In this document: piece by piece, positions 1-62,496 of the stretch | Layout of the letters: each line of letters opens with the position of its first letter | Numbering within the stretch: position 1 is the stretch's first letter | From: Candidatus Brocadia sapporoensis | GTDB taxonomy: Bacteria > Planctomycetota > Brocadiia > Brocadiales > Brocadiaceae | DNA length: 62,496 bases | Direction of reading: 5' to 3' | Assembly: GCF_001753675.2 (NCBI RefSeq) | Contig: NZ_MJUW02000021.1 | Span: 1-62,496 of the forward strand | The notes under the pieces: model-generated | Seen by the model: only the letters and a program-made list of their open reading frames with translations | Told to the model about the DNA's origin: nothing | The model's database searches: none | Position numbers and translations under genes: made by a program

Positions 1-1322
1 GCTGGGTATAACGGCTCATGACAATATGACGGCCATCCGTGGTCGGTAAATGAACTTCTATCATTTGAATGCCCGACAGTTTTTCCAAAATCGCTTCAGA
101 CGTCAGCCCGCCGGCTCTCCCCCGCGCAAGATTGCGCAGTGTCGTGTGGAGACAAAAAGCCAAAAAGGAAACAAAAATATGGGCTTCAATTCTCCGTTCC
201 CATTGGTGCCAGATGGGGCGGACGGAAAGAGACCCCTTCAAATCCTTAAATGCCTGTTCTATCCGCGTCAACAGCAAATAATTTTCCCAGACGGTTTCCG
301 GCGCGGTGGCCTGCATGTTGGAACGAAGCAAATAACGCCCCTCGCGCCAATACGCCTGCCTCAGGCGTTCCCGATCCAAACGGAACCGGAACGTATTCTC
401 ATTAACGGGCCCCTGCGGTTTGGGAATAGAGATAGTGACCAGTCTGAAGTCTCGTCCGGCTTCTTTCTTGAACGAGCCAATATGCATGAGCAGGTCATCG
501 CGCGTGAGGGCCTTTCGATTGCGAAGTTCGCGCAAACCCACCCACAAACGTCTGAGTCTGCGCCGACGCATGGAACGCTCCTTAGACACCCGATCCTGGC
601 TTTCCACGTAAACGTAAAACTCCGATTCTTGCTGAAGAATTTTCACGCGGACGTTCTCCCTCGCCTCAATCCACGTCTTTCCCAGCAACGGTTTTTCTAC
701 ATGCGTCAAATGCCCCTTCGGAGTACCAACCAAAGAATCAATCCCTCGCTCACGCATCTTTTCCAACATCTCCTCCGTTGGAATACCTCTATCCATGAGC
801 CAGGTGCGCCGGAATTTCCCATATCGCTTTTCGATCCGATCCAGAAATTCCCCTAATGTAGCGCTATCTCTGGTATTGCCAGGATACACTTCGTAGGCAA
901 CGGGAAATCCTTCCGGCGTCAATACCAACACCACTACCACTCCGGCTTGACAGCAGACGCATCCTCCAAAATGCGTCCAGTTCCAGCATATCCCATAAAT
1001 ACAATCCCAACCAGCTTGCTCCCCACTCCCGTGGATGGCGCAACTCTATTTTGTCCAACCTCACCCGAACTGTCTCACAATCCGGTATCGGCAAGGATTC
1101 CCGGTCGTCCGGAAATAATGCCAGTTGTCTTGGCTGGGGTTCTTTACCCGACACCGCCTCTATCGTCCGAACCCACCCCGCGCGTTGATCGTCATTGAGT
1201 TCTCCCAAATAGAGAACCTGCCGCTGCACCACCCTTCTTCCGCTAACCCGGCGGTTCTCTACCACGCTCCAATATCGGTGGGTTTTCCCGTCTTTCGTTC
1301 GTGTCTTTTCCCGGAGAAACAT
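1..1322 (-). pseudogene. IS1634-type DDE transposase, internally deleted and frameshifted
   Basis: Read on the minus strand, the N-terminal part starts at the Met at 1322 (MFLREKTRTKDGKTHRYW), typical of IS1634-type transposases, and runs to about 960. There it jumps directly, in another frame, to the middle of the protein (VVLVLTPEGFPVAYE, at about 955 and below). The rest continues to the window edge with WLMDRGIP (second catalytic Asp) and RIEQAFKDLKG (catalytic Glu region). Roughly 130-150 residues that should lie between, including the first catalytic Asp, are missing. The copy cannot make an active transposase alone. The 3' end lies outside the window, so the full element size is unknown. 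The plus-strand ORF covering the same stretch is a shadow. Confidence 0.8.
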
Positions 1323-1603
1323 GCGGACATTTTCGCACTTCCCCCCCGCATGCGTCAATAGGGTAGGTCGGCACTACAAGCCGTTTTCAAAACTCACTCC
1401 TTGAATATCGAGGCTTTCACAGCGATTCCTGCCCAAAAATAAACTTTTTTTGCCGCGAATTGCGAAAGTCGGGCTAACAGGACAAATAAAACAAAAATAC
1501 TTGCAAATTTTTTTGCTTTTGCTAGATTAGTTGACTAGTGGAAAGAATGATTCCTATAATTCTCTATAAAATGCCGTTGAGTTCTGAATGGAAACTACTT
1601 GAG

Positions 1604-2785
1604 ATGGTTATAATCAAAAAGCGCTACACCTTTTATATATTGTTGATGATGCTGGCAGTACTGATGGCAACACCACTCCAAGCCCAACACATCGCACGCC
1701 GGCTAGGGCATCCCTCTACGCGTTTTGCCGATCCAATCCACACACCTGAAGAACTGCGTGCCAGGTTAACCTCAGAGGATCTCTTTGCCGACATAGATAT
1801 TATATTGAACCTTTGCAACGGTTGGCAGGGTAGCATTGAAGATTTCCGCCATGCAGCAGCAACTGCACCGATTACGGCGCTGCAGATTCCCGTTGGTACT
1901 CATCTGCCGGCAATGTCTTCACGCAAGAATGGAGAACCAATTCTGATTCGCGGTCTGGTCTGGGGAGGAGAGGAGCCGATTGATGCGTATGAATTCACCT
2001 TTTATTCGAAAGGTCGTCGTTACCGTTGTGTAACACCTAAACTATGCTGCAATTTTTGGGTTGAAGACCTTGGGCCGGATAGTCGTGTCCCCGTCCTGAC
2101 GATTGAGTGTAACACATCGGATGAGGTTCCGATCCACCGCCCCGTGCGGGTATGCCTTACTGTGAAAAATACCGGTGATATGCCGGACGAATTGGTTACC
2201 GTAACACTGCCGGTTCCCGCGGGTGCGATATTCACACAATCAACCGGAGAGACCAATGCCGCTGCAAGTCGCGTGATCTGGCGTATTTCCAATTTTGCAC
2301 CTTATGCGAGCAGGCACCTCTGCGCAAACTTTACCGTGCAGCAACCCGGTGACTTGACATTTACCCCCACGGCGTTTGGTACTGTTGCCCATCAGGTGGA
2401 CACAATGTGCGTTACCCGCGTCTCCGGCATCCCTGCAGTTTTACTTGAAGTTGTTGACGTTGATGATCCTATCGAGGTAGGCCGGACAGAGACCTATGAA
2501 CTCAGCGTGGTTAACCAGGGTTCGACTGCGCTTACCAATGTGGTAATCGTTTGCGCACTGGAGGACACCCAGGAGTTTGTGTCGGGCACAGGTGTAACGA
2601 CTGCCCAAGCGCAAGGTCATATCATAACCTTTGCTCCACTGGCCATGCTCCCACCGAAAGCTACCGCTAAATGGCAGGTCATTGTGAAGGCCCTTGCCGC
2701 CGGTGATGTGCGCTTTTCGGCAGAACTCACGAGCGATCAATTTAAGCGTCCAATCAATGAAACAGAGGCAACACGGCAATATTAA
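1604..2785 (+). CDS. secreted protein with two DUF11-type beta-sandwich repeats
   Basis: A 393-residue exported protein of unknown role. The start at 1604 is chosen because it gives a clean signal peptide (two Lys, a hydrophobic run, cleavage after PLQA); frames open to 1538 only add unlikely residues. Two repeats near residues 165-270 and 285-390 have the pattern of DUF11/CARDB modules: a conserved V-N-x-G core (VKNTGDMPDELV and VVNQGSTALTNV) followed by a strand and a valine-rich tail. Such modules are found in bacterial envelope and surface proteins. A Cys-rich stretch (RYRCVTPKLCCNFW) lies before the first repeat and might form disulfides. No anchor is seen at the C terminus. It stands alone and is convergent with the PPC-domain gene. 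Confidence 0.7.
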   Translation: MVIIKKRYTFYILLMMLAVLMATPLQAQHIARRLGHPSTRFADPIHTPEELRARLTSEDLFADIDIILNLCNGWQGSIEDFRHAAATAPITALQIPVGTHLPAMSSRKNGEPILIRGLVWGGEEPIDAYEFTFYSKGRRYRCVTPKLCCNFWVEDLGPDSRVPVLTIECNTSDEVPIHRPVRVCLTVKNTGDMPDELVTVTLPVPAGAIFTQSTGETNAAASRVIWRISNFAPYASRHLCANFTVQQPGDLTFTPTAFGTVAHQVDTMCVTRVSGIPAVLLEVVDVDDPIEVGRTETYELSVVNQGSTALTNVVIVCALEDTQEFVSGTGVTTAQAQGHIITFAPLAMLPPKATAKWQVIVKALAAGDVRFSAELTSDQFKRPINETEATRQY

Positions 2786-2860
2786 AGCGCTATTGGCTTG
2801 ACCATAGCCGTTCTTGGTTTATGGTTGTTCCTGACCTTGCAATTGCCAGTATGAAACGTT

Positions 2861-3295
2861 CTAAAGCTTCAGTATATTTAACCCAGTTACAGGATCAAAC
2901 TCCCGCACTGCATCGATTCCGTCGAGTTCAATAATTACCGCTTCGAGCACAAGATACGTCTGGGAATTTTCTCTCAGACACCCGACTTTTACCGTGTCTT
3001 TTTTCCCGAATGCTGCATGGCAATGAACCTTTGGCTCATTGTTCTGATAGAAGATAGTTCCAAAACCGACGACTTCATGGCTTTCACCGAGCGCTCTCCA
3101 TATGGGAGCGGGCGGGAGTTCATCTTTTTCTGGTCCTACAACGATCTTTCCCTCACGCATCCCTCCTAGCAGATAGAATGCGGCTGCACGAACATCCTCT
3201 TTTTTGGCTATACTACAGAGATTCCCAAGGACGTCCTCCTTGTCTTCAAATTTCGCAGCAATAACCCTCCCTATCTTTCCTACCTGATATTTCAT
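2861..3295 (-). CDS. PPC domain (DUF296) protein
   Basis: A 144-residue protein matching the PPC/DUF296 fold along its whole length. The conserved core is visible: an N-terminal strand region (KYQVGKIGRVI), a Gly-rich turn (LLGGMREGKIVVGP), the V-H-C-H-A-A-F-G segment whose histidines can bind metal in this family, and a C-terminal strand (LVLEAVIIELDG). Bacterial single-domain members are trimeric and of uncertain function; plant members add an AT-hook and bind DNA, but no AT-hook is present here. The start at 3295 is preferred to the ATG 15 bases upstream because that upstream codon lies inside the GGAGG ribosome site serving this one. Confidence 0.8.
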   Translation of the reverse strand: MKYQVGKIGRVIAAKFEDKEDVLGNLCSIAKKEDVRAAAFYLLGGMREGKIVVGPEKDELPPAPIWRALGESHEVVGFGTIFYQNNEPKVHCHAAFGKKDTVKVGCLRENSQTYLVLEAVIIELDGIDAVREFDPVTGLNILKL

Positions 3296-3609
3296 TCTAC
3301 AATCCTCCATGCATACATGACCGATTTACAAGGTGTACCGGTTGGCTCATTGTGGTTTAGCTTAAATAAATAAAATTATGATGTCAAGTTAATAGATAAA
3401 GTTAATTCCTTATTGACAGATGCGGTGGAAGCGCTCACAAGAAAAAATGACAAAAACTGCAGCCAGCCCGAATACCATTTGATAAAATCTATGAAATTTT
3501 CTTGAAAGCCCTGAAGATGCAGGTAAAATCAAGGGCATTCGGGGAAAATAATCATACTGGCAAACTCGATCATAATGAGAAATATATTACTCTTATTCCG
3601 GAGACACCA
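3296..3609. other. intergenic spacer upstream of the phosphohexomutase
   Basis: About 310 bases between divergent genes. It contains a frame open from a TTG at 3502 into the phosphohexomutase, but the added 36 residues do not look like family sequence and a GGAG lies just before 3610. A TTGACA hexamer occurs near 3414 without a clear -10 partner. I see no repeat or RNA gene. Confidence 0.5.
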
Positions 3610-5238
3610 ATGAAAACCAATGGTTTTAAAGATGCAGGCGAATGCTGGAAGGCTATCCTTTCAGATGCAAAACGGAACGTAGGCTTTCTTGAAGAAATAA
3701 AAAGATTTGCAACAGAAAATACAGATCCGGCAAAGATTACTTTCGGTACTTCCGGATGGCGGGGTGAGATAGGTACCGATTTTACCTTTAACAATGTGCG
3801 CATTGTAACCACCGCACTTATAGAAATGTTTAAAACGAGTGGGCAAGGCGTAATGGAGTCGCTTGGCGTAAAGGATTTTGATGAGATTAAAAGGCGCGGC
3901 ATTATCGTGGGCCACGATAACCGGTTTTTAGGGCCAGAATTTGCTTCATCGGTGATGGGGTTGCTTGCGAACGAGGGTATCAAGGTTTTCTACGCAGGGG
4001 AAGCTATTACCCCTGAACTTTCTGCTGCTATTAGCATGATTCATGCAGCATGTTCCATAAACCTTACCCCCTCGCACAATCCGGCAAATTATGCAGGATT
4101 TAAGTTTAATCCGGCGGACGGCGGCCCTGCCGGCCCGGAGATTACCGAGGTTATTGAGAACCATGCAAACCGGCTGATGACGGAGAAGACAATTATAGAG
4201 GAAATAAAACCCATAAATTTTCAGAGAATTGATACAACAAGGATTTACGAGGACTTTCTTAAAAAAAGGGGCACGCTGAACCTTAACAAGATACGACGTT
4301 TTATCGAAGGCGAGGATTGTTGTATTTATATCGACCACGTTCATGGCGCCACACGGAGCAGGCCCAATGTTCTTCTTGGTGAGAGTCCAAAAATAAAATA
4401 TCTGAGGACGGAGGACGACTATCTCTTTGGAGGTATACCGCCTGAACCATCAGCAAAGAATATAAAGCCGGTAATGGATGCATTAAAAGGGGAACGGTCA
4501 AAATTCAAGTTGGGGGTAATTATGGACCCCGATGGTGATAGGATACGGTTTACGGATGGAGAAATGGATATCACGATGAACCACTTTGGGGCTATGGCGC
4601 TGCATTTTCTCGCCGTATATAAGAATATATCTGGTGTATTAGTAAAATCGGTAGCCACAAGTAATTTTGGAAATGCCATTGCAGAGAAGCTTGGAATCCC
4701 TGTACGGGAGACGGCAGTTGGCTTTAAAAACTTCAGACCGTATATGCTTCAGGATGCACGGGAGCGGGCTATCGTCTCCTACGAGGAAAGCGACGGGATC
4801 TCCGGCTATAATAATACGCTCGAAAAGGACGCCATGTTCGGGTTTCTGCTCGCAATTGAGATGTTATCTGTAACGAAAAAAAACCTCGGTGGATATCTCC
4901 GCGAACTTGAGGAAAAGTTCGGAGCTTATTTTCCTGAAAGAGCTAATATTGAGGTTGAGCGTTCCCTTGCAGGCGCCCCTCTTTTAGAAAAACTTTCGCG
5001 CCTGAAAAGTAAGCTTACTGCCGGCGGAAAAGTAACCATTGGAAAAAGTTCTAAAAGTATTAAGACCGTTATAAGCATTGATGGAATCAAGGTAGTGCTC
5101 GAGGATGACTCGTGGTTTTTGATAAGACCATCAGGCACAGAGCCAAAGGTAAGATTCTATGTAGAAACAAGGTCTTCCGAAACTCTGAAAGATATGATTG
5201 AGACGGCTGACCGTTTGACAAGAGAGTCGCTTGCGTAA
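3610..5238 (+). CDS. phosphoglucomutase/phosphomannomutase
   Basis: A 542-residue alpha-D-phosphohexomutase that should interconvert hexose 1- and 6-phosphates, feeding glycogen, nucleotide-sugar and envelope polysaccharide synthesis. All four active-site signatures are intact: the phosphoserine loop TPSHNP (Ser about 155), the metal loop DPDGDR (Asp306, 308, 310), the sugar loop EESDGISG (from about 392) and the phosphate loop RPSGTEPKVRF (Arg about 506). The N terminus has the family motif FGTSGWRGEIG. The ATG at 3610 has GGAG eight bases upstream; a longer frame from TTG 3502 is less likely. Glucose and mannose substrates cannot be told apart by reading. It stands alone, with no adjacent polysaccharide genes. 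Confidence 0.93.
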   Translation: MKTNGFKDAGECWKAILSDAKRNVGFLEEIKRFATENTDPAKITFGTSGWRGEIGTDFTFNNVRIVTTALIEMFKTSGQGVMESLGVKDFDEIKRRGIIVGHDNRFLGPEFASSVMGLLANEGIKVFYAGEAITPELSAAISMIHAACSINLTPSHNPANYAGFKFNPADGGPAGPEITEVIENHANRLMTEKTIIEEIKPINFQRIDTTRIYEDFLKKRGTLNLNKIRRFIEGEDCCIYIDHVHGATRSRPNVLLGESPKIKYLRTEDDYLFGGIPPEPSAKNIKPVMDALKGERSKFKLGVIMDPDGDRIRFTDGEMDITMNHFGAMALHFLAVYKNISGVLVKSVATSNFGNAIAEKLGIPVRETAVGFKNFRPYMLQDARERAIVSYEESDGISGYNNTLEKDAMFGFLLAIEMLSVTKKNLGGYLRELEEKFGAYFPERANIEVERSLAGAPLLEKLSRLKSKLTAGGKVTIGKSSKSIKTVISIDGIKVVLEDDSWFLIRPSGTEPKVRFYVETRSSETLKDMIETADRLTRESLA

Positions 5239-5915
5239 CTACGTTTGAACGTATTTGGGATTTGTCTTTTTACCCGGGTAAATGTTTATGCGAGACAGTA
5301 CGGGCAGAGATTGTGATTATTCAAAGCATCTTAGGGATGGTAGCTTTAATCACTATTGCCCGGGCATTAAGTGAAAGCTGATGGAAGTTAATTGATGTAT
5401 AGACGACGATATTATCTTGCAACATTTATCTGGGAGGACTTACCTGTCCCCGAAACCTTGAATTAAATATTTGACATATCGTAGGTTTTTTTTATAATTA
5501 GCCCTCTTTGTTTTATGTGGTAAATTTTAGTACAAATCGCCTGTTTTTTTGGTTACTTTGAACCAAAGATTTTTAATAAAACAGACGGGTCTTTTTACCT
5601 TAATGACAATAACTTATTATCAATGAATAGGTTGTAGTTTTTTTTCTATTTTGGTACGAAAGATGCTCTTACTGTGGTACAAAGAATTGGACTTCGAAGT
5701 AACCTAGGGTATGGTACTGAAAATTATTTGTACAGTTGCTTAATTGCGATAAGACTAGCACAAGTACAGTATAAAAAATTTATGCGATTAAGCATGGGAT
5801 ATATTATCGGTAATGTGTCCTATTCTCTTTAGGAATTGCATGACGGTAATATAATAAATTATTTTAGGTGTTGGGAAAGGATTAAAGGTTACTTCATTGA
5901 CGGAGGTCAAAGAAA
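5239..5915. other. long AT-rich spacer and leader before the cytochrome cluster
   Basis: Some 680 bases with no coding frame that looks real. It holds a consensus promoter (separate entry) and, after it, AT-rich sequence with a small hairpin at 5548-5567 (TTTGGTT pairing with AACCAAA) nested between CCTGTTTT and AAAACAG. If transcription begins near 5505 the leader of the next gene is about 410 bases. Confidence 0.55.
5471..5498 (+). promoter_or_regulatory. consensus sigma70-type promoter
   Basis: TTGACA at 5471-5476 and TATAAT at 5493-5498, both perfect hexamers, are separated by 16 bases. The first downstream gene on this strand is the cytochrome c' gene at 5916. The match suggests strong constitutive transcription, as expected for an abundant cytochrome, but the start site is inferred only. 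Confidence 0.6.
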
Positions 5916-6446
5916 TTGGTAAGAAAAAGTCTTTTTGCGGGTTTAATTGCTGGTATATGTGTGATTGCGGCCCATGGCTTTGCTGAAGATAAACTGAAGG
6001 AGGAAAAAGAAAAAAGTGAATTGGCCAAGATTATGGGTGAAATAGATAAAAACTATAAAGCTGCAGAACGGATATCGGGATATTATAAATACAATGATAA
6101 TGATTGGAGTGATTTAGCAGAAGCGAGTGCAAACATCGTTCAACTTACAAAAGTGGTGATTAGTAAGTTTTCACGGCCTGATGATAAAAAGTATCAGGAT
6201 CTTAATAAATCGATGTTGTCTGAGGCCGAAAAGATGTTAGAAGTTACAAAGCGTAGGAATGAAAAGGGTGCATTGGAAGATGCGCAATGGCAGGTGCGGC
6301 GGTTAAGGCAGACATGCGCAGTATGTCACAAACACTTGGGGATTCATCTTTATCCACAGTTGTATCCTGGTAAAAAGGACGAATTGCAACCTGGCCAGGA
6401 AGAAATCCCGGCTCCAAAAGAAACCGGTGTGCCAAAAGATTGGTAA
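5916..6446 (+). CDS. cytochrome c'-like (class II) monoheme protein with C-terminal extension
   Basis: A 176-residue exported protein starting at TTG, with GGAGG nine bases upstream. Residues 1-23 form a signal peptide (VRKSLFAGLIAGICVIAAHGFA). The mature part is highly helical and ends its bundle with a CAVCH heme site at 134-138, the order of class II cytochromes c (cytochrome c'), where the heme motif sits near the C terminus. Unlike its neighbour at 7058 it has no cysteine other than the two heme cysteines, so any sixth heme ligand must differ. A 38-residue Pro/Gly/Glu-rich tail follows the heme site. Role inferred: periplasmic or anammoxosomal electron transfer or NO binding. It sits 610 bases upstream of the naxLS-type pair and has its own promoter. 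Confidence 0.8.
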   Translation: MVRKSLFAGLIAGICVIAAHGFAEDKLKEEKEKSELAKIMGEIDKNYKAAERISGYYKYNDNDWSDLAEASANIVQLTKVVISKFSRPDDKKYQDLNKSMLSEAEKMLEVTKRRNEKGALEDAQWQVRRLRQTCAVCHKHLGIHLYPQLYPGKKDELQPGQEEIPAPKETGVPKDW

Positions 6447-6529
6447 TGAGTACTCAAAGAGCGTATTAAGTTTTTGAAATAATCTTTGATAAGCTTTGTG
6501 TTGCCGCTACCGTTGAGTAAAGTTTTTGC

Positions 6530-6558
6530 TTGACTCGTTTTATTTTCAATGATATAGT
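6530..6558 (+). promoter_or_regulatory. sigma70-type promoter upstream of the naxLS-type pair
   Basis: TTGACT (6530-6535), a 17-base spacer and TATAGT (6553-6558) make a near-consensus promoter. It points at the cytochrome pair beginning at 7058, leaving a predicted untranslated leader of nearly 500 bases. Confidence 0.55.
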
Positions 6559-6880
6559 GTCGGGACTTGGGAGTTTAAAAACTAATCTGATCGTTATACT
6601 ATAGAGTACCATAAGTAAGAGCTGGCTACTATCCGCTGTGCCTCATATTTCCCATACTTCTTTCTGCATTAAAGATGCATGAGCCATTGCTCTGTAATAA
6701 TCTTGATCTATTTTTGGTTTGTCTTTCACAGAACGAAAAGGAAAGCGTTTTACATAAAAAGCCGAAAGATGCAAGAATGAGAAAAAAAGGGCAGAGATTT
6801 TTTTCTTGCTTTTTAAAGAATGTGAAATTGTAACTTGACACAGTGATGCGCTCAGATTTTTAGTAACGAAGGGAGGTGAA

Positions 6881-6913
6881 GTGAAAAATCAGAAGCTTAG
6901 GGGTGAATTCTAA
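6881..6913 (+). CDS. possible 10-residue leader peptide
   Basis: A GTG codon follows an excellent GGGAGGTGA ribosome site at 6871-6879 and opens a frame for MKNQKLRGEF before TAA. It lies in the long leader of the naxLS-type pair. No attenuator structure was recognised after it. It may be a regulatory leader peptide, the stub of a lost gene, or chance. Confidence 0.25.
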   Translation: MKNQKLRGEF

Positions 6914-7057
6914 TATTTCAGAGTCTAAACACGGATTGAAGAATAGCGGCCCTTTTTGTTTTAGTCTATTTATTATGGGAAATGATTGTCTTGGAAGAAA
7001 TTCGATAAGAGTCTGGAGATTGTAAGTAATTTAAAAAAAGAAAGTGAGGAGGAAAAA

Positions 7058-7468
7058 ATGAGGTTAAAAAAAGGTATTTTTGCAGGAACAATTACCTTGT
7101 TCGTTGCAGCGATGTCGTCAGTGAGTTATGGACAGGCAAGCCAAGCCGAGTTATGCAAAAAAATGTGGGATGATTTTCAGGCAATGAGAGCAATGACCGG
7201 ACTTTCCGCGGCTGATGATAGTAATTTTGGTAAATTTTCGGCGGCAGCAAAGGCAATTACCGCAGATACGGAGATCTCCAAGAGCAAATTTGCAACGGAT
7301 AAAAATTATAACGTATTGAATGACGAGGTCATTTATCATTCAAACGAAATTGATAAAGCGGCAGCAAACAAAGATTTGGAAGAAATCCAGGTACAATTCA
7401 GAAGGCTAACCATAGCCTGCAGGAATTGTCATAAGATTTATAGATCAGAGCTGAAACTGGTTCCGTAA
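7058..7468 (+). CDS. naxL: class II c-type cytochrome, NaxLS-type subunit with extra Cys ligand
   Basis: A 136-residue precursor with a strong ribosome site (GAGGAGG) and a signal peptide ending about SVSYGQA. The mature protein is a four-helix class II cytochrome with a C-terminal CRNCH heme site (121-125). One further cysteine, Cys33 in AELCKKMWDDF, lies at the start of helix 1, where the distal face of a cytochrome c' heme is. The anammox NaxLS complex is a heterodimer of a class II and a class I cytochrome with rare His/Cys heme ligation; it binds NO and associates with hydrazine synthase. This gene and the next, 50 bases apart, match that arrangement. Calling this subunit L rests only on it being the larger of the two; the family assignment is firmer than the letter. 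Confidence 0.75.
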   Translation: MRLKKGIFAGTITLFVAAMSSVSYGQASQAELCKKMWDDFQAMRAMTGLSAADDSNFGKFSAAAKAITADTEISKSKFATDKNYNVLNDEVIYHSNEIDKAAANKDLEEIQVQFRRLTIACRNCHKIYRSELKLVP

Positions 7469-7518
7469 TATACTTAAATATCATATCCTACATAATCTAA
7501 ATGAGGAGGGTTTGAATA

Positions 7519-7899
7519 ATGAAATTGTTCCGTTTATCATATATAGTGCCTGTTGTTGCAGGTTTAGGGTTATCTTTGGCGAGTTCTGTATGGGCATTAA
7601 CGCACCATACCCCTGGCGACACTACAAAGAGCCCTTATACGATTTTTGCTGGTCTTGGTTTTGCGGTTCAGGAGAGCTGTTATTATTGCCACGGAAATGG
7701 TGGTAAGGGCACTGCCAAGGGTCATGAGTATGGAGTGCCAGATTTTACAGATCCGGCTTTTCAAAGTGCTTGGACAGATGAAGCGCTTGTAAAACACATC
7801 AATGCAGGAAAAGGAAAATGCCCTGGGTATCAGGGAAAGATGTCACCGGAAATGATTGAGAAGATGGTGGAGATTGTAAGGAATTTTGGCTCGAAATAA
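7519..7899 (+). CDS. naxS: class I c-type cytochrome, NaxLS-type subunit with Cys in place of axial Met
   Basis: A 126-residue precursor with GGAGGG upstream and a signal peptide ending about SSVWA. The heme site is CYYCH (54-58). In ordinary class I cytochromes the sixth ligand is Met in a G-x-G-x-M-P segment; here the segment reads GKGKCPGYQGKMSPE, so Cys101 occupies the Met position. That is the expected signature of His/Cys ligation, which in the known NaxLS complex gives unusual spectra and a very low redox potential. It is translated from the same transcript as the class II subunit and is followed by a strong terminator. A later Met108 is an alternative but poorly placed ligand. The S letter is inferred from size. 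Confidence 0.75.
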   Translation: MKLFRLSYIVPVVAGLGLSLASSVWALTHHTPGDTTKSPYTIFAGLGFAVQESCYYCHGNGGKGTAKGHEYGVPDFTDPAFQSAWTDEALVKHINAGKGKCPGYQGKMSPEMIEKMVEIVRNFGSK

Positions 7900-7943
7900 T
7901 CTTTTCGTGAGCGTGCCTTACAACTTCTTCTGGATACAAGGTA

Positions 7944-7987
7944 AAAGGGCATATGAAATATTCATTTCGTATGCCCTTTCTTTTTTT
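7944..7987. terminator. rho-independent terminator between convergent genes
   Basis: A 16-bp stem (AAAGGGCATATGAAAT pairing with ATTTCGTATGCCCTTT, one G.T pair), a 4-base loop and a T-rich tail follow the class I cytochrome. The A-rich left flank means it may also terminate the convergent hydrolase gene on the minus strand. Confidence 0.85.
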
Positions 7988-7993
7988 GTAAAA

Positions 7994-8536
7994 TCAGGAC
8001 GCTGAAATAATATCAGCATGGAAAAGATGACGCATCTGCTCTATAGCAAATTGGTGTTCGTGTTGTGTAAGTGCGGCAACACAATTGTCAGGTATTACAA
8101 TCTGATAGCCTCTCATATAGGCTTCCGCTACGGTATATAATATACAGATATTGGTGACAACCCCGGTTATGATTATGTGAGTGATACCACACCTTTTCAA
8201 TATCCTGTCCAGAGATGTTTTGTAGAAACAGGAATAACTGGTCTTATTAACCAAATAATCTTGTCTGTGTGGATGAAGTTCTTTGATAACCTGAGCGCCA
8301 TCGGTTCCCTTTACAGCATGTCTGGACCACAGCTTAAATTCTCTATCAAATTTTTTATGCGCGTCGCAGCAAAAAATAACGGGAATGCGCTTCTTTCTTG
8401 ATTTTTTAAGTTCCTTTTTAATGTTATCGATTATGGCTCGTGCCTTTGGTACCTCCAAGGGAGCGCCTTCTTTGACGAAATCATTTAACATGTCACAAAT
8501 AAGGAGTGCACACCGTGCTTTATCATGTTGTTTCAA
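7994..8536 (-). CDS. isochorismatase-family cysteine hydrolase
   Basis: A 180-residue protein of the isochorismatase-like hydrolase fold (nicotinamidase, ureidoacrylate and other amidases). The catalytic triad can be placed: Asp15 in LLICDMLNDFV, a Lys in YLVNKTSYSCF, and the nucleophile Cys in GVVTNICILYTV, which also has the family's cis-peptide VVTN pattern. The substrate cannot be read from sequence. The start is TTG, with GAGG about ten bases upstream. It lies 31 bases downstream of the metallo-beta-lactamase-fold gene and is probably cotranscribed with it. Confidence 0.85.
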   Translation of the reverse strand: MKQHDKARCALLICDMLNDFVKEGAPLEVPKARAIIDNIKKELKKSRKKRIPVIFCCDAHKKFDREFKLWSRHAVKGTDGAQVIKELHPHRQDYLVNKTSYSCFYKTSLDRILKRCGITHIIITGVVTNICILYTVAEAYMRGYQIVIPDNCVAALTQHEHQFAIEQMRHLFHADIISAS

Positions 8537-8567
8537 TATTTTTATACCTCTTCAGAGAAACCAAGCC

Positions 8568-9335
8568 TTATACTATAACACGGGTAAAATCTTCCGCAAA
8601 AATGATCTCACCCTTATAAACGTCTTTCAGGGCATTATTCAAATGGCTATTATTCTTTCTGAAGGTATCGCATATGGGATAAAAGTGCGATAAGACCAAT
8701 CTATCACATTGGGATTCATGCGCAATTTGTGCACAAAGACGTGGCGTTAGGTGCCCTTCTGCCGTTTGATCGTTTGGAAGAGAACATTCAAGAACCAACG
8801 TATTAACTTTTTCAGCGAGGCGAAGAATCCCGTCGCAATACCCCGTATCGCCTGAGTATGTTAAAGTTTTGCCATCCATGGATTCTATACGGTAGCCGAT
8901 ACTGTGTATTGTATGTTGTACTGGTTCCACGATAATTTTCCAGCCGTCAAATTTTCTTTCCCCTTTCTCAATTTCGCAGAAATGCAGGTCAAAGGTCTTC
9001 GGTTTTATAGTTTCACCAAACACTGATAGCAAACCTTCATAAAATGTCTTTAATCCCATAGGTCCAGTAACATAAAGTGGCTTGGTTCTTTTTGGGTCAT
9101 TATATCGCATCGCAAAAAGGATGGAAACGAGATCTAACGAATGATCAGGATGAAAATGGGAATAGAATAGGTGGTCAATATCTAAATAGGTAACATCCGC
9201 AAGGAACAACTGACGTAAAGAGCCTGGGCCGGTATCAAAAACTAAATATTTTTCTTTTATCTTTACAAGGGTACAGGGATATGCCCGCGTCTTCGATGGT
9301 GTTCCCGTACCAGAACCGATAATGGTTAATTCCAT
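8568..9335 (-). CDS. metallo-beta-lactamase-fold hydrolase, RNase Z-like
   Basis: A 255-residue protein with the zinc-site series of the RNase Z/arylsulfatase branch of the metallo-beta-lactamase fold: HFHPDH after a first beta domain, a His in EPVQHTIHSIGYRI, an Asp in SGDTGYCD, and a late His in VLSHFYP. The GSGTGTPSKTRAYPC start resembles RNase Z-type proteins. It lacks the long exosite arm typical of bacterial tRNase Z, so a small-molecule or phosphodiester hydrolase is as likely as tRNA 3' processing. It is the first gene of a two-gene minus-strand unit with the isochorismatase-family protein. Confidence 0.85.
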   Translation of the reverse strand: MELTIIGSGTGTPSKTRAYPCTLVKIKEKYLVFDTGPGSLRQLFLADVTYLDIDHLFYSHFHPDHSLDLVSILFAMRYNDPKRTKPLYVTGPMGLKTFYEGLLSVFGETIKPKTFDLHFCEIEKGERKFDGWKIIVEPVQHTIHSIGYRIESMDGKTLTYSGDTGYCDGILRLAEKVNTLVLECSLPNDQTAEGHLTPRLCAQIAHESQCDRLVLSHFYPICDTFRKNNSHLNNALKDVYKGEIIFAEDFTRVIV

Positions 9336-9644
9336 TTTACAAAATTCTTTCCAGCCATGCCACCGGGTATTATCGTAAATATATATGCTACTAAAAACGC
9401 CCTTACTACAGTAAACGTAATAAATAAGTATTCCCGCAAGTGTAGTCTATGAAAAAGCATATCAAGAAAAATAGTATCCTTGTTAACAAGAAAACCTCAT
9501 TGCAAGAGTTTTGACAGCTTTCTGGCATCGGGTAGCGTAAAATGTTTTGTGCAAATTTAAGATAGGTTAGAAAAAGACGCATTCACCTTTATACTTGGAG
9601 TTGTGGAATTTGAATAACTATAAACTAGGGAAGAAGAATACGCC
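9336..9644. other. spacer between the hydrolase unit and the transposase graveyard
   Basis: About 310 AT-rich bases. It should hold the promoter for the minus-strand hydrolase pair and probably the left end of the IS256-type remnant, but I could not define either precisely. No gene is visible. Confidence 0.4.
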
Positions 9645-10048
9645 ATGACAGAATTTAGCATTAATGTAGCAGAAGTTAAAAAGTATATCAAGGGGTTAAT
9701 AGAAACGCCTGGTAAGATTTTTGTATGGTACGTTACCATGTCAGAGAGAATGTGGACCAATATTTGAGTGAATTAATGGAAGCGGAGTCGACGTATTATA
9801 TAGGGCGGGAGCAATATCAGAGGCGAGGCGAGGACAAAGTAAATCACCGGAATTGCTGATATAAGCAGCGATTTACCCTGAAAGGCATATGGGAGGTTGC
9901 TGCTAATGCTTAATTACATAAATTGCTGCTAGCATTTTTTAACTAACATCCGTGTATTTTTCAAGCATTCGAGGTAGTAATATATTATAGCGTATTATTG
10001 CAATTAAACACTAAAGTACCGGGAGACCAGAAAGGGAAGTTTAAGACG
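9645..10048 (+). pseudogene. IS256-family (mutator-type) transposase remnant
   Basis: Starts as MTEFSINVAEVKKYIKGL, then shifts frame and continues as ENVDQYLSELMEAE, YYIGREQYQRRGEDKVNHRN, and, after an in-frame stop, QRFTLKGIWEVAAN. This order matches the N-terminal 100 residues of IS256-type transposases. About 100 unrelated bases then intervene before the next family piece, KVPGDQKGKFKT, at about 10012-10047. The catalytic DDE region is absent. At least one frameshift, one stop and one insertion make it a dead fragment. Confidence 0.7.
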
Positions 10049-10220
10049 TCCATATTACCTACCCCTACTTTTGCAATTTGGGGAGGGTGCAACCTGCTGA
10101 GATAGCAAAATCAGGAGGTTATGTAAAAAGGTCGGCATTACAGACCGACCTGTCCGGACGCGTAAACCTTGACAGGTTGTCCAAGAATTCAGTGGCCAAC
10201 CTAAACGCATTCTATATAGT

Positions 10221-11353
10221 ATTTGAACGAAAACCAGCCGAAGGCAGATAATACAAAGTAGAGAAGGCGAAAGAATTGAATAAAAGTATTGAATACATAA
10301 AGTAGGAGAGGTAAACTTATGGCAAAAAATGAGGATTTCGTTATTAGCGAGGCGGTAAAAAGGGCAAATATTCGATACGACAATAAAAAGGCAAAAGACA
10401 TTCGACAGAAGACGAGAAAGAGACCTGTACTGAGTTAATCGAAGTATTTGAGCCGCAACAGGAGTTTGGCATCATACCCATTTCCGCGGTACAATCGCCA
10501 ATCAAGAGCCGAGATGAGCTACCGCCGATATTGCGGGTATTGCAACATATCCATGTGTCACACCGGAGTTAAACGCGGAGGTATTCAGGGTATTTAGAGG
10601 GAAAGGTACCGAAGGAGAAGAAAAAGACGGGGAGATACGGGATGGATTTGTGGCATATCCTGGTCTTATCAGCAGAAAGATTAGGGTGTTGGATGCTGAT
10701 TACGCCGGCTGGATGATTTCGCCAACCATCATAAGCTTATCAGGCAGATTCTTGGGGTAGAGACGACGTTTGGAGAGGGCAAGAGATTTTCAAGGCAGGG
10801 TATCAAGGACAAGGCAAGTTTATTGGATGAGGAGACCATCAACAAAATCAATAAGGCAGTGGTGAGAGTGGATTGACGAGTAGTATAAGTGAAAAGATAG
10901 AGGCAAGTATGTTGGCAATCTATGAAAGGGTGCTCTCAACAAATCAGATAGAAGGTATATGCTGCAAAAATGGAGAGACCTGAGTATTTTCACGGGATAT
11001 CGAAAAAGCACATTAACCTGGTGAAGAGACCTGTATGGAGTTAATCGAAGCAAGAGTGATAGAGGGTGAGCAGATACCGGTGGAAGGGAAGGTGTATTCG
11101 TCATTTGAGCCACATACGGAATGGTTGTACAAAGACAAGGCAAACAAAAGGGTGGAATTAGGGCATAACATTCTGGTGGCAAGTGATCAATGGGGCTTTT
11201 TCGTGGAGCAACGGGTTATTGAGAGACAGGCGGAGGTATTGTTGCCGATTCCTCTGGCAGACAAGTTGTTGAATCGATTTGGAGAAGACGCAATGGAGAG
11301 TTTCAGCTTTGATAAGGGTTTTTACAAGCGAGAGAACAAGGAGTTGCTGAGCC
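10221..11353 (+). pseudogene. ISNCY-family transposase remnant, copy A
   Basis: The left end (TTGAACGAAAACCAGCC at 10223) is shared with copies at 23.0 and 56.5 kb. A peptide MAKNEDFVISEAVKRANI opens at 10320. Then, through several frameshifts, come family segments: QEFGIIPISAVQSPIKSR, TPELNAEVFRV, MDLWHILVLS, TTFGEGKRFSRQGIKDKASL and LLDEETINKINKAV. The C-terminal half is in one frame from 11035 to 11361 (ELIEARVIEGEQIPVEGK, FEPHTEWLYKDKANKRVE, FDKGFYKRENKELLS). It stops where a palindromic mini-element joins at 11354, so the normal right end is missing. It is the longest of the three copies and still has most of the N-terminal region. Confidence 0.75.
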
Positions 11354-11484
11354 GTGTCTGAACGAAAAGTACCAAACAGGTCATTTCGAGCGGAGCGAGA
11401 AATCTTTTGAGCATTGAAATTGTAGGGTTTGAAGATTTCTCCCTTCGGTCGAAATAACAAAAGTCTGTGTTTTCGTTCAGACAC
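11354..11484. mobile_element. MITE-like hairpin element with perfect 15-bp terminal inverted repeats
   Basis: The ends are GTGTCTGAACGAAAA (11354-11368) and its exact reverse complement (11470-11484). Inside lies a second, imperfect inverted repeat of about 27 bases (11380-11406 against 11431-11457), so nearly the whole 131 bases can fold back. The outer ends resemble the ISNCY-type ends in this window (TCTGAACGAAAACC at 56.48 kb and TTTGAACGAAAA at 23.98 kb). It is non-coding and probably a non-autonomous derivative mobilised by that transposase. Confidence 0.65.
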
Positions 11485-11722
11485 TAGATAATTGTAACGT
11501 TCCACCGGTAGTCTGGAGTATCATAGTCACCTTTAGCACATGACTCTGTGCCTATGCTTTTTTGCTTAGGGTTTGTTAACATATAGTATTCATACAAATG
11601 GGAAGCGATGAAACTTAATGTCTGATAAGCTTAGAGATAGGACTTGAAAATTTCCACATTTATTGTATCATTTCTACAGTTCTTTCTGCATCTTCAAAAG
11701 AATATTTTAGCTATCTCGTCCA

Positions 11723-12445
11723 TTGAAAATAACACATACTACAAAAAATATTAATACAAGAATTTGTATTGTTTTAGTCTCCATTTCGTTGCTCTTTTTG
11801 TTCATCGAGTACCTGACACATCTGGAGTTTATGTTCCATTTATCCGCAATTCCGCTTGAAATATTAGCTGGTGTTTTTATTGTAGAAAAATTTTTAGAGA
11901 ACAGTGAAAAAACGGAGAAACGAAGGCAACTCATGTTCATAAAAAGTTATGTGTTTCGGTCAGAGTTGCTTAATCTTTTTATTGTTAATTTTGATGCACT
12001 TAAGTCCCCGTCTCTAACAATGTCAAAAATCAGAAATGCAACCTTAGAAGAACTAAAACACATGCGAAAGGAAGCCAATACGATAGAATATCAATCACCG
12101 GAGTTGATGGAGCCGGTAATTATGGAGTACGTCAAGGCCGAGCACGTTTGGCGTAGTTTTATGGAACGAACGATTACCTATAATTTTGAGGAGAGTTTTC
12201 GCGATATGATATTTATCTTGAACTTTATCCACGATGTCAAATTATTTAAAAATAATAACCCTGATAAACTTTTCATTTATGAAGCTGAGAAAAATGTGTT
12301 ATTTATGGAAAAAGCAAAAAAGGTGTTAGGTTCTGGTATTCAAAAATTTTTGGATTACACTATCGAATTAAAGGAAAACTATCCCAATACGTTTGATGAA
12401 CTCATTTCTGACTACGAATTGTCATCAAAAATTAGGGATACCTAA
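11723..12445 (+). CDS. hypothetical membrane protein
   Basis: About 240 residues from a TTG start; not recognised. Two hydrophobic segments at residues 13-31 and 41-55 form a short hairpin anchor. They are followed by a long soluble, charged, mostly helical domain (60-240) on the cytoplasmic side if the positive-inside rule holds (KTEKRRQ directly after the second segment). No ribosome site stands out, so the start is uncertain and a later Met at residue 37 would remove the first segment. Its position next to mobile-element debris suggests accessory DNA. Confidence 0.5.
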   Translation: MKITHTTKNINTRICIVLVSISLLFLFIEYLTHLEFMFHLSAIPLEILAGVFIVEKFLENSEKTEKRRQLMFIKSYVFRSELLNLFIVNFDALKSPSLTMSKIRNATLEELKHMRKEANTIEYQSPELMEPVIMEYVKAEHVWRSFMERTITYNFEESFRDMIFILNFIHDVKLFKNNNPDKLFIYEAEKNVLFMEKAKKVLGSGIQKFLDYTIELKENYPNTFDELISDYELSSKIRDT

Positions 12446-12528
12446 GCTAACAGAAGAGAACTGTAACGACGTAAACTGATCTCACATTCCTGGTTTTATG
12501 CAAAAATGAAATAACACTATTTACGCGG

Positions 12529-13005
12529 ATGAATGTACCGAATGAAAAATTCATGAGGCTTGCCATAGACAAAGCAAAGCAAGGCGTTGAAAATGGGCAA
12601 ACACCTTTTGGGGCATGTATCATAAAAGATGGAGAAATCATTTGCTGTGTGCATAATACCGTTTGGGAAAATATGGACATCACTGCACATGCCGAGGTTC
12701 ATGCAATCAGAACGGCCGGCAGAGCATTGAATACCGTTGATCTGACGGGCTGTATAATTTATTCTACCTGTGAACCTTGTCCCATGTGTTTTAGCGCCTG
12801 CCATTGGGCAAAAATCTCGAAGATTGTGTATGGCACAAAAATCGATGATGCAAAAAAGTTAGGATTCGCTGAGCTTACCATTTCGAATATGACAATGAAA
12901 CAGTTTGGCAACAGTCCGGTAGAAATAGTTTCAGATTGCCTTCGAGATGAGAATTTGGCACTTTTTGAATTTTGGAATAAACAAAAGGACAAGAGGATTT
13001 ATTAG
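12529..13005 (+). CDS. nucleoside/guanine deaminase, CDA fold
   Basis: A 158-residue zinc-dependent deaminase. The active site is intact: HAEV (zinc-binding His and proton-shuttle Glu) near residue 54 and the two zinc cysteines in CEPCPMC near residue 85. Length and the single-domain layout fit the GuaD/TadA group. The C-terminal region (FGNSPVEIVSDCLRDENLALFEFW) resembles guanine deaminase-type members more than tRNA adenosine deaminases, so purine base salvage is the better guess. The ATG has no strong ribosome site. It stands between an orphan membrane protein and the octaheme gene with no clear functional link. Confidence 0.85.
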   Translation: MNVPNEKFMRLAIDKAKQGVENGQTPFGACIIKDGEIICCVHNTVWENMDITAHAEVHAIRTAGRALNTVDLTGCIIYSTCEPCPMCFSACHWAKISKIVYGTKIDDAKKLGFAELTISNMTMKQFGNSPVEIVSDCLRDENLALFEFWNKQKDKRIY

Positions 13006-13080
13006 CTTGCTCATCATTGTCAATACACACATGAAACCACATGAGGCATTTACTTGTCCAATTCTGCCAAAGGAGATAAG

Positions 13081-14616
13081 ATGACTCACCCGTTAGATTA
13101 TTACGAAGCACAGCATAGCAACCATCATACGCCCTCCATCTTAAATCCCATTACAAGAAAAAACAGAGCGGCTTTTGATTCCCCGACTTCCGTTTTCTTG
13201 TCCTCATCAAGGAAGATACGGGTGGATAAAAACAATTTCTCAAACATGTATCTTGTACATTATAATATCGCAAATGTATCTCTAAAACATTTCACCCTTG
13301 TGATCATTTTTGCCGGATTGTTTTTGCTTGCCAGTTGCTCGACTCAAAAGGAAACGACGATCACCCATCAGAAAACGGTCATCTCTGCTCGTGAGGAAAA
13401 ACCTGCACTTACCAAAAGTGAAGTGACATTGACCATTCCCAAAAAGGAGAGAGGAATCACTGAAGAATCCTTGAAATGCATAACGTGTCATGAAGAACAT
13501 GGCATTACGCATGGGTGGGTAGCAGATTGGGAAGGTAGCAAGCATGCAAGAAAAGGTGTGGGATGTGAGATGTGTCATATCAGTTCTGTCACAGAACTGG
13601 CAACAATGGAAGCCACAGAATTGGAATATCTTGGCTCACAAGGAAGCAATTGTGAGGACAAAAAAGTTCGCCGTCATGTCGCAGCCAGCATGTGTGGCAA
13701 ATGCCATAAAAAAGAATACCAGGAATTTATGAAAAGCCGACACTCCATTGGCTGGGAGCGAATGCTTGAGTGCGGAAACCTCATGTCAATTCCAAAGGAC
13801 ATCCGTTCAACAAAATGTGGACAGTGCCACAATATCCAATTCAAATGTGATTCATGCCACACCCGACACACCTTTAGCACCCTTGAGGCGAAAACTCCGG
13901 AGGCATGCAGAACATGTCACACGTGTTCAGATAATCCGCATTATGAGATGTATATTTCCTCCAAACACGGAAGTGTTTATATGGCAAGTCAATCTGGCAT
14001 ATTAAAAGAATCTCAAACCGTTTCCTCCCTAAGATCCCCTGTCTGTGTTACCTGCCATATGCCTCAGGGTACTCATGATCTCAGTTTCGGACTTACCCAT
14101 GGCCCGGTTGCTGGAAATGGACCCTATTATATCAATAGAAACGGAGCCGCTATAGATGAAGTTGAATTTACAAAGAAAAGAATAGACATGCTGTCGATCT
14201 GTAATATATGCCACTCATTCCCTTTTGCAAAAAAGACATTACTGGATGCTGATGACGTATACAAAAACGTTGAGGCTGTTATAAAAGAGGCTCGGGATAT
14301 CGTCTCTGAGTTGGAAAGAGAAAATCTATTGTCTCTATCAATGATCAAAACAGCGGGAATGCTTTTGCCTAGCCACGCCTCCGTTCAGGAGACCTTACCA
14401 TCGTACACAAACAAATCCAGGACAGAACGCTTGTTTATCAAATTAACACAGAGCGCCGCTGTTAGCTGGAAAGGAGCTTTTCATGAGAATCCAGGTTATA
14501 CAAACTTATGCGGGTGGTCAAAACTCCAGGAAGATTTGAGTGATATGAGAGAAGAGGTAAAGAAGATCCATGAAGAGGTAGAATTTCAGAGAAAGATGAA
14601 AATGAAATTACGGTAA
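13081..14616 (+). CDS. octaheme c-type cytochrome, HAO-like, probable lipoprotein
   Basis: The protein has eight CxxCH motifs: CITCH (133), CEMCH (162), CGKCH (205), CGQCH (246), CDSCH (256), CRTCH (276), CVTCH (322) and CNICH (374). Their spacing, the segments SSKHGSVY and CVTCHMPQGTH, and a heme-free helical C terminus place it in the hydroxylamine oxidoreductase (HAO) octaheme family, which oxidises hydroxylamine or hydrazine or reduces nitrite in anammox cells. Whether Tyr473 (HENPGYTNLCGW) equals the tyrosine that cross-links the catalytic P460 heme must be aligned. An AAAGGAG site marks 13081, but a hydrophobic run ending in LLASC (lipobox Cys86) suits a start at 13246 better, which has no ribosome site. 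The mature lipoprotein would face the periplasm or anammoxosome. Confidence 0.85.
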   Translation: MTHPLDYYEAQHSNHHTPSILNPITRKNRAAFDSPTSVFLSSSRKIRVDKNNFSNMYLVHYNIANVSLKHFTLVIIFAGLFLLASCSTQKETTITHQKTVISAREEKPALTKSEVTLTIPKKERGITEESLKCITCHEEHGITHGWVADWEGSKHARKGVGCEMCHISSVTELATMEATELEYLGSQGSNCEDKKVRRHVAASMCGKCHKKEYQEFMKSRHSIGWERMLECGNLMSIPKDIRSTKCGQCHNIQFKCDSCHTRHTFSTLEAKTPEACRTCHTCSDNPHYEMYISSKHGSVYMASQSGILKESQTVSSLRSPVCVTCHMPQGTHDLSFGLTHGPVAGNGPYYINRNGAAIDEVEFTKKRIDMLSICNICHSFPFAKKTLLDADDVYKNVEAVIKEARDIVSELERENLLSLSMIKTAGMLLPSHASVQETLPSYTNKSRTERLFIKLTQSAAVSWKGAFHENPGYTNLCGWSKLQEDLSDMREEVKKIHEEVEFQRKMKMKLR

Positions 14617-15143
14617 TTTTCATTTTCTACAGTTGAAAATACTTCAAGACAGTAAATCCCCTTACATCATTACCTTTGCAGAATTTTGTGTGAGTAAATT
14701 TTCAATATTATTCCTTCTATTTAGTACGACAAAACAAAGGCTTTTCGGATAAAATAGGAACTCAAAATTTTTTCATGCCTGAATTACTCCTGGGATTTTC
14801 CAAAATTGCGTGGAATGAAAGATGCCTTGGTAAGATTTATCGCATTGAGGGCTAGCAAAAGCACGAAAGGGAGACTATAATAAAAGCAGGGCTAGTTTAC
14901 AATGCATACGTATCTAGCAACTTGAGATTTTACCCATACATAGCTTAGTAAGCCCAAATATTTTACATTTCAAATAAATACAAATCTTTTATTGTCTACC
15001 GACTATCACAGCATTTTAAGCTACAGGTCTGCATCTGCAAAACACTCTTATAATCACAACCGGCAATAGTAATTTTATAAATATTGGAATTTATTTACTA
15101 TTAACATTTTGTTTGTACCTTCCGATTATAGAGGATATTTACT
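14617..15143. other. spacer between octaheme gene and signalling gene
   Basis: About 530 AT-rich bases. No coding frame, RNA gene or strong repeat was recognised. It must hold the promoter for the GGDEF-EAL gene, whose GAGG ribosome site is at its end. Confidence 0.5.
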
Positions 15144-17363
15144 ATGGCCAGAATTCAAAAGATACCCAGGGGCATGGAGAAAGTTATGAGCAAAAAGAAG
15201 TTGAAAATACTTCTAGTCGATGACGATGAAGATGACTACGTCATAACAAAAGATCTACTTTCTGAAATACGATGGATGAAATTTGATTTGTACTGGGAAA
15301 AGACACACGAGAATGTGCTCAAGCTATTAAATGATAATCAATTTGACCTCTGTCTTTTCGATTATCGACTAGGCTCAAAAACAGGGTTGGATCTCTTACA
15401 AGAAGTAGTAAAAAATGGTTACAAGGGACCGGTTATTATATTGACTGGACAAGGCGATTATGAAATTGACAAAGAGGTGATGAAAGCAGGCGCATCAGAT
15501 TATCTCGTCAAGGAACAAATTTGTTCATCTTTGCTCGAGCGCTCTATTCGTCACGCTTTAGAGCGTAAACGCACAGAAGAGGCATTGGTGGCATCTAAAG
15601 ATTATGCAGAGAATCTTATCAACAGCTCGATTGATATGATTATAGCTACAAATACGGATCGTCTGATCACCGAGTTTAATCCCGCAGCACAAATGGTGTT
15701 TGAGTACAACAAATACGACGTGCTATACAAACCCTTTCGCATTCTTTTTGCTGACGGAAATGAATGGCAGCATATTAACAGGAAAATTGAGCAGAAAGGG
15801 TGTTTTTCCGGAGAGGTAATCAAGAAAAAGAAAAATGGTGAGACCTTTCATTCATATTTATCTGCATCTGTTTTAAGAGATCTGAAAGGTGGTGAGGTGG
15901 GAATTATTAGCATATCACGTGATATTACTGTGCAAAAGCGTCTTGAGGCGCAACTGTTGTATAATGCTTTTCATGATTCATTGACTGGTCTTCCAAATAG
16001 AAAACTTTTTATGAATCACCTGGAAAAAGTGATAAGACTCTCACAAATGGATAAAGGTTTTTTATTTGCTGTTCTTTTCCTCGACATCGATCGCTTTAAA
16101 GTCATAAATGATAGTCTCGGCCATGCAATAGGTGACAAATTACTGATTTCGATTGCAGAAAGACTCAAGGAATGTCTGCGCCATAATGATATTGTTGCAC
16201 GTTTTGGCGGAGATGAGTTTGTTATACTCCTTAGTGATATAAAAGAGAGTTCGTGTGCAAAAGTAATTGCCGAAAAAATCTTAAATAAACTGAAAGAACC
16301 TTTCTGCCTTGATGGGCACAGCGTATTTACCGGCACGAGCATTGGGATCGTTCTGAGTGAGGAATACTACGATCGGCCAGAGGATATTCTGAGAGATGCC
16401 GATACCGTAATGTATCGTGCAAAAATGAATGGCAGATCGAATTATGCAATGTTTGACAAAGAGATGCACGCTCATGCGGTAAAGACCTTACAGATGGAGG
16501 CTGACCTTCAAAGAGCGATTGTGAACAATGAGTTCAAATTGTATTATCAGCCCATTGTGTCGTTAGCAGATGGTAATATTACCGGTGTTGAGTCTCTTAT
16601 CCGTTGGGAACATCCACAGAAGGGTTTAGTTTCTCCGGCAGAATTCATACCACTGGCAGAAGAAACGGGAATGATTGAATCAATTGGCAGATGGGTAATA
16701 AAGGAGTCTCTTTCTCAGAGTAAGATCTGGCACAATGTAGAATATTCAAACGTGTCTCTTTCAGTAAATGTTTCTGCACGACAATTCCGGAGCCATAACT
16801 TGCCGGAAATAATACGAAGGATATTAGAAGAAACCGGCATGGATTCTATGGCTTTTGACTTGGAGATCACGGAAAGCACTGTCATGGAGGATATGGACAG
16901 AAGCATTAAAACATTAGAAGAGTTGAACAGCATGGGTGTAAAAATCATGCTTGATGATTTTGGTACAGGCTTTTCTGCAATAAACAACCTACGGTTTTTG
17001 CCGGTGAACGGAATAAAAATAGATTTGTCTTTAACGAAAGATATTGCTACGAGTCCTGGCGCTGCAACGATAGCCAAGGCAATTATCAATATGGCGCACG
17101 GCCTTAACAAGAAAGTAATAGCTGAAGGAGTGGAAACGGATGCACAATTGGAATTTTTACGTTCCCATAATTGCGATATGGCACAGGGCTACCTTTTCGG
17201 TAGACCCATGCCGGCTAGTGAACTAGTGAGAATATTGGAAAAAAATTCAATGCATTACAAGATATCGAACGATAAAAAAAGCGTATCAACAGAACATCCA
17301 TTCGAAAGAGCTTTGTTAACCCATTTTCGGCACCACCTACTTCCTCATAATTATGCCTCTTAA
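15144..17363 (+). CDS. REC-PAS-GGDEF-EAL cyclic di-GMP signalling protein
   Basis: A 739-residue cytoplasmic regulator. An N-terminal receiver domain (about 18-135; DDDEDD acidic pocket, phosphoacceptor Asp73 in LFDYRLG) is followed by a PAS domain (about 155-275), a GGDEF domain with intact GGDEF at 355-359, and an EAL domain. In the EAL domain the signature reads ESL (483-485), keeping the catalytic Glu, with DDFGTGFSAINNL and AEGVE also conserved. Both synthesis and breakdown of cyclic di-GMP therefore look possible, with phosphorylation or PAS ligand choosing between them. GAGG lies eight bases before the ATG. No partner kinase is adjacent; the nearest is the hybrid kinase at 29 kb. Confidence 0.93.
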   Translation: MARIQKIPRGMEKVMSKKKLKILLVDDDEDDYVITKDLLSEIRWMKFDLYWEKTHENVLKLLNDNQFDLCLFDYRLGSKTGLDLLQEVVKNGYKGPVIILTGQGDYEIDKEVMKAGASDYLVKEQICSSLLERSIRHALERKRTEEALVASKDYAENLINSSIDMIIATNTDRLITEFNPAAQMVFEYNKYDVLYKPFRILFADGNEWQHINRKIEQKGCFSGEVIKKKKNGETFHSYLSASVLRDLKGGEVGIISISRDITVQKRLEAQLLYNAFHDSLTGLPNRKLFMNHLEKVIRLSQMDKGFLFAVLFLDIDRFKVINDSLGHAIGDKLLISIAERLKECLRHNDIVARFGGDEFVILLSDIKESSCAKVIAEKILNKLKEPFCLDGHSVFTGTSIGIVLSEEYYDRPEDILRDADTVMYRAKMNGRSNYAMFDKEMHAHAVKTLQMEADLQRAIVNNEFKLYYQPIVSLADGNITGVESLIRWEHPQKGLVSPAEFIPLAEETGMIESIGRWVIKESLSQSKIWHNVEYSNVSLSVNVSARQFRSHNLPEIIRRILEETGMDSMAFDLEITESTVMEDMDRSIKTLEELNSMGVKIMLDDFGTGFSAINNLRFLPVNGIKIDLSLTKDIATSPGAATIAKAIINMAHGLNKKVIAEGVETDAQLEFLRSHNCDMAQGYLFGRPMPASELVRILEKNSMHYKISNDKKSVSTEHPFERALLTHFRHHLLPHNYAS

Positions 17364-17398
17364 ACATGAATTTCCACTATCGGCTTATTGAAGATACA

Positions 17399-18571
17399 TC
17401 ACCGCTTAAGGAGATCCTGTTTCACTTTATTGGTGATTTCTTGCAATTGTGTTTCATCAGGAACGTACTGAATCTTTATGCTCTCCATCATTTCGAAACC
17501 GCATTCTTTCAAGGTGTCTTCAACATGACCAACTGCCTGACCACCCCAACCATATGAACCAAAAGCTAGTCCAATTCTGTTTTTTGGAGACAAACCTTTT
17601 AAGTAGGTTAAAAAACCAGCTACTGTCGGGAGCATATTGCTATTTAACGTAGGAGAACCAACACAAATAAATCTGGTAGTCAATACATCAGCCACGATAT
17701 CCGAAATGTGACTATTCCTAAGATTCGTCATTTTTACGGGAATTCCATGAGATTCAAAAATTTCTTGAAGAACGTTGGCAATCTTTTCTGTAGACTTCCA
17801 CATGGTATCATAAATTATCAGACATTTATTATCTACCCGATTGGAAGCCCACTTCTTATATTCTTCTACTATAGTCTTTACATGTGAACGCCAGACGATC
17901 CCGTGACCTGGGGCAATCATGTCTACCCTTAACGGAGAAACTAAATCCATGGCCTTTTGAACCTGGCTTGAATAGGGCAAAACAATATTTGCATAATATT
18001 TTTCAGCCTCATCGATGATGATACCAAGAGGATATTCATCATCAAACCTTTCTGAAGATGCGATATGCTGTCCAAAAGCATCATTAGAAAAAAGAATACC
18101 ATCTTCGATCAAAAAACTCATCATGTTATCGGGCCAGTGTATCAGCGGAGTAAGAACAAATTTGATATTTTTCTTACCAAGAGCAATAGTTTCATCAGTC
18201 TTGACAACTTTAAAATTCCAATCATTTCTTTTATAATGAGCCAATAATCCCTTCTGACCATGCGGAGAAGTGATAATTGTGGCATTTTTTGCAGTCCTTG
18301 TGAGAAGTGGAAGGCTACCTGAATGATCCATCTCCACATGATTTGAAATAATGTAATGAATGTCTGCGGGGTTTATGAGAGATGATAGCCTCTGCATCAT
18401 TTTGTCATAGAGGTATGGTCTTACACTATCAATTAAAGTGATTTTCTCATCAAGAATCAGATACGCATTATAGGTTGAACCCCTCTGTGTTGAATATCCA
18501 TGGAAATTCCTTAATTCCCAGTCAACTTCTCCAACCCAATAAATCCCCTCTTTTAGTTTAATCGGATTCAC
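17399..18571 (-). CDS. flavodiiron protein (A-type flavoprotein)
   Basis: A 390-residue two-domain enzyme that reduces NO to N2O and/or O2 to water. The N-terminal metallo-beta-lactamase-like domain has the full diiron ligand set: HVEMDH (about 78-83), the next His in LIHWPDNM, an Asp in LFSNDAFGQH, and a His in APGHGIVW. The C-terminal flavodoxin domain begins at IIYDTMWKSTEKIA with its FMN phosphate loop. The start is GTG at 18571, with GGAGGA eight bases upstream; the longer frame to 18601 swallows that ribosome site. No rubredoxin or NADH oxidoreductase is adjacent, so the electron donor is elsewhere. In an organism that makes NO, NO detoxification is the natural inference. Confidence 0.93.
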   Translation of the reverse strand: MNPIKLKEGIYWVGEVDWELRNFHGYSTQRGSTYNAYLILDEKITLIDSVRPYLYDKMMQRLSSLINPADIHYIISNHVEMDHSGSLPLLTRTAKNATIITSPHGQKGLLAHYKRNDWNFKVVKTDETIALGKKNIKFVLTPLIHWPDNMMSFLIEDGILFSNDAFGQHIASSERFDDEYPLGIIIDEAEKYYANIVLPYSSQVQKAMDLVSPLRVDMIAPGHGIVWRSHVKTIVEEYKKWASNRVDNKCLIIYDTMWKSTEKIANVLQEIFESHGIPVKMTNLRNSHISDIVADVLTTRFICVGSPTLNSNMLPTVAGFLTYLKGLSPKNRIGLAFGSYGWGGQAVGHVEDTLKECGFEMMESIKIQYVPDETQLQEITNKVKQDLLKR

Positions 18572-18683
18572 GAATCTTCCTCCAATAACAGAAACATTCA
18601 ATAAATACTCTATTGTGTTTTACTTGTAACCAAACCGAAAACATTTAATTGTTGTTATACTAGCACATTCTAGCACGAATAGA

Positions 18684-18713
18684 AAACAAAAAAGCGCTGG
18701 ACCATTCTCAGCG
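18684..18713 (-). terminator. probable rho-independent terminator of ispD
   Basis: On the minus strand a CGCTG/CAGCG stem with a nine-base loop is followed by CTTTTTTG, 29 bases after the ispD stop codon. Confidence 0.6.
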
Positions 18714-18741
18714 TTGCCGGTAAGAACACATGCCTAACCAC

Positions 18742-19422
18742 TTACCCAAGCAGCGCCTCCGCAATACGCATGTCATCAGGCGTTGTAATTTTAATATTGT
18801 CATCTGTACCTGGCACAATCTCTACCCTGTAGCCGGCCTTTTCCACCATTTCCGCATCATCCGTAAATTCCCTATCCCCGTTTCTAAATTGATTGAAGGT
18901 TTTTAGGATCAGTTCCCTTTTGAATCCCTGAGGCGTTTGTGCCATCCACAGGTTATTCCTAGGAATAGTTCGTTGGATGTACAAATTATCTCCAGTCTCT
19001 TTGACGGTAGCTTTCATCGGTGCAGCAAGAATAGCAGCATGAGATTCTCTCGCCCTGTTTATTACAGCCTCAATATGCTCTTTTCTTACGAGCGGTCTCA
19101 CTATATCATGAATCAATACGATTTCAGCATCAATCCCAGTCTGGCAAAGTCCGTTATACACGCTATCCTGTCGTCTTTTTCCTCCGGGAACAATTTTCTT
19201 TACCTTGTGTGCATTGAGGGTGTCCTGCCATCGATCACAAAGGGTTTGTATCTCCGTCTGTCCAACGACGAAGATGATTTCATGAACCGTTTCTATATGA
19301 GAAAAACGCTCAATGGTATAGAGGAAAATTGGCTTGCCATGAATTTGCAGGAAAGGTTTCTTAATACCCCCTCCCATGCGTAATCCAAGTCCTGCCCCAA
19401 CCAATACAACAGACACTTTCAT
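18742..19422 (-). CDS. ispD: 2-C-methyl-D-erythritol 4-phosphate cytidylyltransferase
   Basis: A 226-residue enzyme that joins CTP and methylerythritol 4-phosphate in the third step of the non-mevalonate isoprenoid pathway. Family features in order: a Gly-rich nucleotide loop (VGAGLGLRMGGGIKKPF), GKPIFLYTIERF, RQDSVYNGL, HDIVRPLV, the TVKETGD segment, and RTIPRNNLWMAQTPQGF followed by FTDDAEMVEKAGYRVEIVPG. The usual A-A-G start of the loop reads V-G-A-G here, a mild deviation. Length is normal and the ATG gives the standard N terminus. The partner ispF is in the same window but 34 kb away, so the two are not fused or adjacent as they are in many bacteria. Confidence 0.93.
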   Translation of the reverse strand: MKVSVVLVGAGLGLRMGGGIKKPFLQIHGKPIFLYTIERFSHIETVHEIIFVVGQTEIQTLCDRWQDTLNAHKVKKIVPGGKRRQDSVYNGLCQTGIDAEIVLIHDIVRPLVRKEHIEAVINRARESHAAILAAPMKATVKETGDNLYIQRTIPRNNLWMAQTPQGFKRELILKTFNQFRNGDREFTDDAEMVEKAGYRVEIVPGTDDNIKITTPDDMRIAEALLG

Positions 19423-19633
19423 GTTAAATCCGGTAGTATCTTACAATAAATATTTTGACATTTTTAACAAAAATATGGATAAAATTAACCCTGTCATAGT
19501 TGACTCATGAATTATGTGCTTCTGATTTTATCTTTTCCGATTCGTTCGGATTAGGCTTTATCACGGAGATATTAAAAAACGCTAAGTTTTAATAACCTTT
19601 AATGTGTCCCGAGTACCTTTGTGTTGAGCCGCC

Positions 19634-20788
19634 TTAAACCCTTTCATATGGATAAAAAAGTTTTTTGTATTCATCCTGTGCAAAACGGTCTGTCATTCCA
19701 GCAATATAGTCACACACTGCCTGATAAAGACCTGCCTCTTCTACCCATTTCTGATATTCGATAGGAAGTTGTTTGGGATTTTTAATAAACGCAATAAAAA
19801 GTTCTTCCAGAAATCGTTTTGCCTTATCAGCCATTCGGACTACCCGATAGTGTTGATAAACATTTTTAAAAAGAAATTCCTGAAGGTTTCTCTTTTGCTT
19901 AGATAGGATGGGAGAAAAGGACACGATCAGGCCGGGATACTGTCTGACATCCAGGACCGTTTTGATACCTTCCTGTCTAATCCTGGACATCGTATTTTCA
20001 ATGAGATCGGTAACTTCAAGGTCAATTATCGTCTTAATCGTTTGTGCAATGACTATATCACGATCGTTAATTGTATATTTATGTTTTACTCTTTTCTGTG
20101 TCTCCCGCCACAAATCAACAACTTGCAAATCATCATCTGTGATAATACCTGCCTTCAGGCTGTCATCCAAATCGTGATTGTCATAGGCAATGGAGTCTGC
20201 CTTATCCACAATTTGTGCCTCCAGCAATGGCTGCTCGTTGGCATGATACTCGGTTGCGATTGATGTACTATCGTAAGGAGACTTATGCTTGATTATGGAC
20301 TCCTTGAGTTCCCACGACAAATTCAGTCCGGGGAAGTCGGGATATTTGCGCTCGAGGATATCAACAACACGCAGTCCGTGAAGATTATGCTCAAATCCCC
20401 CGTGCCCTTCCATAAGTTTTTTTAAAGCGTCCTCGCCGGAATGCCCAAAGGGTGTATGTCCCAAATCATGCGCGAGGGAAATAGCTTCTGCAATATCCTC
20501 GTTCAGATTCAATACCCGAGCAATACTTCGTGCGATTTGTGAAACTTCCATGGTGTGAGTCAATCGGGTACGGTAATAATCTCCCTCATGATTCACAAAT
20601 ACCTGGGTTTTATATTCAAGTCTCCGAAAGGCCGTTGAATGAATAATACGGTCCCGGTCTCTTTGATAAACACTGCGGTACTCATGCTCCGGCTCAGGAT
20701 ATTTTCTGCCCCGTGAGTCCTTACTTTTCATTGCGTAGGAGGCAAGCTCCCGCTCCTCTCTTAACTCTATTTCCTTACGGGTTAGCAT
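19634..20788 (-). CDS. dgt: deoxyguanosinetriphosphate triphosphohydrolase-like protein
   Basis: A 384-residue HD-domain phosphohydrolase of the dGTPase type, which removes triphosphate from dGTP or other dNTPs. Seen: the N-terminal family block (SRGRKYPEPEHEYRS, RDRIIHSTAFRRLEYKTQVF), a metal His in RLTHTMEVSQIAR, and the HD pair in SLAHDLGHTPFGHSGEDAL. A further Asp follows in AYDNHDLDDSL. Length matches the shorter dGTPase class common outside enterobacteria. It lies 12 bases downstream of the HIT-family gene, so the two are probably cotranscribed, linking two nucleotide-hydrolysing proteins. Confidence 0.92.
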   Translation of the reverse strand: MLTRKEIELREERELASYAMKSKDSRGRKYPEPEHEYRSVYQRDRDRIIHSTAFRRLEYKTQVFVNHEGDYYRTRLTHTMEVSQIARSIARVLNLNEDIAEAISLAHDLGHTPFGHSGEDALKKLMEGHGGFEHNLHGLRVVDILERKYPDFPGLNLSWELKESIIKHKSPYDSTSIATEYHANEQPLLEAQIVDKADSIAYDNHDLDDSLKAGIITDDDLQVVDLWRETQKRVKHKYTINDRDIVIAQTIKTIIDLEVTDLIENTMSRIRQEGIKTVLDVRQYPGLIVSFSPILSKQKRNLQEFLFKNVYQHYRVVRMADKAKRFLEELFIAFIKNPKQLPIEYQKWVEEAGLYQAVCDYIAGMTDRFAQDEYKKLFYPYERV

Positions 20789-20800
20789 GTGGGTGGATAG

Positions 20801-21277
20801 TTACACGTGTTTTTTGAATTCTCTATAAATATCTTCTAAAGATTGTGGAATAACTTTTGTGTCAGAAATGACAGGCATAAAGTTCGTATCACCATCCCAG
20901 CGCGGTACGATATGGAGATGGAAATGACCAACAAGCCCTGCTCCGGCAGATTTCCCCAAATTCACGCCTAGATTAAAACCATCCGGGTTCATCATGGTCG
21001 CAAGAAGTTTTTTCATATCTCTTGTTAGTCTCATGATTTCCAGCATTTCATGATCAGTAAGATCTGAAATATCAGGCTTGTGCTGGTTGGGCACAATCAT
21101 AAGATGGCCGCTGTTATACGGATATTTGTTTAGGATACAAAAACATTCTTTTCGCCGAACCACAATGAGATGTTTTTCATCATGATTGTCGAGAAATGAA
21201 TTGCAAAGGAAACACCCATTATCTTTCGGATGTTCTTGAATATAGGTAATGCGCCATGGTGCCCAGAGATTTTTCAT
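20801..21277 (-). CDS. HIT-family nucleotide hydrolase or phosphorylase
   Basis: A 158-residue protein with the histidine triad HFHLHIVPRW near its C terminus, whose middle His is the nucleotidylated catalytic residue. The N terminus has the Ap4A-phosphorylase-like start NLWAPWRITYI and a Cys pair CFLC that, with a later His, can bind zinc as in many bacterial HIT proteins. Likely substrates are dinucleoside polyphosphates or adenylylated compounds. It is the first gene of a unit with the dGTPase-like protein. Confidence 0.9.
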   Translation of the reverse strand: MKNLWAPWRITYIQEHPKDNGCFLCNSFLDNHDEKHLIVVRRKECFCILNKYPYNSGHLMIVPNQHKPDISDLTDHEMLEIMRLTRDMKKLLATMMNPDGFNLGVNLGKSAGAGLVGHFHLHIVPRWDGDTNFMPVISDTKVIPQSLEDIYREFKKHV

Positions 21278-21328
21278 CGATTATCACTCACGCATCTTCA
21301 TGGAAAACAAATTTAACAATAAAATATG

Positions 21329-21562
21329 TTACGACCCGCATCCCGTACATGAAGATGCAGTACAACTTCCACAACCACCGGAACCACCGTCAGAACCAGC
21401 AGCTCCACCCCCTTTTACAGACATTCCAAATACAGAAAATATTTTTTTGACATTCCCACTTTTACAGGACGGACAAAATAATTTTTTTCGTTCAGATGCA
21501 CTCCGAAAATATTCGTCAAATTTTGTATCGCACTGATTACACTGAAAGTCGTATATTGGCAC
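21329..21562 (-). CDS. FmdB-family zinc ribbon protein
   Basis: A 77-residue protein beginning VPIYDFQCNQC, the usual FmdB start. Two Cys pairs (CNQC and CPSC, about 18 residues apart) form the zinc ribbon, followed by the family tail of Gly, Ser and Cys (GGSGGCGSCTASSCTGCGS). GTG at 21562 is the start, with GGAG eight bases upstream. Function is unknown; members are often called regulatory proteins on thin evidence. Confidence 0.85.
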   Translation of the reverse strand: MPIYDFQCNQCDTKFDEYFRSASERKKLFCPSCKSGNVKKIFSVFGMSVKGGGAAGSDGGSGGCGSCTASSCTGCGS

Positions 21563-21589
21563 AGTGATTGCTCCGGTACAGACCAAATT

Positions 21590-22000
21590 TCATTTATTTT
21601 CTAAATAAAACTTCAGAATATCTTTCCAGGTCACAATTCCCACAACATCGCCCTGGAAAGAAATAACGGGAAGGCATGACATATTATTTTTCAGAAGAAG
21701 GTCAGCGGCAGATTCAATGCCCGTCTCTGGATATATGGTAACAGGATTTCGAGTCATACTCTAACGCGTTCTCTTCTTCAAGGTATCTAAGTTACGGGTC
21801 GTCTCAATAATTTTTCCTAAAAAGAACTTGCCGCTTTGAGAAAATCACGGTCGGATATTACACCCACAGGTTATCGGTTTTCCACAACCGTCAGATGATG
21901 AAACCTGACGCGCCAAAAGATCATACGGATTGTCAGGAGGATATCGTCCATTTCTACCACGACCACTTTACCGGTCGTAATCGATAACATCAACAATCAT
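21590..22000 (-). pseudogene. broken CBS-domain protein
   Basis: The final CBS motif is intact in one frame from 21752 to the stop at 21590-21592 (MTRNPVTIYPETGIESAADL, then VISFQGDVVGIVTWKDIL). Upstream pieces of the same protein are spread over other frames: KVVVVEMDDILLTIRMIFW, FHHLTVVENR, VGVISDRDFLKAASS and KIIETTRNLDTLKKRTR. The original start at 22000 still has a good AAGGAG ribosome site. Several indels and stops show that it is dead. Intact relatives sense adenine nucleotides or regulate attached domains. Confidence 0.75.
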
Positions 22001-22047
22001 ATTCTCCTTATTTCCTCTCGAATTACATCAAAACGCTTGTTTATCGA

Positions 22048-22836
22048 TCATTTTGGTAAATAAGTCATGGGATTTGCAGGCTTATCTTTTACGTAAATTT
22101 TGAAAGTAATCTCTTGCGATTTTCCGGCGCTCGTTGGACGAATATTTGCAATGGTTTGTGCCGTCTCCACGTGACTGCCTTCTCCCACTACGGGACTACA
22201 ACACGATTCGTATAGAGTGCGTATTCCCCCCTCATGCTTGATCACAATGACAGATATGTCACCTCCTGCGCCAGAAACTGCCTCAATGGTGCCCTCTTTA
22301 GCAGCAACAACGTTTTGTCCTGCCTGAGGCAATATAGAGATACCATGATTTTTCGTTCCATTTCTCACTTCACCGTATTGTGATACGACTTTCCCTTTTA
22401 CTGGCCATGTAAAACCGCGGGAGGACGCATCCCTTGCAGTTTTTCCTGTTGACAGACGACTTGAACGTGATATCGACGAAGGAGATTTCTGCGATTTCCC
22501 AGAAACAGGAATGGTAAGTTTTTGGCCTACCTTCAAGTCCTTTGTACTCTTCATATGGTTAGCCTTTAGTATTGCATTCACAGATGCTCCATAATTTTTT
22601 GATATACGCCATAACGTGTCTCCTTTTTTTACAACATAATACGTTGCCTTCTCACTTTGAATCTGAGGTTGATATGTTGTGCTAGCCTTTTGATCAGCAA
22701 TGGACCTCATTTCACTCTCCAGTGGAGCTGGCACTTCTGTTTTCTTAGTTTGCGTAGCACAACCCCCCGCAAGAGTTAATACAGAAATAATGAGAATACC
22801 TTTAACTGTAAGATTTATTAAAAAATAATTATTCAT
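22048..22836 (-). CDS. LysM lipoprotein with degenerate M23 peptidase domain (NlpD/EnvC-like)
   Basis: A 262-residue envelope protein. Residues 1-26 form a lipoprotein signal with lipobox LAGGC. A LysM peptidoglycan-binding domain (about 67-110; YYVVKKGDTLWRISKNYG) is followed by a Ser/Lys linker and a C-terminal M23-like domain (about 145-262). The metal site is lost: the usual HGxD reads HGIS and the HxH motif reads EITFKIY. This pattern is typical of NlpD- and EnvC-type proteins that activate cell-wall amidases instead of cutting peptidoglycan. No amidase gene is adjacent. A role in cell separation is an inference. Confidence 0.88.
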   Translation of the reverse strand: MNNYFLINLTVKGILIISVLTLAGGCATQTKKTEVPAPLESEMRSIADQKASTTYQPQIQSEKATYYVVKKGDTLWRISKNYGASVNAILKANHMKSTKDLKVGQKLTIPVSGKSQKSPSSISRSSRLSTGKTARDASSRGFTWPVKGKVVSQYGEVRNGTKNHGISILPQAGQNVVAAKEGTIEAVSGAGGDISVIVIKHEGGIRTLYESCCSPVVGEGSHVETAQTIANIRPTSAGKSQEITFKIYVKDKPANPMTYLPK

Positions 22837-23030
22837 CTCATCCCTACTACAGAAAATATCTAACTCATGCTATCTAACACTTTCTCTTTTACATTTTTGA
22901 TCAGATTTAATCTTGTTTGGTTGCAATTTTATCAGCGCTTGTAAACAAATTCAAGTAAGAATAGTTGACAATATTTATTCACCTAAATAATCTTTCTTTT
23001 AATAGATTTCTTTTTTGCTTTGTAATTAAT

Positions 23031-23982
23031 GCTTGAACGAAAACCAGCCGAAGGCCGATTATACAAAGGTAAGAAGGCAAAAGAATTGAATAAAAGCATT
23101 GAATTTATAAAAAAGGAAGGGATTTGAGCAGCAGGGGAAGCTTGGAGTCATATCCATTTCAAAAGTATAACTGCCAATAAAGAGCTGAGGTGGGCTCCCA
23201 TCGATACTGAGAGTATTGCACATATCTCTGTCAAACCGGAATTGAACGAGGAGGTGTTCAGGGTATTAGAGGTGAAGGTACTGAAGGGGAAGAAATAGAC
23301 GGGGAGATGCGGGATGAAATTGGGCATGATATTCTGGTGGCAAGCGATCCATGGGGATTTATCGTAGAGCATCAGGTTGTTGAGAAAGAGGCGGAGGTGT
23401 CATTGTCGATTCCCCTGGCAGAGAGATTGTTGAATCGGTTTGGAGAAGACGCAATTGAGAGTATCAGCTTTGACAAAGGGTTTTACAAGCGAGAGAACAA
23501 GGAGTTGCTGAGTCTGTATATACCGGAGGTAATTATGCCCAGGAAGAGTCGGAAGAACCAGGAGGAGCAGGCAGAGGAGTCGGGCAGGACGTTTCAGAAT
23601 CTCAGACATAAGCACTCAGCAGTGGAATTGAACATCAATCGTTTGGAACATCACTGCTTGGATAGGTGTCTGGATAAATGGTTGCATGCATTTAAAAGGT
23701 ATTGTGCACGGGGAGTGGCGGCTGCGAATTTACACAAGCTGGGAAACGTGCTTCAGGAGAAGGTACGAAAGAAACATGATAAATTGAGAAAAGTAGCTTA
23801 AAAACAACAAGAAGCAGCATGGCAAGGGAGATACCATCTCCAGACAAGTCTAAAATGAAGGGAAATGAGTAAGAAATACTTATTTCTGCCAGAAGCCTAA
23901 CATCAAATTTTATGAAAAGATTTTAGTAAGTGTAAAATCGCCCTGATGCTTTTCAAAAAAAGGATGTTTTTCGTTCAAACAC
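23031..23982 (+). pseudogene. ISNCY-family transposase remnant, copy B, with both ends
   Basis: About 950 bases bounded by CTTGAACGAAAACCAGCC on the left and the inverted TTTTTCGTTCAAACAC on the right. The left part holds degraded N-terminal family sequence (QQGKLGVISISK, KPELNEEVFRVLE). An internal deletion joins this to the C-terminal half, open from 23307 to 23801: LGHDILVASDPWGFIVEHQV, FDKGFYKRENKELLSLYIPE, RHKHSAVELNINRLEHH, DKWLHAFKRYCARGVAAAN. Loss of the central DDE part makes it inactive. It is 90% or more alike, by eye, to copy C. Confidence 0.75.
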
Positions 23983-24050
23983 TACGTAGTTGTTTCGTTT
24001 ACTACAAAAAGGCTATTTTTATAACGATAGAGTTTTTTGGAGATCGTTTA

Positions 24051-25418
24051 TCAGGTATCCAGCGCTTGTCTTGCTTCTCCCGCTACATATGCGGAACCGG
24101 TAATACAGATCATGTCTTCTTTGGATGCCATTTGTTTTGCCATAGTTATGGCACTCTGAACGGTATTTGCCGTGTCTGGTTGTTTGCCACAGAGTTTCGT
24201 TATTTTCTCATATAAATCCTCGGGAGGGGCGGCGCGGGGGTTTTTGCTCCGAGTGATAATAATTGAGTCTGCCTCCATAACGATTTCCTTCAGAATGTTG
24301 TTTAAGTCTTTGTCTTGTGAGAAACCCAGGATCAAGATTAACCGCCGGAATGTAAAATTTTCTATCAGTGTCTCTTTAAGGAATCGCATAGAATCTGCGG
24401 TATGCGCAAAGTCCAGAATAATGGTAGGATTTTTTGCAACAACTTCAATCCTTGCCGGACAATGGAGAGAAGCAAGGGCTTCCCGGATGATGTCGGGGTT
24501 TACAGCAAGGTTGTCTTGTTCTCTGAGAATTTCAAATGTGCCGAGAACCAGGGCACAGTTTTTTGCCTGATGAATGCCAACAAGAGGCAAATAGATGTTA
24601 TCATAGGAACCTCGCCAGGTCTTTATCATGCACCGCATTCCCTGTGTACCGTCTTTTACAAGATGTTTCACTGCTTCAACCCGGATATCTCTGCCGAAAA
24701 GGTACAGGGGAGCGTTTTTCTCCCTGCAGGTGTTTTCTATGACGGAGAGGGCTTCTGCGCTGTCGATACCGGATACAACAGGAACGCGATGTTTGATGAT
24801 ACCAGCCTTTTCATACGCAATGCTTGAAAGAGAATTGCCCAGAATTGCCGTATGATCGAGCCCGACATTCGTAATGATTGATACCATTGGCACGACAACA
24901 TTGGTGGAATCGAGGCGTCCGCCGAGTCCTACTTCCAAAACAGCCATCTCTGTCCGCTTCCTTTTAAAATACACCATGCTTATTGCCGTAAGGATTTCGA
25001 AAAAGGTGGGAGATGCGGATGGCTCTGTTTCCTGTAAGTGCCGGATGTACGGCTGGAATTCATGCATGATGCTGGCAAATTCAGCCTCAGATATCTTTTG
25101 ACGATTTATTTGAATACGTTCTTTTAGATCGATGAGGTGGGGCGAGGTAAAAAGTCCGGTGATAAGACCAGCGCATTCCATGACCGTGGCTGTCATGATA
25201 GCTGTGGAGCCCTTTCCCTTTGTGCCGGTTATGTGAATGCAGGGGAGCCCTTGATGGGGATTTCCTATATATGCAAGCAGTTTTTTCATCCTGTCCAAAC
25301 TGAATGTGGATGCATTATATTGAAAGCTGATCAGTTTTTCATAATCGATAGCTTTGTAAAGAAAGGCCAGGGCATCCTGATATGAGAGCGAAATAGGTTT
25401 GTCTTGTTGGTTATTCAT
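24051..25418 (-). CDS. folC: bifunctional folylpolyglutamate/dihydrofolate synthase
   Basis: A 455-residue Mur-ligase-family enzyme that adds glutamate to dihydropteroate and to folates. Seen: the ATP loop HITGTKGKGSTA near residue 63, SPHLIDLKERIQIN (folate-binding loop), the conserved VLEVGLGGRLDSTNVV with metal-binding Glu, TNVGLDHTAILG, and a C-terminal ligase domain with LDFAHTADSMRFL. Length is normal. It begins with ATG at 25418 and is preceded by the tRNA-Leu gene on the same strand. No other folate genes are nearby. Confidence 0.94.
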   Translation of the reverse strand: MNNQQDKPISLSYQDALAFLYKAIDYEKLISFQYNASTFSLDRMKKLLAYIGNPHQGLPCIHITGTKGKGSTAIMTATVMECAGLITGLFTSPHLIDLKERIQINRQKISEAEFASIMHEFQPYIRHLQETEPSASPTFFEILTAISMVYFKRKRTEMAVLEVGLGGRLDSTNVVVPMVSIITNVGLDHTAILGNSLSSIAYEKAGIIKHRVPVVSGIDSAEALSVIENTCREKNAPLYLFGRDIRVEAVKHLVKDGTQGMRCMIKTWRGSYDNIYLPLVGIHQAKNCALVLGTFEILREQDNLAVNPDIIREALASLHCPARIEVVAKNPTIILDFAHTADSMRFLKETLIENFTFRRLILILGFSQDKDLNNILKEIVMEADSIIITRSKNPRAAPPEDLYEKITKLCGKQPDTANTVQSAITMAKQMASKEDMICITGSAYVAGEARQALDT

Positions 25419-25614
25419 GGGCTATGTTTGTGGTATCAAGCGTATTTTTAATAGCGACGGGCTCACGACTGTGCCGATTAAGCGGATATAACAATGCAAC
25501 GGTTACAACAAAATCAACTGAGAAAAGAAGGTGTATGGATTTCGAGTCAAATGCCTTTTTTCTTCTTTGTGTTTTGGCGGGTAATTTTGCAATAGGAGTC
25601 TTATTTTTTATAAA

Positions 25615-25700
25615 TGCCAGAGAAGGGAGTCGAACCCTTACCCCCTGTGACGGGGACCAGATTTTGAGTCTGGCGTGTCTGCCAATTCCACCACTCTGGC
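25615..25700 (-). tRNA. tRNA-Leu (CAA)
   Basis: An 86-base class II tRNA. The acceptor stem GCCAGAG pairs with CTCTGGC, the discriminator is A, the T arm is GGGTTCGACTCCC, there is a long variable arm, and the anticodon loop CTCAAAA gives anticodon CAA. CCA is not encoded. Confidence 0.95.
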
Positions 25701-25747
25701 ATAATTTCCTTAGTATAATGTTTTCTCTTCGGGAATCAAAGAAAATT

Positions 25748-26785
25748 TTATGGTTTTGTTGTGGGGGGCAGAATGCCTGGTTTTGAAACCGACGCTACTC
25801 GCATCTCGGTATCTGCCTGGATATTTTTAAGATGATAGTAATCCATTACCCCAAGGTTTCCCTCGCGAAGGGCCTGAGCAATAGCCTTCGGCACTTCAGA
25901 CTCGGCTGCAAGTATTTTTGCTGTATTTTCTTCGGTAAGAACTTTCATCTCCTGCTCACGGGCAAGAGCCATACCATGGCGTTTTGCGGCGTCTGCCTGT
26001 GCTATGCATTTGTCTGTTTCTGCCTGATCTGTCTGCAGTTTTGCATTGATATTGTCGCCTATCGCAACGCTTACGATATTAACCGAAAGAATTTGAAATG
26101 TGGTATCGCTATCACATTTCTTTTCCATGACCATCTTGGAGAGTAAATCAGGGTTTTCTAGCGCTTTTTTGTAAGTTTCAAACGTGCAGACAGTTGCAAG
26201 GATACTTTCTCCAACGCGTGCAATGATGGTCTCTTCGGTAGCCCCGCCTACAATTTTTTCAATATCTGTGCGAAGGGTGACTCGCGCCTTCAGTTTTACC
26301 TGAATACCGTCCTTGGTAACCGCATCCAGCGTAGTACAACCTTTCGAAGGGTCCGGACAGTCAATTACCTTCGGGTTGATACAGGTTTTCACGACATCAA
26401 ACACGTCTCTTCCTGCAAGATCTATTGCGCAGGCATGATCAAAACTCAGTTGGATGTTCGCCTTTCGGGCGGCAATAAGGGCACGAACAACATGATTAAC
26501 ATTTCCACCTGCCAGGCTGTGCGCCTCAAGGGACGATGAGGCCAGATCGATTCCAGCCCTCTTTGCCATAATACGATGATCCACGAGAGACCGTATATCG
26601 ACGTTCCGAAAGGTCATGCTGATCATTTGTGTAAGAGATACGTGGGCATCCGATATAATGGACTTGATATAAAGCCCACCGTATTTAAAGAGGATAAATG
26701 CACAGGCAGAAATAAAAAAAAAGAGCAAGACATACAAAAATATAGATGCACCTGTGCTCATCACAAGAAGTGGCATATATTGCAT
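25748..26785 (-). CDS. floA: flotillin-like protein FloA
   Basis: A 345-residue membrane-associated protein of the FloA (UPF0365) family, which organises functional membrane microdomains. An N-terminal hydrophobic segment (about 13-37) anchors it. The family core follows: SLTQMISMTFRNVDIRSLV, MAKRAGIDLASSSLEAHSLAGGNV, an SPFH-like domain with a KDGIQVKLKARVTLRTDI strand, and a C-terminal Ala/Glu-rich flotillin coiled region (ADAAKRHGMALAREQEMK). A short insert with two Cys (IDCPDPSKGC) lies in the middle and is less common. The usual NfeD partner gene is not adjacent. Confidence 0.92.
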   Translation of the reverse strand: MQYMPLLVMSTGASIFLYVLLFFFISACAFILFKYGGLYIKSIISDAHVSLTQMISMTFRNVDIRSLVDHRIMAKRAGIDLASSSLEAHSLAGGNVNHVVRALIAARKANIQLSFDHACAIDLAGRDVFDVVKTCINPKVIDCPDPSKGCTTLDAVTKDGIQVKLKARVTLRTDIEKIVGGATEETIIARVGESILATVCTFETYKKALENPDLLSKMVMEKKCDSDTTFQILSVNIVSVAIGDNINAKLQTDQAETDKCIAQADAAKRHGMALAREQEMKVLTEENTAKILAAESEVPKAIAQALREGNLGVMDYYHLKNIQADTEMRVASVSKPGILPPTTKP

Positions 26786-27412
26786 ATTTTTTTCCCCTCT
26801 CTAAAAACTCTTTTCTATTTATGTTAGGTTTTTTTCTGTTGTCCAGCCCGGACAAGCACAAAAAAAATTTTCATAGTAATAAATAGGTAATATATCAGTT
26901 TCGTGAAAACACGTCAAAAGAAAAAGGACCAACGTAATGGATTGCACGGTTATGCCGTGCAAAGTATATTCAGGGTGCATGAATAATAACCAATGTGCGA
27001 TTCAAGGATGACGGCATCCTGTCTGTAGAAAAGACCAAAATAGCAGATGTGCTGGTCATTGCCGGATTTCTATTATATTCAATGTTGAAATCAAGCATTT
27101 CAGGCAGCAGTCGGTTCTAATTGGGGGAGAGCAAGGCCCCGTGTGAAAGATTGCCGAATTGCTGCGCGTGTAATTCGAACAACAAAGCGCGGGAGACGAT
27201 ACATGGATCCGTGTGCTTTTTGTTTCTTTTCTGTCCTTTTCATTCCCATGGTATTTTTGGTTGTTTTCTTGTCTTCTTTTGTGCTATATTTTTTACTTCA
27301 CCGATAAAGACGAAATAAATTATTTGCCTCCGGTTTAACTTACGTACCTTAAAGGAACGCAAGAAAAGGTAGTCGGGCAGATGGTGAGTTATTTTGTAGC
27401 AAGACAATTTTT
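26786..27412. other. spacer between floA and the SdhA-type gene
   Basis: About 630 bases between divergent genes. The only clear structure is a perfect hairpin at 26941-26961 (TTGCACGG, 5-base loop, CCGTGCAA) without a T tail. I found no gene, although parts of 26990-27200 have GC-richer, coding-like composition that I could not assign. Confidence 0.4.
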
Positions 27413-29137
27413 ATGAAATACCATGATGCTATCGTAGTAGGCGGGGGGTTGGCAGGTTTAAGGGCTGCCATCGCACTCAATCAGCACAATGTGAAGGTTG
27501 CGGTGATTTCAAAAGTTCATCCCATCCGGTCGCATTCCGTTGCTGCCCAGGGCGGAATTAATGCCCCTCTGGGCAATCATCCGCGTGGCATGTACGATAC
27601 GTGGGAAAAACACGCCTTCGATACGATAAAGGGGAGTGACTATCTTGCAGATCAGGACGCTGTTATCCGTATGACAAAGGAGGCTGCCCGTCGTATCTAT
27701 GAGATGGAGCACTGGGGTTGTCCTTTCAGCCGGACTCCTGAAGGAAGGATCGCCCAGCGTCCCTTTGGTGGCGCAGGCTTTCCCCGTACCTGCTATGCAG
27801 CGGACAAAACCGGGCATGCCCTTTTGCACACGTTGTACCAGCAAATCATAAAATTTAAACAAGCGGCGGAACGGAAGGAAATGATAATTTATGAAGAGTG
27901 GCTGGTTGTAGAGCTGGTGGTAGAGGATGGCGTCTGTGCCGGAGTAATAGCCTTGGATGTGATGAGCGGGCAATTGGAGGCGTTCCATGCAGGAGCTGTA
28001 ATATTTGCAACGGGAGGTGTTGGCCGTATTTATGGGAATAGCACGAATGCGCTGATTAATACCGGCATGGGTATGGCATTGCCCTATTGGGCAGGTGTGC
28101 CACTTAAGGATATAGAATTTGTTCAGTTCCATCCAACGACATTGTTGGGTAAAAATATCCTGATTACCGAGGGGTGTCGCGGTGAAGGGGGAGTTTTATT
28201 GAATAACAAAGGCGAGCGGTTTTTAGCCAAATACCATGATTCAAAAAAGGATATGGAAGTGGCTCCGCGTGACATCATTTCCAGAAATATCATGCACGAG
28301 ATTATGGCAGGCGGTGGTTTTAACCAAAGCTATGTGCATTTGGATTTAAGACACCTGGGAGAGGGAAAGATTGATCAGAGGTTGCCTGGTATACGGGATA
28401 TTTGTAGAGAATTTGCCGGAATAGACCCGGTTGTCGATCCCATTCCTATTCAGCCAGGGCAGCATTATACCATGGGAGGAATTGATTGTAATACGGAAGG
28501 AGAAACGGCGGTAAAAGGTTTTTATGCAGCCGGAGAGGTGGCTTGTGTAAGTGTGCACGGAGCGAACCGGCTGGGGGGAAATTCATTGTTGGATACCATT
28601 GTTTTTGGTGCGATTGCTGGCAGTAATGCCGCCTTGTATATACAAGGATTGGAGGGGAAAAAGGGTGAAGGCGCTCTCACTGACGTCTTAAAACGTGCAG
28701 AGGAAAGGATCAATACATTGGGTAAATCCGGGGGAGGGGAAATTCCCGTAGATATCAAAGTTGCCCTCAACAAGGTTATGGATAACAAGGTAGGTATCTT
28801 CCGCGATGCCTCCCGATTGAGAGAGGCCGTGAACGATATCAGGATCTTGCAAGAGAGGTATCAACGAATTAAGCTGAATTATACTGGAAAACGAGGCAAC
28901 TTCAGCCTGGTATGGGCATTAGAGCTTAAGGGCAGTCTTGATGTGGCTGAAGCTGTTGTCGCAGGCGCACTCGCACGGGAGGAGAGCCGAGGTTCTCATT
29001 TCCGGACAGACTTCCCAAAACGAGATGATATAGTTTGGCTAAAACACACGTTAGCGTATTTCACCCCGGATGGTGTAAGACTGGATTATAAGCCTGTTAA
29101 CATCGGGCCATTTGAACCTAAGGAAAGAAAATATTAA
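27413..29137 (+). CDS. SdhA/FrdA-type flavoprotein subunit
   Basis: A 574-residue FAD enzyme of the succinate dehydrogenase/fumarate reductase flavoprotein family. Seen: the N-terminal dinucleotide loop VVGGGLAGLRAAIAL; RSHSVAAQGGINA with the His that carries covalent FAD; EFVQFHPTTLLG; the active-site loop RGEGGVLLN; QPGQHYTMGGIDC; and HGANRLGGNSLLDTIVFG. The C-terminal part is complete. Succinate or fumarate is the expected substrate; L-aspartate oxidase is less likely because the loop reads RLGGNSLLD. No iron-sulfur or membrane-anchor subunit gene lies beside it, so partners must be encoded elsewhere or the enzyme uses another donor. The ATG lacks an evident ribosome site. Confidence 0.88.
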   Translation: MKYHDAIVVGGGLAGLRAAIALNQHNVKVAVISKVHPIRSHSVAAQGGINAPLGNHPRGMYDTWEKHAFDTIKGSDYLADQDAVIRMTKEAARRIYEMEHWGCPFSRTPEGRIAQRPFGGAGFPRTCYAADKTGHALLHTLYQQIIKFKQAAERKEMIIYEEWLVVELVVEDGVCAGVIALDVMSGQLEAFHAGAVIFATGGVGRIYGNSTNALINTGMGMALPYWAGVPLKDIEFVQFHPTTLLGKNILITEGCRGEGGVLLNNKGERFLAKYHDSKKDMEVAPRDIISRNIMHEIMAGGGFNQSYVHLDLRHLGEGKIDQRLPGIRDICREFAGIDPVVDPIPIQPGQHYTMGGIDCNTEGETAVKGFYAAGEVACVSVHGANRLGGNSLLDTIVFGAIAGSNAALYIQGLEGKKGEGALTDVLKRAEERINTLGKSGGGEIPVDIKVALNKVMDNKVGIFRDASRLREAVNDIRILQERYQRIKLNYTGKRGNFSLVWALELKGSLDVAEAVVAGALAREESRGSHFRTDFPKRDDIVWLKHTLAYFTPDGVRLDYKPVNIGPFEPKERKY

Positions 29138-29156
29138 CGGTGGCATAACAGCAAAC

Positions 29157-31025
29157 ATGTTAAATATTAAAATATTATTTGCAACAGATATTATAGAAAA
29201 GTACGGAGATATTGCCGGATATTTGAGACAAAATGGATTTTCAGATATCACGGTTGCAACCCATGGTGATGAAGTCATAAGACATCTTAATGAACATGTA
29301 CCCGATTTTGTCATCCTGGATGTAAACCTGCCGGTATTGGACGGATTTCAATTGTGCAGGATAATGAAATCTGCAGTATACAAGAATTGCATCAACATTC
29401 CCGTCGTTCTGTTGTCGGGAACATATCAAACCTATTTGACATCTCAATTAGCAAGGTCGGTAGGCGCTTATGGTATTCTCTATGCGCCGGTAGCGATGGA
29501 AGATTTGCTGAATCTGATTAATCATAAGTTTTATCCTGAAAAGGTTCCTACTGGTAAAGTCGGGTTTTTGCAATATCCGGCAAAAGTAATGGTTACTACA
29601 CAGGATGCCGATACAGTAAGGATTCTAGAACATTCTATGCGCCTGGAAGGGTATGAAATTCTGGCTGTGCCTGATATAAAAAAGATTCTGCATGTGTTGA
29701 AAATTGAGAGACCGCAGATTATCTTTTTGTCTTCTGATATGATGGCAGAAGATGATCCGTATATACTGAGGCAGATCAGGGAAACTATACCTGAAGCCAT
29801 AGTGGTTGTAATAGCAAACAGGGGTGCAGAGGTCATGGTAATTAAATGGATGAAGGCGGGCGCAGATGACTATATCTTCCAGCCTTTTGATGAAATGGCG
29901 GTCGCCGGCGTTTGTAACCGTGCGGTAAAAAAGTATCATGTGAATCGCCTTGAGAAACATTTGAAAGAAGTGGATTTAAAATTACATTCCGTGATAGAGG
30001 GCATGGTTGACGGTATTATTCTGCTGGATACACAGGGTAAAATAACGTTAATAAACAGGGCGGGGAGGGAAATGACCCGGCATCTGGATGTCAGGATGGC
30101 CGATGATGGTTCTATCCTTGGTTTTAATAATCTTGAAATCGAAGAAATTTACAACGAGATATTTGTCAAAAAACAACAGTACGTTTCGTATGAAATACGT
30201 ACGAAAGAAACCGAAGAAAAATACTTCGTTGTCGTTATTTCCCCTTTACATGGAGTAGGTGGGGAGAAAACCGATATCGTTATTGTGCTCAGGGAGGTAA
30301 CGCGGGAATATCAGTTGCAACACCAGGTGGTAAAGACGGAAAGACTTTTTGCCGTAAGTAATCTGATCGCAGGGGCAGCTCATGAATTAAACAATCCCCT
30401 GGCAGGTATTCAGCTCTGCACAGATCTTGTGCTCAATGAACCTTCCATTAGTGAAAAGGCAAAGAAATATTTAAACAGGATACAAAAAGAGACGGACCAA
30501 ATACAGAGTGTTATAAAAAGCTTGTTGACCCTTACCGGGAACTACACCCTTTCAAAAGAACAGATCAATGTGAACGATATTCTTGAAGAAATTATCGAGC
30601 AAAAGTCGAATCAATTTGAATATGCAAACATTACGATTTTCAAATTTCTGGATGAAAAGTTACCCGCAGTTTTTGTAGATAAGAAACAAATCCGGCGGGT
30701 TTTCCTGGATGTCATAGAAAACGCTTGTGCCTCGATGGGAGAAATAAAAAATGAAAAATGTTTAACCATCCGTACAGAATGGGAGAGTGAGAAAGTAAGG
30801 ATAGTTATGTCGGATACGGGTCCCGGCATACCAAGAGAATATCTTACGAGGATATTTGAACCATTTTTTACTGCAAAAAATATTAAGCATAGTAAGGGCA
30901 CCGGATTGGGTTTATCCATTGCTCAAAGCATAGTCCAGCAACATAATGGCAGGATTTATGCGGAAAGTGAGTCCGGTTCGGGAGCAACATTTGTGATCGA
31001 ATTACCAGCAAATAAACATTCTTAG
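29157..31025 (+). CDS. hybrid sensor histidine kinase with two N-terminal receiver domains
   Basis: A 622-residue cytoplasmic kinase. The first receiver (1-120) has phosphoacceptor Asp55 in FVILDVNLPVLDG. The second (about 137-255) reads IIFLSSDMMAED and lacks a clear acceptor Asp, so it is probably a degenerate receiver. A PAS-like domain (about 275-390) leads to the HisKA box (AAHELNNPLAG) and a full HATPase: N box ENACASM, G1 DTGPGIP, F box FEPFFTAK, G2 GTGLGLSIA. There is no membrane segment. The start at 29157 lies 19 bases after the SdhA-type gene; a TTG start at 29112 overlapping that gene is possible. The close spacing suggests one transcript. Confidence 0.88.
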   Translation: MLNIKILFATDIIEKYGDIAGYLRQNGFSDITVATHGDEVIRHLNEHVPDFVILDVNLPVLDGFQLCRIMKSAVYKNCINIPVVLLSGTYQTYLTSQLARSVGAYGILYAPVAMEDLLNLINHKFYPEKVPTGKVGFLQYPAKVMVTTQDADTVRILEHSMRLEGYEILAVPDIKKILHVLKIERPQIIFLSSDMMAEDDPYILRQIRETIPEAIVVVIANRGAEVMVIKWMKAGADDYIFQPFDEMAVAGVCNRAVKKYHVNRLEKHLKEVDLKLHSVIEGMVDGIILLDTQGKITLINRAGREMTRHLDVRMADDGSILGFNNLEIEEIYNEIFVKKQQYVSYEIRTKETEEKYFVVVISPLHGVGGEKTDIVIVLREVTREYQLQHQVVKTERLFAVSNLIAGAAHELNNPLAGIQLCTDLVLNEPSISEKAKKYLNRIQKETDQIQSVIKSLLTLTGNYTLSKEQINVNDILEEIIEQKSNQFEYANITIFKFLDEKLPAVFVDKKQIRRVFLDVIENACASMGEIKNEKCLTIRTEWESEKVRIVMSDTGPGIPREYLTRIFEPFFTAKNIKHSKGTGLGLSIAQSIVQQHNGRIYAESESGSGATFVIELPANKHS

Positions 31026-31150
31026 GTATCATAGCAAGCAGCCATATATTTTTATTATCTCATACGTTTGATGACCCAGCTATCTCATAGCGTTAAGCGG
31101 TTACACTTGTCCGCGATGTTTGAATCTATACACGGGTTTGGGATCTATCA

Positions 31151-31174
31151 CACGGACAAACGAGTTTGTCCGTG
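31151..31174. repeat. dispersed palindrome, family P1, copy 1
   Basis: CACGGACAAA, spacer CGAG, TTTGTCCGTG, followed by CCACCCTG. The same palindrome recurs at 38.95, 49.06 and 49.12 kb. It lies between the kinase gene and the SBBP gene. Confidence 0.7.
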
Positions 31175-31280
31175 CCACCCTGATGCTGAAGATTGTTTGA
31201 GCAGCGCGGGCAGTTTGTCACCCGCTTGTATGGGAAATTTTTTGGTCTCCTCGGTCTTTTTGAATGGGAGGGATTGTGAA

Positions 31281-34200
31281 ATGGGACATACGAATATGCA
31301 GGATAATACAGTTCGGGGTCTTCACGTGCGCAAAAGGAGCAAGGTGTTCCGGTATTGTGTCGTGGTATCTTCCCTGTTTGTTACGTCAATGATCATGGAT
31401 ACCGCATTGACACGGGCATCGGCCGAACATCAGGTAATATCCGGCTCTGTCGCTGGCTCAAATCCACAATCGACCGGAGAGACTGCACCATCACGGGTCG
31501 TGGAAACCTACGGTAAATTACCGTTGTATTTCATCCGGAACGACGGACAGATGGATGGAGAGGTGAAGTTTTACGAGAAGGGCAGCGGGCATGCCACCTT
31601 CTTTACCGGAAGAGGTGTAACGTTGTCGCTATCAAGGAAACAGGAAAAGGAGACAAGCGACAGAGATGAAGAAGGGAGCAAGACGGTAACTGCAGGTGAC
31701 ACAATCAAACCAGGTTCACCCGCGCTGCAGGAACGACGATTGGCGACAGATGACAAGGATGCAGCATCGAAAAGAGAAAGACCGCACACCGTGCATACAA
31801 CTCACAACACGGCAACTCCTCAACTCGTTAAACTCGTTCCCCTGGGCGCAAAGAAGAATCCGGAGATCGTGGCGGAAGGCCAGCAGGAGTGCAAGGTCAA
31901 TTACCTCATCGGCAACGATCCGGCGAAGTGGAAGACCAGTATCCCCACGTATCAGTCGGTCGTTTACCGGGAGCTTTACAAAGGCATCGACATGAAGTTT
32001 TACGGGAACAACCGCCAGATGGAATACGATATCATCGTAAAGCCGGGTGCAAGTCCGTCCCGCGTGCAACTGTCCTACGAGGGCGTAGAGGATGTGCGGA
32101 TCCATGAGAATGGCGATATGGAGATCGTCCTGGGATCGTCTCTGAAAGAGGGGGCGGCGGAGGGTTCACAACGTAAATTAGTCAAGAAAAGACAACCCCC
32201 TGAATCCCCCTTTGCTAAGGGGGAAGCTGGAGTATCCGTGGAAACCGGGGAATCCCGTGAAAGAAATGAACGAGCGATCCTACAGAAAAAACCCTATGTC
32301 TATCAAATCATCGATGGGAAGAAGGTAGAGATTGACGGGAAGTTTAGGGTCCTGAGTTCAGGGCATGGGATTAGGAATCGGAAATCTGAGACCTGTGATG
32401 GGCTGAGCCGGGCCAATAACCAAACCTCATCGTTCATTTATGGTTTTACCGTCGCCTCGTACGACAAACGCTACCCGCTCGTCATAGACCCTACCTTGAT
32501 CTACTCCACATACCTGGGGGGAAGTGGTTCTGATGTAGGTTTTGGCATAGCGGTAGACAGCGCCGGCAATGCGTATGTGACTGGGATTACGTTGTCTTCC
32601 GATTTCCCAACGAAAAACGCCATGTATGGAACCAATACTGGTAATGTCGATGCCTTCGTGACAAAGCTAGATGCATCGGGCACAAGCCTTTCCTACTCCA
32701 CGTACCTGGGGGGAATTGGTGGCGATTGGGGTTATGGCATAGCGGTAGACGACGCCGGCAATGCGTATATAACGGGGTGGACGGGATCTTCCGATTTCCC
32801 AATGGAAAACGCCATGTATGGAACCAATACTGGTTATTACGATGTCTTTGTGACAAAGCTAGATGCATCGGGTGCGAGCCTTTCCTATTCCACGTACCTG
32901 GGAGGAAGTGATAACGACAGCGGTTATAGCATAGCGGTAGACAGCGGCGGCAATGCGTATGTGACGGGGTATACATATTCTTCCGATTTCCCAACGGTAA
33001 ACGCCCTGTATGGAAGCTTTAATGGTGGTTATAACGATGTCTTTGTGACAAAGCTAGATGCATCGGGCACAAGCCTTTCCTACTCCACGTACCTGGGGGG
33101 AATTGGTGGCGATTGGGGTTATGGCATAGCGGTAGACGACGCCGGCAATGCGTATATAACGGGGTGGACGGGATCTTCCGATTTCCCAATGGAAAACGCC
33201 ATGTATGGAACCAATACTGGTTATTACGATGTCTTTGTGACAAAGCTAGATGCATCGGGTGCGAGCCTTTCCTATTCCACGTACCTGGGAGGAAGTGATA
33301 ACGACAGCGGTTATAGCATAGCGGTAGACAGCGGCGGCAATGCGTATGTGACGGGGTATACATATTCTTCCGATTTCCCAACGGTAAACGCCCTGTATGG
33401 AAGCTTTAATGGTGGTTATAACGATGTCTTTGTGACAAAGCTAGATGCATCGGGCACAAGCCTTTCCTACTCCACGTACCTGGGGGGGAGTGATTACGAT
33501 GAAGGTCATAGCATAGCGGTAGACAGCTCCGGCAATGCGTATGTGACGGGGTGGACAGTGTCTTCCGATTTCCCAACGGTAAACGCCCTGTATGGAAGCA
33601 ATACTGGTAATGTCGATGCCTTTGTGACAAAGATAGCTGCATCGGGCACAAGCCTTTCCTACTCCACATACCTGGGGGGGAGTAATTACGATGGAGGTCA
33701 TAGCATAGCGGTAGACAGCGCCGGTAACGCGTATGTAACGGGGTATACATGGTCTTCCGATTTCCCAACGAAAAACGCCTTTGATGGAAGCTTTAATGGT
33801 GGTTCTTACGATGTCTTTGTGACAAAGATCGATGCATCGGGTGCGAGCCTTTCCTACTCCACGTACCTGGGGGGAAGTGATTACGATGAAGGTCATAGCA
33901 TAGCGGTAGACAGCTCCGGCAATGCGTATGTGACGGGGTGGACAGTGTCTTCCGATTTCCCAACGGTAAACGCCCTGTATGGAAGCAATACTGGTAATGT
34001 CGATGCCTTTGTGACAAAGATAGCTGCATCGGGCACAAGCCTTTCCTACTCCACATACCTGGGGGGGAGTAATTACGATGGAGGTCATAGCATAGCGGTA
34101 GACAGCGCCGGTAACGCGTATGTAACGGGGTATACATGGTCTTCCGATTTCCCAACGAAAAACGCCTTTGATGGAAGCTTTAATGGTGGTTCTTACGATG

Positions 34201-35048
34201 TCTTTGTGACAAAGATCGATGCATCGGGTGCGAGCCTTTCCTACTCCACGTACCTGGGGGGAAGTGATTACGATGAAGGTCATAGCATAGCGGTAGACAG
34301 CTCCGGCAATGCGTATGTGACGGGGTGGACAGTGTCTTCCGATTTCCCAACGGTAAACGCCCTGTATGGAAGCAATACTGGTTTTTATGATGCCTTTGTG
34401 ACAAAGATCGATGCATCGGGCACAAGCCTTTCCTACTCCACGTACCTCGGGGGAAGTGATTACGATGTTGGTAATAGCATAGCGATAGACTGCGCCGGCA
34501 ATGCATATGTGACGGGAGAGACAGATTCTTCCGATTTCTCAACGAAAAACGCCATGTACGGAACCCATAATGGTGGTTATACCGATGCCTTTGTGACAAA
34601 GATAGGCGCAGACGCAATGCCTACGCCTGTTGCTACACCAACACCATCGCCAACTGTTACAGCTACGCCAGGCGCACCAACACCCACGCCTATGGTAACA
34701 TCAACCCCGGGCACGCCGACCCCAACCCCATCGCCAACTCCGGAACCCTGTAAACCGAAAAAACTTCACGTGAGTCCAAAGTCTTTAAAACTTGCAAGGC
34801 TGACGAGTGTGCAAAAAATCGTGACCTTAACCTGCAAAAAAGGTTTACCATCGGCAAACCGTCTGGTGAAGGTTAAAATAGTGAGTGGCAAAAAACGCGT
34901 GACGGTTTTACCAGCCATGAAAGAGACTGACGAGCATGGCAAAGCCGCGTTTACGATTACCGCTACAGAGAAGACGGGTAATGCAGTAGTGCGATTCAAA
35001 TATAAAAACCTGACAGGCGATGTAACCGTAAAGGTGAAGAAAAAGTAA
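31281..35048 (+). CDS. large secreted SBBP-repeat beta-propeller protein
   Basis: About 1255 residues. The start at 31281 follows a GGAGGG site; the frame is open further upstream but that runs through a dispersed palindrome. A signal peptide (KRSKVFRYCVVVSSLFVTSM) leads to a DUF7948-like domain (YRELYKGIDMKFYGNNRQME, VKPGASPSRVQLSYEGVEDV). Eleven SBBP repeats of 64-65 residues follow (YSTYLGG, then a GIAVDSAGNAYVTG-type motif, then SSDFPT). These form beta-propeller-like surface domains. A Thr/Pro linker (TPTPSPTVTATPG) joins a final Ig/Big-1-like domain (CKPKKLHVSPKSLKLAR to VKVKKK). Two pairs of repeats are exact duplications. Inferred role: cell-surface adhesion or matrix protein. Confidence 0.85.
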   Translation: MGHTNMQDNTVRGLHVRKRSKVFRYCVVVSSLFVTSMIMDTALTRASAEHQVISGSVAGSNPQSTGETAPSRVVETYGKLPLYFIRNDGQMDGEVKFYEKGSGHATFFTGRGVTLSLSRKQEKETSDRDEEGSKTVTAGDTIKPGSPALQERRLATDDKDAASKRERPHTVHTTHNTATPQLVKLVPLGAKKNPEIVAEGQQECKVNYLIGNDPAKWKTSIPTYQSVVYRELYKGIDMKFYGNNRQMEYDIIVKPGASPSRVQLSYEGVEDVRIHENGDMEIVLGSSLKEGAAEGSQRKLVKKRQPPESPFAKGEAGVSVETGESRERNERAILQKKPYVYQIIDGKKVEIDGKFRVLSSGHGIRNRKSETCDGLSRANNQTSSFIYGFTVASYDKRYPLVIDPTLIYSTYLGGSGSDVGFGIAVDSAGNAYVTGITLSSDFPTKNAMYGTNTGNVDAFVTKLDASGTSLSYSTYLGGIGGDWGYGIAVDDAGNAYITGWTGSSDFPMENAMYGTNTGYYDVFVTKLDASGASLSYSTYLGGSDNDSGYSIAVDSGGNAYVTGYTYSSDFPTVNALYGSFNGGYNDVFVTKLDASGTSLSYSTYLGGIGGDWGYGIAVDDAGNAYITGWTGSSDFPMENAMYGTNTGYYDVFVTKLDASGASLSYSTYLGGSDNDSGYSIAVDSGGNAYVTGYTYSSDFPTVNALYGSFNGGYNDVFVTKLDASGTSLSYSTYLGGSDYDEGHSIAVDSSGNAYVTGWTVSSDFPTVNALYGSNTGNVDAFVTKIAASGTSLSYSTYLGGSNYDGGHSIAVDSAGNAYVTGYTWSSDFPTKNAFDGSFNGGSYDVFVTKIDASGASLSYSTYLGGSDYDEGHSIAVDSSGNAYVTGWTVSSDFPTVNALYGSNTGNVDAFVTKIAASGTSLSYSTYLGGSNYDGGHSIAVDSAGNAYVTGYTWSSDFPTKNAFDGSFNGGSYDVFVTKIDASGASLSYSTYLGGSDYDEGHSIAVDSSGNAYVTGWTVSSDFPTVNALYGSNTGFYDAFVTKIDASGTSLSYSTYLGGSDYDVGNSIAIDCAGNAYVTGETDSSDFSTKNAMYGTHNGGYTDAFVTKIGADAMPTPVATPTPSPTVTATPGAPTPTPMVTSTPGTPTPTPSPTPEPCKPKKLHVSPKSLKLARLTSVQKIVTLTCKKGLPSANRLVKVKIVSGKKRVTVLPAMKETDEHGKAAFTITATEKTGNAVVRFKYKNLTGDVTVKVKKK
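32197..32228. repeat. intergenic-type palindrome inserted inside the SBBP gene
   Basis: TCCCCCTT (32205-32212), loop TGCT, AAGGGGGA (32217-32224), preceded by CCCCCTGAA. It resembles the palindrome at 35.2 kb and encodes an in-frame Pro/Gly-rich patch (PPESPFAKGEAG) in the linker before the propeller. Confidence 0.5.
32694..33467 (+). repeat. exact 387-bp tandem duplication of SBBP repeats 2-3 as 4-5
   Basis: Two copies of a 387-base unit (129 codons, two propeller repeats) starting at 32694 and 33081 read identically, even at synonymous positions, which points to recent duplication or gene conversion. Confidence 0.85.
33468..34241 (+). repeat. exact 387-bp tandem duplication of SBBP repeats 6-7 as 8-9
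   Basis: A second two-repeat unit (SDYDEGH then SNYDGGH versions) is present twice, from 33468 and from 33855, with only single-base variation visible. Repeat 10 at 34242 is a partial third copy of the first half. Confidence 0.85.
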
Positions 35049-35457
35049 TGATCTGTCAATACGGGATTGACACGTTGAGCAATGAAAAGGGCCGAATCTC
35101 AATTCAAAGGCAAAAAAATGGTCGTTTCGTTTTTTGAAAGGAATTTCCTATGTATTTCATGTGTACGACAAGAGAAGAAACATTTGCCGCCTTGTGACAC
35201 ACCCCTAAATCCCTTCTTTTTAGAGGGGGACTCTTGTTCTCCTCTCTAAAAAGAAGGGCCGGGGGTGTGTTTGGTACGGACAAACGCCGTATTTTTATAG
35301 AGTGCAGAAATCTTCCATGTTTCCGGGATTTTTTATAAAACTGACCGATTACCTTTTTTGAAGTTTTTATCCTATCTTTTTTCCATTTAATATAGGGAAT
35401 TTGGTTAAAGCTTTACTGCATTATGGTTTTTAAGCAAGCAACAGGAGGGTTGTATTT
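35049..35457. other. spacer upstream of argG
   Basis: About 410 bases containing the imperfect palindrome at 35198-35269 and, near the end, the argG ribosome site GGAGGG. No other gene or riboswitch fold was recognised. Confidence 0.5.
35198..35269. repeat. imperfect palindrome of about 72 bp, family P2
   Basis: The left arm CACACCCCTAAATCCCTTC and its continuation pair with a right arm ending GAAGGGCCGGGGGTGTG; about 30 bases on each side around a short loop. It may act as a terminator for the SBBP gene. It has the ACCCCTAAATCCC core also seen inside that gene at 32.2 kb. Confidence 0.65.
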
Positions 35458-36753
35458 ATGACAGAACAACGAAAAAAAGTCGTGCTGGCCTATTCAGGTG
35501 GGCTGGATACCTCAGTAGCGATTCGATGGATTCCTGAAAAATATCATATGGATGTCATTACGGTGACCATCGACCTTGGCGCAGTGAAGGATCTGGATGC
35601 TATTCGGGAAAAGGCGCTAAAAATTGGTGCGAAGAAGGCGATTGTCATTGATGCGAAGGACACGTTTGTCAAGTATTTTATATTTCCCGCCCTGCAGGCT
35701 GGCGCCCTGTATGAAGGAGTTTATCCACTGGCAACGGCCCTGGGCAGACCGCTCATTGCGAAGCTATTGGCAGACGTGGCACATGAGGAGAAGGCGGATG
35801 CCGTGGCTCACGGATGCACGGGAAAGGGAAATGATCAGGTCCGGCTGGACGTGTCTTTGCAGGTATTGAATCCGAAGTTACAAATTATTGCCCCTGTGAG
35901 GGAGTGGAAGATGACCCGGGATGAGGAGATTCGTTATGCGGAGGAACATAATATCCCGGTGGAAGCAAAGATTAAGAGCCCTTACAGCACGGATGAAAAT
36001 CTTTGGGGCAGGAGCATTGAGTGCGGCGTGTTGGAAGACCCATGGGCAGAGCCACCGGAGGAGGTTTACACGTGGACAAAAAATGCAAAGGACGCCCCGG
36101 ATGAACCGGAATATCTGGAGATCTACTTTGAAAAAGGCATTCCTGTAGCCATTCATGAGAATGAAATGGATGGAGTGACTCTGATTAACACCCTGAATGC
36201 GCGGGGAGGAAAGCACGGCGTAGGCCGTATTGATCATTTGGAGAATCGTCTGGTGGGTATTAAGTCCAGGGAAATCTATGAATCCCCGGCGGCGATCATT
36301 TTGCATACAGCCCACAAGGCGCTGGAAGGCATGATTATGACAAAGGATGCCCTGCGCTTTAAGGATATTGTCTCGGCGCATTATGCAGATTTGATTTATA
36401 ACGGACTCTGGTTCTCTGCATTTCACCAGGATCTGGTGGCCTACGTGCTGAGCAGTCAGCGTCTTTTGACGGGGACCATCCGCGTCAGATTGTCGAAAGG
36501 GACATGCACCGTCGTGGGACGCAAGTCGCCATTGTCATTGTATAGCGAAAAATTGGCAACCTATCAGAAAGAAGACACCTTCGATCACAGCGCATCTCTT
36601 GGATTTATTAAAATATATGGGCTGCCGGTAAAGATACAGGCACAGAAGCAGATGGATATTTTAGCAGGCAAAGAGGCTTTGCGTCTGGATTCGATCATGC
36701 CGCCAAAGGTTAAATCTCTTGAAAAAGCCGAGGGGGATAAAAAGGTGAAGTAA
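35458..36753 (+). CDS. argG: argininosuccinate synthase
   Basis: A 431-residue enzyme joining citrulline and aspartate with ATP in arginine synthesis. Seen: the ATP-binding loop AYSGGLDTSVAIRWI near the N terminus, HGCTGKGNDQVRLD (citrulline/aspartate site), REWKMTRDEEIRYAEEHNIP, SIECGVLEDPW, and DHLENRLVGIKSREIYESPA. Length is within the family range, slightly longer at the C terminus with a Lys-rich tail. A GGAGGG ribosome site precedes the ATG. Its stop codon overlaps the start of the radical SAM gene by one base. No argH or other arginine gene is adjacent. Confidence 0.96.
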   Translation: MTEQRKKVVLAYSGGLDTSVAIRWIPEKYHMDVITVTIDLGAVKDLDAIREKALKIGAKKAIVIDAKDTFVKYFIFPALQAGALYEGVYPLATALGRPLIAKLLADVAHEEKADAVAHGCTGKGNDQVRLDVSLQVLNPKLQIIAPVREWKMTRDEEIRYAEEHNIPVEAKIKSPYSTDENLWGRSIECGVLEDPWAEPPEEVYTWTKNAKDAPDEPEYLEIYFEKGIPVAIHENEMDGVTLINTLNARGGKHGVGRIDHLENRLVGIKSREIYESPAAIILHTAHKALEGMIMTKDALRFKDIVSAHYADLIYNGLWFSAFHQDLVAYVLSSQRLLTGTIRVRLSKGTCTVVGRKSPLSLYSEKLATYQKEDTFDHSASLGFIKIYGLPVKIQAQKQMDILAGKEALRLDSIMPPKVKSLEKAEGDKKVK

Positions 36754-38510
36754 TGAAAGTGCTTTTACTATTCCCACCGTCGTGGCATCCTTCACAACCC
36801 TACCTCAGCCTGCCTTCGTTAACGGCCTTTTTAAGACAAAATGGTGTGTCTGATGTTATCCAGCGGGATCTCAACATCGAATTACTGGATATCCTCCTTA
36901 CTGAAAAGACTTGCCGTGAATTTTATCAGAAAATTCTTGATAAATTAAAATACCTGGATCGTCCCGGGTCCCCCTGCCGGGATATCCCGGGAGAGCAGGA
37001 AAAACGCCAGGTATTAATTCATGCGGTGGAAACAATTCCTGCTTTTGCGAAAAAGGTGGAACCTGCAAAAAACACCCTGAGGTCAGAAGGATTTTATGAC
37101 CTCAAAAGGTATATGGAAAGTGTCAGTATCATAAATGAAGCGCTTGGAATGCTTTCTGCCCTGTATTACCCTTCGTCTATGACTGCGCTCAATAATGATA
37201 TGCGGTATTCCGTTTATTCGTCCCGGGAGATTTTTCAAGCGCTTGATGATGAAGAAGAAAACATCTTTCTCAATCTGTACCAGGACTACATTCTTGCTTC
37301 TATCCTGGAGTTTTCTCCCAAGGTGCTGGGTATCTCCGTAACCAGCACCTCCCAGATCATTCCCGGGCTGACCCTGGCAAAATTGATAAAGGATCGGGAC
37401 AAAGGAATTCACATCACCATTGGTGGAAGTGTCTTTACCAAGCTCATTGAAAATATAAAAAATGTACATGGGTTATTTTCCATTGTTGACAGTTTTATTG
37501 TTTTTGAGGGTGAGCATGCCCTCCTGGAACTTATCGGACAGCTGGATGGCAAAAGAGATTTCAGGAAAGTGCCCAATCTGATCTATCGGGATAGCAATGG
37601 TGTCAGGGTCAATGAGCCTTTTTTTGCGGAGGATTTAAACAGACTTCCCACACCGGACTTTGATGGGCTTCCTTTGAAGCTTTACTATGCCCCTGCGTCC
37701 ATCCTGCCGGTGCAGACCTCGCGGGGGTGTTATTACCGGAAGTGTGCCTTTTGCAATCTGCACCTGGATCACAGAAATTTCCGCTTGCGTCGGCCGGAGT
37801 TGCTATTGGAGGATATCCATGTGCTTTCGCAAAAATATCACACCCCATATTTTTTCTTTACGGACGAATCTGTTCCTGTCAATCAATTACGTGAGATATC
37901 GCAAGGGATATTGAAAAACCAATGGGAAATACGATGGATGGGTGGGGTACGGTTTGAGAATGCCTTGAGCAGGGACGTGCTTGAGAAGATGTATGAGTCC
38001 GGATGCAGGAAACTGGTCTTTGGACTGGAGTCATCCAATCAACGCATATTGGATCTCATGAAAAAGGGGATAAACGTCGATGTTGTGAAAAGAATACTGG
38101 GTGACTGCCTGAAGACCGGTATATCATTCCACCTCTATGTAATAATTGGGTTTCCGACGGAAACGGAAAAAGAAGCATTGGAGACGCTCGACTTTGTACT
38201 GAATAAAGATTATCTGAATTCACCGGGTTTTTCCTGTTTGCCGTCCCTTTATGGAATGGAGAAAGATTCTCCGATTACTCAAAATCCGGCGGCACATGGA
38301 TTAAGGAGTATTATGGCGCCCTCCGGTGAGGACCTGGGATTAGGTTATTTTTATGAAGTAGAACAGGGAATGTCCCCGGAAGAAGCCGAACGAATGTATC
38401 ATTACGTAATAAGCCGGCTAAGTGAGAAATTGTGTCCGTTTCCCTATAATTATTCTTTGTCTGACGGGCTGTTATACATTACCCACAGAAGACATGCGTT
38501 ACCGTTTTAA
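36753..38510 (+). CDS. B12-binding-domain radical SAM protein
   Basis: A 585-residue radical SAM enzyme. The N-terminal half (about 1-260) resembles the cobalamin-binding domain (KVLLLFPPSWHP, LGISVTSTSQIIPGLTLAKL, ITIGGSVFT) but lacks the DxHxxG cobalamin motif, so B12 binding is uncertain. The cluster motif is at 326-334: C-YYRK-C-AF-C, the four-residue-gap variant seen in this group. A TIM-barrel part follows (FTDESVPVNQL, GLESSNQRILDLMKKGIN, GFPTETEKEALETL). The substrate is not recognised. Translational coupling to argG (TAATGA overlap) shows cotranscription but does not prove a role in arginine metabolism. Confidence 0.88.
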   Translation: MKVLLLFPPSWHPSQPYLSLPSLTAFLRQNGVSDVIQRDLNIELLDILLTEKTCREFYQKILDKLKYLDRPGSPCRDIPGEQEKRQVLIHAVETIPAFAKKVEPAKNTLRSEGFYDLKRYMESVSIINEALGMLSALYYPSSMTALNNDMRYSVYSSREIFQALDDEEENIFLNLYQDYILASILEFSPKVLGISVTSTSQIIPGLTLAKLIKDRDKGIHITIGGSVFTKLIENIKNVHGLFSIVDSFIVFEGEHALLELIGQLDGKRDFRKVPNLIYRDSNGVRVNEPFFAEDLNRLPTPDFDGLPLKLYYAPASILPVQTSRGCYYRKCAFCNLHLDHRNFRLRRPELLLEDIHVLSQKYHTPYFFFTDESVPVNQLREISQGILKNQWEIRWMGGVRFENALSRDVLEKMYESGCRKLVFGLESSNQRILDLMKKGINVDVVKRILGDCLKTGISFHLYVIIGFPTETEKEALETLDFVLNKDYLNSPGFSCLPSLYGMEKDSPITQNPAAHGLRSIMAPSGEDLGLGYFYEVEQGMSPEEAERMYHYVISRLSEKLCPFPYNYSLSDGLLYITHRRHALPF

Positions 38511-39110
38511 AAACGTTCAAAGCGTCTGTTCCGGAATCTTCGTTTGCTTGATTTCACTAGTAACTTCCCGTTCTGGACAACAGGCATGAAAATGTGGTAG
38601 TTCGTGATTATTATAATGCATTAAGATAGCGATACCGTAGAATAGGCTGATTTCAGGCATTCGCCGTATCTTTCATTGACATATTACTTGACTTTTTCTG
38701 AAATTGTAACTACCTTAATGAGACTAAATTGATAGAAATATGAGGTTTCAGGCGGTTCCGAAGATAAAACGAATAAAATACATTTCTTTGTAACGATTAT
38801 CTGTGGGTCACAGACAAATACGGGTAAATACAGATTATTTAAAATGCAGGGGTTAAAAATCTTAAACCCCAATATCATGTGCCTGCAAAGATCCGCATCC
38901 AGTTTAAACAGGCTTCGAAGCGATTAAGTTATGTCTTCGGTTACCGGGTGGCATGGACAAACTTGTTTGTCCATGCCACCCGGTAACCCGCTTAAATAAA
39001 ATGAAAATTCTTATACGTAAATTTAGGATTCTTCATCGATTCATTCCTCAAAATGATAAATAGGGTTATTCTGGGCAAAGCGAAGAATTTTACCAGATTG
39101 ATGCATACTT
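38511..39110. other. spacer upstream of proB
   Basis: About 600 bases with no credible gene. It contains a small hairpin near 38849-38871 (GGGGTT and AACCCC arms) and the long perfect P1 palindrome at 38939-38988. Confidence 0.5.
38939..38988. repeat. dispersed palindrome, family P1, copy 2 (24-bp perfect arms)
   Basis: The longest copy: arms of 24 bases (core GGGTGGCATGGACAAAC) with a two-base spacer TT, perfectly complementary. The inner part matches copies at 31.15, 49.06 and 49.12 kb with CATGG for CACGG, a compensated change in both arms. Confidence 0.8.
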
Positions 39111-40253
39111 ATGAAACTAAAGGATGATTTAAGAAGTCAGATTTTATCTAAGGTAAAGAAGGTCGTTGTTAAGATAGGTACCGGTATTCTGACGACCGAT
39201 GATGGGCATCTGGATAAAGAGCAGATAAAGAACCTGGCAGGGCAGGCTGTGGAATTGAACCAGATGGGATATCACGTTGTCGTTGTGAGCTCAGGTGCTG
39301 TTGGTTCTGGCATGGGGGAACTCGGTATTGAGAAAAGGCCCGTTACGCTGCCTGAGTTGCAGGCAGTTGCAGCAGTAGGTCAAAGCAAATTAATCAGCAT
39401 GTATGATGATTGCTTTAAATTACATGGCTACCATGCAGCGCAGATACTCCTTACCCGTGAAGACTTTGAGGACCGGCAGAGATACCTGAATACCTGCAAT
39501 ACGATCCATACCTTGTTTCAACTTAAGGTTATTCCCGTGGTGAATGAAAACGATACAATCTCCGTGGACGAAATCAAATTCGGCGATAATGACGCGCTTT
39601 CAGCACTGGTAACGAACCTCCTGAATGCGGAGTTGCTGATTATTCTTTCTTCTGTTGATGGTTTATATGATAAACATCCCACAGGAAAAAGCAAGGCGGC
39701 AGTTATCCCTGTTGTAGAAAATGTTTCGGATGAGATACGGCAATTGGCCTTTGATTTAAAGACCAAAAGGGGTGTGGGTGGAATGCAGACAAAGCTGGAG
39801 GCGGCATCCGTTGTAACAAATGCCGGGGAGGCGGTTATTATTGCCAACGGGAGGATGGATGGAGTATTAAAAAAGATCGTACAGGGTGAGCATCTTGGCA
39901 CACTCTTCCTTCCTAAGCATGAGAAACTGGCAAGCCGTAAACGATGGATAGGCTATACCATAAAGCCAAAAGGGAAGATTTATATTGACGATGGGGCCAT
40001 GCATGCCCTAAGAGACAAGGGGAAGAGCCTGCTTGCTTCAGGAATCGTGTCCGTGGAAGGGATTTTCTCTAAAGGTGATATTATCTCGATTAGCGGAAAA
40101 GGGAACGGGGTGATCATCGCACGCGGTTTGACCAACTATTCTTCAGCAGAAATTGAGAAGATTAAGGGCTGTAGTACCGTTCATATTGCCAAAGTGCTGG
40201 GTTATAAGTTATACGACGAGGTTATTCATCGGGACAATATGGTAATTTTATAG
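39111..40253 (+). CDS. proB: glutamate 5-kinase
   Basis: A 380-residue enzyme that phosphorylates glutamate in the first step of proline synthesis. The amino-acid-kinase domain shows VVVKIGTGILT, VVSSGAVGSGMGELG, VNENDTISVDEIKFGDNDALSA (substrate and regulatory loop), and LKTKRGVGGMQTKLEAA. A C-terminal PUA domain (about 280-370; RKRWIGYTIKPKGKIYIDDGA) is present, as in the longer, proline-regulated form. The usual partner proA is not adjacent. No obvious ribosome site precedes the ATG. Confidence 0.95.
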   Translation: MKLKDDLRSQILSKVKKVVVKIGTGILTTDDGHLDKEQIKNLAGQAVELNQMGYHVVVVSSGAVGSGMGELGIEKRPVTLPELQAVAAVGQSKLISMYDDCFKLHGYHAAQILLTREDFEDRQRYLNTCNTIHTLFQLKVIPVVNENDTISVDEIKFGDNDALSALVTNLLNAELLIILSSVDGLYDKHPTGKSKAAVIPVVENVSDEIRQLAFDLKTKRGVGGMQTKLEAASVVTNAGEAVIIANGRMDGVLKKIVQGEHLGTLFLPKHEKLASRKRWIGYTIKPKGKIYIDDGAMHALRDKGKSLLASGIVSVEGIFSKGDIISISGKGNGVIIARGLTNYSSAEIEKIKGCSTVHIAKVLGYKLYDEVIHRDNMVIL

Positions 40254-40342
40254 TATTGCCTTGCAAAATCTTCTTTTTCTTCATTTTTGTAAGAACACGT
40301 TTTGGCAAGTTTTAACAACACATTTACACAAGGACGTTCCAC

Positions 40343-40957
40343 ATGGAATATCAATTTCTAATCGATACCTATGAGACCGAGCGGATGAAGACATTGAGCG
40401 CCTGGAGCATGTTTCAGGATGAGGATATGCATGTGCGCCCACGTCCCAACGACAGGCGCGGAAGAAATGCCCTGGAGCATATGGTGCATCAGTGTATGAG
40501 TGAAAACCTCTGGTTTCGTAATATGCTGGAGATCGACGTTGGCGCTCCGCCTTTACCAAAGCAGGAGTCTCGTTTGGAGTTTATAAAACGCTATGCGGAG
40601 GATTCATTAAAACGGCTTGCAGCCTTACAAAAGACCGATAAGGCATGGTGGGAAAAGGTTATGCCATTCTTTGATGCAAAACGGTCGAAGGCATGGATCA
40701 TGACGAGGAGGATCACACATTCAGCACATCACCGGGGGCAGCTAACCGTGATGTTGCGAATGTTGGGGCGTGAAATTTACAGTACCTACGGCCCTTCCGC
40801 TGATACCGGCGGACTGATGATACATAATGCTCCAACCATATATCCTTACCCCACCATAGAAGCGCTTATTGATGGTGAATCGCGGGGAGGAATCAAAGCC
40901 CCGCTGCCGGGACCCGGCGACAAACCCTGTACAGAGCGACCTGATGACGGATCATGA
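40343..40957 (+). CDS. DinB-family protein
   Basis: A 204-residue DinB/YfiT-fold four-helix protein, a metal-dependent superfamily that includes thiol-transfer enzymes. The metal triad can be placed: a His in ALEHMVHQCMSENLWF and the pair in THSAHHRGQLTVMLRMLG. A Pro-rich C-terminal extension of about 45 residues (YPYPTIEALIDG, APLPGPGDKP) follows the bundle, as in some planctomycete and acidobacterial members. Specific function unknown. The ATG lies 89 bases after proB and may share its transcript. Confidence 0.8.
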   Translation: MEYQFLIDTYETERMKTLSAWSMFQDEDMHVRPRPNDRRGRNALEHMVHQCMSENLWFRNMLEIDVGAPPLPKQESRLEFIKRYAEDSLKRLAALQKTDKAWWEKVMPFFDAKRSKAWIMTRRITHSAHHRGQLTVMLRMLGREIYSTYGPSADTGGLMIHNAPTIYPYPTIEALIDGESRGGIKAPLPGPGDKPCTERPDDGS

Positions 40958-41377
40958 ATGCTCTCATGCCAATATTATCGGGTACTCTCTTTTCTTTGAT
41001 CTGTGAAAAGGGTGCAAACCTTTTGCAAAACAAGGCCTTCTTATCCCCAATAAAAATGGTCACTATTTTCAATGAGTTCCAGGATTTTTGATGGCGTTTT
41101 GGACTTTCAAATCTTTCAGAGTGCCTCTTCCTGTCGTTGAGAAATCTTTCTGACTACAGACGCATACCTGAATCTTGCGCCAAATAGATAGACCGCTTCC
41201 GTATGAGCAGTAAGATTTATCAAATCAATGTCTAACATGATCTGGCCGTCTATGCCATGAAGTATTACGAGATGTATTAACGGGATGGCCCGGGAAATAT
41301 AGCTGAAGAGGGACCGTTTGTAATCCTTGAGCCCCGCGACAAAGTCTGCCCTGTCACAGCAGTCAAAATATGTGTCT
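40958..41377. other. region downstream of DinB gene, no firm gene
   Basis: About 420 bases. A minus-strand frame open from 41466 to 41116 (FVAGLKDYKRSLFSYISRA and beyond) has no start or partner that convinces me; it may be the frameshifted tail of the small ORF at 41378-41629. No RNA gene or repeat seen. Confidence 0.35.
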
Positions 41378-41629
41378 TTAAAACACAGGCGTAATAAAAA
41401 ACATACAAAAAACAGAGGGCTTGCGTTGTACCGGAAATTCATGGAATGCATACCGGTAGATTGCATATGTTGGAACTATGGTGATTCCTGCTATGTTCAG
41501 ATACCAGATATCTCTGAAATAATACTTTCGCCACACCTTTCCAAAACAAGGTATTCTGCAAAAAATCCCAGACAAAATATAAAGTATCCAGGAAAGTCTA
41601 AGTCGTTCATACATCGATATGCCTGGCAC
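41378..41629 (-). CDS. hypothetical short protein after the glycosyltransferase, possibly truncated
   Basis: An 83-residue frame beginning at GTG two bases after the glycosyltransferase stop. It looks coding (YERLRLSWILYILSGIF, FGKVWRKYYFRDIWYLN, aromatic-rich), with one likely membrane segment. The frame ends at about the point where another frame carries on with plausible sequence, so a frameshift may have split a longer gene. Not recognised. The spacing suggests cotranscription with the glycosyltransferase. Confidence 0.35.
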   Translation of the reverse strand: MPGISMYERLRLSWILYILSGIFCRIPCFGKVWRKYYFRDIWYLNIAGITIVPTYAIYRYAFHEFPVQRKPSVFCMFFITPVF

Positions 41630-41631
41630 GA

Positions 41632-42336
41632 TTAGCCAGTATCTATCTCGTAATTAAGTTTCCGTTTCTTCATCCATCGTACAACCAGTAAATCGATAAA
41701 TGCCCTGAATGCCCTATTCGATATACCATACTTCGATTTTCCAAACTTCCTTGGATAATGGCTTACAATAATTTCGGTAACCGTGAAACCTTCCATTTTG
41801 AACAGGGTTGGCAAAAAACGATGCATACCGTTATATAATTTGATCTGACGGAGACATTCCCTCCGGTACGCCTTCAAAGAACATCCCGTATCTTTAATAT
41901 TTTCCTGGGAAAGTTTGTTTCTAATAAAATTTGCTACCTTCGATGAGATGCGTTTGAGCCATGGGTCATTCCTCTTTTGTCTCCATCCGCATACCAGATC
42001 ATACCTGCTGAGTTTTTCAATCAGTCTCGGGATGTCTGCAGGATCGTTCTGCATATCCGCATCCATGGAAATCACATATTTTCCTGAGGCATGTTTAAAA
42101 CCGGCATCCATGGCGGCTGTCTGACCCGCATTTATCTTAAAATGAAGGGTGCGGAAGTTTGTATATCTGACACACCATTCATCGAGTTTTTGGTTACTGC
42201 CATCGGTACTTCCATCGTCTACAAAGATTACTTCGTAGTTCTGGCCTTGCATAGCGTTGATGATAGAATGACCAAGAGGTTCGATATTATCGACCTCGTT
42301 ATAGACAGGGATAACAATGGAAATATCCGGATTCAT
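41632..42336 (-). CDS. family 2 glycosyltransferase, dolichol-phosphate-mannose synthase type
   Basis: A 234-residue GT-A fold transferase. Seen: SIVIPVYNEVDNIEPL, the nucleotide-sugar segment VIFVDDGSTDGS, NAGQTAAMDAGFKHASG, the metal motif DADMQNDPADIP, and the C-terminal acceptor region HRFLPTLFKMEGFTV with HYPRKFGKSKYG. This matches polyprenyl-phosphate glycosyltransferases that load a lipid carrier for envelope glycan or glycoprotein synthesis. It has no membrane helices of its own, unlike the longer members with a C-terminal anchor; the small hydrophobic ORF directly downstream might supply one. Confidence 0.9.
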   Translation of the reverse strand: MNPDISIVIPVYNEVDNIEPLGHSIINAMQGQNYEVIFVDDGSTDGSNQKLDEWCVRYTNFRTLHFKINAGQTAAMDAGFKHASGKYVISMDADMQNDPADIPRLIEKLSRYDLVCGWRQKRNDPWLKRISSKVANFIRNKLSQENIKDTGCSLKAYRRECLRQIKLYNGMHRFLPTLFKMEGFTVTEIIVSHYPRKFGKSKYGISNRAFRAFIDLLVVRWMKKRKLNYEIDTG

Positions 42337-42400
42337 TATTCGTCTTTTATCGTCGCACGATGTTTACAAGGGTTCAAGTTGATAATATATTCTGGGATAT

Positions 42401-42960
42401 TCAATGATGAAAAAATTCATTCCCGATCAATAGGGTAAACTTTAATTTATTGTACAACGTTTTCAGAGATGTACCAAGGGTTACTGCAGTAGGGTTTTGT
42501 TCCATCGTTTTTCGTATTATGCCTTGAGGACGTATTTCTTCTCCACCTCCGGGAGGGTACCTTTCGTATGTTAGGTTGTATTCGGAAAAGAGGATGTCCC
42601 GCAAGTGTTTTCGGGTAAATTCTCAACGGAAATGTTCTCGTCTTCCGTTATTATTGCGAGACGCTTCATGGGGTTTTCCAATTTATATACGTTACCTGGC
42701 CGAGTATAATGAGTCATTGTTGCTATTGTCGCCGGAAGCATTTTCTTTTGTAGCATATTCTGGAAAAAGCCCTGGAGATAAGGGTCAGTAAAAAGCGGCA
42801 GGTCCTCTTTTCGTTCCTGCAAAGTAGCACCGTTAGCCACTACAAATGGTTTATATGACTGTGGATTTCTCAAATGGAGGGTTTGAGCAAAGATCCCCTT
42901 CTTTGGTATATAACCGTATTCATGATCGTTGTGTGAAGAGGCTGAGAAGAAGGATGATGT
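42401..42960 (-). pseudogene. sigma-54-dependent response regulator (NtrC type), decayed
   Basis: Minus-strand pieces of one gene in at least two frames: LHLRNPQSYKPF then LQERKEDLPLFTD, MTHYTRPGNVYKLENPMKR and AIITEDENISVENLPE (the end of the AAA+ domain), and finally GTSLKTLYNKLKF from a Fis-type helix-turn-helix. The receiver domain and the GAFTGA-containing front of the AAA+ domain are gone. Family positions such as W in the HYDWPGNVRELEN consensus are substituted. It is a relic of a nitrogen- or stress-type enhancer-binding regulator. Confidence 0.7.
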
Positions 42961-43164
42961 AAATAACGTTGAATGTATTTCATAGTTTCAACGGGTACTT
43001 GCAGATACAAGACACATCATTTCATCATTATGTGTTTGCCACTTGGCGTTTTTCTGTCTTTGCATACTTGATAGTTTATGACGCATGTCGGACAGGAATG
43101 ATTCATTGGCAGGTGTTTTTTCATGCCTGGCGCAAGCGAAGCAAAACCCGTGCAGTAATATTTT

Positions 43165-43719
43165 TTACGAAAATTCCTGATTTGCCGGTAACATCTGTAC
43201 CTTTCCGCTGAACGTTCCACCCTTTTTTATAATTAATTTGCGGCAGGTAATTTTACCGTAAATTTCGCCAGGCTTTAAAATTTCAACCGTACCATTTGCA
43301 TAAAGATCCCCATGAATTTTCCCTTTTACGATAGCATTTCCAACCCGGATATTTGAGATTTCAATGATCCCTTTTTTTTTCAGGTATAAGGTGCCATGCG
43401 TCTCGATTATTTTTCCCAGCAGGGCTTTTATCTTGTAATCGTTCATGTCATTTTGATGATAGCAGTGATTACACCGTATTGCCTGAGCCTTTGCGTGAGT
43501 ATAGATTTCCTTTCCACACTTATAACAAAATATCCTCCGTTCTCCACGGGAAGGTTTCTCCCTTTTTTTAGGGGGAAAAAGCACTTCCTGGATATTGATA
43601 TGGCGATTACAGTAACGGCATGGTATTGAAATGCAACGAATTGAAACCGGAAAATTCCGATGGCAATAGGGGCAAACAATATCTCTGGTTTCCGGCAGTT
43701 CGCCTGCTTTAGAATTCAT
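43165..43719 (-). CDS. bactofilin-like protein with two N-terminal zinc ribbons
   Basis: A 184-residue protein joining two CxxC zinc-binding units to a bactofilin-type beta-helix. The first ribbon is CPYCHRNF with CRYCNRHI (about 16-40); the second is CYKCGKEI with CNHCYHQN (about 65-90). The C-terminal half (about 100-175) has repeating short strands typical of polymer-forming DUF583 proteins (GIIEISNIRVGNAIVKGKI, GTVEILKPGEIYGKI, KGGTFSGKV). It lies 45 bases downstream of a plain bactofilin gene. A polymer scaffold with a metal-binding adaptor head is the likely role; what it binds is unknown. Confidence 0.82.
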   Translation of the reverse strand: MNSKAGELPETRDIVCPYCHRNFPVSIRCISIPCRYCNRHINIQEVLFPPKKREKPSRGERRIFCYKCGKEIYTHAKAQAIRCNHCYHQNDMNDYKIKALLGKIIETHGTLYLKKKGIIEISNIRVGNAIVKGKIHGDLYANGTVEILKPGEIYGKITCRKLIIKKGGTFSGKVQMLPANQEFS

Positions 43720-43764
43720 AAATTGATTCTATCTTGGATAAATTACGCATTCCTCACTGCAAAA

Positions 43765-44253
43765 TTATTCCGGCCCCTTTTTTGTTTCCTTTTTCCATTC
43801 CTTAAAATTGGTATTTTCTGTCTTAAATCCATCCGGGTTTACATTGCAATTTCCAACAAAAACAACCCCTTCTTCAATTACCAGGATTCTTGCCTTCAGA
43901 TCGCCAACAAGATGCGCCTTTTCCTTCAGCTCAACTTTTTCTGTTGCAGTAACATTTCCATCCATACGACCTTCAATAACGGCATTTTTTACCTTAACGT
44001 TTGCTTTAACACTGCCCGTTTTACCAATAAATAATTCTCCCTCTTCCGTCAACATTTCCCCTTCAAACTTTCCATCGATTTTCATGGCATTGCTAAACTT
44101 GATAGTACCTTTGATTTCAACATCCTGCGTCAGGGTTGCTGCTTTTTCTTCAGCCATTTTACTCTCCTTTCTGATTTCTCTTTTTATTTCAGACACATCT
44201 TTTGACCCATCGTTTGTTTTTGTCTCATTCGCACTTTTCCGGAACAAACTCAT
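43765..44253 (-). CDS. bactofilin
   Basis: A 162-residue polymer-forming cytoskeletal protein (DUF583). A charged N-terminal tail (1-38) precedes a beta-helix core (about 40-140) with the usual start of the fold (LTQDVEIKGTIKFSNAMKID), repeated six-residue steps (GKFEGEMLTEEGELFIG, VIEGRMDGNVTATEKVEL) and a tail (FVGNCNVNPDG). Bactofilins polymerise without nucleotide into filaments that place envelope enzymes or shape membranes. It is the first gene of a two-gene unit with the zinc-ribbon version. Confidence 0.92.
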   Translation of the reverse strand: MSLFRKSANETKTNDGSKDVSEIKREIRKESKMAEEKAATLTQDVEIKGTIKFSNAMKIDGKFEGEMLTEEGELFIGKTGSVKANVKVKNAVIEGRMDGNVTATEKVELKEKAHLVGDLKARILVIEEGVVFVGNCNVNPDGFKTENTNFKEWKKETKKGPE

Positions 44254-44640
44254 ATGCTATCCCTTTCTTTTCTTAATCATGGTATTAAATGGTTATGAAC
44301 TATTTGTTTCTACGGGGAGCGAATGATGGGTGACAGAAAATCGCCTTTTACCCGCGATTAGATATTAAAAACAAAATTTAAAAAAATTGCAACCTTTTTT
44401 GATGATAACCTTCTTTAAATCATGATGACAGGGTAGCATGAACGGAGGTTCATTCATAATCTAAGGCGTGTCTGATGACAAAATGGTCTTGTCAGTCAAG
44501 CAGAACGTAAGATATAATTCATTCATAGGAAAAACCGGCATATTGCGCGGAGCGATGCTTATACCGGTGACTTCATGGCATTATGCCGGAAAGATAAATT
44601 ACGATAACAGGCAAACTTTTCAGAGCCAGGGGTTGTTGAA
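44254..44640. other. spacer between bactofilin unit and DUF445 gene
   Basis: About 390 bases between divergent genes, AT-rich in the first part. It must hold both promoters; none is clear enough to place. No gene or repeat recognised. Confidence 0.45.
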
Positions 44641-45441
44641 ATGATAACAAAAGAAAAATCGGAATCAATTTCGTACAAACTATCATCGGGGGTGTTTCGT
44701 GAAGGAACCGCATGGATAGATTTTCTTAGGGGCAGGGCTTTTATGAATAAAAGTTTCCTGACCAATGCCATTGCGGCTGTGGTATTTGGTGTTTCTTATG
44801 AAATGCCAGGATTTTTTGGCAGAAACGCTATTATGCTGTCCAGCCTTTTTGCCTTGTCGGGCGCATTAACTAACTGGCTGGCCGTTTACATGTTATTTGA
44901 AAAAATACCAGGACTTTATGGTTCAGGTATTGTTACCCTGAGGTTTGATCAATTTAAGGAGAGTATTCGTTCTCTGATTATGGAAAATTTTTTTACCAAA
45001 GAAAATTTTGTGAAGGTTACCCAAAATGCGCTTCCCCATACGATTCAGCCAGAGATGGTTCTGGACAAGATTAATTTTGATGATGTGTTTCGTGGTCTTG
45101 TGGCGGTGATTAAAAATTCGTCTTTCGGTGGTATGTTTATCTTGTTTGGGGGAGAAAAAGCCCTCACCCCCTTGCGTGAGCCTTTTAAAAGGGAATTTGA
45201 GAGAAAGACCGCTGAAATTTTGCGAAATATTGACGTCGCCTCTATTCTGCAAAAGGAAACCGATTTTGAAACTTTCAGGTCAAAAATTGCTGCTATGGTG
45301 AATACTACCGTAAGTGAACTTACCCCACAACGGGTGAAGGAAATCGTAGAGGAAATAATGCGTGCACACTTAGGCTGGTTGGTCGTTTGGGGCGGGGTTT
45401 TTGGCGCCTTGATTGGTTTTATCAGTGCCGTGTTTTTTTGA
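44641..45441 (+). CDS. DUF445-family membrane protein
   Basis: About 266 residues. The family pattern is clear: an N-terminal hydrophobic block (FLTNAIAAVVFGVSYEMPGF, LSSLFALSGALTNWLAVYML with the conserved TNWLA motif), a PGLYGSGIV turn, FKESIRSLIMENFF, a long helical middle, and a C-terminal membrane segment (LGWLVVWGGVFGALIGFIS). Function unknown. Two starts are possible: 44641 or the Met 34 residues later directly before the hydrophobic block; neither has a strong ribosome site. It stands alone. Confidence 0.78.
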   Translation: MITKEKSESISYKLSSGVFREGTAWIDFLRGRAFMNKSFLTNAIAAVVFGVSYEMPGFFGRNAIMLSSLFALSGALTNWLAVYMLFEKIPGLYGSGIVTLRFDQFKESIRSLIMENFFTKENFVKVTQNALPHTIQPEMVLDKINFDDVFRGLVAVIKNSSFGGMFILFGGEKALTPLREPFKREFERKTAEILRNIDVASILQKETDFETFRSKIAAMVNTTVSELTPQRVKEIVEEIMRAHLGWLVVWGGVFGALIGFISAVFF

Positions 45442-45590
45442 TGCGAAGGGGTCACGACGGGAAAAAATCAGGTGTAATGTCATACAGATTTTTATTGAAG
45501 ATGCTGGAGTGAGGGGAGGTCTGACTGGGCTTGAACAAGCCAGTACGCCTGAGAGTGCAGGAAGATATGAAAGGAATGCTTGAAGCAAGG

Positions 45591-45740
45591 GCGTTAGCAC
45601 TGCATTCAACAAACACCAGAATAGTAAACACCACCCCAAAACGAGGATTTGACTTTCTGGGGTGTCATATTGAACGGAGGATGAGATGACTACGCAAGAA
45701 AAGGATTTGCCAGTTTACGAATGAGTTTCTGAGCCATCTT
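45591..45740 (+). pseudogene. fragment of a group II intron reverse transcriptase/maturase
   Basis: A stretch reading ALALHSTNTRIVNTTPKRGF then DFLGCHIERRMR, a TGA where Trp is expected, and LRKKRICQFTNEF matches the end of the reverse transcriptase domain of group II intron proteins (K-T-R-I-V, G-F-D-F-L-G-x-H). Only about 45 codons remain. The adjacent 45442-45590 has no clear reading frame. No intron RNA domain V was recognised nearby. Confidence 0.55.
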
Positions 45741-45796
45741 CCGATGGACGGGTTTTTTGCAACCTTGCCCTTGCCCGGTTTGAGGATGTGTTTTCT

Positions 45797-46354
45797 TCAC
45801 AATGGCCGCTGTGATTGTTCAGCCTGCTTGCCGCTTAACAGGTCGTAGCCTCTCTTATTTGCAAAACCCAGCTTGAAAATCCTGTCCGCCAAGGCGTCTT
45901 TTGTCTGTTTTTTATTTACGGTTATATTCATCCTGGTTGATAACTCAACAAGGACATCCTTTTTGTGTTTTGTGAGTTCTTCAATGATCTTCTCCGTGGG
46001 TAGCCCCTCTAACTGGCTTTGTAAAGCATGAACGTCAACGGCACTCCTCTGGATTTTTCGGGGCTTTGCAGTTTTCGGAAGGAGTAGTTCGGCAAGGAGG
46101 GGTTTGTCTTTCAGGGTATCAAAGAATGATACCAGGGTATGGATGGCATGTGATACCTGGTGCGCTTCAGATGCATCGGGAAAACGACCAATGCCTTCCC
46201 GTAATACCTCCAGCTCTTGCATTACCTCTGTGATAAGGTTTGTCATTCTTTGCCGGTCTTCCTCCCCAGGAAGTATTGACAGGCATTCTTTTATTTTTGT
46301 GACGGTATCAATCAGTTCGAGTTTTTTTACTCTTTTCGCCATGTTAATTGCCAT
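45797..46354 (-). CDS. ParA-associated protein of unknown function
   Basis: About 185 residues overlapping the end of the ParA gene by 11 bases, so translationally coupled. An N-terminal helical region (1-110) looks coiled. The C terminus (about 125-175; IIEELTKHKKDVLVELSTRM, VNKKQTKDALADRIFKLGF) resembles a SAP or HeH-type helix-extended-loop-helix motif used for nucleic-acid binding. It does not look like ParB: there is no ParB N-terminal motif or CTP-binding signature. A DNA- or cargo-binding partner for the ParA is a reasonable guess. Confidence 0.7.
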   Translation of the reverse strand: MAINMAKRVKKLELIDTVTKIKECLSILPGEEDRQRMTNLITEVMQELEVLREGIGRFPDASEAHQVSHAIHTLVSFFDTLKDKPLLAELLLPKTAKPRKIQRSAVDVHALQSQLEGLPTEKIIEELTKHKKDVLVELSTRMNITVNKKQTKDALADRIFKLGFANKRGYDLLSGKQAEQSQRPL

Positions 46355-47366
46355 CGACTTTCTCTAAAAATTCCTTTGTAACTTTTTTGTATTGTTCTGC
46401 TACCCGCATTGCATTTTCATCGCTCATTGCAAACACGGGAACCGCCAGCGCAGAGGCCTCGGTATAGCCAGCCCCCCATGAAATAGCGTTTTCAAAGCAT
46501 AGGCCGCTATAGTCTTTTCGGAGTTCGTTCATTTTGTCCTTGTGGGTGCTGACAATACCCTGGCCAGCGGTACGCACCATGGTAAATACTATTCCTTTCA
46601 GGGCTATGTCATCTGTTTCTGCATTCGTCAACCGGCATTTGAGATTTATCCTATCATGAAGTTCCCTGATTTTTTTGATGAGTATGTTTATTCCTATGGT
46701 TGACATATGGTCTGGTATGGTCGTTATGATATAGGTATCGCTGGCAGCAAGTGCGTTTTGAGTTACCAGATAGAGATTGGGTGGGCAATCAATGAGGATG
46801 TAATCATAGTTGTCCTTTATCCGGTGGAGGGCATTTTTCAAAATATGGCGCTGTTCTAAGTAAAGAAGGGCGTCCCGCATATCACCGGAAGTATCCATGC
46901 CAAATATCCCTTTTATCCCGTTGATTGTCCGCCGGAGGATTTGGAGTTGCTCCTGATAAAAACCCGACTCTATCTTCCTCCACGTCTTTGATGCCAATTC
47001 AAGGTCAACGCCCAGCAGATCGACGTCAGAAGGAATCAGGTCAAGATTCTTCACGACATCTTTTGCGCCCTTGCTCTTTGAGGGTAATTCAACAGGGGAT
47101 TTCCATATAATATTTTCAACTTGGTAAGGATCAAAAGAATCTTTTAAATACGACTCAAAGAGTTGTGCAATTGTTCCGTTATCCCTTTTAAATAATTCCC
47201 ACCGGTCGGGCAAAGTACAGAGAAAGGTCAGGTTGGCCTGAGGATCGACATCAACAAGCAATACCTTTTTGTTGTGGAACAGGGTCAGGGCGCATCCGAT
47301 ATGATAGGTGGTGGTTGTCTTACCAACGCCACCTTTATAGTTAATACATGAAATAATCTTTGCCAT
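46344..47366 (-). CDS. ParA-family ATPase
   Basis: A 340-residue deviant Walker-A ATPase. Seen: INYKGGVGKTTTTYHIG near the N terminus with both signature lysines, VLLVDVDPQANLTFL (Walker A'), and YDYILIDCPPNLYLVTQNAL (Walker B region). Long inserts make it larger than a minimal MinD or plasmid ParA. ParA proteins position DNA or protein cargo by ATP-dependent binding to DNA. There is no parB, replication gene or partition site beside it. The nearby reverse transcriptase scrap suggests mobile DNA has passed here, so it may be an integrated-element or cargo-positioning ParA rather than the chromosomal one. Confidence 0.9.
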   Translation of the reverse strand: MAKIISCINYKGGVGKTTTTYHIGCALTLFHNKKVLLVDVDPQANLTFLCTLPDRWELFKRDNGTIAQLFESYLKDSFDPYQVENIIWKSPVELPSKSKGAKDVVKNLDLIPSDVDLLGVDLELASKTWRKIESGFYQEQLQILRRTINGIKGIFGMDTSGDMRDALLYLEQRHILKNALHRIKDNYDYILIDCPPNLYLVTQNALAASDTYIITTIPDHMSTIGINILIKKIRELHDRINLKCRLTNAETDDIALKGIVFTMVRTAGQGIVSTHKDKMNELRKDYSGLCFENAISWGAGYTEASALAVPVFAMSDENAMRVAEQYKKVTKEFLEKVDGN

Positions 47367-47429
47367 ACCTGCGTTCTCCTTTATAGGGATTTATGGATTT
47401 ATAAAGGAATAATGGGGTTTATATCCGGA

Positions 47430-48218
47430 CTATCTACCGAGGAATTCGATGCGTTTAATAAATGCCTCGGCTTTTCCTTCGTCTTTCGATGAAGAGGTAT
47501 CAACTTCGAGACTAATCCCTGATATTGGGGGGACAGCATCATTGAAATATAATCGAAACGCACGGTTCAAATCAAATTCTGAAATTACCGTATCTCTGGG
47601 TTCAGGGTTTCCTAAACAAACAAAACGGCCGCCTTCTTTAAAATATCTCCCCGTGTAAGGCTTGTTAATTTGGTCCTCTTTGCTAAGAAACAGACCGATG
47701 AAATACGGACTGTCCGGTACTAAAAAACATCCACTGGGCAGTTTAACATTGCCAAAAAAAATATAAACCATCAATGCCTCGTTATTAATATTTTTTTCAT
47801 AGGAGGCATCTTTTGGGTATTGAATAATTCCCCATTCAATCTTTACCTTCGAAAATTCTTTAAGATCAACGGAGTTGTTGAAAATAAATACTCTGCCGGG
47901 TTGTTTCGTCCTAACCGATAGTGCCTGTTTATTTGCAGATAATTCAATTATTCTGTTGTCTCGTATTCCGCCATTAAAACAAAATCCCTTCGACGCTAAC
48001 CATCTTTTGACGGAACCTTCAAAATAATCTGAAAAGTCAATTGAGAAGTTTTCCTGATAACTACCATCGTTTTCTTCTTTGCTCAGACTGCAGTTGTTGA
48101 TGTCTTTGGATAATTTCCGGATCCCGGCTTGCGGACTTCCTTCGGGAAATACGTTACCTCCGAAAACCATTGTGATGATCGATATGATACTGATACTTGT
48201 TACGACAGAACGTTTCAT
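47430..48218 (-). CDS. hypothetical exported protein, DUF3047-like
   Basis: A 262-residue protein with a signal peptide ([20 protein letters not shown]). The middle ([39 protein letters not shown]) resembles the DUF3047 pattern of a lectin-like beta-sandwich with a W-x-I/V core, though the match is only by eye. It overlaps the end of gpmA by four bases (ATGA), so it is translationally coupled to it. Four Cys residues after the signal could form disulfides. Function unknown. Confidence 0.65.
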
Positions 48219-48964
48219 TTTGTTTTTTTCAACTGATTGGCAACGGCCTGAGTAGCCCGTTTTACCGTCTCCGGATCTCCGAGGTAGTAACTGCGCAGGG
48301 GGGTTAGATTGTCCTCAAGCTCGTAAACCAGCGGAATGCCGGTAGGGATGTTGAGTTCAACAATATCTTTATCAGAAATATTGTCCAGGTATTTTACCAA
48401 TGCCCTGAGGCTGTTGCCATGAGCAGAGATAATCACTCTCTTTCCTGAACGAATTGTGGGTGCAATCACTTCATGCCAGCAGGGAAGAAACCGTGCTACA
48501 GTATCTTTCAGGCATTCCGTGAAAGGGATATGTTCTTTTGCCAGTTCTTTATAACGTTGGTCAAAAGCCGGGCTCCGTGGATCGTGCAACTCCAGTGCGG
48601 GGGGGCGAATATCATAGCTGCGTCTCCAGAGTTTAACCTGTTGTTCTCCGTACTTTTCCGTTGTTTCTGCTTTGTTAAGTCCCTGCAGGGCGCCGTAATG
48701 CCGCTCATTCAACCGCCAGTCCCTTGTTACCGGTACCCACATAAGGTCCATTTCATCCAGAATAATCCACAGCGTGCGTATTGCCCGTTTGAGCACGGAG
48801 GTAAAGGCAATATCAAAGGCATATCCCTCCTTCTTAAGAGTTTTTCCGGCCTGTTTGGCTTCTTCAACGCCTTTTTCTGAAAGGTCAACGTCGGTCCAGC
48901 CGGTAAATAAATTATCCCTGTTCCAAATGCTTTCTCCGTGTCTCACCACTACAAGTTTATACAT
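48215..48964 (-). CDS. gpmA: 2,3-bisphosphoglycerate-dependent phosphoglycerate mutase
   Basis: A 249-residue glycolytic enzyme interconverting 3- and 2-phosphoglycerate. The phosphohistidine motif [11 protein letters not shown] (His9) is followed by [45 protein letters not shown] with the catalytic Glu, [10 protein letters not shown], and the second catalytic His in [17 protein letters not shown]. Full length and dimeric-class features are present. It is the first gene of a unit with the exported protein at 47.4 kb. Confidence 0.96.
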
Positions 48965-49060
48965 GGATTCGATTCCTCGCTCTGTTGTTATTCTGCTTAT
49001 CAGTAAAAGTAATTTAATTATATGGGAATTTCCATTTTATTTAAGCGGGTAACGGGGTGG

Positions 49061-49085
49061 CACGGACAAACTTTGTTTGTCCGTG
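49061..49085. repeat. dispersed palindrome, family P1, copy 3
   Basis: CACGGACAAAC, spacer TTT, GTTTGTCCGTG: perfect 11-bp arms. It lies 36 bases from copy 4. Confidence 0.75.
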
Positions 49086-49120
49086 TGATATATTCCAAAT
49101 CCGTGAGTATATTCAAACAA

Positions 49121-49144
49121 CATGGACAAACAAGTTTGTCCATG
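49121..49144. repeat. dispersed palindrome, family P1, copy 4
   Basis: CATGGACAAAC, spacer AA, GTTTGTCCATG, then CCACCCTGTAGCC, a downstream flank also seen after copy 1 (CCACCCTG). Confidence 0.75.
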
Positions 49145-49293
49145 CCACCCTGTAGCCGAAGATATAACGTGATATCATGGAATTTCAGACGGGTAGTTTC
49201 CCTTTTCCAAAGAGGGCACATGCCCATGATTCCCCTTTAGGAAGGGGTGAATCACGGGTGTGTAAAATACTGACACCCCCTCCCATGCCTGTA

Positions 49294-49351
49294 GGTAGGT
49301 CAACCGTCCCCGGTTAATACCATCATGACAAGCGGGGACGGTTGACCTACC
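49294..49351. repeat. inverted repeat with 19-bp perfect arms
   Basis: GGTAGGTCAACCGTCCCCG (49294-49312) and its exact reverse complement (49333-49351) flank a 20-base loop. Sequence unrelated to the P1 and P2 palindromes. Confidence 0.75.
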
Positions 49352-49561
49352 AAAAGAGGGAAGCTTAAGGTCACCGCTACAGACAGCCCGATTTTATACG
49401 ATAGAGAATTTAAAATCCCATTATATACAAAACCCTGCGATGATAGAACAAAAAAATTCAGCGGATTCTGAGTTAATGGAATACTGAAAAATATCAGTTT
49501 GTAATTCCTTTACGCCAGACTAGCCAAGTATCGTTTGCCCTCGATAAATGGGGACACCCCT

Positions 49562-50062
49562 TTACAATCCGAATCTTTGTATCAGATGAACATTAACGGA
49601 TGTTTCCTGTTTTCTTACTTCAAATTTAACTTCATCCCATTTTGGATATCGCTGCATTTTAGCTATGTCAAGCGCTGAAAAGCCGATTGGTTCCTTCGGT
49701 ATTCCCAGGACGGCGCTGCGTTCTAATTTGCCATTGTTATTAAGATCGTGATAGGCTGAAAGCGAGTATTCTCCTGGTGCGATATTTTGAATCTTGTATT
49801 TCCTGATGTATTCCTTTTGTTCGATGAGGTGCGCCTCTATTTCCGCATAACCCTCGTCTTTTTTTTTGTGACATTCATTACCGTTGCAGATTGAAAAACG
49901 CACGGGGGCTTTATTTTCGATATCTGTAAACCTGTCTACGGTAACAATTATATCATTCGCATAAAGACGAAATGAAAAAACAGACCACAGCAAACCTGCC
50001 AGGAGGAGAATCTTGCTTCCGTTCTTCCATCCTTCTTTGTCTTTTAAAGAGAATATAGCCAT
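49562..50062 (-). CDS. DUF2141-family exported protein
   Basis: About 166 residues with an N-terminal signal or anchor (KILLLAGLLWSVFSFRLYA). The mature part is the DUF2141 beta-sandwich, with its signature near residues 108-140: SAYHDLNNNGKLE followed by LGIPKEPIGFSALD, then the closing strand FEVRKQETSVNVHLI. An extra Cys pair lies in ICNGNECHKKK. The function of the family is unknown; members are periplasmic or secreted. It stands alone. Confidence 0.82.
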   Translation of the reverse strand: MAIFSLKDKEGWKNGSKILLLAGLLWSVFSFRLYANDIIVTVDRFTDIENKAPVRFSICNGNECHKKKDEGYAEIEAHLIEQKEYIRKYKIQNIAPGEYSLSAYHDLNNNGKLERSAVLGIPKEPIGFSALDIAKMQRYPKWDEVKFEVRKQETSVNVHLIQRFGL

Positions 50063-50337
50063 GTTGTTTTTACAATTCGTACAAAGTGTCGTTAAAGTAA
50101 GCCTTTCAGAGGGTGTACTGATATAAACTTTTACTTCGTTTTGCGATGGTTTCTAAAGATAAGGTGATGATACTGTTAAAAGACAAAAAATGCAAGAGCG
50201 GGCTGGGCATCCGGCAGAGACGGGGAAAACCGGCAGGAACTCCGGGAAATGCTTGACCTCGGTTTGTCAGAACGGCTACAATAATTATTTCTGGTTGAAT
50301 CGTTTTTTTTGAAAAATCTCTTCAAAAGGAGGCAGAA

Positions 50338-50721
50338 ATGGAAAAGGTGGTCATTTCTACGAATAATGCCCCTGCAGCAATTGGGCCATATTCTCAGGCA
50401 ATCAGGATGGGAAATATGGTGTTTCTGTCGGGACAAATCCCCTTACTCCCTGCAACAGGCGAAATCGTGCAAGGGGATATCAAGGTTCAGACACGACAGG
50501 TATTGGAGAATGTGAAACACATCCTGGAAGCTGCGGGTTCATCACTGGACAAAGTAGTAAAGACGACTGTTTTTATGAAAGATCTGAATGACTATGCGGC
50601 AATGAATGCTGTTTATCTGGAATTTTTTTCTCATAAACCTCCGGCCAGATCCGCAGTTCAGGCGGCAAGATTGCCGAGAGACGCCGGCGTGGAGATGGAA
50701 GTTATTGCCTTTGGCGGTTAA
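50338..50721 (+). CDS. ridA: RidA-family enamine/imine deaminase
   Basis: A 127-residue Rid protein that hydrolyses reactive enamine/imine intermediates released by PLP enzymes. Family positions are intact: [40 protein letters not shown], and [13 protein letters not shown] with the catalytic Arg, then [16 protein letters not shown] ribosome site is six bases before the ATG. It stands alone, with the dynamin-like gene 250 bases downstream. Confidence 0.94.
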
Positions 50722-50974
50722 AAGAAAAGTTTGACTTGCATTACAAAAACTGTTAACATCGTGACTTATATTGAATGTATAGGAATTTTAAGATTTTTCC
50801 CTGTGCCATTCTTTATTTCCTTAATTCCCCGAGTGAGAGGAGTCTTTGTAATTCCCTGCCCGGGAAGGGTTAGGGATGGGTAAAAAATTATTGGGTTATT
50901 GTCTTTTAAAATCTACCTAATTAGAATATTCCCGCGTCTATGATCAATATTTTATATTCGGTTCGTTTGTTTTT

Positions 50975-52720
50975 ATGTTAACGATAACAGCAAAAGCAAA
51001 ACATAGAGATATTTTCCCTGAGGTGGTAAACCTCCTTGACAACTCGAAGAAGTTTTTTGAACGAATTGGCGCCTCTGAGATGGAGAAAAAGATTGTTGAA
51101 ATGCGCACCCAGTTGGAAGAGCCTTTTTATCTTTTGGTAGCCGGTGAATACAACTCGGGGAAATCCAGTTTTATCAATGCAATGTGTGGTGAGCACGTCC
51201 TGCAGGACGGCCCGACGCCAACGACCAATCGAATCACCCTGTTGACGTATGGTGAGAAGGTGGAAATCAGGGAAGTGAGCGACCATTTGTGTCAGGCGAC
51301 CTATCCGATGGAAGCATTGAAAAACATTACCCTTGTTGATACCCCCGGGACGAATTCAATTATTGTTGAGCATGCTGCATTAACAGAAAGTTTTGTTCAC
51401 AGGGCGGAACTGGTACTCTTTATAACTTCATCGGATCATCCCTTTACCGAGAGTGAGCGACAATTTCTGCAATTTTTAAAGGGAAAATGGGGGCGAAAGG
51501 TGTTGTTTGTTCTGAACAAGATCGACCTAAAGACTCCTGAAGAACTTAATGAGATTGTATCGTTTCTGGAAAAGAATTGTTACCGGCTGCTCGGTTTTGA
51601 ACCAAAGATTTTATTGGTATCTGCAAAGGAGGCATACTGGGCGAAGGTAGAAAATGATATACTTCGACTGGAAAAAAGCAGGATCAAGGAGGTCGAAGCC
51701 TTTATCTTTGATAAACTTGACCTCGATACGAAGATCGACTTTAAACTGGTGAGTCCGTTAAAATACCTTCACAATGTGTTTCATGATCTGCATCAAAATC
51801 TCAGTGAGAAGGTCAATAAGTGCAACACCGACATTAAAAGTATCGAGCGGTTTGAGACGCGGCTGAAGAATAAAAAGCAGGATATGCAAGAGTATACCCT
51901 GAAATATCGGGATGAAATCAAACTTGTATTCTCGCGCTTAAAAGAGAAATTGGACAACTTCCTGGACTCCTACGTTACGATGAAGTCCGTAGTTCTTTCC
52001 AAAGTAGGACGGGAAAAGATTGACGTACGGTTTAAAAAAGAAGTATACGGACTGTTAAATCCGCAAACAGATCTGGACCGGATTGTCGACGATATGATGG
52101 ACTACGTTTCGAGAAATAGCCGTGCGTTATGGGATTTGGCACGCGATCATATCGAGAAGGAAGTTGGGTACGACCGCAGGGCAGGGAGTATCCTTGATGG
52201 ACCTGTGGAACGGCACTATGATGACCGGAAGCATGAAATAGAAGTTGCCTTAAAGGCGCGTTCCCGGGAATTCAGAGAGCTGGATATTGAACGTGAAGCA
52301 GAGAAATTAAACAGTTCGGTTCAGGCGGGGTTTATTGGCTTTTTGACGATGGAAGTGTTTGCCATTGGTATTGGAGTTGCGGTTACCATGGTGCTCTCGT
52401 GGCTTATACCACCTCCGGTACCCATTGGAATAGCCGTGGCGCTGGCATGTATTGGGTTTGCTATTTTTCCTCAAAGAAGGAAGTCGTTCCGTAACGAATT
52501 TACCAAACGTACCGATGCAATCTGTGAACGGTTTGTAGAGTTTATGAAATTTGAGGTTAATAAGGCGATCGATCGCGTGATAGAAGATATCAGTAACAAT
52601 ATTTCATCATACCGCGATCTCCGATGGACAGAACGTGAAGAGACGGTGCGTCAGGTGTCTGAGGTAAACACCTTGCTGGAAAATGTGAAGAGTCTCATGC
52701 GAAAAAGTGGTTTGAGTTAA
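50975..52720 (+). CDS. bacterial dynamin-like GTPase
   Basis: A 581-residue membrane-active GTPase. GTPase motifs in order: G1 GEYNSGKSSFINA (about 57-69), a G2 Thr in PTPTTNRITLL, G3 DTPGTNS, G4 LNKIDL. A long helical stalk with coiled coil (about 270-440; KVNKCNTDIKSIERFETRLK) precedes a hydrophobic paddle-like region (about 450-500; MEVFAIGIGVAVTMVLSWLI, IGIAVALACIGFAIF). The last 80 residues return as amphipathic helices. This is the dynamin/mitofusin-like layout for membrane binding, remodelling or fusion. It lies 34 bases before ispF. Confidence 0.9.
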   Translation: MLTITAKAKHRDIFPEVVNLLDNSKKFFERIGASEMEKKIVEMRTQLEEPFYLLVAGEYNSGKSSFINAMCGEHVLQDGPTPTTNRITLLTYGEKVEIREVSDHLCQATYPMEALKNITLVDTPGTNSIIVEHAALTESFVHRAELVLFITSSDHPFTESERQFLQFLKGKWGRKVLFVLNKIDLKTPEELNEIVSFLEKNCYRLLGFEPKILLVSAKEAYWAKVENDILRLEKSRIKEVEAFIFDKLDLDTKIDFKLVSPLKYLHNVFHDLHQNLSEKVNKCNTDIKSIERFETRLKNKKQDMQEYTLKYRDEIKLVFSRLKEKLDNFLDSYVTMKSVVLSKVGREKIDVRFKKEVYGLLNPQTDLDRIVDDMMDYVSRNSRALWDLARDHIEKEVGYDRRAGSILDGPVERHYDDRKHEIEVALKARSREFRELDIEREAEKLNSSVQAGFIGFLTMEVFAIGIGVAVTMVLSWLIPPPVPIGIAVALACIGFAIFPQRRKSFRNEFTKRTDAICERFVEFMKFEVNKAIDRVIEDISNNISSYRDLRWTEREETVRQVSEVNTLLENVKSLMRKSGLS

Positions 52721-52754
52721 TGAAAATGGAAAACCGTTATTCAACAAAGATCAG

Positions 52755-53231
52755 ATGCTATTCGGGATAGGATACGATATTCATAGACTTGTTGAAAATC
52801 GTAAGTTGGTGTTAGGCGGGGTTGAGTTCCAGTACCCGCTGGGATTGCTTGGTCATTCTGATGCTGATGTCGTGCTTCATGCCATTTGCGATGCGTTACT
52901 CGGAGCGGCTGCACTTGGTGATATTGGAGAGCACTTCCCTGATACTGACCCGAGATGGAAAGGTGTCTCCAGTAAGGTATTTCTTTTGAGAGTTGTTGAC
53001 CTTTTGAAAGAACGCCGCTGTCTGATTAACAATGTGGACGTAACGATCCTTGCCCAAAGGCCGAAGCTTGGACAAAAAAAAATTGAGATGAAAAAAAATA
53101 TTGCGGAGTGGCTCTGTATAGATGTTAGCAGGGTTAACATTAAGGCGACAACGATGGAAGGTGTTGATGCTATTGGTCGTGGTGAAGCTATTGCAGCCCA
53201 GGCCATTGCAAGTTTATGTGAGGAACGGTAA
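52755..53231 (+). CDS. ispF: 2-C-methyl-D-erythritol 2,4-cyclodiphosphate synthase
   Basis: A 158-residue trimeric enzyme of the non-mevalonate isoprenoid pathway. Zinc ligands are Asp8 and His10 in GIGYDIHRL and a His in LGHSDADVVLHAICDALLGA; the substrate loop reads GDIGEHFPDTDPRWKG, and the C-terminal TTMEGVDAIGRGEAIAAQA is typical. Length is standard. It lies between the dynamin-like gene and a small membrane protein, apparently in one transcription unit, and is unlinked from ispD at 18.7 kb. Confidence 0.96.
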   Translation: MLFGIGYDIHRLVENRKLVLGGVEFQYPLGLLGHSDADVVLHAICDALLGAAALGDIGEHFPDTDPRWKGVSSKVFLLRVVDLLKERRCLINNVDVTILAQRPKLGQKKIEMKKNIAEWLCIDVSRVNIKATTMEGVDAIGRGEAIAAQAIASLCEER

Positions 53232-53256
53232 TTCTAAAGGATAAAGCGATTTTACC

Positions 53257-53808
53257 ATGGCAATATGGAAAAGAAAATGGAAGAAAAAGGGATCTGAAGA
53301 AAGTCTTCAGAAAGAAGTCGTTCCTGAAGAAATCCGTCTGGGTATTCCACCGGAATCATCCGGAGAAGAACCTCTGACAAAAGAACAGCCAAAGAATAAA
53401 GAGCCCGATCCTGAACAACCACCGGAAGGTAAAGACCGTGAGTCAGGAGTGGAATTTGAGAGATATATACACGGAGGAGTAATCGTAGGCGACAGAAAGA
53501 TCTCTGGTTTTTTTGTCAAGGGATTCTGGGGTGTATTGTCGATATTCGTCCTGCCGCCGGTATTGATATTTCCTTTAAGCATCCTCGTCATTGTCTGCAT
53601 GCTTGTTTTCCCCTTACTGGCAATAGTACTCTTTGCATTGATTCCTGCGGTCTTTATAACCCTGTTCATCTTTATTATTGCACTTCCTGTCTTCTTTCCG
53701 CTTCTTATATTGTTCTTGCTTATTACCGGTAAAGGCAGATTACTTATTGCTTCGGAAGGGAAGTGGTTTAGCATTGAAATGTTTGGGAAGCGCTACACAT
53801 TTGAATGA
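53257..53808 (+). CDS. hypothetical membrane protein with acidic/basic N-terminal tail
   Basis: 183 residues, not recognised. Residues 1-85 are highly charged and Pro/Glu/Lys-rich (KKGSEESLQKEVVPEEIRLG, KEQPKNKEPDPEQPPEGKD), probably disordered and cytoplasmic. Residues about 88-160 form two or three hydrophobic segments (FWGVLSIFVLPPVLIFPLSI, IVLFALIPAVFITLFIFI). A short soluble C terminus follows. It starts 25 bases after ispF, so cotranscription is likely. Confidence 0.65.
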   Translation: MAIWKRKWKKKGSEESLQKEVVPEEIRLGIPPESSGEEPLTKEQPKNKEPDPEQPPEGKDRESGVEFERYIHGGVIVGDRKISGFFVKGFWGVLSIFVLPPVLIFPLSILVIVCMLVFPLLAIVLFALIPAVFITLFIFIIALPVFFPLLILFLLITGKGRLLIASEGKWFSIEMFGKRYTFE

Positions 53809-53856
53809 CAATAGAGATACTTTTTACAAGAATCGGTTTTTTTAAGACGTGCTGGT

Positions 53857-55137
53857 TCATCCTTGTCTGGCAATGATTCTGATTCCTCCCATATATGGCT
53901 GGAGAACGTCGGGTATTGTAATAGAACCATCCTTATTCTGATAGGTTTCAAGGATTGCAATAACCGTTCTAGGTAACGCCAATCCTGAACCATTTAAAGT
54001 GTGTACAAACCGCAATTTTCCGTCTTCATCCCGAAAACGAATGTTCATGCGTCGCGCCTGGAAGTCTTCAAAATTGCTGCAGGAAGAAACTTCAAGAAAC
54101 TTGTCTGCCCCCGGCGCCCAGACCTCAATATCATAGCATTTTGCAGCCGCAAAGCTCATATCTCCGGTAGAGAGTTTTACCACCCGGTATTCGAGACCCA
54201 GAAGTTGAAGCACCTTTTCCGCATTGCCGAGCAGCGATTCGAGCTCATCGTAAGAAGTTTCAGGTCTTACGAGCTTGACTAATTCCACCTTGTTGAATTG
54301 ATGAACACGGATAATGCCCCTCGTATCTTTGCCGTAAGAACCCGCCTCGCGCCGGAAACAGGGGGTATAGGCGGTGTAATAAACGGGAAGATCTTTGTAT
54401 GGGAGGATCTCATCCCGGTGGATGTTGGTAACCGGAACCTCTGCCGTAGGAACGAGGAAGAGGTCGTCTGGTGAAGTGCGGTACATATCCTCCTCCAGCT
54501 TTGGTAGCTGCCCTGTGCCTGTCATAGATGTGCGGTTAACGAGAAACGGGGGAAACAATTCCGTATAGCCGTGTTCCCGGGTGTGGAGGTCCAGCATAAA
54601 ACAAAATAAGGCGCGTTCAAGTTTTGCGCCTGGTCCTTTCAGAAGGATAAAACCGGAACCCGTAATCTTGGATGACCGTTCCAGGTCCAGGATATTTAGC
54701 ATGTGACCCAACTCCCAGTGCGGCAAAGGGGTAAAATCAAAGGTCTTTCGTTGTCCCCAGGTCTTAACAACGACATTATCATTGGCGTCTTTGCCAATAG
54801 GCACGTCCGCAGCAGGAATATTGGGGATGCGAAGGAGCAAGTTTTGGATCTGTGGTTCCAGTCCATTAAGCTTTTCCTCGAAAGATTTTATTTCATCGCC
54901 GATCTTTTTTGTTTCCCCGATGATGCCGGAGGCATCGTGTCCCCTTTTTTTTAGTTCACTGACCTCTTTCGATTTCTCGTTCCGCCTGCTTTTCAACTGT
55001 TCACAGGTATGAATCAGAGATCTGCGTTGCGCGTCAAGCTCCAGGAGCTGGTCTACGCTGGCGGCATTTTCCTGCTTGTGGGCGATCGCTTGTTTTACCT
55101 TCTCTGGGTTGTTCCTGATAAAATTGATGTCAAGCAT
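53857..55137 (-). CDS. serS: seryl-tRNA synthetase
   Basis: A 426-residue class II synthetase. The N-terminal coiled-coil arm that binds the long variable arm of tRNA-Ser spans about 27-105 (RRSLIHTCEQLKSRRNEKSK). Class II motifs follow: motif 1 region GYTELFPPFLVNRTSM, motif 2 FRREAGSYGKDTRGIIRVHQF, and motif 3 LNGSGLALPRTVIAILETYQ. VEVSSCSNFEDFQARRMNIR-type residues lie between (read here as FLEVSSCSNFEDFQARRMNI). Full length and conserved throughout. Convergent with the membrane-protein gene at 53.3 kb. Confidence 0.96.
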   Translation of the reverse strand: MLDINFIRNNPEKVKQAIAHKQENAASVDQLLELDAQRRSLIHTCEQLKSRRNEKSKEVSELKKRGHDASGIIGETKKIGDEIKSFEEKLNGLEPQIQNLLLRIPNIPAADVPIGKDANDNVVVKTWGQRKTFDFTPLPHWELGHMLNILDLERSSKITGSGFILLKGPGAKLERALFCFMLDLHTREHGYTELFPPFLVNRTSMTGTGQLPKLEEDMYRTSPDDLFLVPTAEVPVTNIHRDEILPYKDLPVYYTAYTPCFRREAGSYGKDTRGIIRVHQFNKVELVKLVRPETSYDELESLLGNAEKVLQLLGLEYRVVKLSTGDMSFAAAKCYDIEVWAPGADKFLEVSSCSNFEDFQARRMNIRFRDEDGKLRFVHTLNGSGLALPRTVIAILETYQNKDGSITIPDVLQPYMGGIRIIARQG

Positions 55138-55445
55138 AGGTTTAATATGCCTCCGAAAGTTTTGAATATATTTAATGTGTATCTTATTATTAAGTGATAC
55201 ATTCCAAGGCCTTTTTAATTGTTTTTATTTTACAAGTAATTTTAAAGCATTCAAGGGAATTCAATTTTTTTCCCCCATATGCCTTTTATACAATAGCACA
55301 CACAGGTTAAGTTGCTGTCAGGAGGAAACTCCCGACAGCACGGGTTGTGGGAAAACTCCTGCCACCTTGCCCCCGATACGGTTGCGGCACGGTTGCAGTC
55401 AGGAGGTAGTTCCTGGCTGCACGAGGAACAACAACAGGAGGTACT
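55138..55445. other. REP-like hairpin region upstream of the RAYT stub
   Basis: About 300 bases. The first half is AT-rich and should carry the serS promoter. The second half holds two related hairpins: 55314-55339 (GCTGTC, A, GGAG, GAAA, CTCC, C, GACAGC) and 55394-55421 (TGCAG, T, CAGGA, loop, TCCTG, G, CTGCA). Similar short hairpins with a GGAG core are typical of REP sequences next to RAYT genes. Confidence 0.55.
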
Positions 55446-55528
55446 ATGGGACTAAGAAACCGGTGGAACTATTCCGGTTATCCATACTTTATCACAACAA
55501 CCGTCGTTGAATGGGCAGAGGTATTTCG
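55446..55528 (+). pseudogene. REP-associated tyrosine transposase (RAYT) stub
   Basis: ATG at 55446 after GGAGG opens MGLRNRWNYSGYPYFITTTV then VEWAEVF, the start of a TnpA_REP/IS200-like Y1 protein (Y-F-I/V-T-T-T-V). The frame is cut after about 28 codons by the end of ISNCY copy C at about 55529. The remainder, including the HUH and Tyr motifs, was not found on the other side of the insertion. Confidence 0.65.
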
Positions 55529-56483
55529 TGTCAGAACGGAAACATCCCTTTTTTTGAAAGGCATCAGGATGATTTTACGCTTACTAAAATCTTTTCATAA
55601 AATTTGATATTAGACTTTTGGCAGAAATAAGTATTTCTTACTCATTTCCCTTCATTTTAGACTTGTCTGGAGATAGTATCTCCCTTGTCATGCTGTTTCT
55701 TGTAATTTTTAAGCAGCTTCTCGTGCTTCTTTTGCGTCCCTCCTGAAGCACGTTCCCCAGCTTGCGTAAATTCGCAGCCGCCACTCCCCGTGCACAATAC
55801 CTTTTAAATGCATGCAACCCCTTGTCCAGACACCTATCCAGGCCGTGGTGTTCCAAACGATTGATGTCCGATTCTACCGCTGAGTGCTTATGTCTTAGCT
55901 TATTAAACGTCCTGCCCGACTCCTCTGTCTGTTCCGCCTGGTTCTTCTTGCCCTTCTTGGGCATGATTACCTCCGGTATATACAAACTGAGCAATTCCTT
56001 GTTCTCCCGTTTGTAAAAACCTTTGTCAAAACTTATGCTCTCTATCGCATCGTCTCCAAATCGATTCAATAACCTGTCTGACAGGGGAATCGACAATAAC
56101 ACCTCCGCCTCTTTCTCAATAACCTGATGCTCTACGATAAATCCCCATGGATCGCTTGCCACCAAAATATTATGTCCCAATTGCACCCGTTTGTTTGACT
56201 TCCCTTTGTACAGCCACTCCGTATGCGGCTCAAATAACGAATATACCTTCTCACCTGCCGGTATCTGCTCACCCTGTATCACCCTTACTTCGATTAACTC
56301 AGTACAGGTCTCATTCTCATCTTCTATCGAATATTTGCCCTTTTTCCCGTCTCGCTAAAAGCGAAATCCTCATTTTCCGCCATAAGTTTACCTCTCCTAC
56401 TTTCTATATTCCATGCTTTTATTTGGTTCTTTTTCCTTCTTTCTCTTGTATTATCTGCCTTTGGCTGGTTTTCGTTCAGACCC
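55529..56483 (-). pseudogene. ISNCY-family transposase remnant, copy C, with both ends
   Basis: About 955 bases on the minus strand, from GTCTGAACGAAAACCAGCC (at 56482) to the inverted right end near 55529 (GTGTCAGAACGGAAACATCC). After the start peptide MAENEDFAFSETGKRANIR a stop follows. The sequence then passes directly to the C-terminal half, TCTELIEVRVIQGEQIPAGE, open down to 55638 (FEPHTEWLYKGKSNKRVQ, FDKGFYKRENKELLSLYIPE, HSAVESDINRLEHHGLDR). The N-terminal half with the first catalytic residues is absent. It interrupts a RAYT gene. Confidence 0.75.
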
Positions 56484-56759
56484 TAATTACTTCGTACCTA
56501 ATCGTAAAAACATATCAAAACAGATAAAAAGAAACGAGAAATAAATTCCCCTGTATGGCTTGAGAATGCTGATAAAATCAAAGGAAATCAAAGAATACGA
56601 AAACACACAAAAAAACCTGAAAACAGCCGTGCATTTATTTAATTGACAAATATTATACATCGTTATATACTTCTGTCTTGTTTTTTTATTGTCTTGAAAT
56701 AGTTTCTGTTCAATCTGGAAAGTATTGGATAAATAATTTTAGAAAGGGATGAAAGTTTT

Positions 56760-57482
56760 ATGAAAAGAAATTTAGCGTTTGCTCTTTTTAGTTTGTTTGG
56801 CGCATGTCTTTTGCAGGTGAATAACCTTCATGCAAGAGAAAGTCTCGAAGATGGTATCCTTTGGTCAACGAAGGCAGAGATTAATGAAAAGTTTGGGAAG
56901 CCGAGCTATTTGTACTGTGAAGAGGAACCATTCCGTCGGTATATGATAGTTAAACCGGAAGATGAAAACAGCCTAAGGGCAACATTTTTATATGACGTTA
57001 CAATTCACGATTTTTATTATCTTAAAAAAAATGGCAATGATCTTGAGTATAGATTTTATTATGGCGAGGATCTGTCTGAGGGGCAAAAAACTTTCCGGGT
57101 TAAGGAATGCACGATAAAATTTCTCAACAATCCTATCCCTTTAGGAAAAGTTGTGGAATTTATACCCGAGTTTAAACCAGCTTTCCAATGCTCTAAGGTG
57201 TTTCAAGAACGTTTGATTAATTTTAACAACATTCGTCTTATTTTTGTTACGGAAAAGGTTAACGAACTTTCAAAAAAGATCGGATCTTTGTTTGTCGATC
57301 CGGATAGAGATATAAAAGATTGGTCTTTATCGTACTACGCCATTTTGAATGATGGTGAACCAGAAAATGTTTCATCCAATAGCATGGTTAAGGAAATAAT
57401 TATAGCTGTAGATGGTGAATATCGTATAGGAAAAACTGCAAATGCTTTTCGAACGAAGTTGGTAAAAAATCCTTTACAATAA
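56760..57482 (+). CDS. hypothetical exported protein
   Basis: 240 residues; not recognised. A signal peptide (KRNLAFALFSLFGACLLQV, cleavage about LHA) leads to a mixed alpha/beta soluble protein with aromatic-rich strands (LYDVTIHDFYYLKKNG, LEYRFYYGEDL). Start of the mature part (WSTKAEINEKFGKPSYLYCE) looks like a small outer-membrane-assembly-type (SmpA/OmlA-like) turn, but this is weak. It has its own terminator and stands between mobile DNA and ugd. The ATG has AGGGATG about seven bases upstream. Confidence 0.6.
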   Translation: MKRNLAFALFSLFGACLLQVNNLHARESLEDGILWSTKAEINEKFGKPSYLYCEEEPFRRYMIVKPEDENSLRATFLYDVTIHDFYYLKKNGNDLEYRFYYGEDLSEGQKTFRVKECTIKFLNNPIPLGKVVEFIPEFKPAFQCSKVFQERLINFNNIRLIFVTEKVNELSKKIGSLFVDPDRDIKDWSLSYYAILNDGEPENVSSNSMVKEIIIAVDGEYRIGKTANAFRTKLVKNPLQ

Positions 57483-57507
57483 ACTTAAAGTGTTTCTTAG
57501 AAGTTTT

Positions 57508-57560
57508 AAAAAGCAGTAATAATTAATAAATATTTATTTTTTTTACTGCTTTTTCTTTTT
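57508..57560 (+). terminator. rho-independent terminator
   Basis: A 12-bp stem (AAAAAGCAGTAA pairing with TTACTGCTTTTT), an AT-rich loop and a T-rich tail, 25 bases after the exported protein at 56.8 kb and before ugd. Confidence 0.75.
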
Positions 57561-57593
57561 TAAGAAAGTCCTTTTGTTGGTACGGAGGGTTAT

Positions 57594-58898
57594 GTGAAAA
57601 TTTGTTGCATCGGCTGTGGTTACGTAGGTCTTGTTGCTGGTATCTGTCTGGCAGATATGGGAAATGATGTCATTTGCATCGATGTAGATGTGGCCAAAAT
57701 ACAGAACCTGCAGCATGGAATTATCCCTATTTATGAACCTGGATTGAAAGATATGCTCAATAGAAATGCAAGAGAAAAAAGGATTGTCTTTTCAACTAAC
57801 TTAAAAGAAGGCATTCAAAAATCCAAGGTCATTTTTATTGCCGTGGGAACACCCCCTGACGCCCATAATTGCGCAGATACCTCCGCCATTTTTTCTGTCG
57901 CTAAGGATATTGGACGATATATAAATGGATACAAAGTTATCGTGAACAAGAGTACAGCACCGATAGGCACTTTAGAAAAAATCGGAAAGATAATACAATC
58001 AACCCAGAGCAAACCTGTTAAGTATGACCTTGTTTCTAATCCTGAATTTATGCGTGAAGGCGAGGCTATTAAGGATTTCACCAATCCTGATAGAATTGTT
58101 ATTGGTGTGCAAAATGATAAAGCCAAGAATATCATGACATCTATATATAGCGGTATTTCCCGAACGGATAAGCCCATTATGTTTACTGACATTCGGAGCG
58201 CCGAATTAATAAAATATGCCAGTAATGCAATGCTTGCCACTCGTATTTCATTCATGAATGAGATGGCACAACTCTGCGAAAAAGTAGGCGGAGATATAAA
58301 AGAAATTGCTAAGGGAATCGGCTTAGATTCCAGAATTGGACATCGCTTTCTCCAGGCAGGTGTTGGCTATGGTGGTTCCTGTTTTCCAAAAGACGTTAAA
58401 GCCCTCGTTCAAATCATGAAAGCAAATGACGTAGACGCTAAAATTTTAACTGCAGTAGATGAGGTAAACGAACAACAGAAGCGTTCTCTTATTCACAAAA
58501 TAAAAAAGCTGGTACCGGTTTTAAAAGGGAAGTGCATTGCTATCTGGGGATTGGCTTTTAAACCAAAGACAGATGATATGCGTGAAGCACCATCAATATC
58601 AATCATTCGCCAGTTGCAGAAAGAGGGAGCGAAAATTACGGCATTTGACCCCGAGGCACAGGAAACTGCCAAGAAGATTTTAAAAGATGTAACATACTGC
58701 AACGATCCTTATAGTACCATTGCGGGATGTGATGCATTGGTTATTGTAACAGAATGGAATGAGTTCAGGGACCTTGATCTAAAAAAAGTCAAACGTCTCT
58801 TACGGCTTCCGAATATAATTGATGGAAGAAATATGTATAACCCGCAGGAAATGGAAAAACTTGGATTTAACTATCTCTGTGTTGGCAGAAAGTGCTAG
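57594..58898 (+). CDS. ugd: UDP-glucose 6-dehydrogenase
   Basis: A 434-residue enzyme oxidising UDP-glucose to UDP-glucuronate with two NAD, for envelope polysaccharide. The N-terminal NAD loop is IGCGYVGLVAGICLADMGND; then VGTPPDAHNCADTSAIFSV, STAPIGT, NPEFMREGEAIKDF, and the catalytic Cys in GVGYGGSCFPKDVKALV. The C-terminal UDP-binding part has IWGLAFKPKTDDMREAPSI and VTEWNEF. The start is GTG behind GGAGGG with short spacing. The 3' end overlaps the convergent methyltransferase gene by 32 bases. Confidence 0.95.
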   Translation: MKICCIGCGYVGLVAGICLADMGNDVICIDVDVAKIQNLQHGIIPIYEPGLKDMLNRNAREKRIVFSTNLKEGIQKSKVIFIAVGTPPDAHNCADTSAIFSVAKDIGRYINGYKVIVNKSTAPIGTLEKIGKIIQSTQSKPVKYDLVSNPEFMREGEAIKDFTNPDRIVIGVQNDKAKNIMTSIYSGISRTDKPIMFTDIRSAELIKYASNAMLATRISFMNEMAQLCEKVGGDIKEIAKGIGLDSRIGHRFLQAGVGYGGSCFPKDVKALVQIMKANDVDAKILTAVDEVNEQQKRSLIHKIKKLVPVLKGKCIAIWGLAFKPKTDDMREAPSISIIRQLQKEGAKITAFDPEAQETAKKILKDVTYCNDPYSTIAGCDALVIVTEWNEFRDLDLKKVKRLLRLPNIIDGRNMYNPQEMEKLGFNYLCVGRKC

Positions 58899-59532
58899 CT
58901 GTCTTGGGAAGTGTAGTCGTTGTAGTATTTTTACATTTTATAAGCCGGCACATCTCCAAAAAGTTGACCCGTTGTTCACTGAGTACCGGAAGGTTGGCGT
59001 ACCTCAGTAGTTCATTCAAATCAATATGCTTTCCTAAGCCAACTTTATCTCTAAAAGGAGAAATAAATTTCTCGAAGGCGGCAATGAGTTTATAGTTACA
59101 CCCAGTATAATTTACAATAAAAATTTCCCCATCCTTTTTACATACCCTCTTTATCTCGTTTAAAGTCCGCAAGGGATCAGTCACTACGGTGATAACATGA
59201 GAGGCAATGACTTTGTCAAATGTATTGCTTGCAAAAGTCATGGATGACGCATCCATGTTGTAGAGATTTACATTGGATAAATTATAATACTGTTTTTTCC
59301 GTTGTGCCTTATCCAACATTTCCTGGCTAATGTCTATCCCAACGACCTCAACATTTTTTGCATAGAGAGGTAGCGACAATCCTGTTCCTACGCCAACTTC
59401 AAGCACGGTTTCATTGGCTTTTGGATTCATCATGTGAAAAGCGACATATCGTCCATGTTCAAATATTTTTCCAAAGAAGGCGTCATAAATCCAGGAATAA
59501 AAAGAATATACTTTTTTAATATGCTCACTCAT
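58867..59532 (-). CDS. class I SAM-dependent methyltransferase, phospholipid N-methyltransferase-like
   Basis: A 221-residue methyltransferase. Motif I is VLEVGVGTGLSLPLY (about 44-58), then VVGIDISQEMLDKA, NMDASSMTFASNTFDKV and CKKDGEIFIVNY. The N terminus (YSFYSWIYDAFFGKIFEHGR) and layout resemble PmtA/UbiE-group enzymes that methylate phosphatidylethanolamine or quinones. A Thr-rich tail (TTTTTLPKTAST) closes the protein. It lies 11 bases downstream of dacB on the same strand, in one unit, and overlaps the ugd end tail to tail. Confidence 0.88.
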   Translation of the reverse strand: MSEHIKKVYSFYSWIYDAFFGKIFEHGRYVAFHMMNPKANETVLEVGVGTGLSLPLYAKNVEVVGIDISQEMLDKAQRKKQYYNLSNVNLYNMDASSMTFASNTFDKVIASHVITVVTDPLRTLNEIKRVCKKDGEIFIVNYTGCNYKLIAAFEKFISPFRDKVGLGKHIDLNELLRYANLPVLSEQRVNFLEMCRLIKCKNTTTTTLPKTASTFCQHRDS

Positions 59533-59543
59533 AACGATTTTTA

Positions 59544-61031
59544 CTAATAACAGTCAACCAGAGCCTGACAAATATCATCCTGTATCTTTTGAACTACTTT
59601 GAGATCTTTAAAATTATTCATGAGAATTGAAAATGCGAGGATCTCTCCATTTGCAGCATCAACATATCCGGAAAGCGCAGACGTCCTCGCAATGTATCCG
59701 GTCTTTGCATGGATTTTACTTTTGTATTTTGGCATCCCCATCCGGCGTCGCAATCCCCCATCTATTCCTGAGGTGGGTAGAGAATCCCACAACACCCTTC
59801 CGTACGGATGCTTACTCATATACGCGAGAAGAGTGGTTATCATCTTAGGTGAAAGCCGATTCTCTTTTGATAAGCCACACCCATCATCAATATAATATTC
59901 GCCGGGTTGAAACCCTATTTTACTCATAAAATCCTGTACCACCTCTATCCCGGCCTTTAGAGTTCCGCTGCCTTTTATCTGCGCACCTAAGGTTTTTATG
60001 ATTTGTTCGGCGTAAAAATTCTGACTTTGTTTATTCGTTACCAGAATGGTTTGTTCCATGGTAGAGGCAGTTTGTACAATATTTGTTACATCAGAGTCAG
60101 CAAAATCGCCTTCATTAATTAACCGGACAGTTCCGTATACTACAATACCATTTTTCTCCAGCATCTCTTTAAAGACCGTCGCAAGATAGAGGGCGGGATT
60201 GTAAATACTAACCCACGTTTTTTCAGGAGTTGAATTGACCCAGAACTTCCCCTTGATTAATATTTCGTTCGTCCCTGGTTTTTTCTGGATAGAATAGAGA
60301 TGATCTTTCTTGTTCTGGGTATAAACACAGGTATTGCAGATGGTGTAATACGACGTGCGCGGCTCAACAAAAAGCTTCACGACATCCCCTGGTTTTTTAC
60401 CAGGAACAAGGGTGATATCGACACAGTTATCGTTAAATGATAACCCGCAACTTGGGGCACAATACCACTGCGATAATTGGTTTTCCGGCCAATTTGGATT
60501 CGTATATGTGCGATCAAAAATACTATCATCTGCTATAATATCCCCTGTGATTACCTGAATACCTTTACTTTTGACAGCCTGAGCCCATGATTCAGGAATG
60601 GCAAAGATATTGCCGTCATAAAACCGCCCGGAAATATTCGGATCGCCACTGCCCTTGATAACGATGTCCCCATGAAGTTCTCCTGCGGCTGTTATTATAC
60701 CGCGGGCATCAACACTCGTTTTGTATTCAAAATCAGGGCCAAGATATTCTAATGCGGCCGATGTAGTAAGCAATTTCATGTTCGAAGCAACACTGAACAA
60801 ATCATCATTCCGATAATTGAATAGGGAAGAATTTTTGTTCACAGACACAATACTAACACCATACGACACATTTTTCAGGGATGGATTTTTAAAAAAAGGC
60901 AGAAGGCGATTCTTTAAATCATTAGCGTCCGTTATCTTTGCATCTAAAAGGTCGGCAAAAAACATACAGAAAACCAGGAGAAATGCAAAGGTATTCAAAC
61001 ATATTTTCAATTTGGATCTGCAACAACGCAT
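59544..61031 (-). CDS. dacB: D-alanyl-D-alanine carboxypeptidase/endopeptidase (PBP4, family S13)
   Basis: A 495-residue periplasmic penicillin-binding protein that trims or cuts peptidoglycan peptides. A signal peptide (FAFLLVFCMFFADLLDA) precedes the catalytic domain. The three active-site motifs are seen: SxxK in FSVASNMKLLTTSAAL, SxN-type in DDGCGLSKENRLSPKM, and KTG in IHAKTGYIARTSALSGYV. The large insert domain of class C PBPs lies between the first two (about 110-290, with GELHGDIVIKGSGDPNISG). Three Cys in the insert (CAPSCGL, ICNTC) are unusual for PBP4 and could form disulfides. Confidence 0.93.
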   Translation of the reverse strand: MRCCRSKLKICLNTFAFLLVFCMFFADLLDAKITDANDLKNRLLPFFKNPSLKNVSYGVSIVSVNKNSSLFNYRNDDLFSVASNMKLLTTSAALEYLGPDFEYKTSVDARGIITAAGELHGDIVIKGSGDPNISGRFYDGNIFAIPESWAQAVKSKGIQVITGDIIADDSIFDRTYTNPNWPENQLSQWYCAPSCGLSFNDNCVDITLVPGKKPGDVVKLFVEPRTSYYTICNTCVYTQNKKDHLYSIQKKPGTNEILIKGKFWVNSTPEKTWVSIYNPALYLATVFKEMLEKNGIVVYGTVRLINEGDFADSDVTNIVQTASTMEQTILVTNKQSQNFYAEQIIKTLGAQIKGSGTLKAGIEVVQDFMSKIGFQPGEYYIDDGCGLSKENRLSPKMITTLLAYMSKHPYGRVLWDSLPTSGIDGGLRRRMGMPKYKSKIHAKTGYIARTSALSGYVDAANGEILAFSILMNNFKDLKVVQKIQDDICQALVDCY

Positions 61032-61056
61032 AAAAATTTTAGCAACAGGAAGGTGA

Positions 61057-61476
61057 TTATTTTTTATTTTTCGAGTACGCCCTTGTTTTTTTTGTCACAG
61101 ATGGCGTAAGGCACGCTTTCAGTAAATTCTCAATGGTTCGCAAGATAAATATTGATTCTAAAGGCTTTACAACAAAAATATTTGCCCCAGCTTTTAAAAA
61201 AGATAATTCAAGGCGTTTTGATTTTTGATTGCTCATTACAATGATTGGTATGTTTGGAATTATTTTTCTTACTTCATGTAAAATTTCAACACCCGGAATC
61301 TCCTGAACCATGGTGCTAATGATCGCAAGGTCCATTTTTCTTTCTTGAAGAATAGTTACTGCCACTTGTTTATTAAGGGCTACTTCCGTTTCGTAACCGT
61401 TCTGCTCAAATAAATCTCTCAAAGTATCTACTATTTGACGTTCGTCTTCTACGATCAATATTCTTGCAGAAGGCAT
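61057..61476 (-). CDS. single-domain receiver protein lacking the phosphoacceptor Asp
   Basis: A 139-residue CheY-like protein. The acidic pocket is present (LIVEDERQIVD), and so are the switch residues (IIVMSNQ and the Lys of FVVKPLES). The phosphoacceptor position, normally ILD in strand 3, reads MDLAIISTMVQEIPG, so Ser or Thr replaces Asp. It probably does not take phosphate from a kinase and may act as a phosphorylation-independent binding module. A short basic tail (KKTRAYSKNKK) follows. It starts 25 bases upstream of dacB's 5' region on the same strand, so it may lead the dacB-methyltransferase unit. Confidence 0.85.
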   Translation of the reverse strand: MPSARILIVEDERQIVDTLRDLFEQNGYETEVALNKQVAVTILQERKMDLAIISTMVQEIPGVEILHEVRKIIPNIPIIVMSNQKSKRLELSFLKAGANIFVVKPLESIFILRTIENLLKACLTPSVTKKTRAYSKNKK

Positions 61477-61525
61477 ACTCTTCCTTTCACTTTAGCCAGC
61501 AGATTTCCAGAAAGACTTACAAATC

Positions 61526-61963
61526 TTACCTCATAGCCCTCTGGATTTCTCTCTCAATGGTGCGTTTCTTCATGTCATCCCGTTTATCGATAGTCGTCTT
61601 TCCTCTCACAAGAGCAAGTTCCACCTTTACACGACCTTCCTTGAAATAGAGAGACAAAGGAATCATCGTATATCCTTTTTGTTTAACCTTCCCAATTGCT
61701 TTATTTATTTCTCTTTTATGCAAAAGGAGCTTTCTTACCCTCTTCGGCTCATGATTTTGCCTATTTCCCTGTTTATACTGTCCAATATGCATTTCATGAA
61801 TAAAAATCTCTCCATTATCGATATGGGCAAAACTCTCGTTGATACTCACATCTCTATTTCGTATGGATTTAACCTCTGTACCGGTAAGGACAATACCTGC
61901 CTCGAGCTTTTCTAGAATTTCATATTGGAAAAACGCCTTCCTGTTCTTTGCAATAATTTCCAT
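61526..61963 (-). CDS. smpB: SsrA-binding protein SmpB
   Basis: A 145-residue tmRNA partner that enables trans-translation and ribosome rescue. The family sequence runs from IIAKNRKAFFQYEILEKLEA through GTEVKSIRNRDVSINES, HEMHIGQYKQGN, RVRKLLLHKREINKAIG and PLSLYFKEGRVKVELALVRG, ending in the basic tail KRDDMKKRTIEREIQRAMR. The start at 61963 gives the standard N terminus; 20 upstream residues in the open frame are hydrophobic and not part of the family. No tmRNA gene was seen in the window. Confidence 0.95.
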   Translation of the reverse strand: MEIIAKNRKAFFQYEILEKLEAGIVLTGTEVKSIRNRDVSINESFAHIDNGEIFIHEMHIGQYKQGNRQNHEPKRVRKLLLHKREINKAIGKVKQKGYTMIPLSLYFKEGRVKVELALVRGKTTIDKRDDMKKRTIEREIQRAMR

Positions 61964-62100
61964 TTTTACGGTAATGAATAAATACTTGCCAAATAACCAA
62001 AAAATGAGCAAAAATCGTAACAAATTGTCAAGATTAATGCAAGGTCAATTTCTAAAATTCCTTTGACTTGCATATCCATTTTTTTTAAAATCTGTTACGA

Positions 62101-62184
62101 GCCGAAGTGGCGGAATTGGCAGACGCGCTAGATTCAGGGTCTAGTCCCGGCAACGGGGTCAGGGTTCAACTCCCTGCTTCGGCA
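62101..62184 (+). tRNA. tRNA-Leu (CAG)
   Basis: An 84-base class II tRNA. The acceptor stem GCCGAAG pairs with CTTCGGC, the discriminator is A, and the T arm is CAGGGTTCAACTCCCTG. The anticodon stem CTAGA/TCTAG encloses loop TTCAGGG, giving anticodon CAG. There is a long variable arm and no encoded CCA. Confidence 0.95.
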
Positions 62185-62186
62185 TA

Positions 62187-62414
62187 TTATTTATTTTTTT
62201 CCATGTCGTACACAGGTTTCTTGTCATTTATTATGAAAGCAAGGATCCGCATAAGCAAAAAAGCCAGAAGTTGATAGCGCACGGTAAAACTTAAATTTGG
62301 ATGAAGCAGCAATCCCCGAACAATCCTTTCTTCAATCTCTGATGCTGGAAAAGTCTCTCCGATACGAAGAGGCTTTCTGGATGGAGATGCATGACCTTTA
62401 AAAATCAGGGTCAT
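62187..62414 (-). CDS. possible short hypothetical protein
   Basis: A 75-residue frame directly after the tRNA on the opposite strand. The sequence (MTLIFKGHASPSRKPLRIGE, then a helical region EIEERIVRGLLLHPNLSF and a hydrophobic LLAFLLMRILAFII) looks somewhat gene-like, but there is no ribosome site and no family match. It may be a chance frame or a small membrane protein. Confidence 0.3.
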   Translation of the reverse strand: MTLIFKGHASPSRKPLRIGETFPASEIEERIVRGLLLHPNLSFTVRYQLLAFLLMRILAFIINDKKPVYDMEKNK

Positions 62415-62496
62415 CGTGTAGTTGTGTGGGTAAAAGAGAGAGCAAATTAGTATAAGATGGCTTTAGATAAAGGGAGAAGAGCTTTTAAAAGGGTCA

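Follow-up and report, generated by a model that had tools for sequence, protein, structure and literature searches.

In anammox metabolism, the route by which electrons and NO arrive at hydrazine synthase (HZS) is an open question, and the cytochrome pair NaxLS is the leading candidate. The locus described here raises the question of whether two adjacent monohaem cytochromes belong to this complex, and which of their cysteine haem ligands are essential to it. The window analysed is a stretch of 62,496 nucleotides from Candidatus Brocadia sapporoensis (contig NZ_MJUW02000021.1), in which an earlier note had proposed a NaxLS-type pair with cysteine at both distal haem positions. The features identified are listed in Table 1.

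Table 1. Features of the naxLS locus, in window coordinates
Feature	Position	Strand	Description
NaxL paralogue	5916..6446	+	Class II-like monohaem cytochrome; Met40 at the NaxL ligand position; CxxCH at 134
Probable naxL promoter	6530..6558	+	TTGACT-17-TATAGT, TG-extended; ~500 nt 5' of the ATG
Leader element	6868..6881	+	14 bases, GAAGGGAGGTGAAG (GAAGGGRGGTGAAG); conserved 5' of naxL
naxL	7058..7468	+	Class II (cytochrome c'-like) monohaem c-type cytochrome with signal peptide; Pfam Cytochrom_C_2
NaxL Cys33 codon	7154..7156	+	Predicted sixth haem ligand; aligned to Kuenenia C32
naxS	7519..7899	+	Class I monohaem c-type cytochrome with signal peptide; Pfam Cytochrome_CBB3
NaxS Cys101 codon	7819..7821	+	Predicted sixth haem ligand; aligned to Kuenenia C101
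Terminator-like hairpin	7944..7979	+	3' of naxS; 16 pairs, T tail

Genes and ligand residues of the cytochrome pair

The two genes are located on the same strand, separated by 50 nt, and a separate ribosome-binding site and N-terminal signal sequence could be read for each. The naxL gene starts at ATG 7058 and encodes 136 aa (stop at 7466-7468); a TTG start at 6986 is a mechanical extension. The naxS gene starts at ATG 7519 and encodes 126 aa. Cysteines occur in NaxL only at positions 33, 121 and 124, with a single CxxCH motif at 121-125, and in NaxS only at 54, 57 and 101, with a single CxxCH at 54-58. Since the remaining cysteines all belong to these motifs, each protein has one non-haem cysteine, in agreement with the count given in the earlier note. 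The haem site of NaxL comprises the proximal H125 and the predicted distal thiolate C33, and C101 is the predicted distal thiolate of NaxS.

The best PDB matches of NaxL and NaxS were the Kuenenia NaxLS crystal chains 6r6m_A (E 3.9e-36) and 6r6m_B (E 1.4e-49), respectively, and not unrelated His/Met cytochromes. In these alignments, C33 falls without gaps on the ligand cysteine of 6r6m_A, and C101, within the segment GKGKCPGYQ, on that of 6r6m_B. According to their PDB titles, 6r6n is a C32M/C101M mutant and 6r6o a C32G mutant; the mutated positions correspond to C33 and C101 here. The NaxL model, built from the family alignment (pLDDT 82), is a four-helix bundle with a TM score of 0.89 to 6r6m_A, and its first mature helix (29-44) contains C33, as had been claimed for helix 1. 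The locus encodes a Kusta0087-type class II subunit and an adjacent Kusta0088-type class I subunit, both with their ligand cysteine. The Kuenenia complex (Kusta0087/Kusta0088, PDB 6r6m) was reportedly described by Akram et al. in 2019 (J Biol Chem 294:16712).

These residues could also belong to two plain His/Met or five-coordinate cytochromes carrying one incidental cysteine each, given that five-coordinate haem is common in class II cytochromes and that NaxS paralogues have a Met ligand. This reading conflicts with the exact register of both cysteines with the ligand cysteines of 6r6m. Moreover, among 60 aligned orthologues from five Brocadiales families, the NaxL ligand cysteine was invariant (60/60), which places the C33 match beyond chance, and the same holds for C101 because its spacing from the haem His58 is 43 residues in nearly all NaxS orthologues. 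Incidental cysteines are thereby refuted as far as sequence can do so, and we regard them as extremely improbable. With high confidence, the pair can be assigned to naxL-naxS of a Brocadia-genus anammox bacterium in which both haem-ligand cysteine positions are kept. By itself, it is an ordinary further orthologue of a known, solved complex.

Other genes were observed in the vicinity of the pair. Convergent with naxS, an isochorismatase-family hydrolase gene and a metallo-beta-lactamase-fold gene occupy positions 7994-9335; genes of these two types lie close to naxLS in 31 and 28 loci, respectively, including those of Bathyanammoxibiaceae, and were not seen in Kuenenia naxLS loci. At 13054-14616, the window encodes a member of the hydroxylamine oxidoreductase family (PF13447), an octahaem protein with eight CxxCH motifs (PDB 4fas, E 1e-24; HAO-like 6h5l, E 3e-23), which is a second anammox-type marker.

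Distribution and ligand variation in the Brocadiales

The naxLS pair was present in 61 of the 62 Brocadiales genomes and missing from all 13 genomes of the class outside this order. A NaxL profile scan of GTDB contigs yielded 47 relatives, all from Brocadiales (47/47). Across 392 genomes of the phylum, just two weak NaxL matches were detected outside the order, neither with a cysteine at the distal site; neither search found NaxLS outside anammox bacteria, and related class II cytochromes from elsewhere have no distal cysteine. Family f2, with its large genomes, was considered as a non-anammox host of NaxLS and rejected, as both genomes contain an HZS_alpha domain. The host genome of the window also encodes such a domain (G000:C50, E 1.5e-29), which, together with the restriction of NaxLS to the Brocadiales, agrees with the anammox origin that had been proposed. 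Two genomes from other families of the class, G064 and G065 (loci L123 and L124), showed 11 and 16 HZS_alpha-domain matches without NaxLS. These are open frames of ~770-1730 aa, apparently an expansion of proteins related to the middle domain of hydrazine synthase alpha.

The ligand position of NaxS varied among the 60 orthologues, with Cys in 50 and Met in 10. The Met forms were found in all nine Bathyanammoxibiaceae (family f3) and in one Loosdrechtia-genus genome (G033), so not every anammox NaxLS pair has the dual-cysteine state. The earlier note had taken the pair with both cysteines as the best anammox marker; this stands for the Brocadiales-limited pair but not for its dual-cysteine state. 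On a tree calculated without the ligand columns, two Cys/Met changes were needed. In G033, Lys-Cys is replaced by Asn-His-Met (KC to NHM) with one in-frame residue inserted, and the ligand there could therefore be Met or possibly His. A sequencing error behind this Met is unlikely, considering the in-frame inserted residue and the single-contig genome.

The Met forms might instead be degenerate, non-functional genes rather than working variants. The small number of independent changes (only two) and the inserted residue of G033, where His could be the ligand, leave some room for this explanation. Nevertheless, the reading frames are open, and synteny, the haem motif and the NaxL cysteine are all kept. 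The Met form is shared by nine members of one family, most of which have HZS_alpha. Met is also what normally ligates the haem in the class I fold, and the chain to which f3 NaxS aligns best is the C101M laboratory mutant. We consider degeneration improbable and treat the Met forms as natural variants, comparable to the C101M change in the double mutant 6r6n.

A further variation was observed in Scalinduaceae (f4) and f2, where NaxS keeps the ligand cysteine and has a second cysteine three residues on (GCTKC, NCTAC). This C-x-x-C corresponds to one change on the tree, and a disulfide or a ligand switch is possible at this site. In L084 and other f4/f2 loci, the ligand site reads GCTKCRGR.

The upstream paralogue and the naxL leader

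The proposal of a cytochrome pair was correct for naxL and naxS themselves and missed a third, linked class II cytochrome just upstream (Table 1). Comparison of this protein with NaxL by hhalign (probability 99) placed its Met40 on C33, and this Met was invariant in 56 of 56 sequences. Its profile matched 6r6n_A best, the NaxL Cys-to-Met mutant, and its model matched 6r6m_A best (TM 0.86); the protein is a NaxL homologue in which the ligand cysteine is replaced by Met. The gene was found across the order Brocadiales and was not detected in other members of the class. In 55 Brocadiales loci it precedes naxL on the same strand, an arrangement seen in nearly all complete loci of all five families, at a distance of 190-935 nt where the gap is fully sequenced (~600 nt in Brocadia). 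No discussion of it was found under the likely locus tags in the literature searched.

As a core cytochrome gene linked to naxLS in nearly all Brocadiales loci, it is a candidate partner, and this NaxL-like cytochrome probably serves the electron chain of NaxLS in a dedicated way, with an ordinary His/Met haem. Linkage is not proof of interaction, because the gap of ~600 nt contains a promoter-like block for naxL and because genus g15 of f3 carries the gene elsewhere on the chromosome.

The promoter-like block is a sigma-70-type match, and such matches are no more frequent here than in shuffled sequences; the block is conserved in Brocadiaceae. Further downstream, the long leader contains GAAGGGAGGTGAAG, which is followed by a conserved GCCCTTTT at ~6949-6957. 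All five families have the element, GAAGGGRGGTGAAG, in front of naxL; it varies slightly, and in a few loci the match is weaker. In nearly all Brocadiaceae, the genome contains one exact copy of GAAGGGAGGTGAAG, the one in the naxL leader, and its role as a genome-wide regulon motif was rejected for this reason and because the three other matches inspected had nothing in common with the naxL leader. A leader peptide behind the Shine-Dalgarno-like GAAGGGAGGTGAAG was likewise rejected, as neither a start codon nor a reading frame was conserved. At the RNA level, the leader offers just a 6-pair stem with weak covariation, and the region 6530-6970 had no Rfam match. Our guess is that GAAGGGRGGTGAAG may act in translational or transcriptional control.

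Function and comparison with known systems

By orthology, NaxL and NaxS of Brocadia would be exported to the anammoxosome and have haem attached covalently. They would form a low-potential heterodimer, with both irons His/Cys-ligated, that would be able to bind NO and dock on HZS. The Kuenenia NaxLS is described as a stable complex that pulls down with HZS (PMC8388095), and as a low-potential complex proposed to carry NO or electrons (PMC7438415). Its NO binding and HZS association are given as published (cited in PMC8388095 and PMC7438415), and its spectra are likewise known. According to PMC7438415, it is strongly expressed, its expression increases together with hzs when ammonium is limiting and nitrite in excess, and growth on NO lowers naxLS expression 20- and 10-fold (citing Hu 2019).

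The electron and NO roles are not exclusive, and sequence does not separate an electron carrier from an NO carrier. Folds of the four-helix cytochrome c' type commonly bind NO, and of the two cysteines only that of NaxL is invariant. NaxLS could serve mainly as an NO carrier or buffer, in which NO displaces the weakly held NaxL thiolate, is kept in the cell and is passed to HZS, with electron transfer being secondary. Published NO binding and the hypothesis put forward in PMC7438415 favour this role. The expression pattern reported there, down with NO and up under ammonium limitation, is explained at least as well by electron demand at HZS, and a 2025 paper (PMC12954380) favours electron transport, naming NaxLS as the most likely electron carrier to HZS. 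On balance, we lean slightly towards a low-potential electron shuttle feeding HZS as the job of NaxLS and find a primary NO role, the main alternative, doubtful.

The ligand variation suggests that the two haems differ in importance. Since the NaxL thiolate never varies and the NaxS ligand can be Met, the NaxL haem would be the indispensable special site, and NaxS a tunable contact or relay haem. Of the two ligands, the NaxL thiolate would be the special, essential one, and the ligand of NaxS could be retuned. Tentatively, and with nearly even prospects, we propose that the working unit may consist of three cytochromes rather than a pair: the His/Met NaxL paralogue, the His/Cys NaxL and NaxS. 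Within it, the NaxL thiolate would be the sole indispensable special ligand, and the NaxS ligand would have been retuned in evolution (Met or C-x-x-C). Natural single-ligand variants exist for asking which thiolate matters in hydrazine synthesis, and if the three-cytochrome proposal is true, the natural Met forms allow the role of each thiolate to be tested. The invariance of the NaxL cysteine, the NaxS ligand polymorphism, the linked paralogue and the leader element were not found in the literature searched, which did not include the primary 2019 NaxLS paper; part of the ligand polymorphism and linked paralogue may already be known.

Among known systems, the anammox class I cytochromes c-552 (5mxy, 7o38) share the class I fold and are the closest NaxS paralogues, but their axial-ligand segment has Met (GKNKMPAW in 7o38) where NaxS has Cys; we know of no NaxL partner for them. 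Class II cytochromes of the cytochrome c' type (PF01322), as well as the upstream NaxL-like protein, share the four-helix bundle and the C-terminal CxxCH with NaxL. They and their relatives lack the distal cysteine, with Met40 in the upstream paralogue and no cysteine in the weak planctomycete relatives. Ukita et al. (2010) are said to have described a heterodimeric low-potential cytochrome c from an anammox enrichment. The citing literature assigns that protein to the same complex type as NaxLS (PMC7438415). The closest counterpart is NaxLS of Kuenenia stuttgartiensis. The predicted Brocadia complex has the same fold classes, gene order, ligand cysteines and haem motifs, with a one-residue shift of the NaxL ligand in the precursor (C32 in Kuenenia, C33 in Brocadia) and an identity over the alignment of 56% for NaxL and 73% for NaxS.
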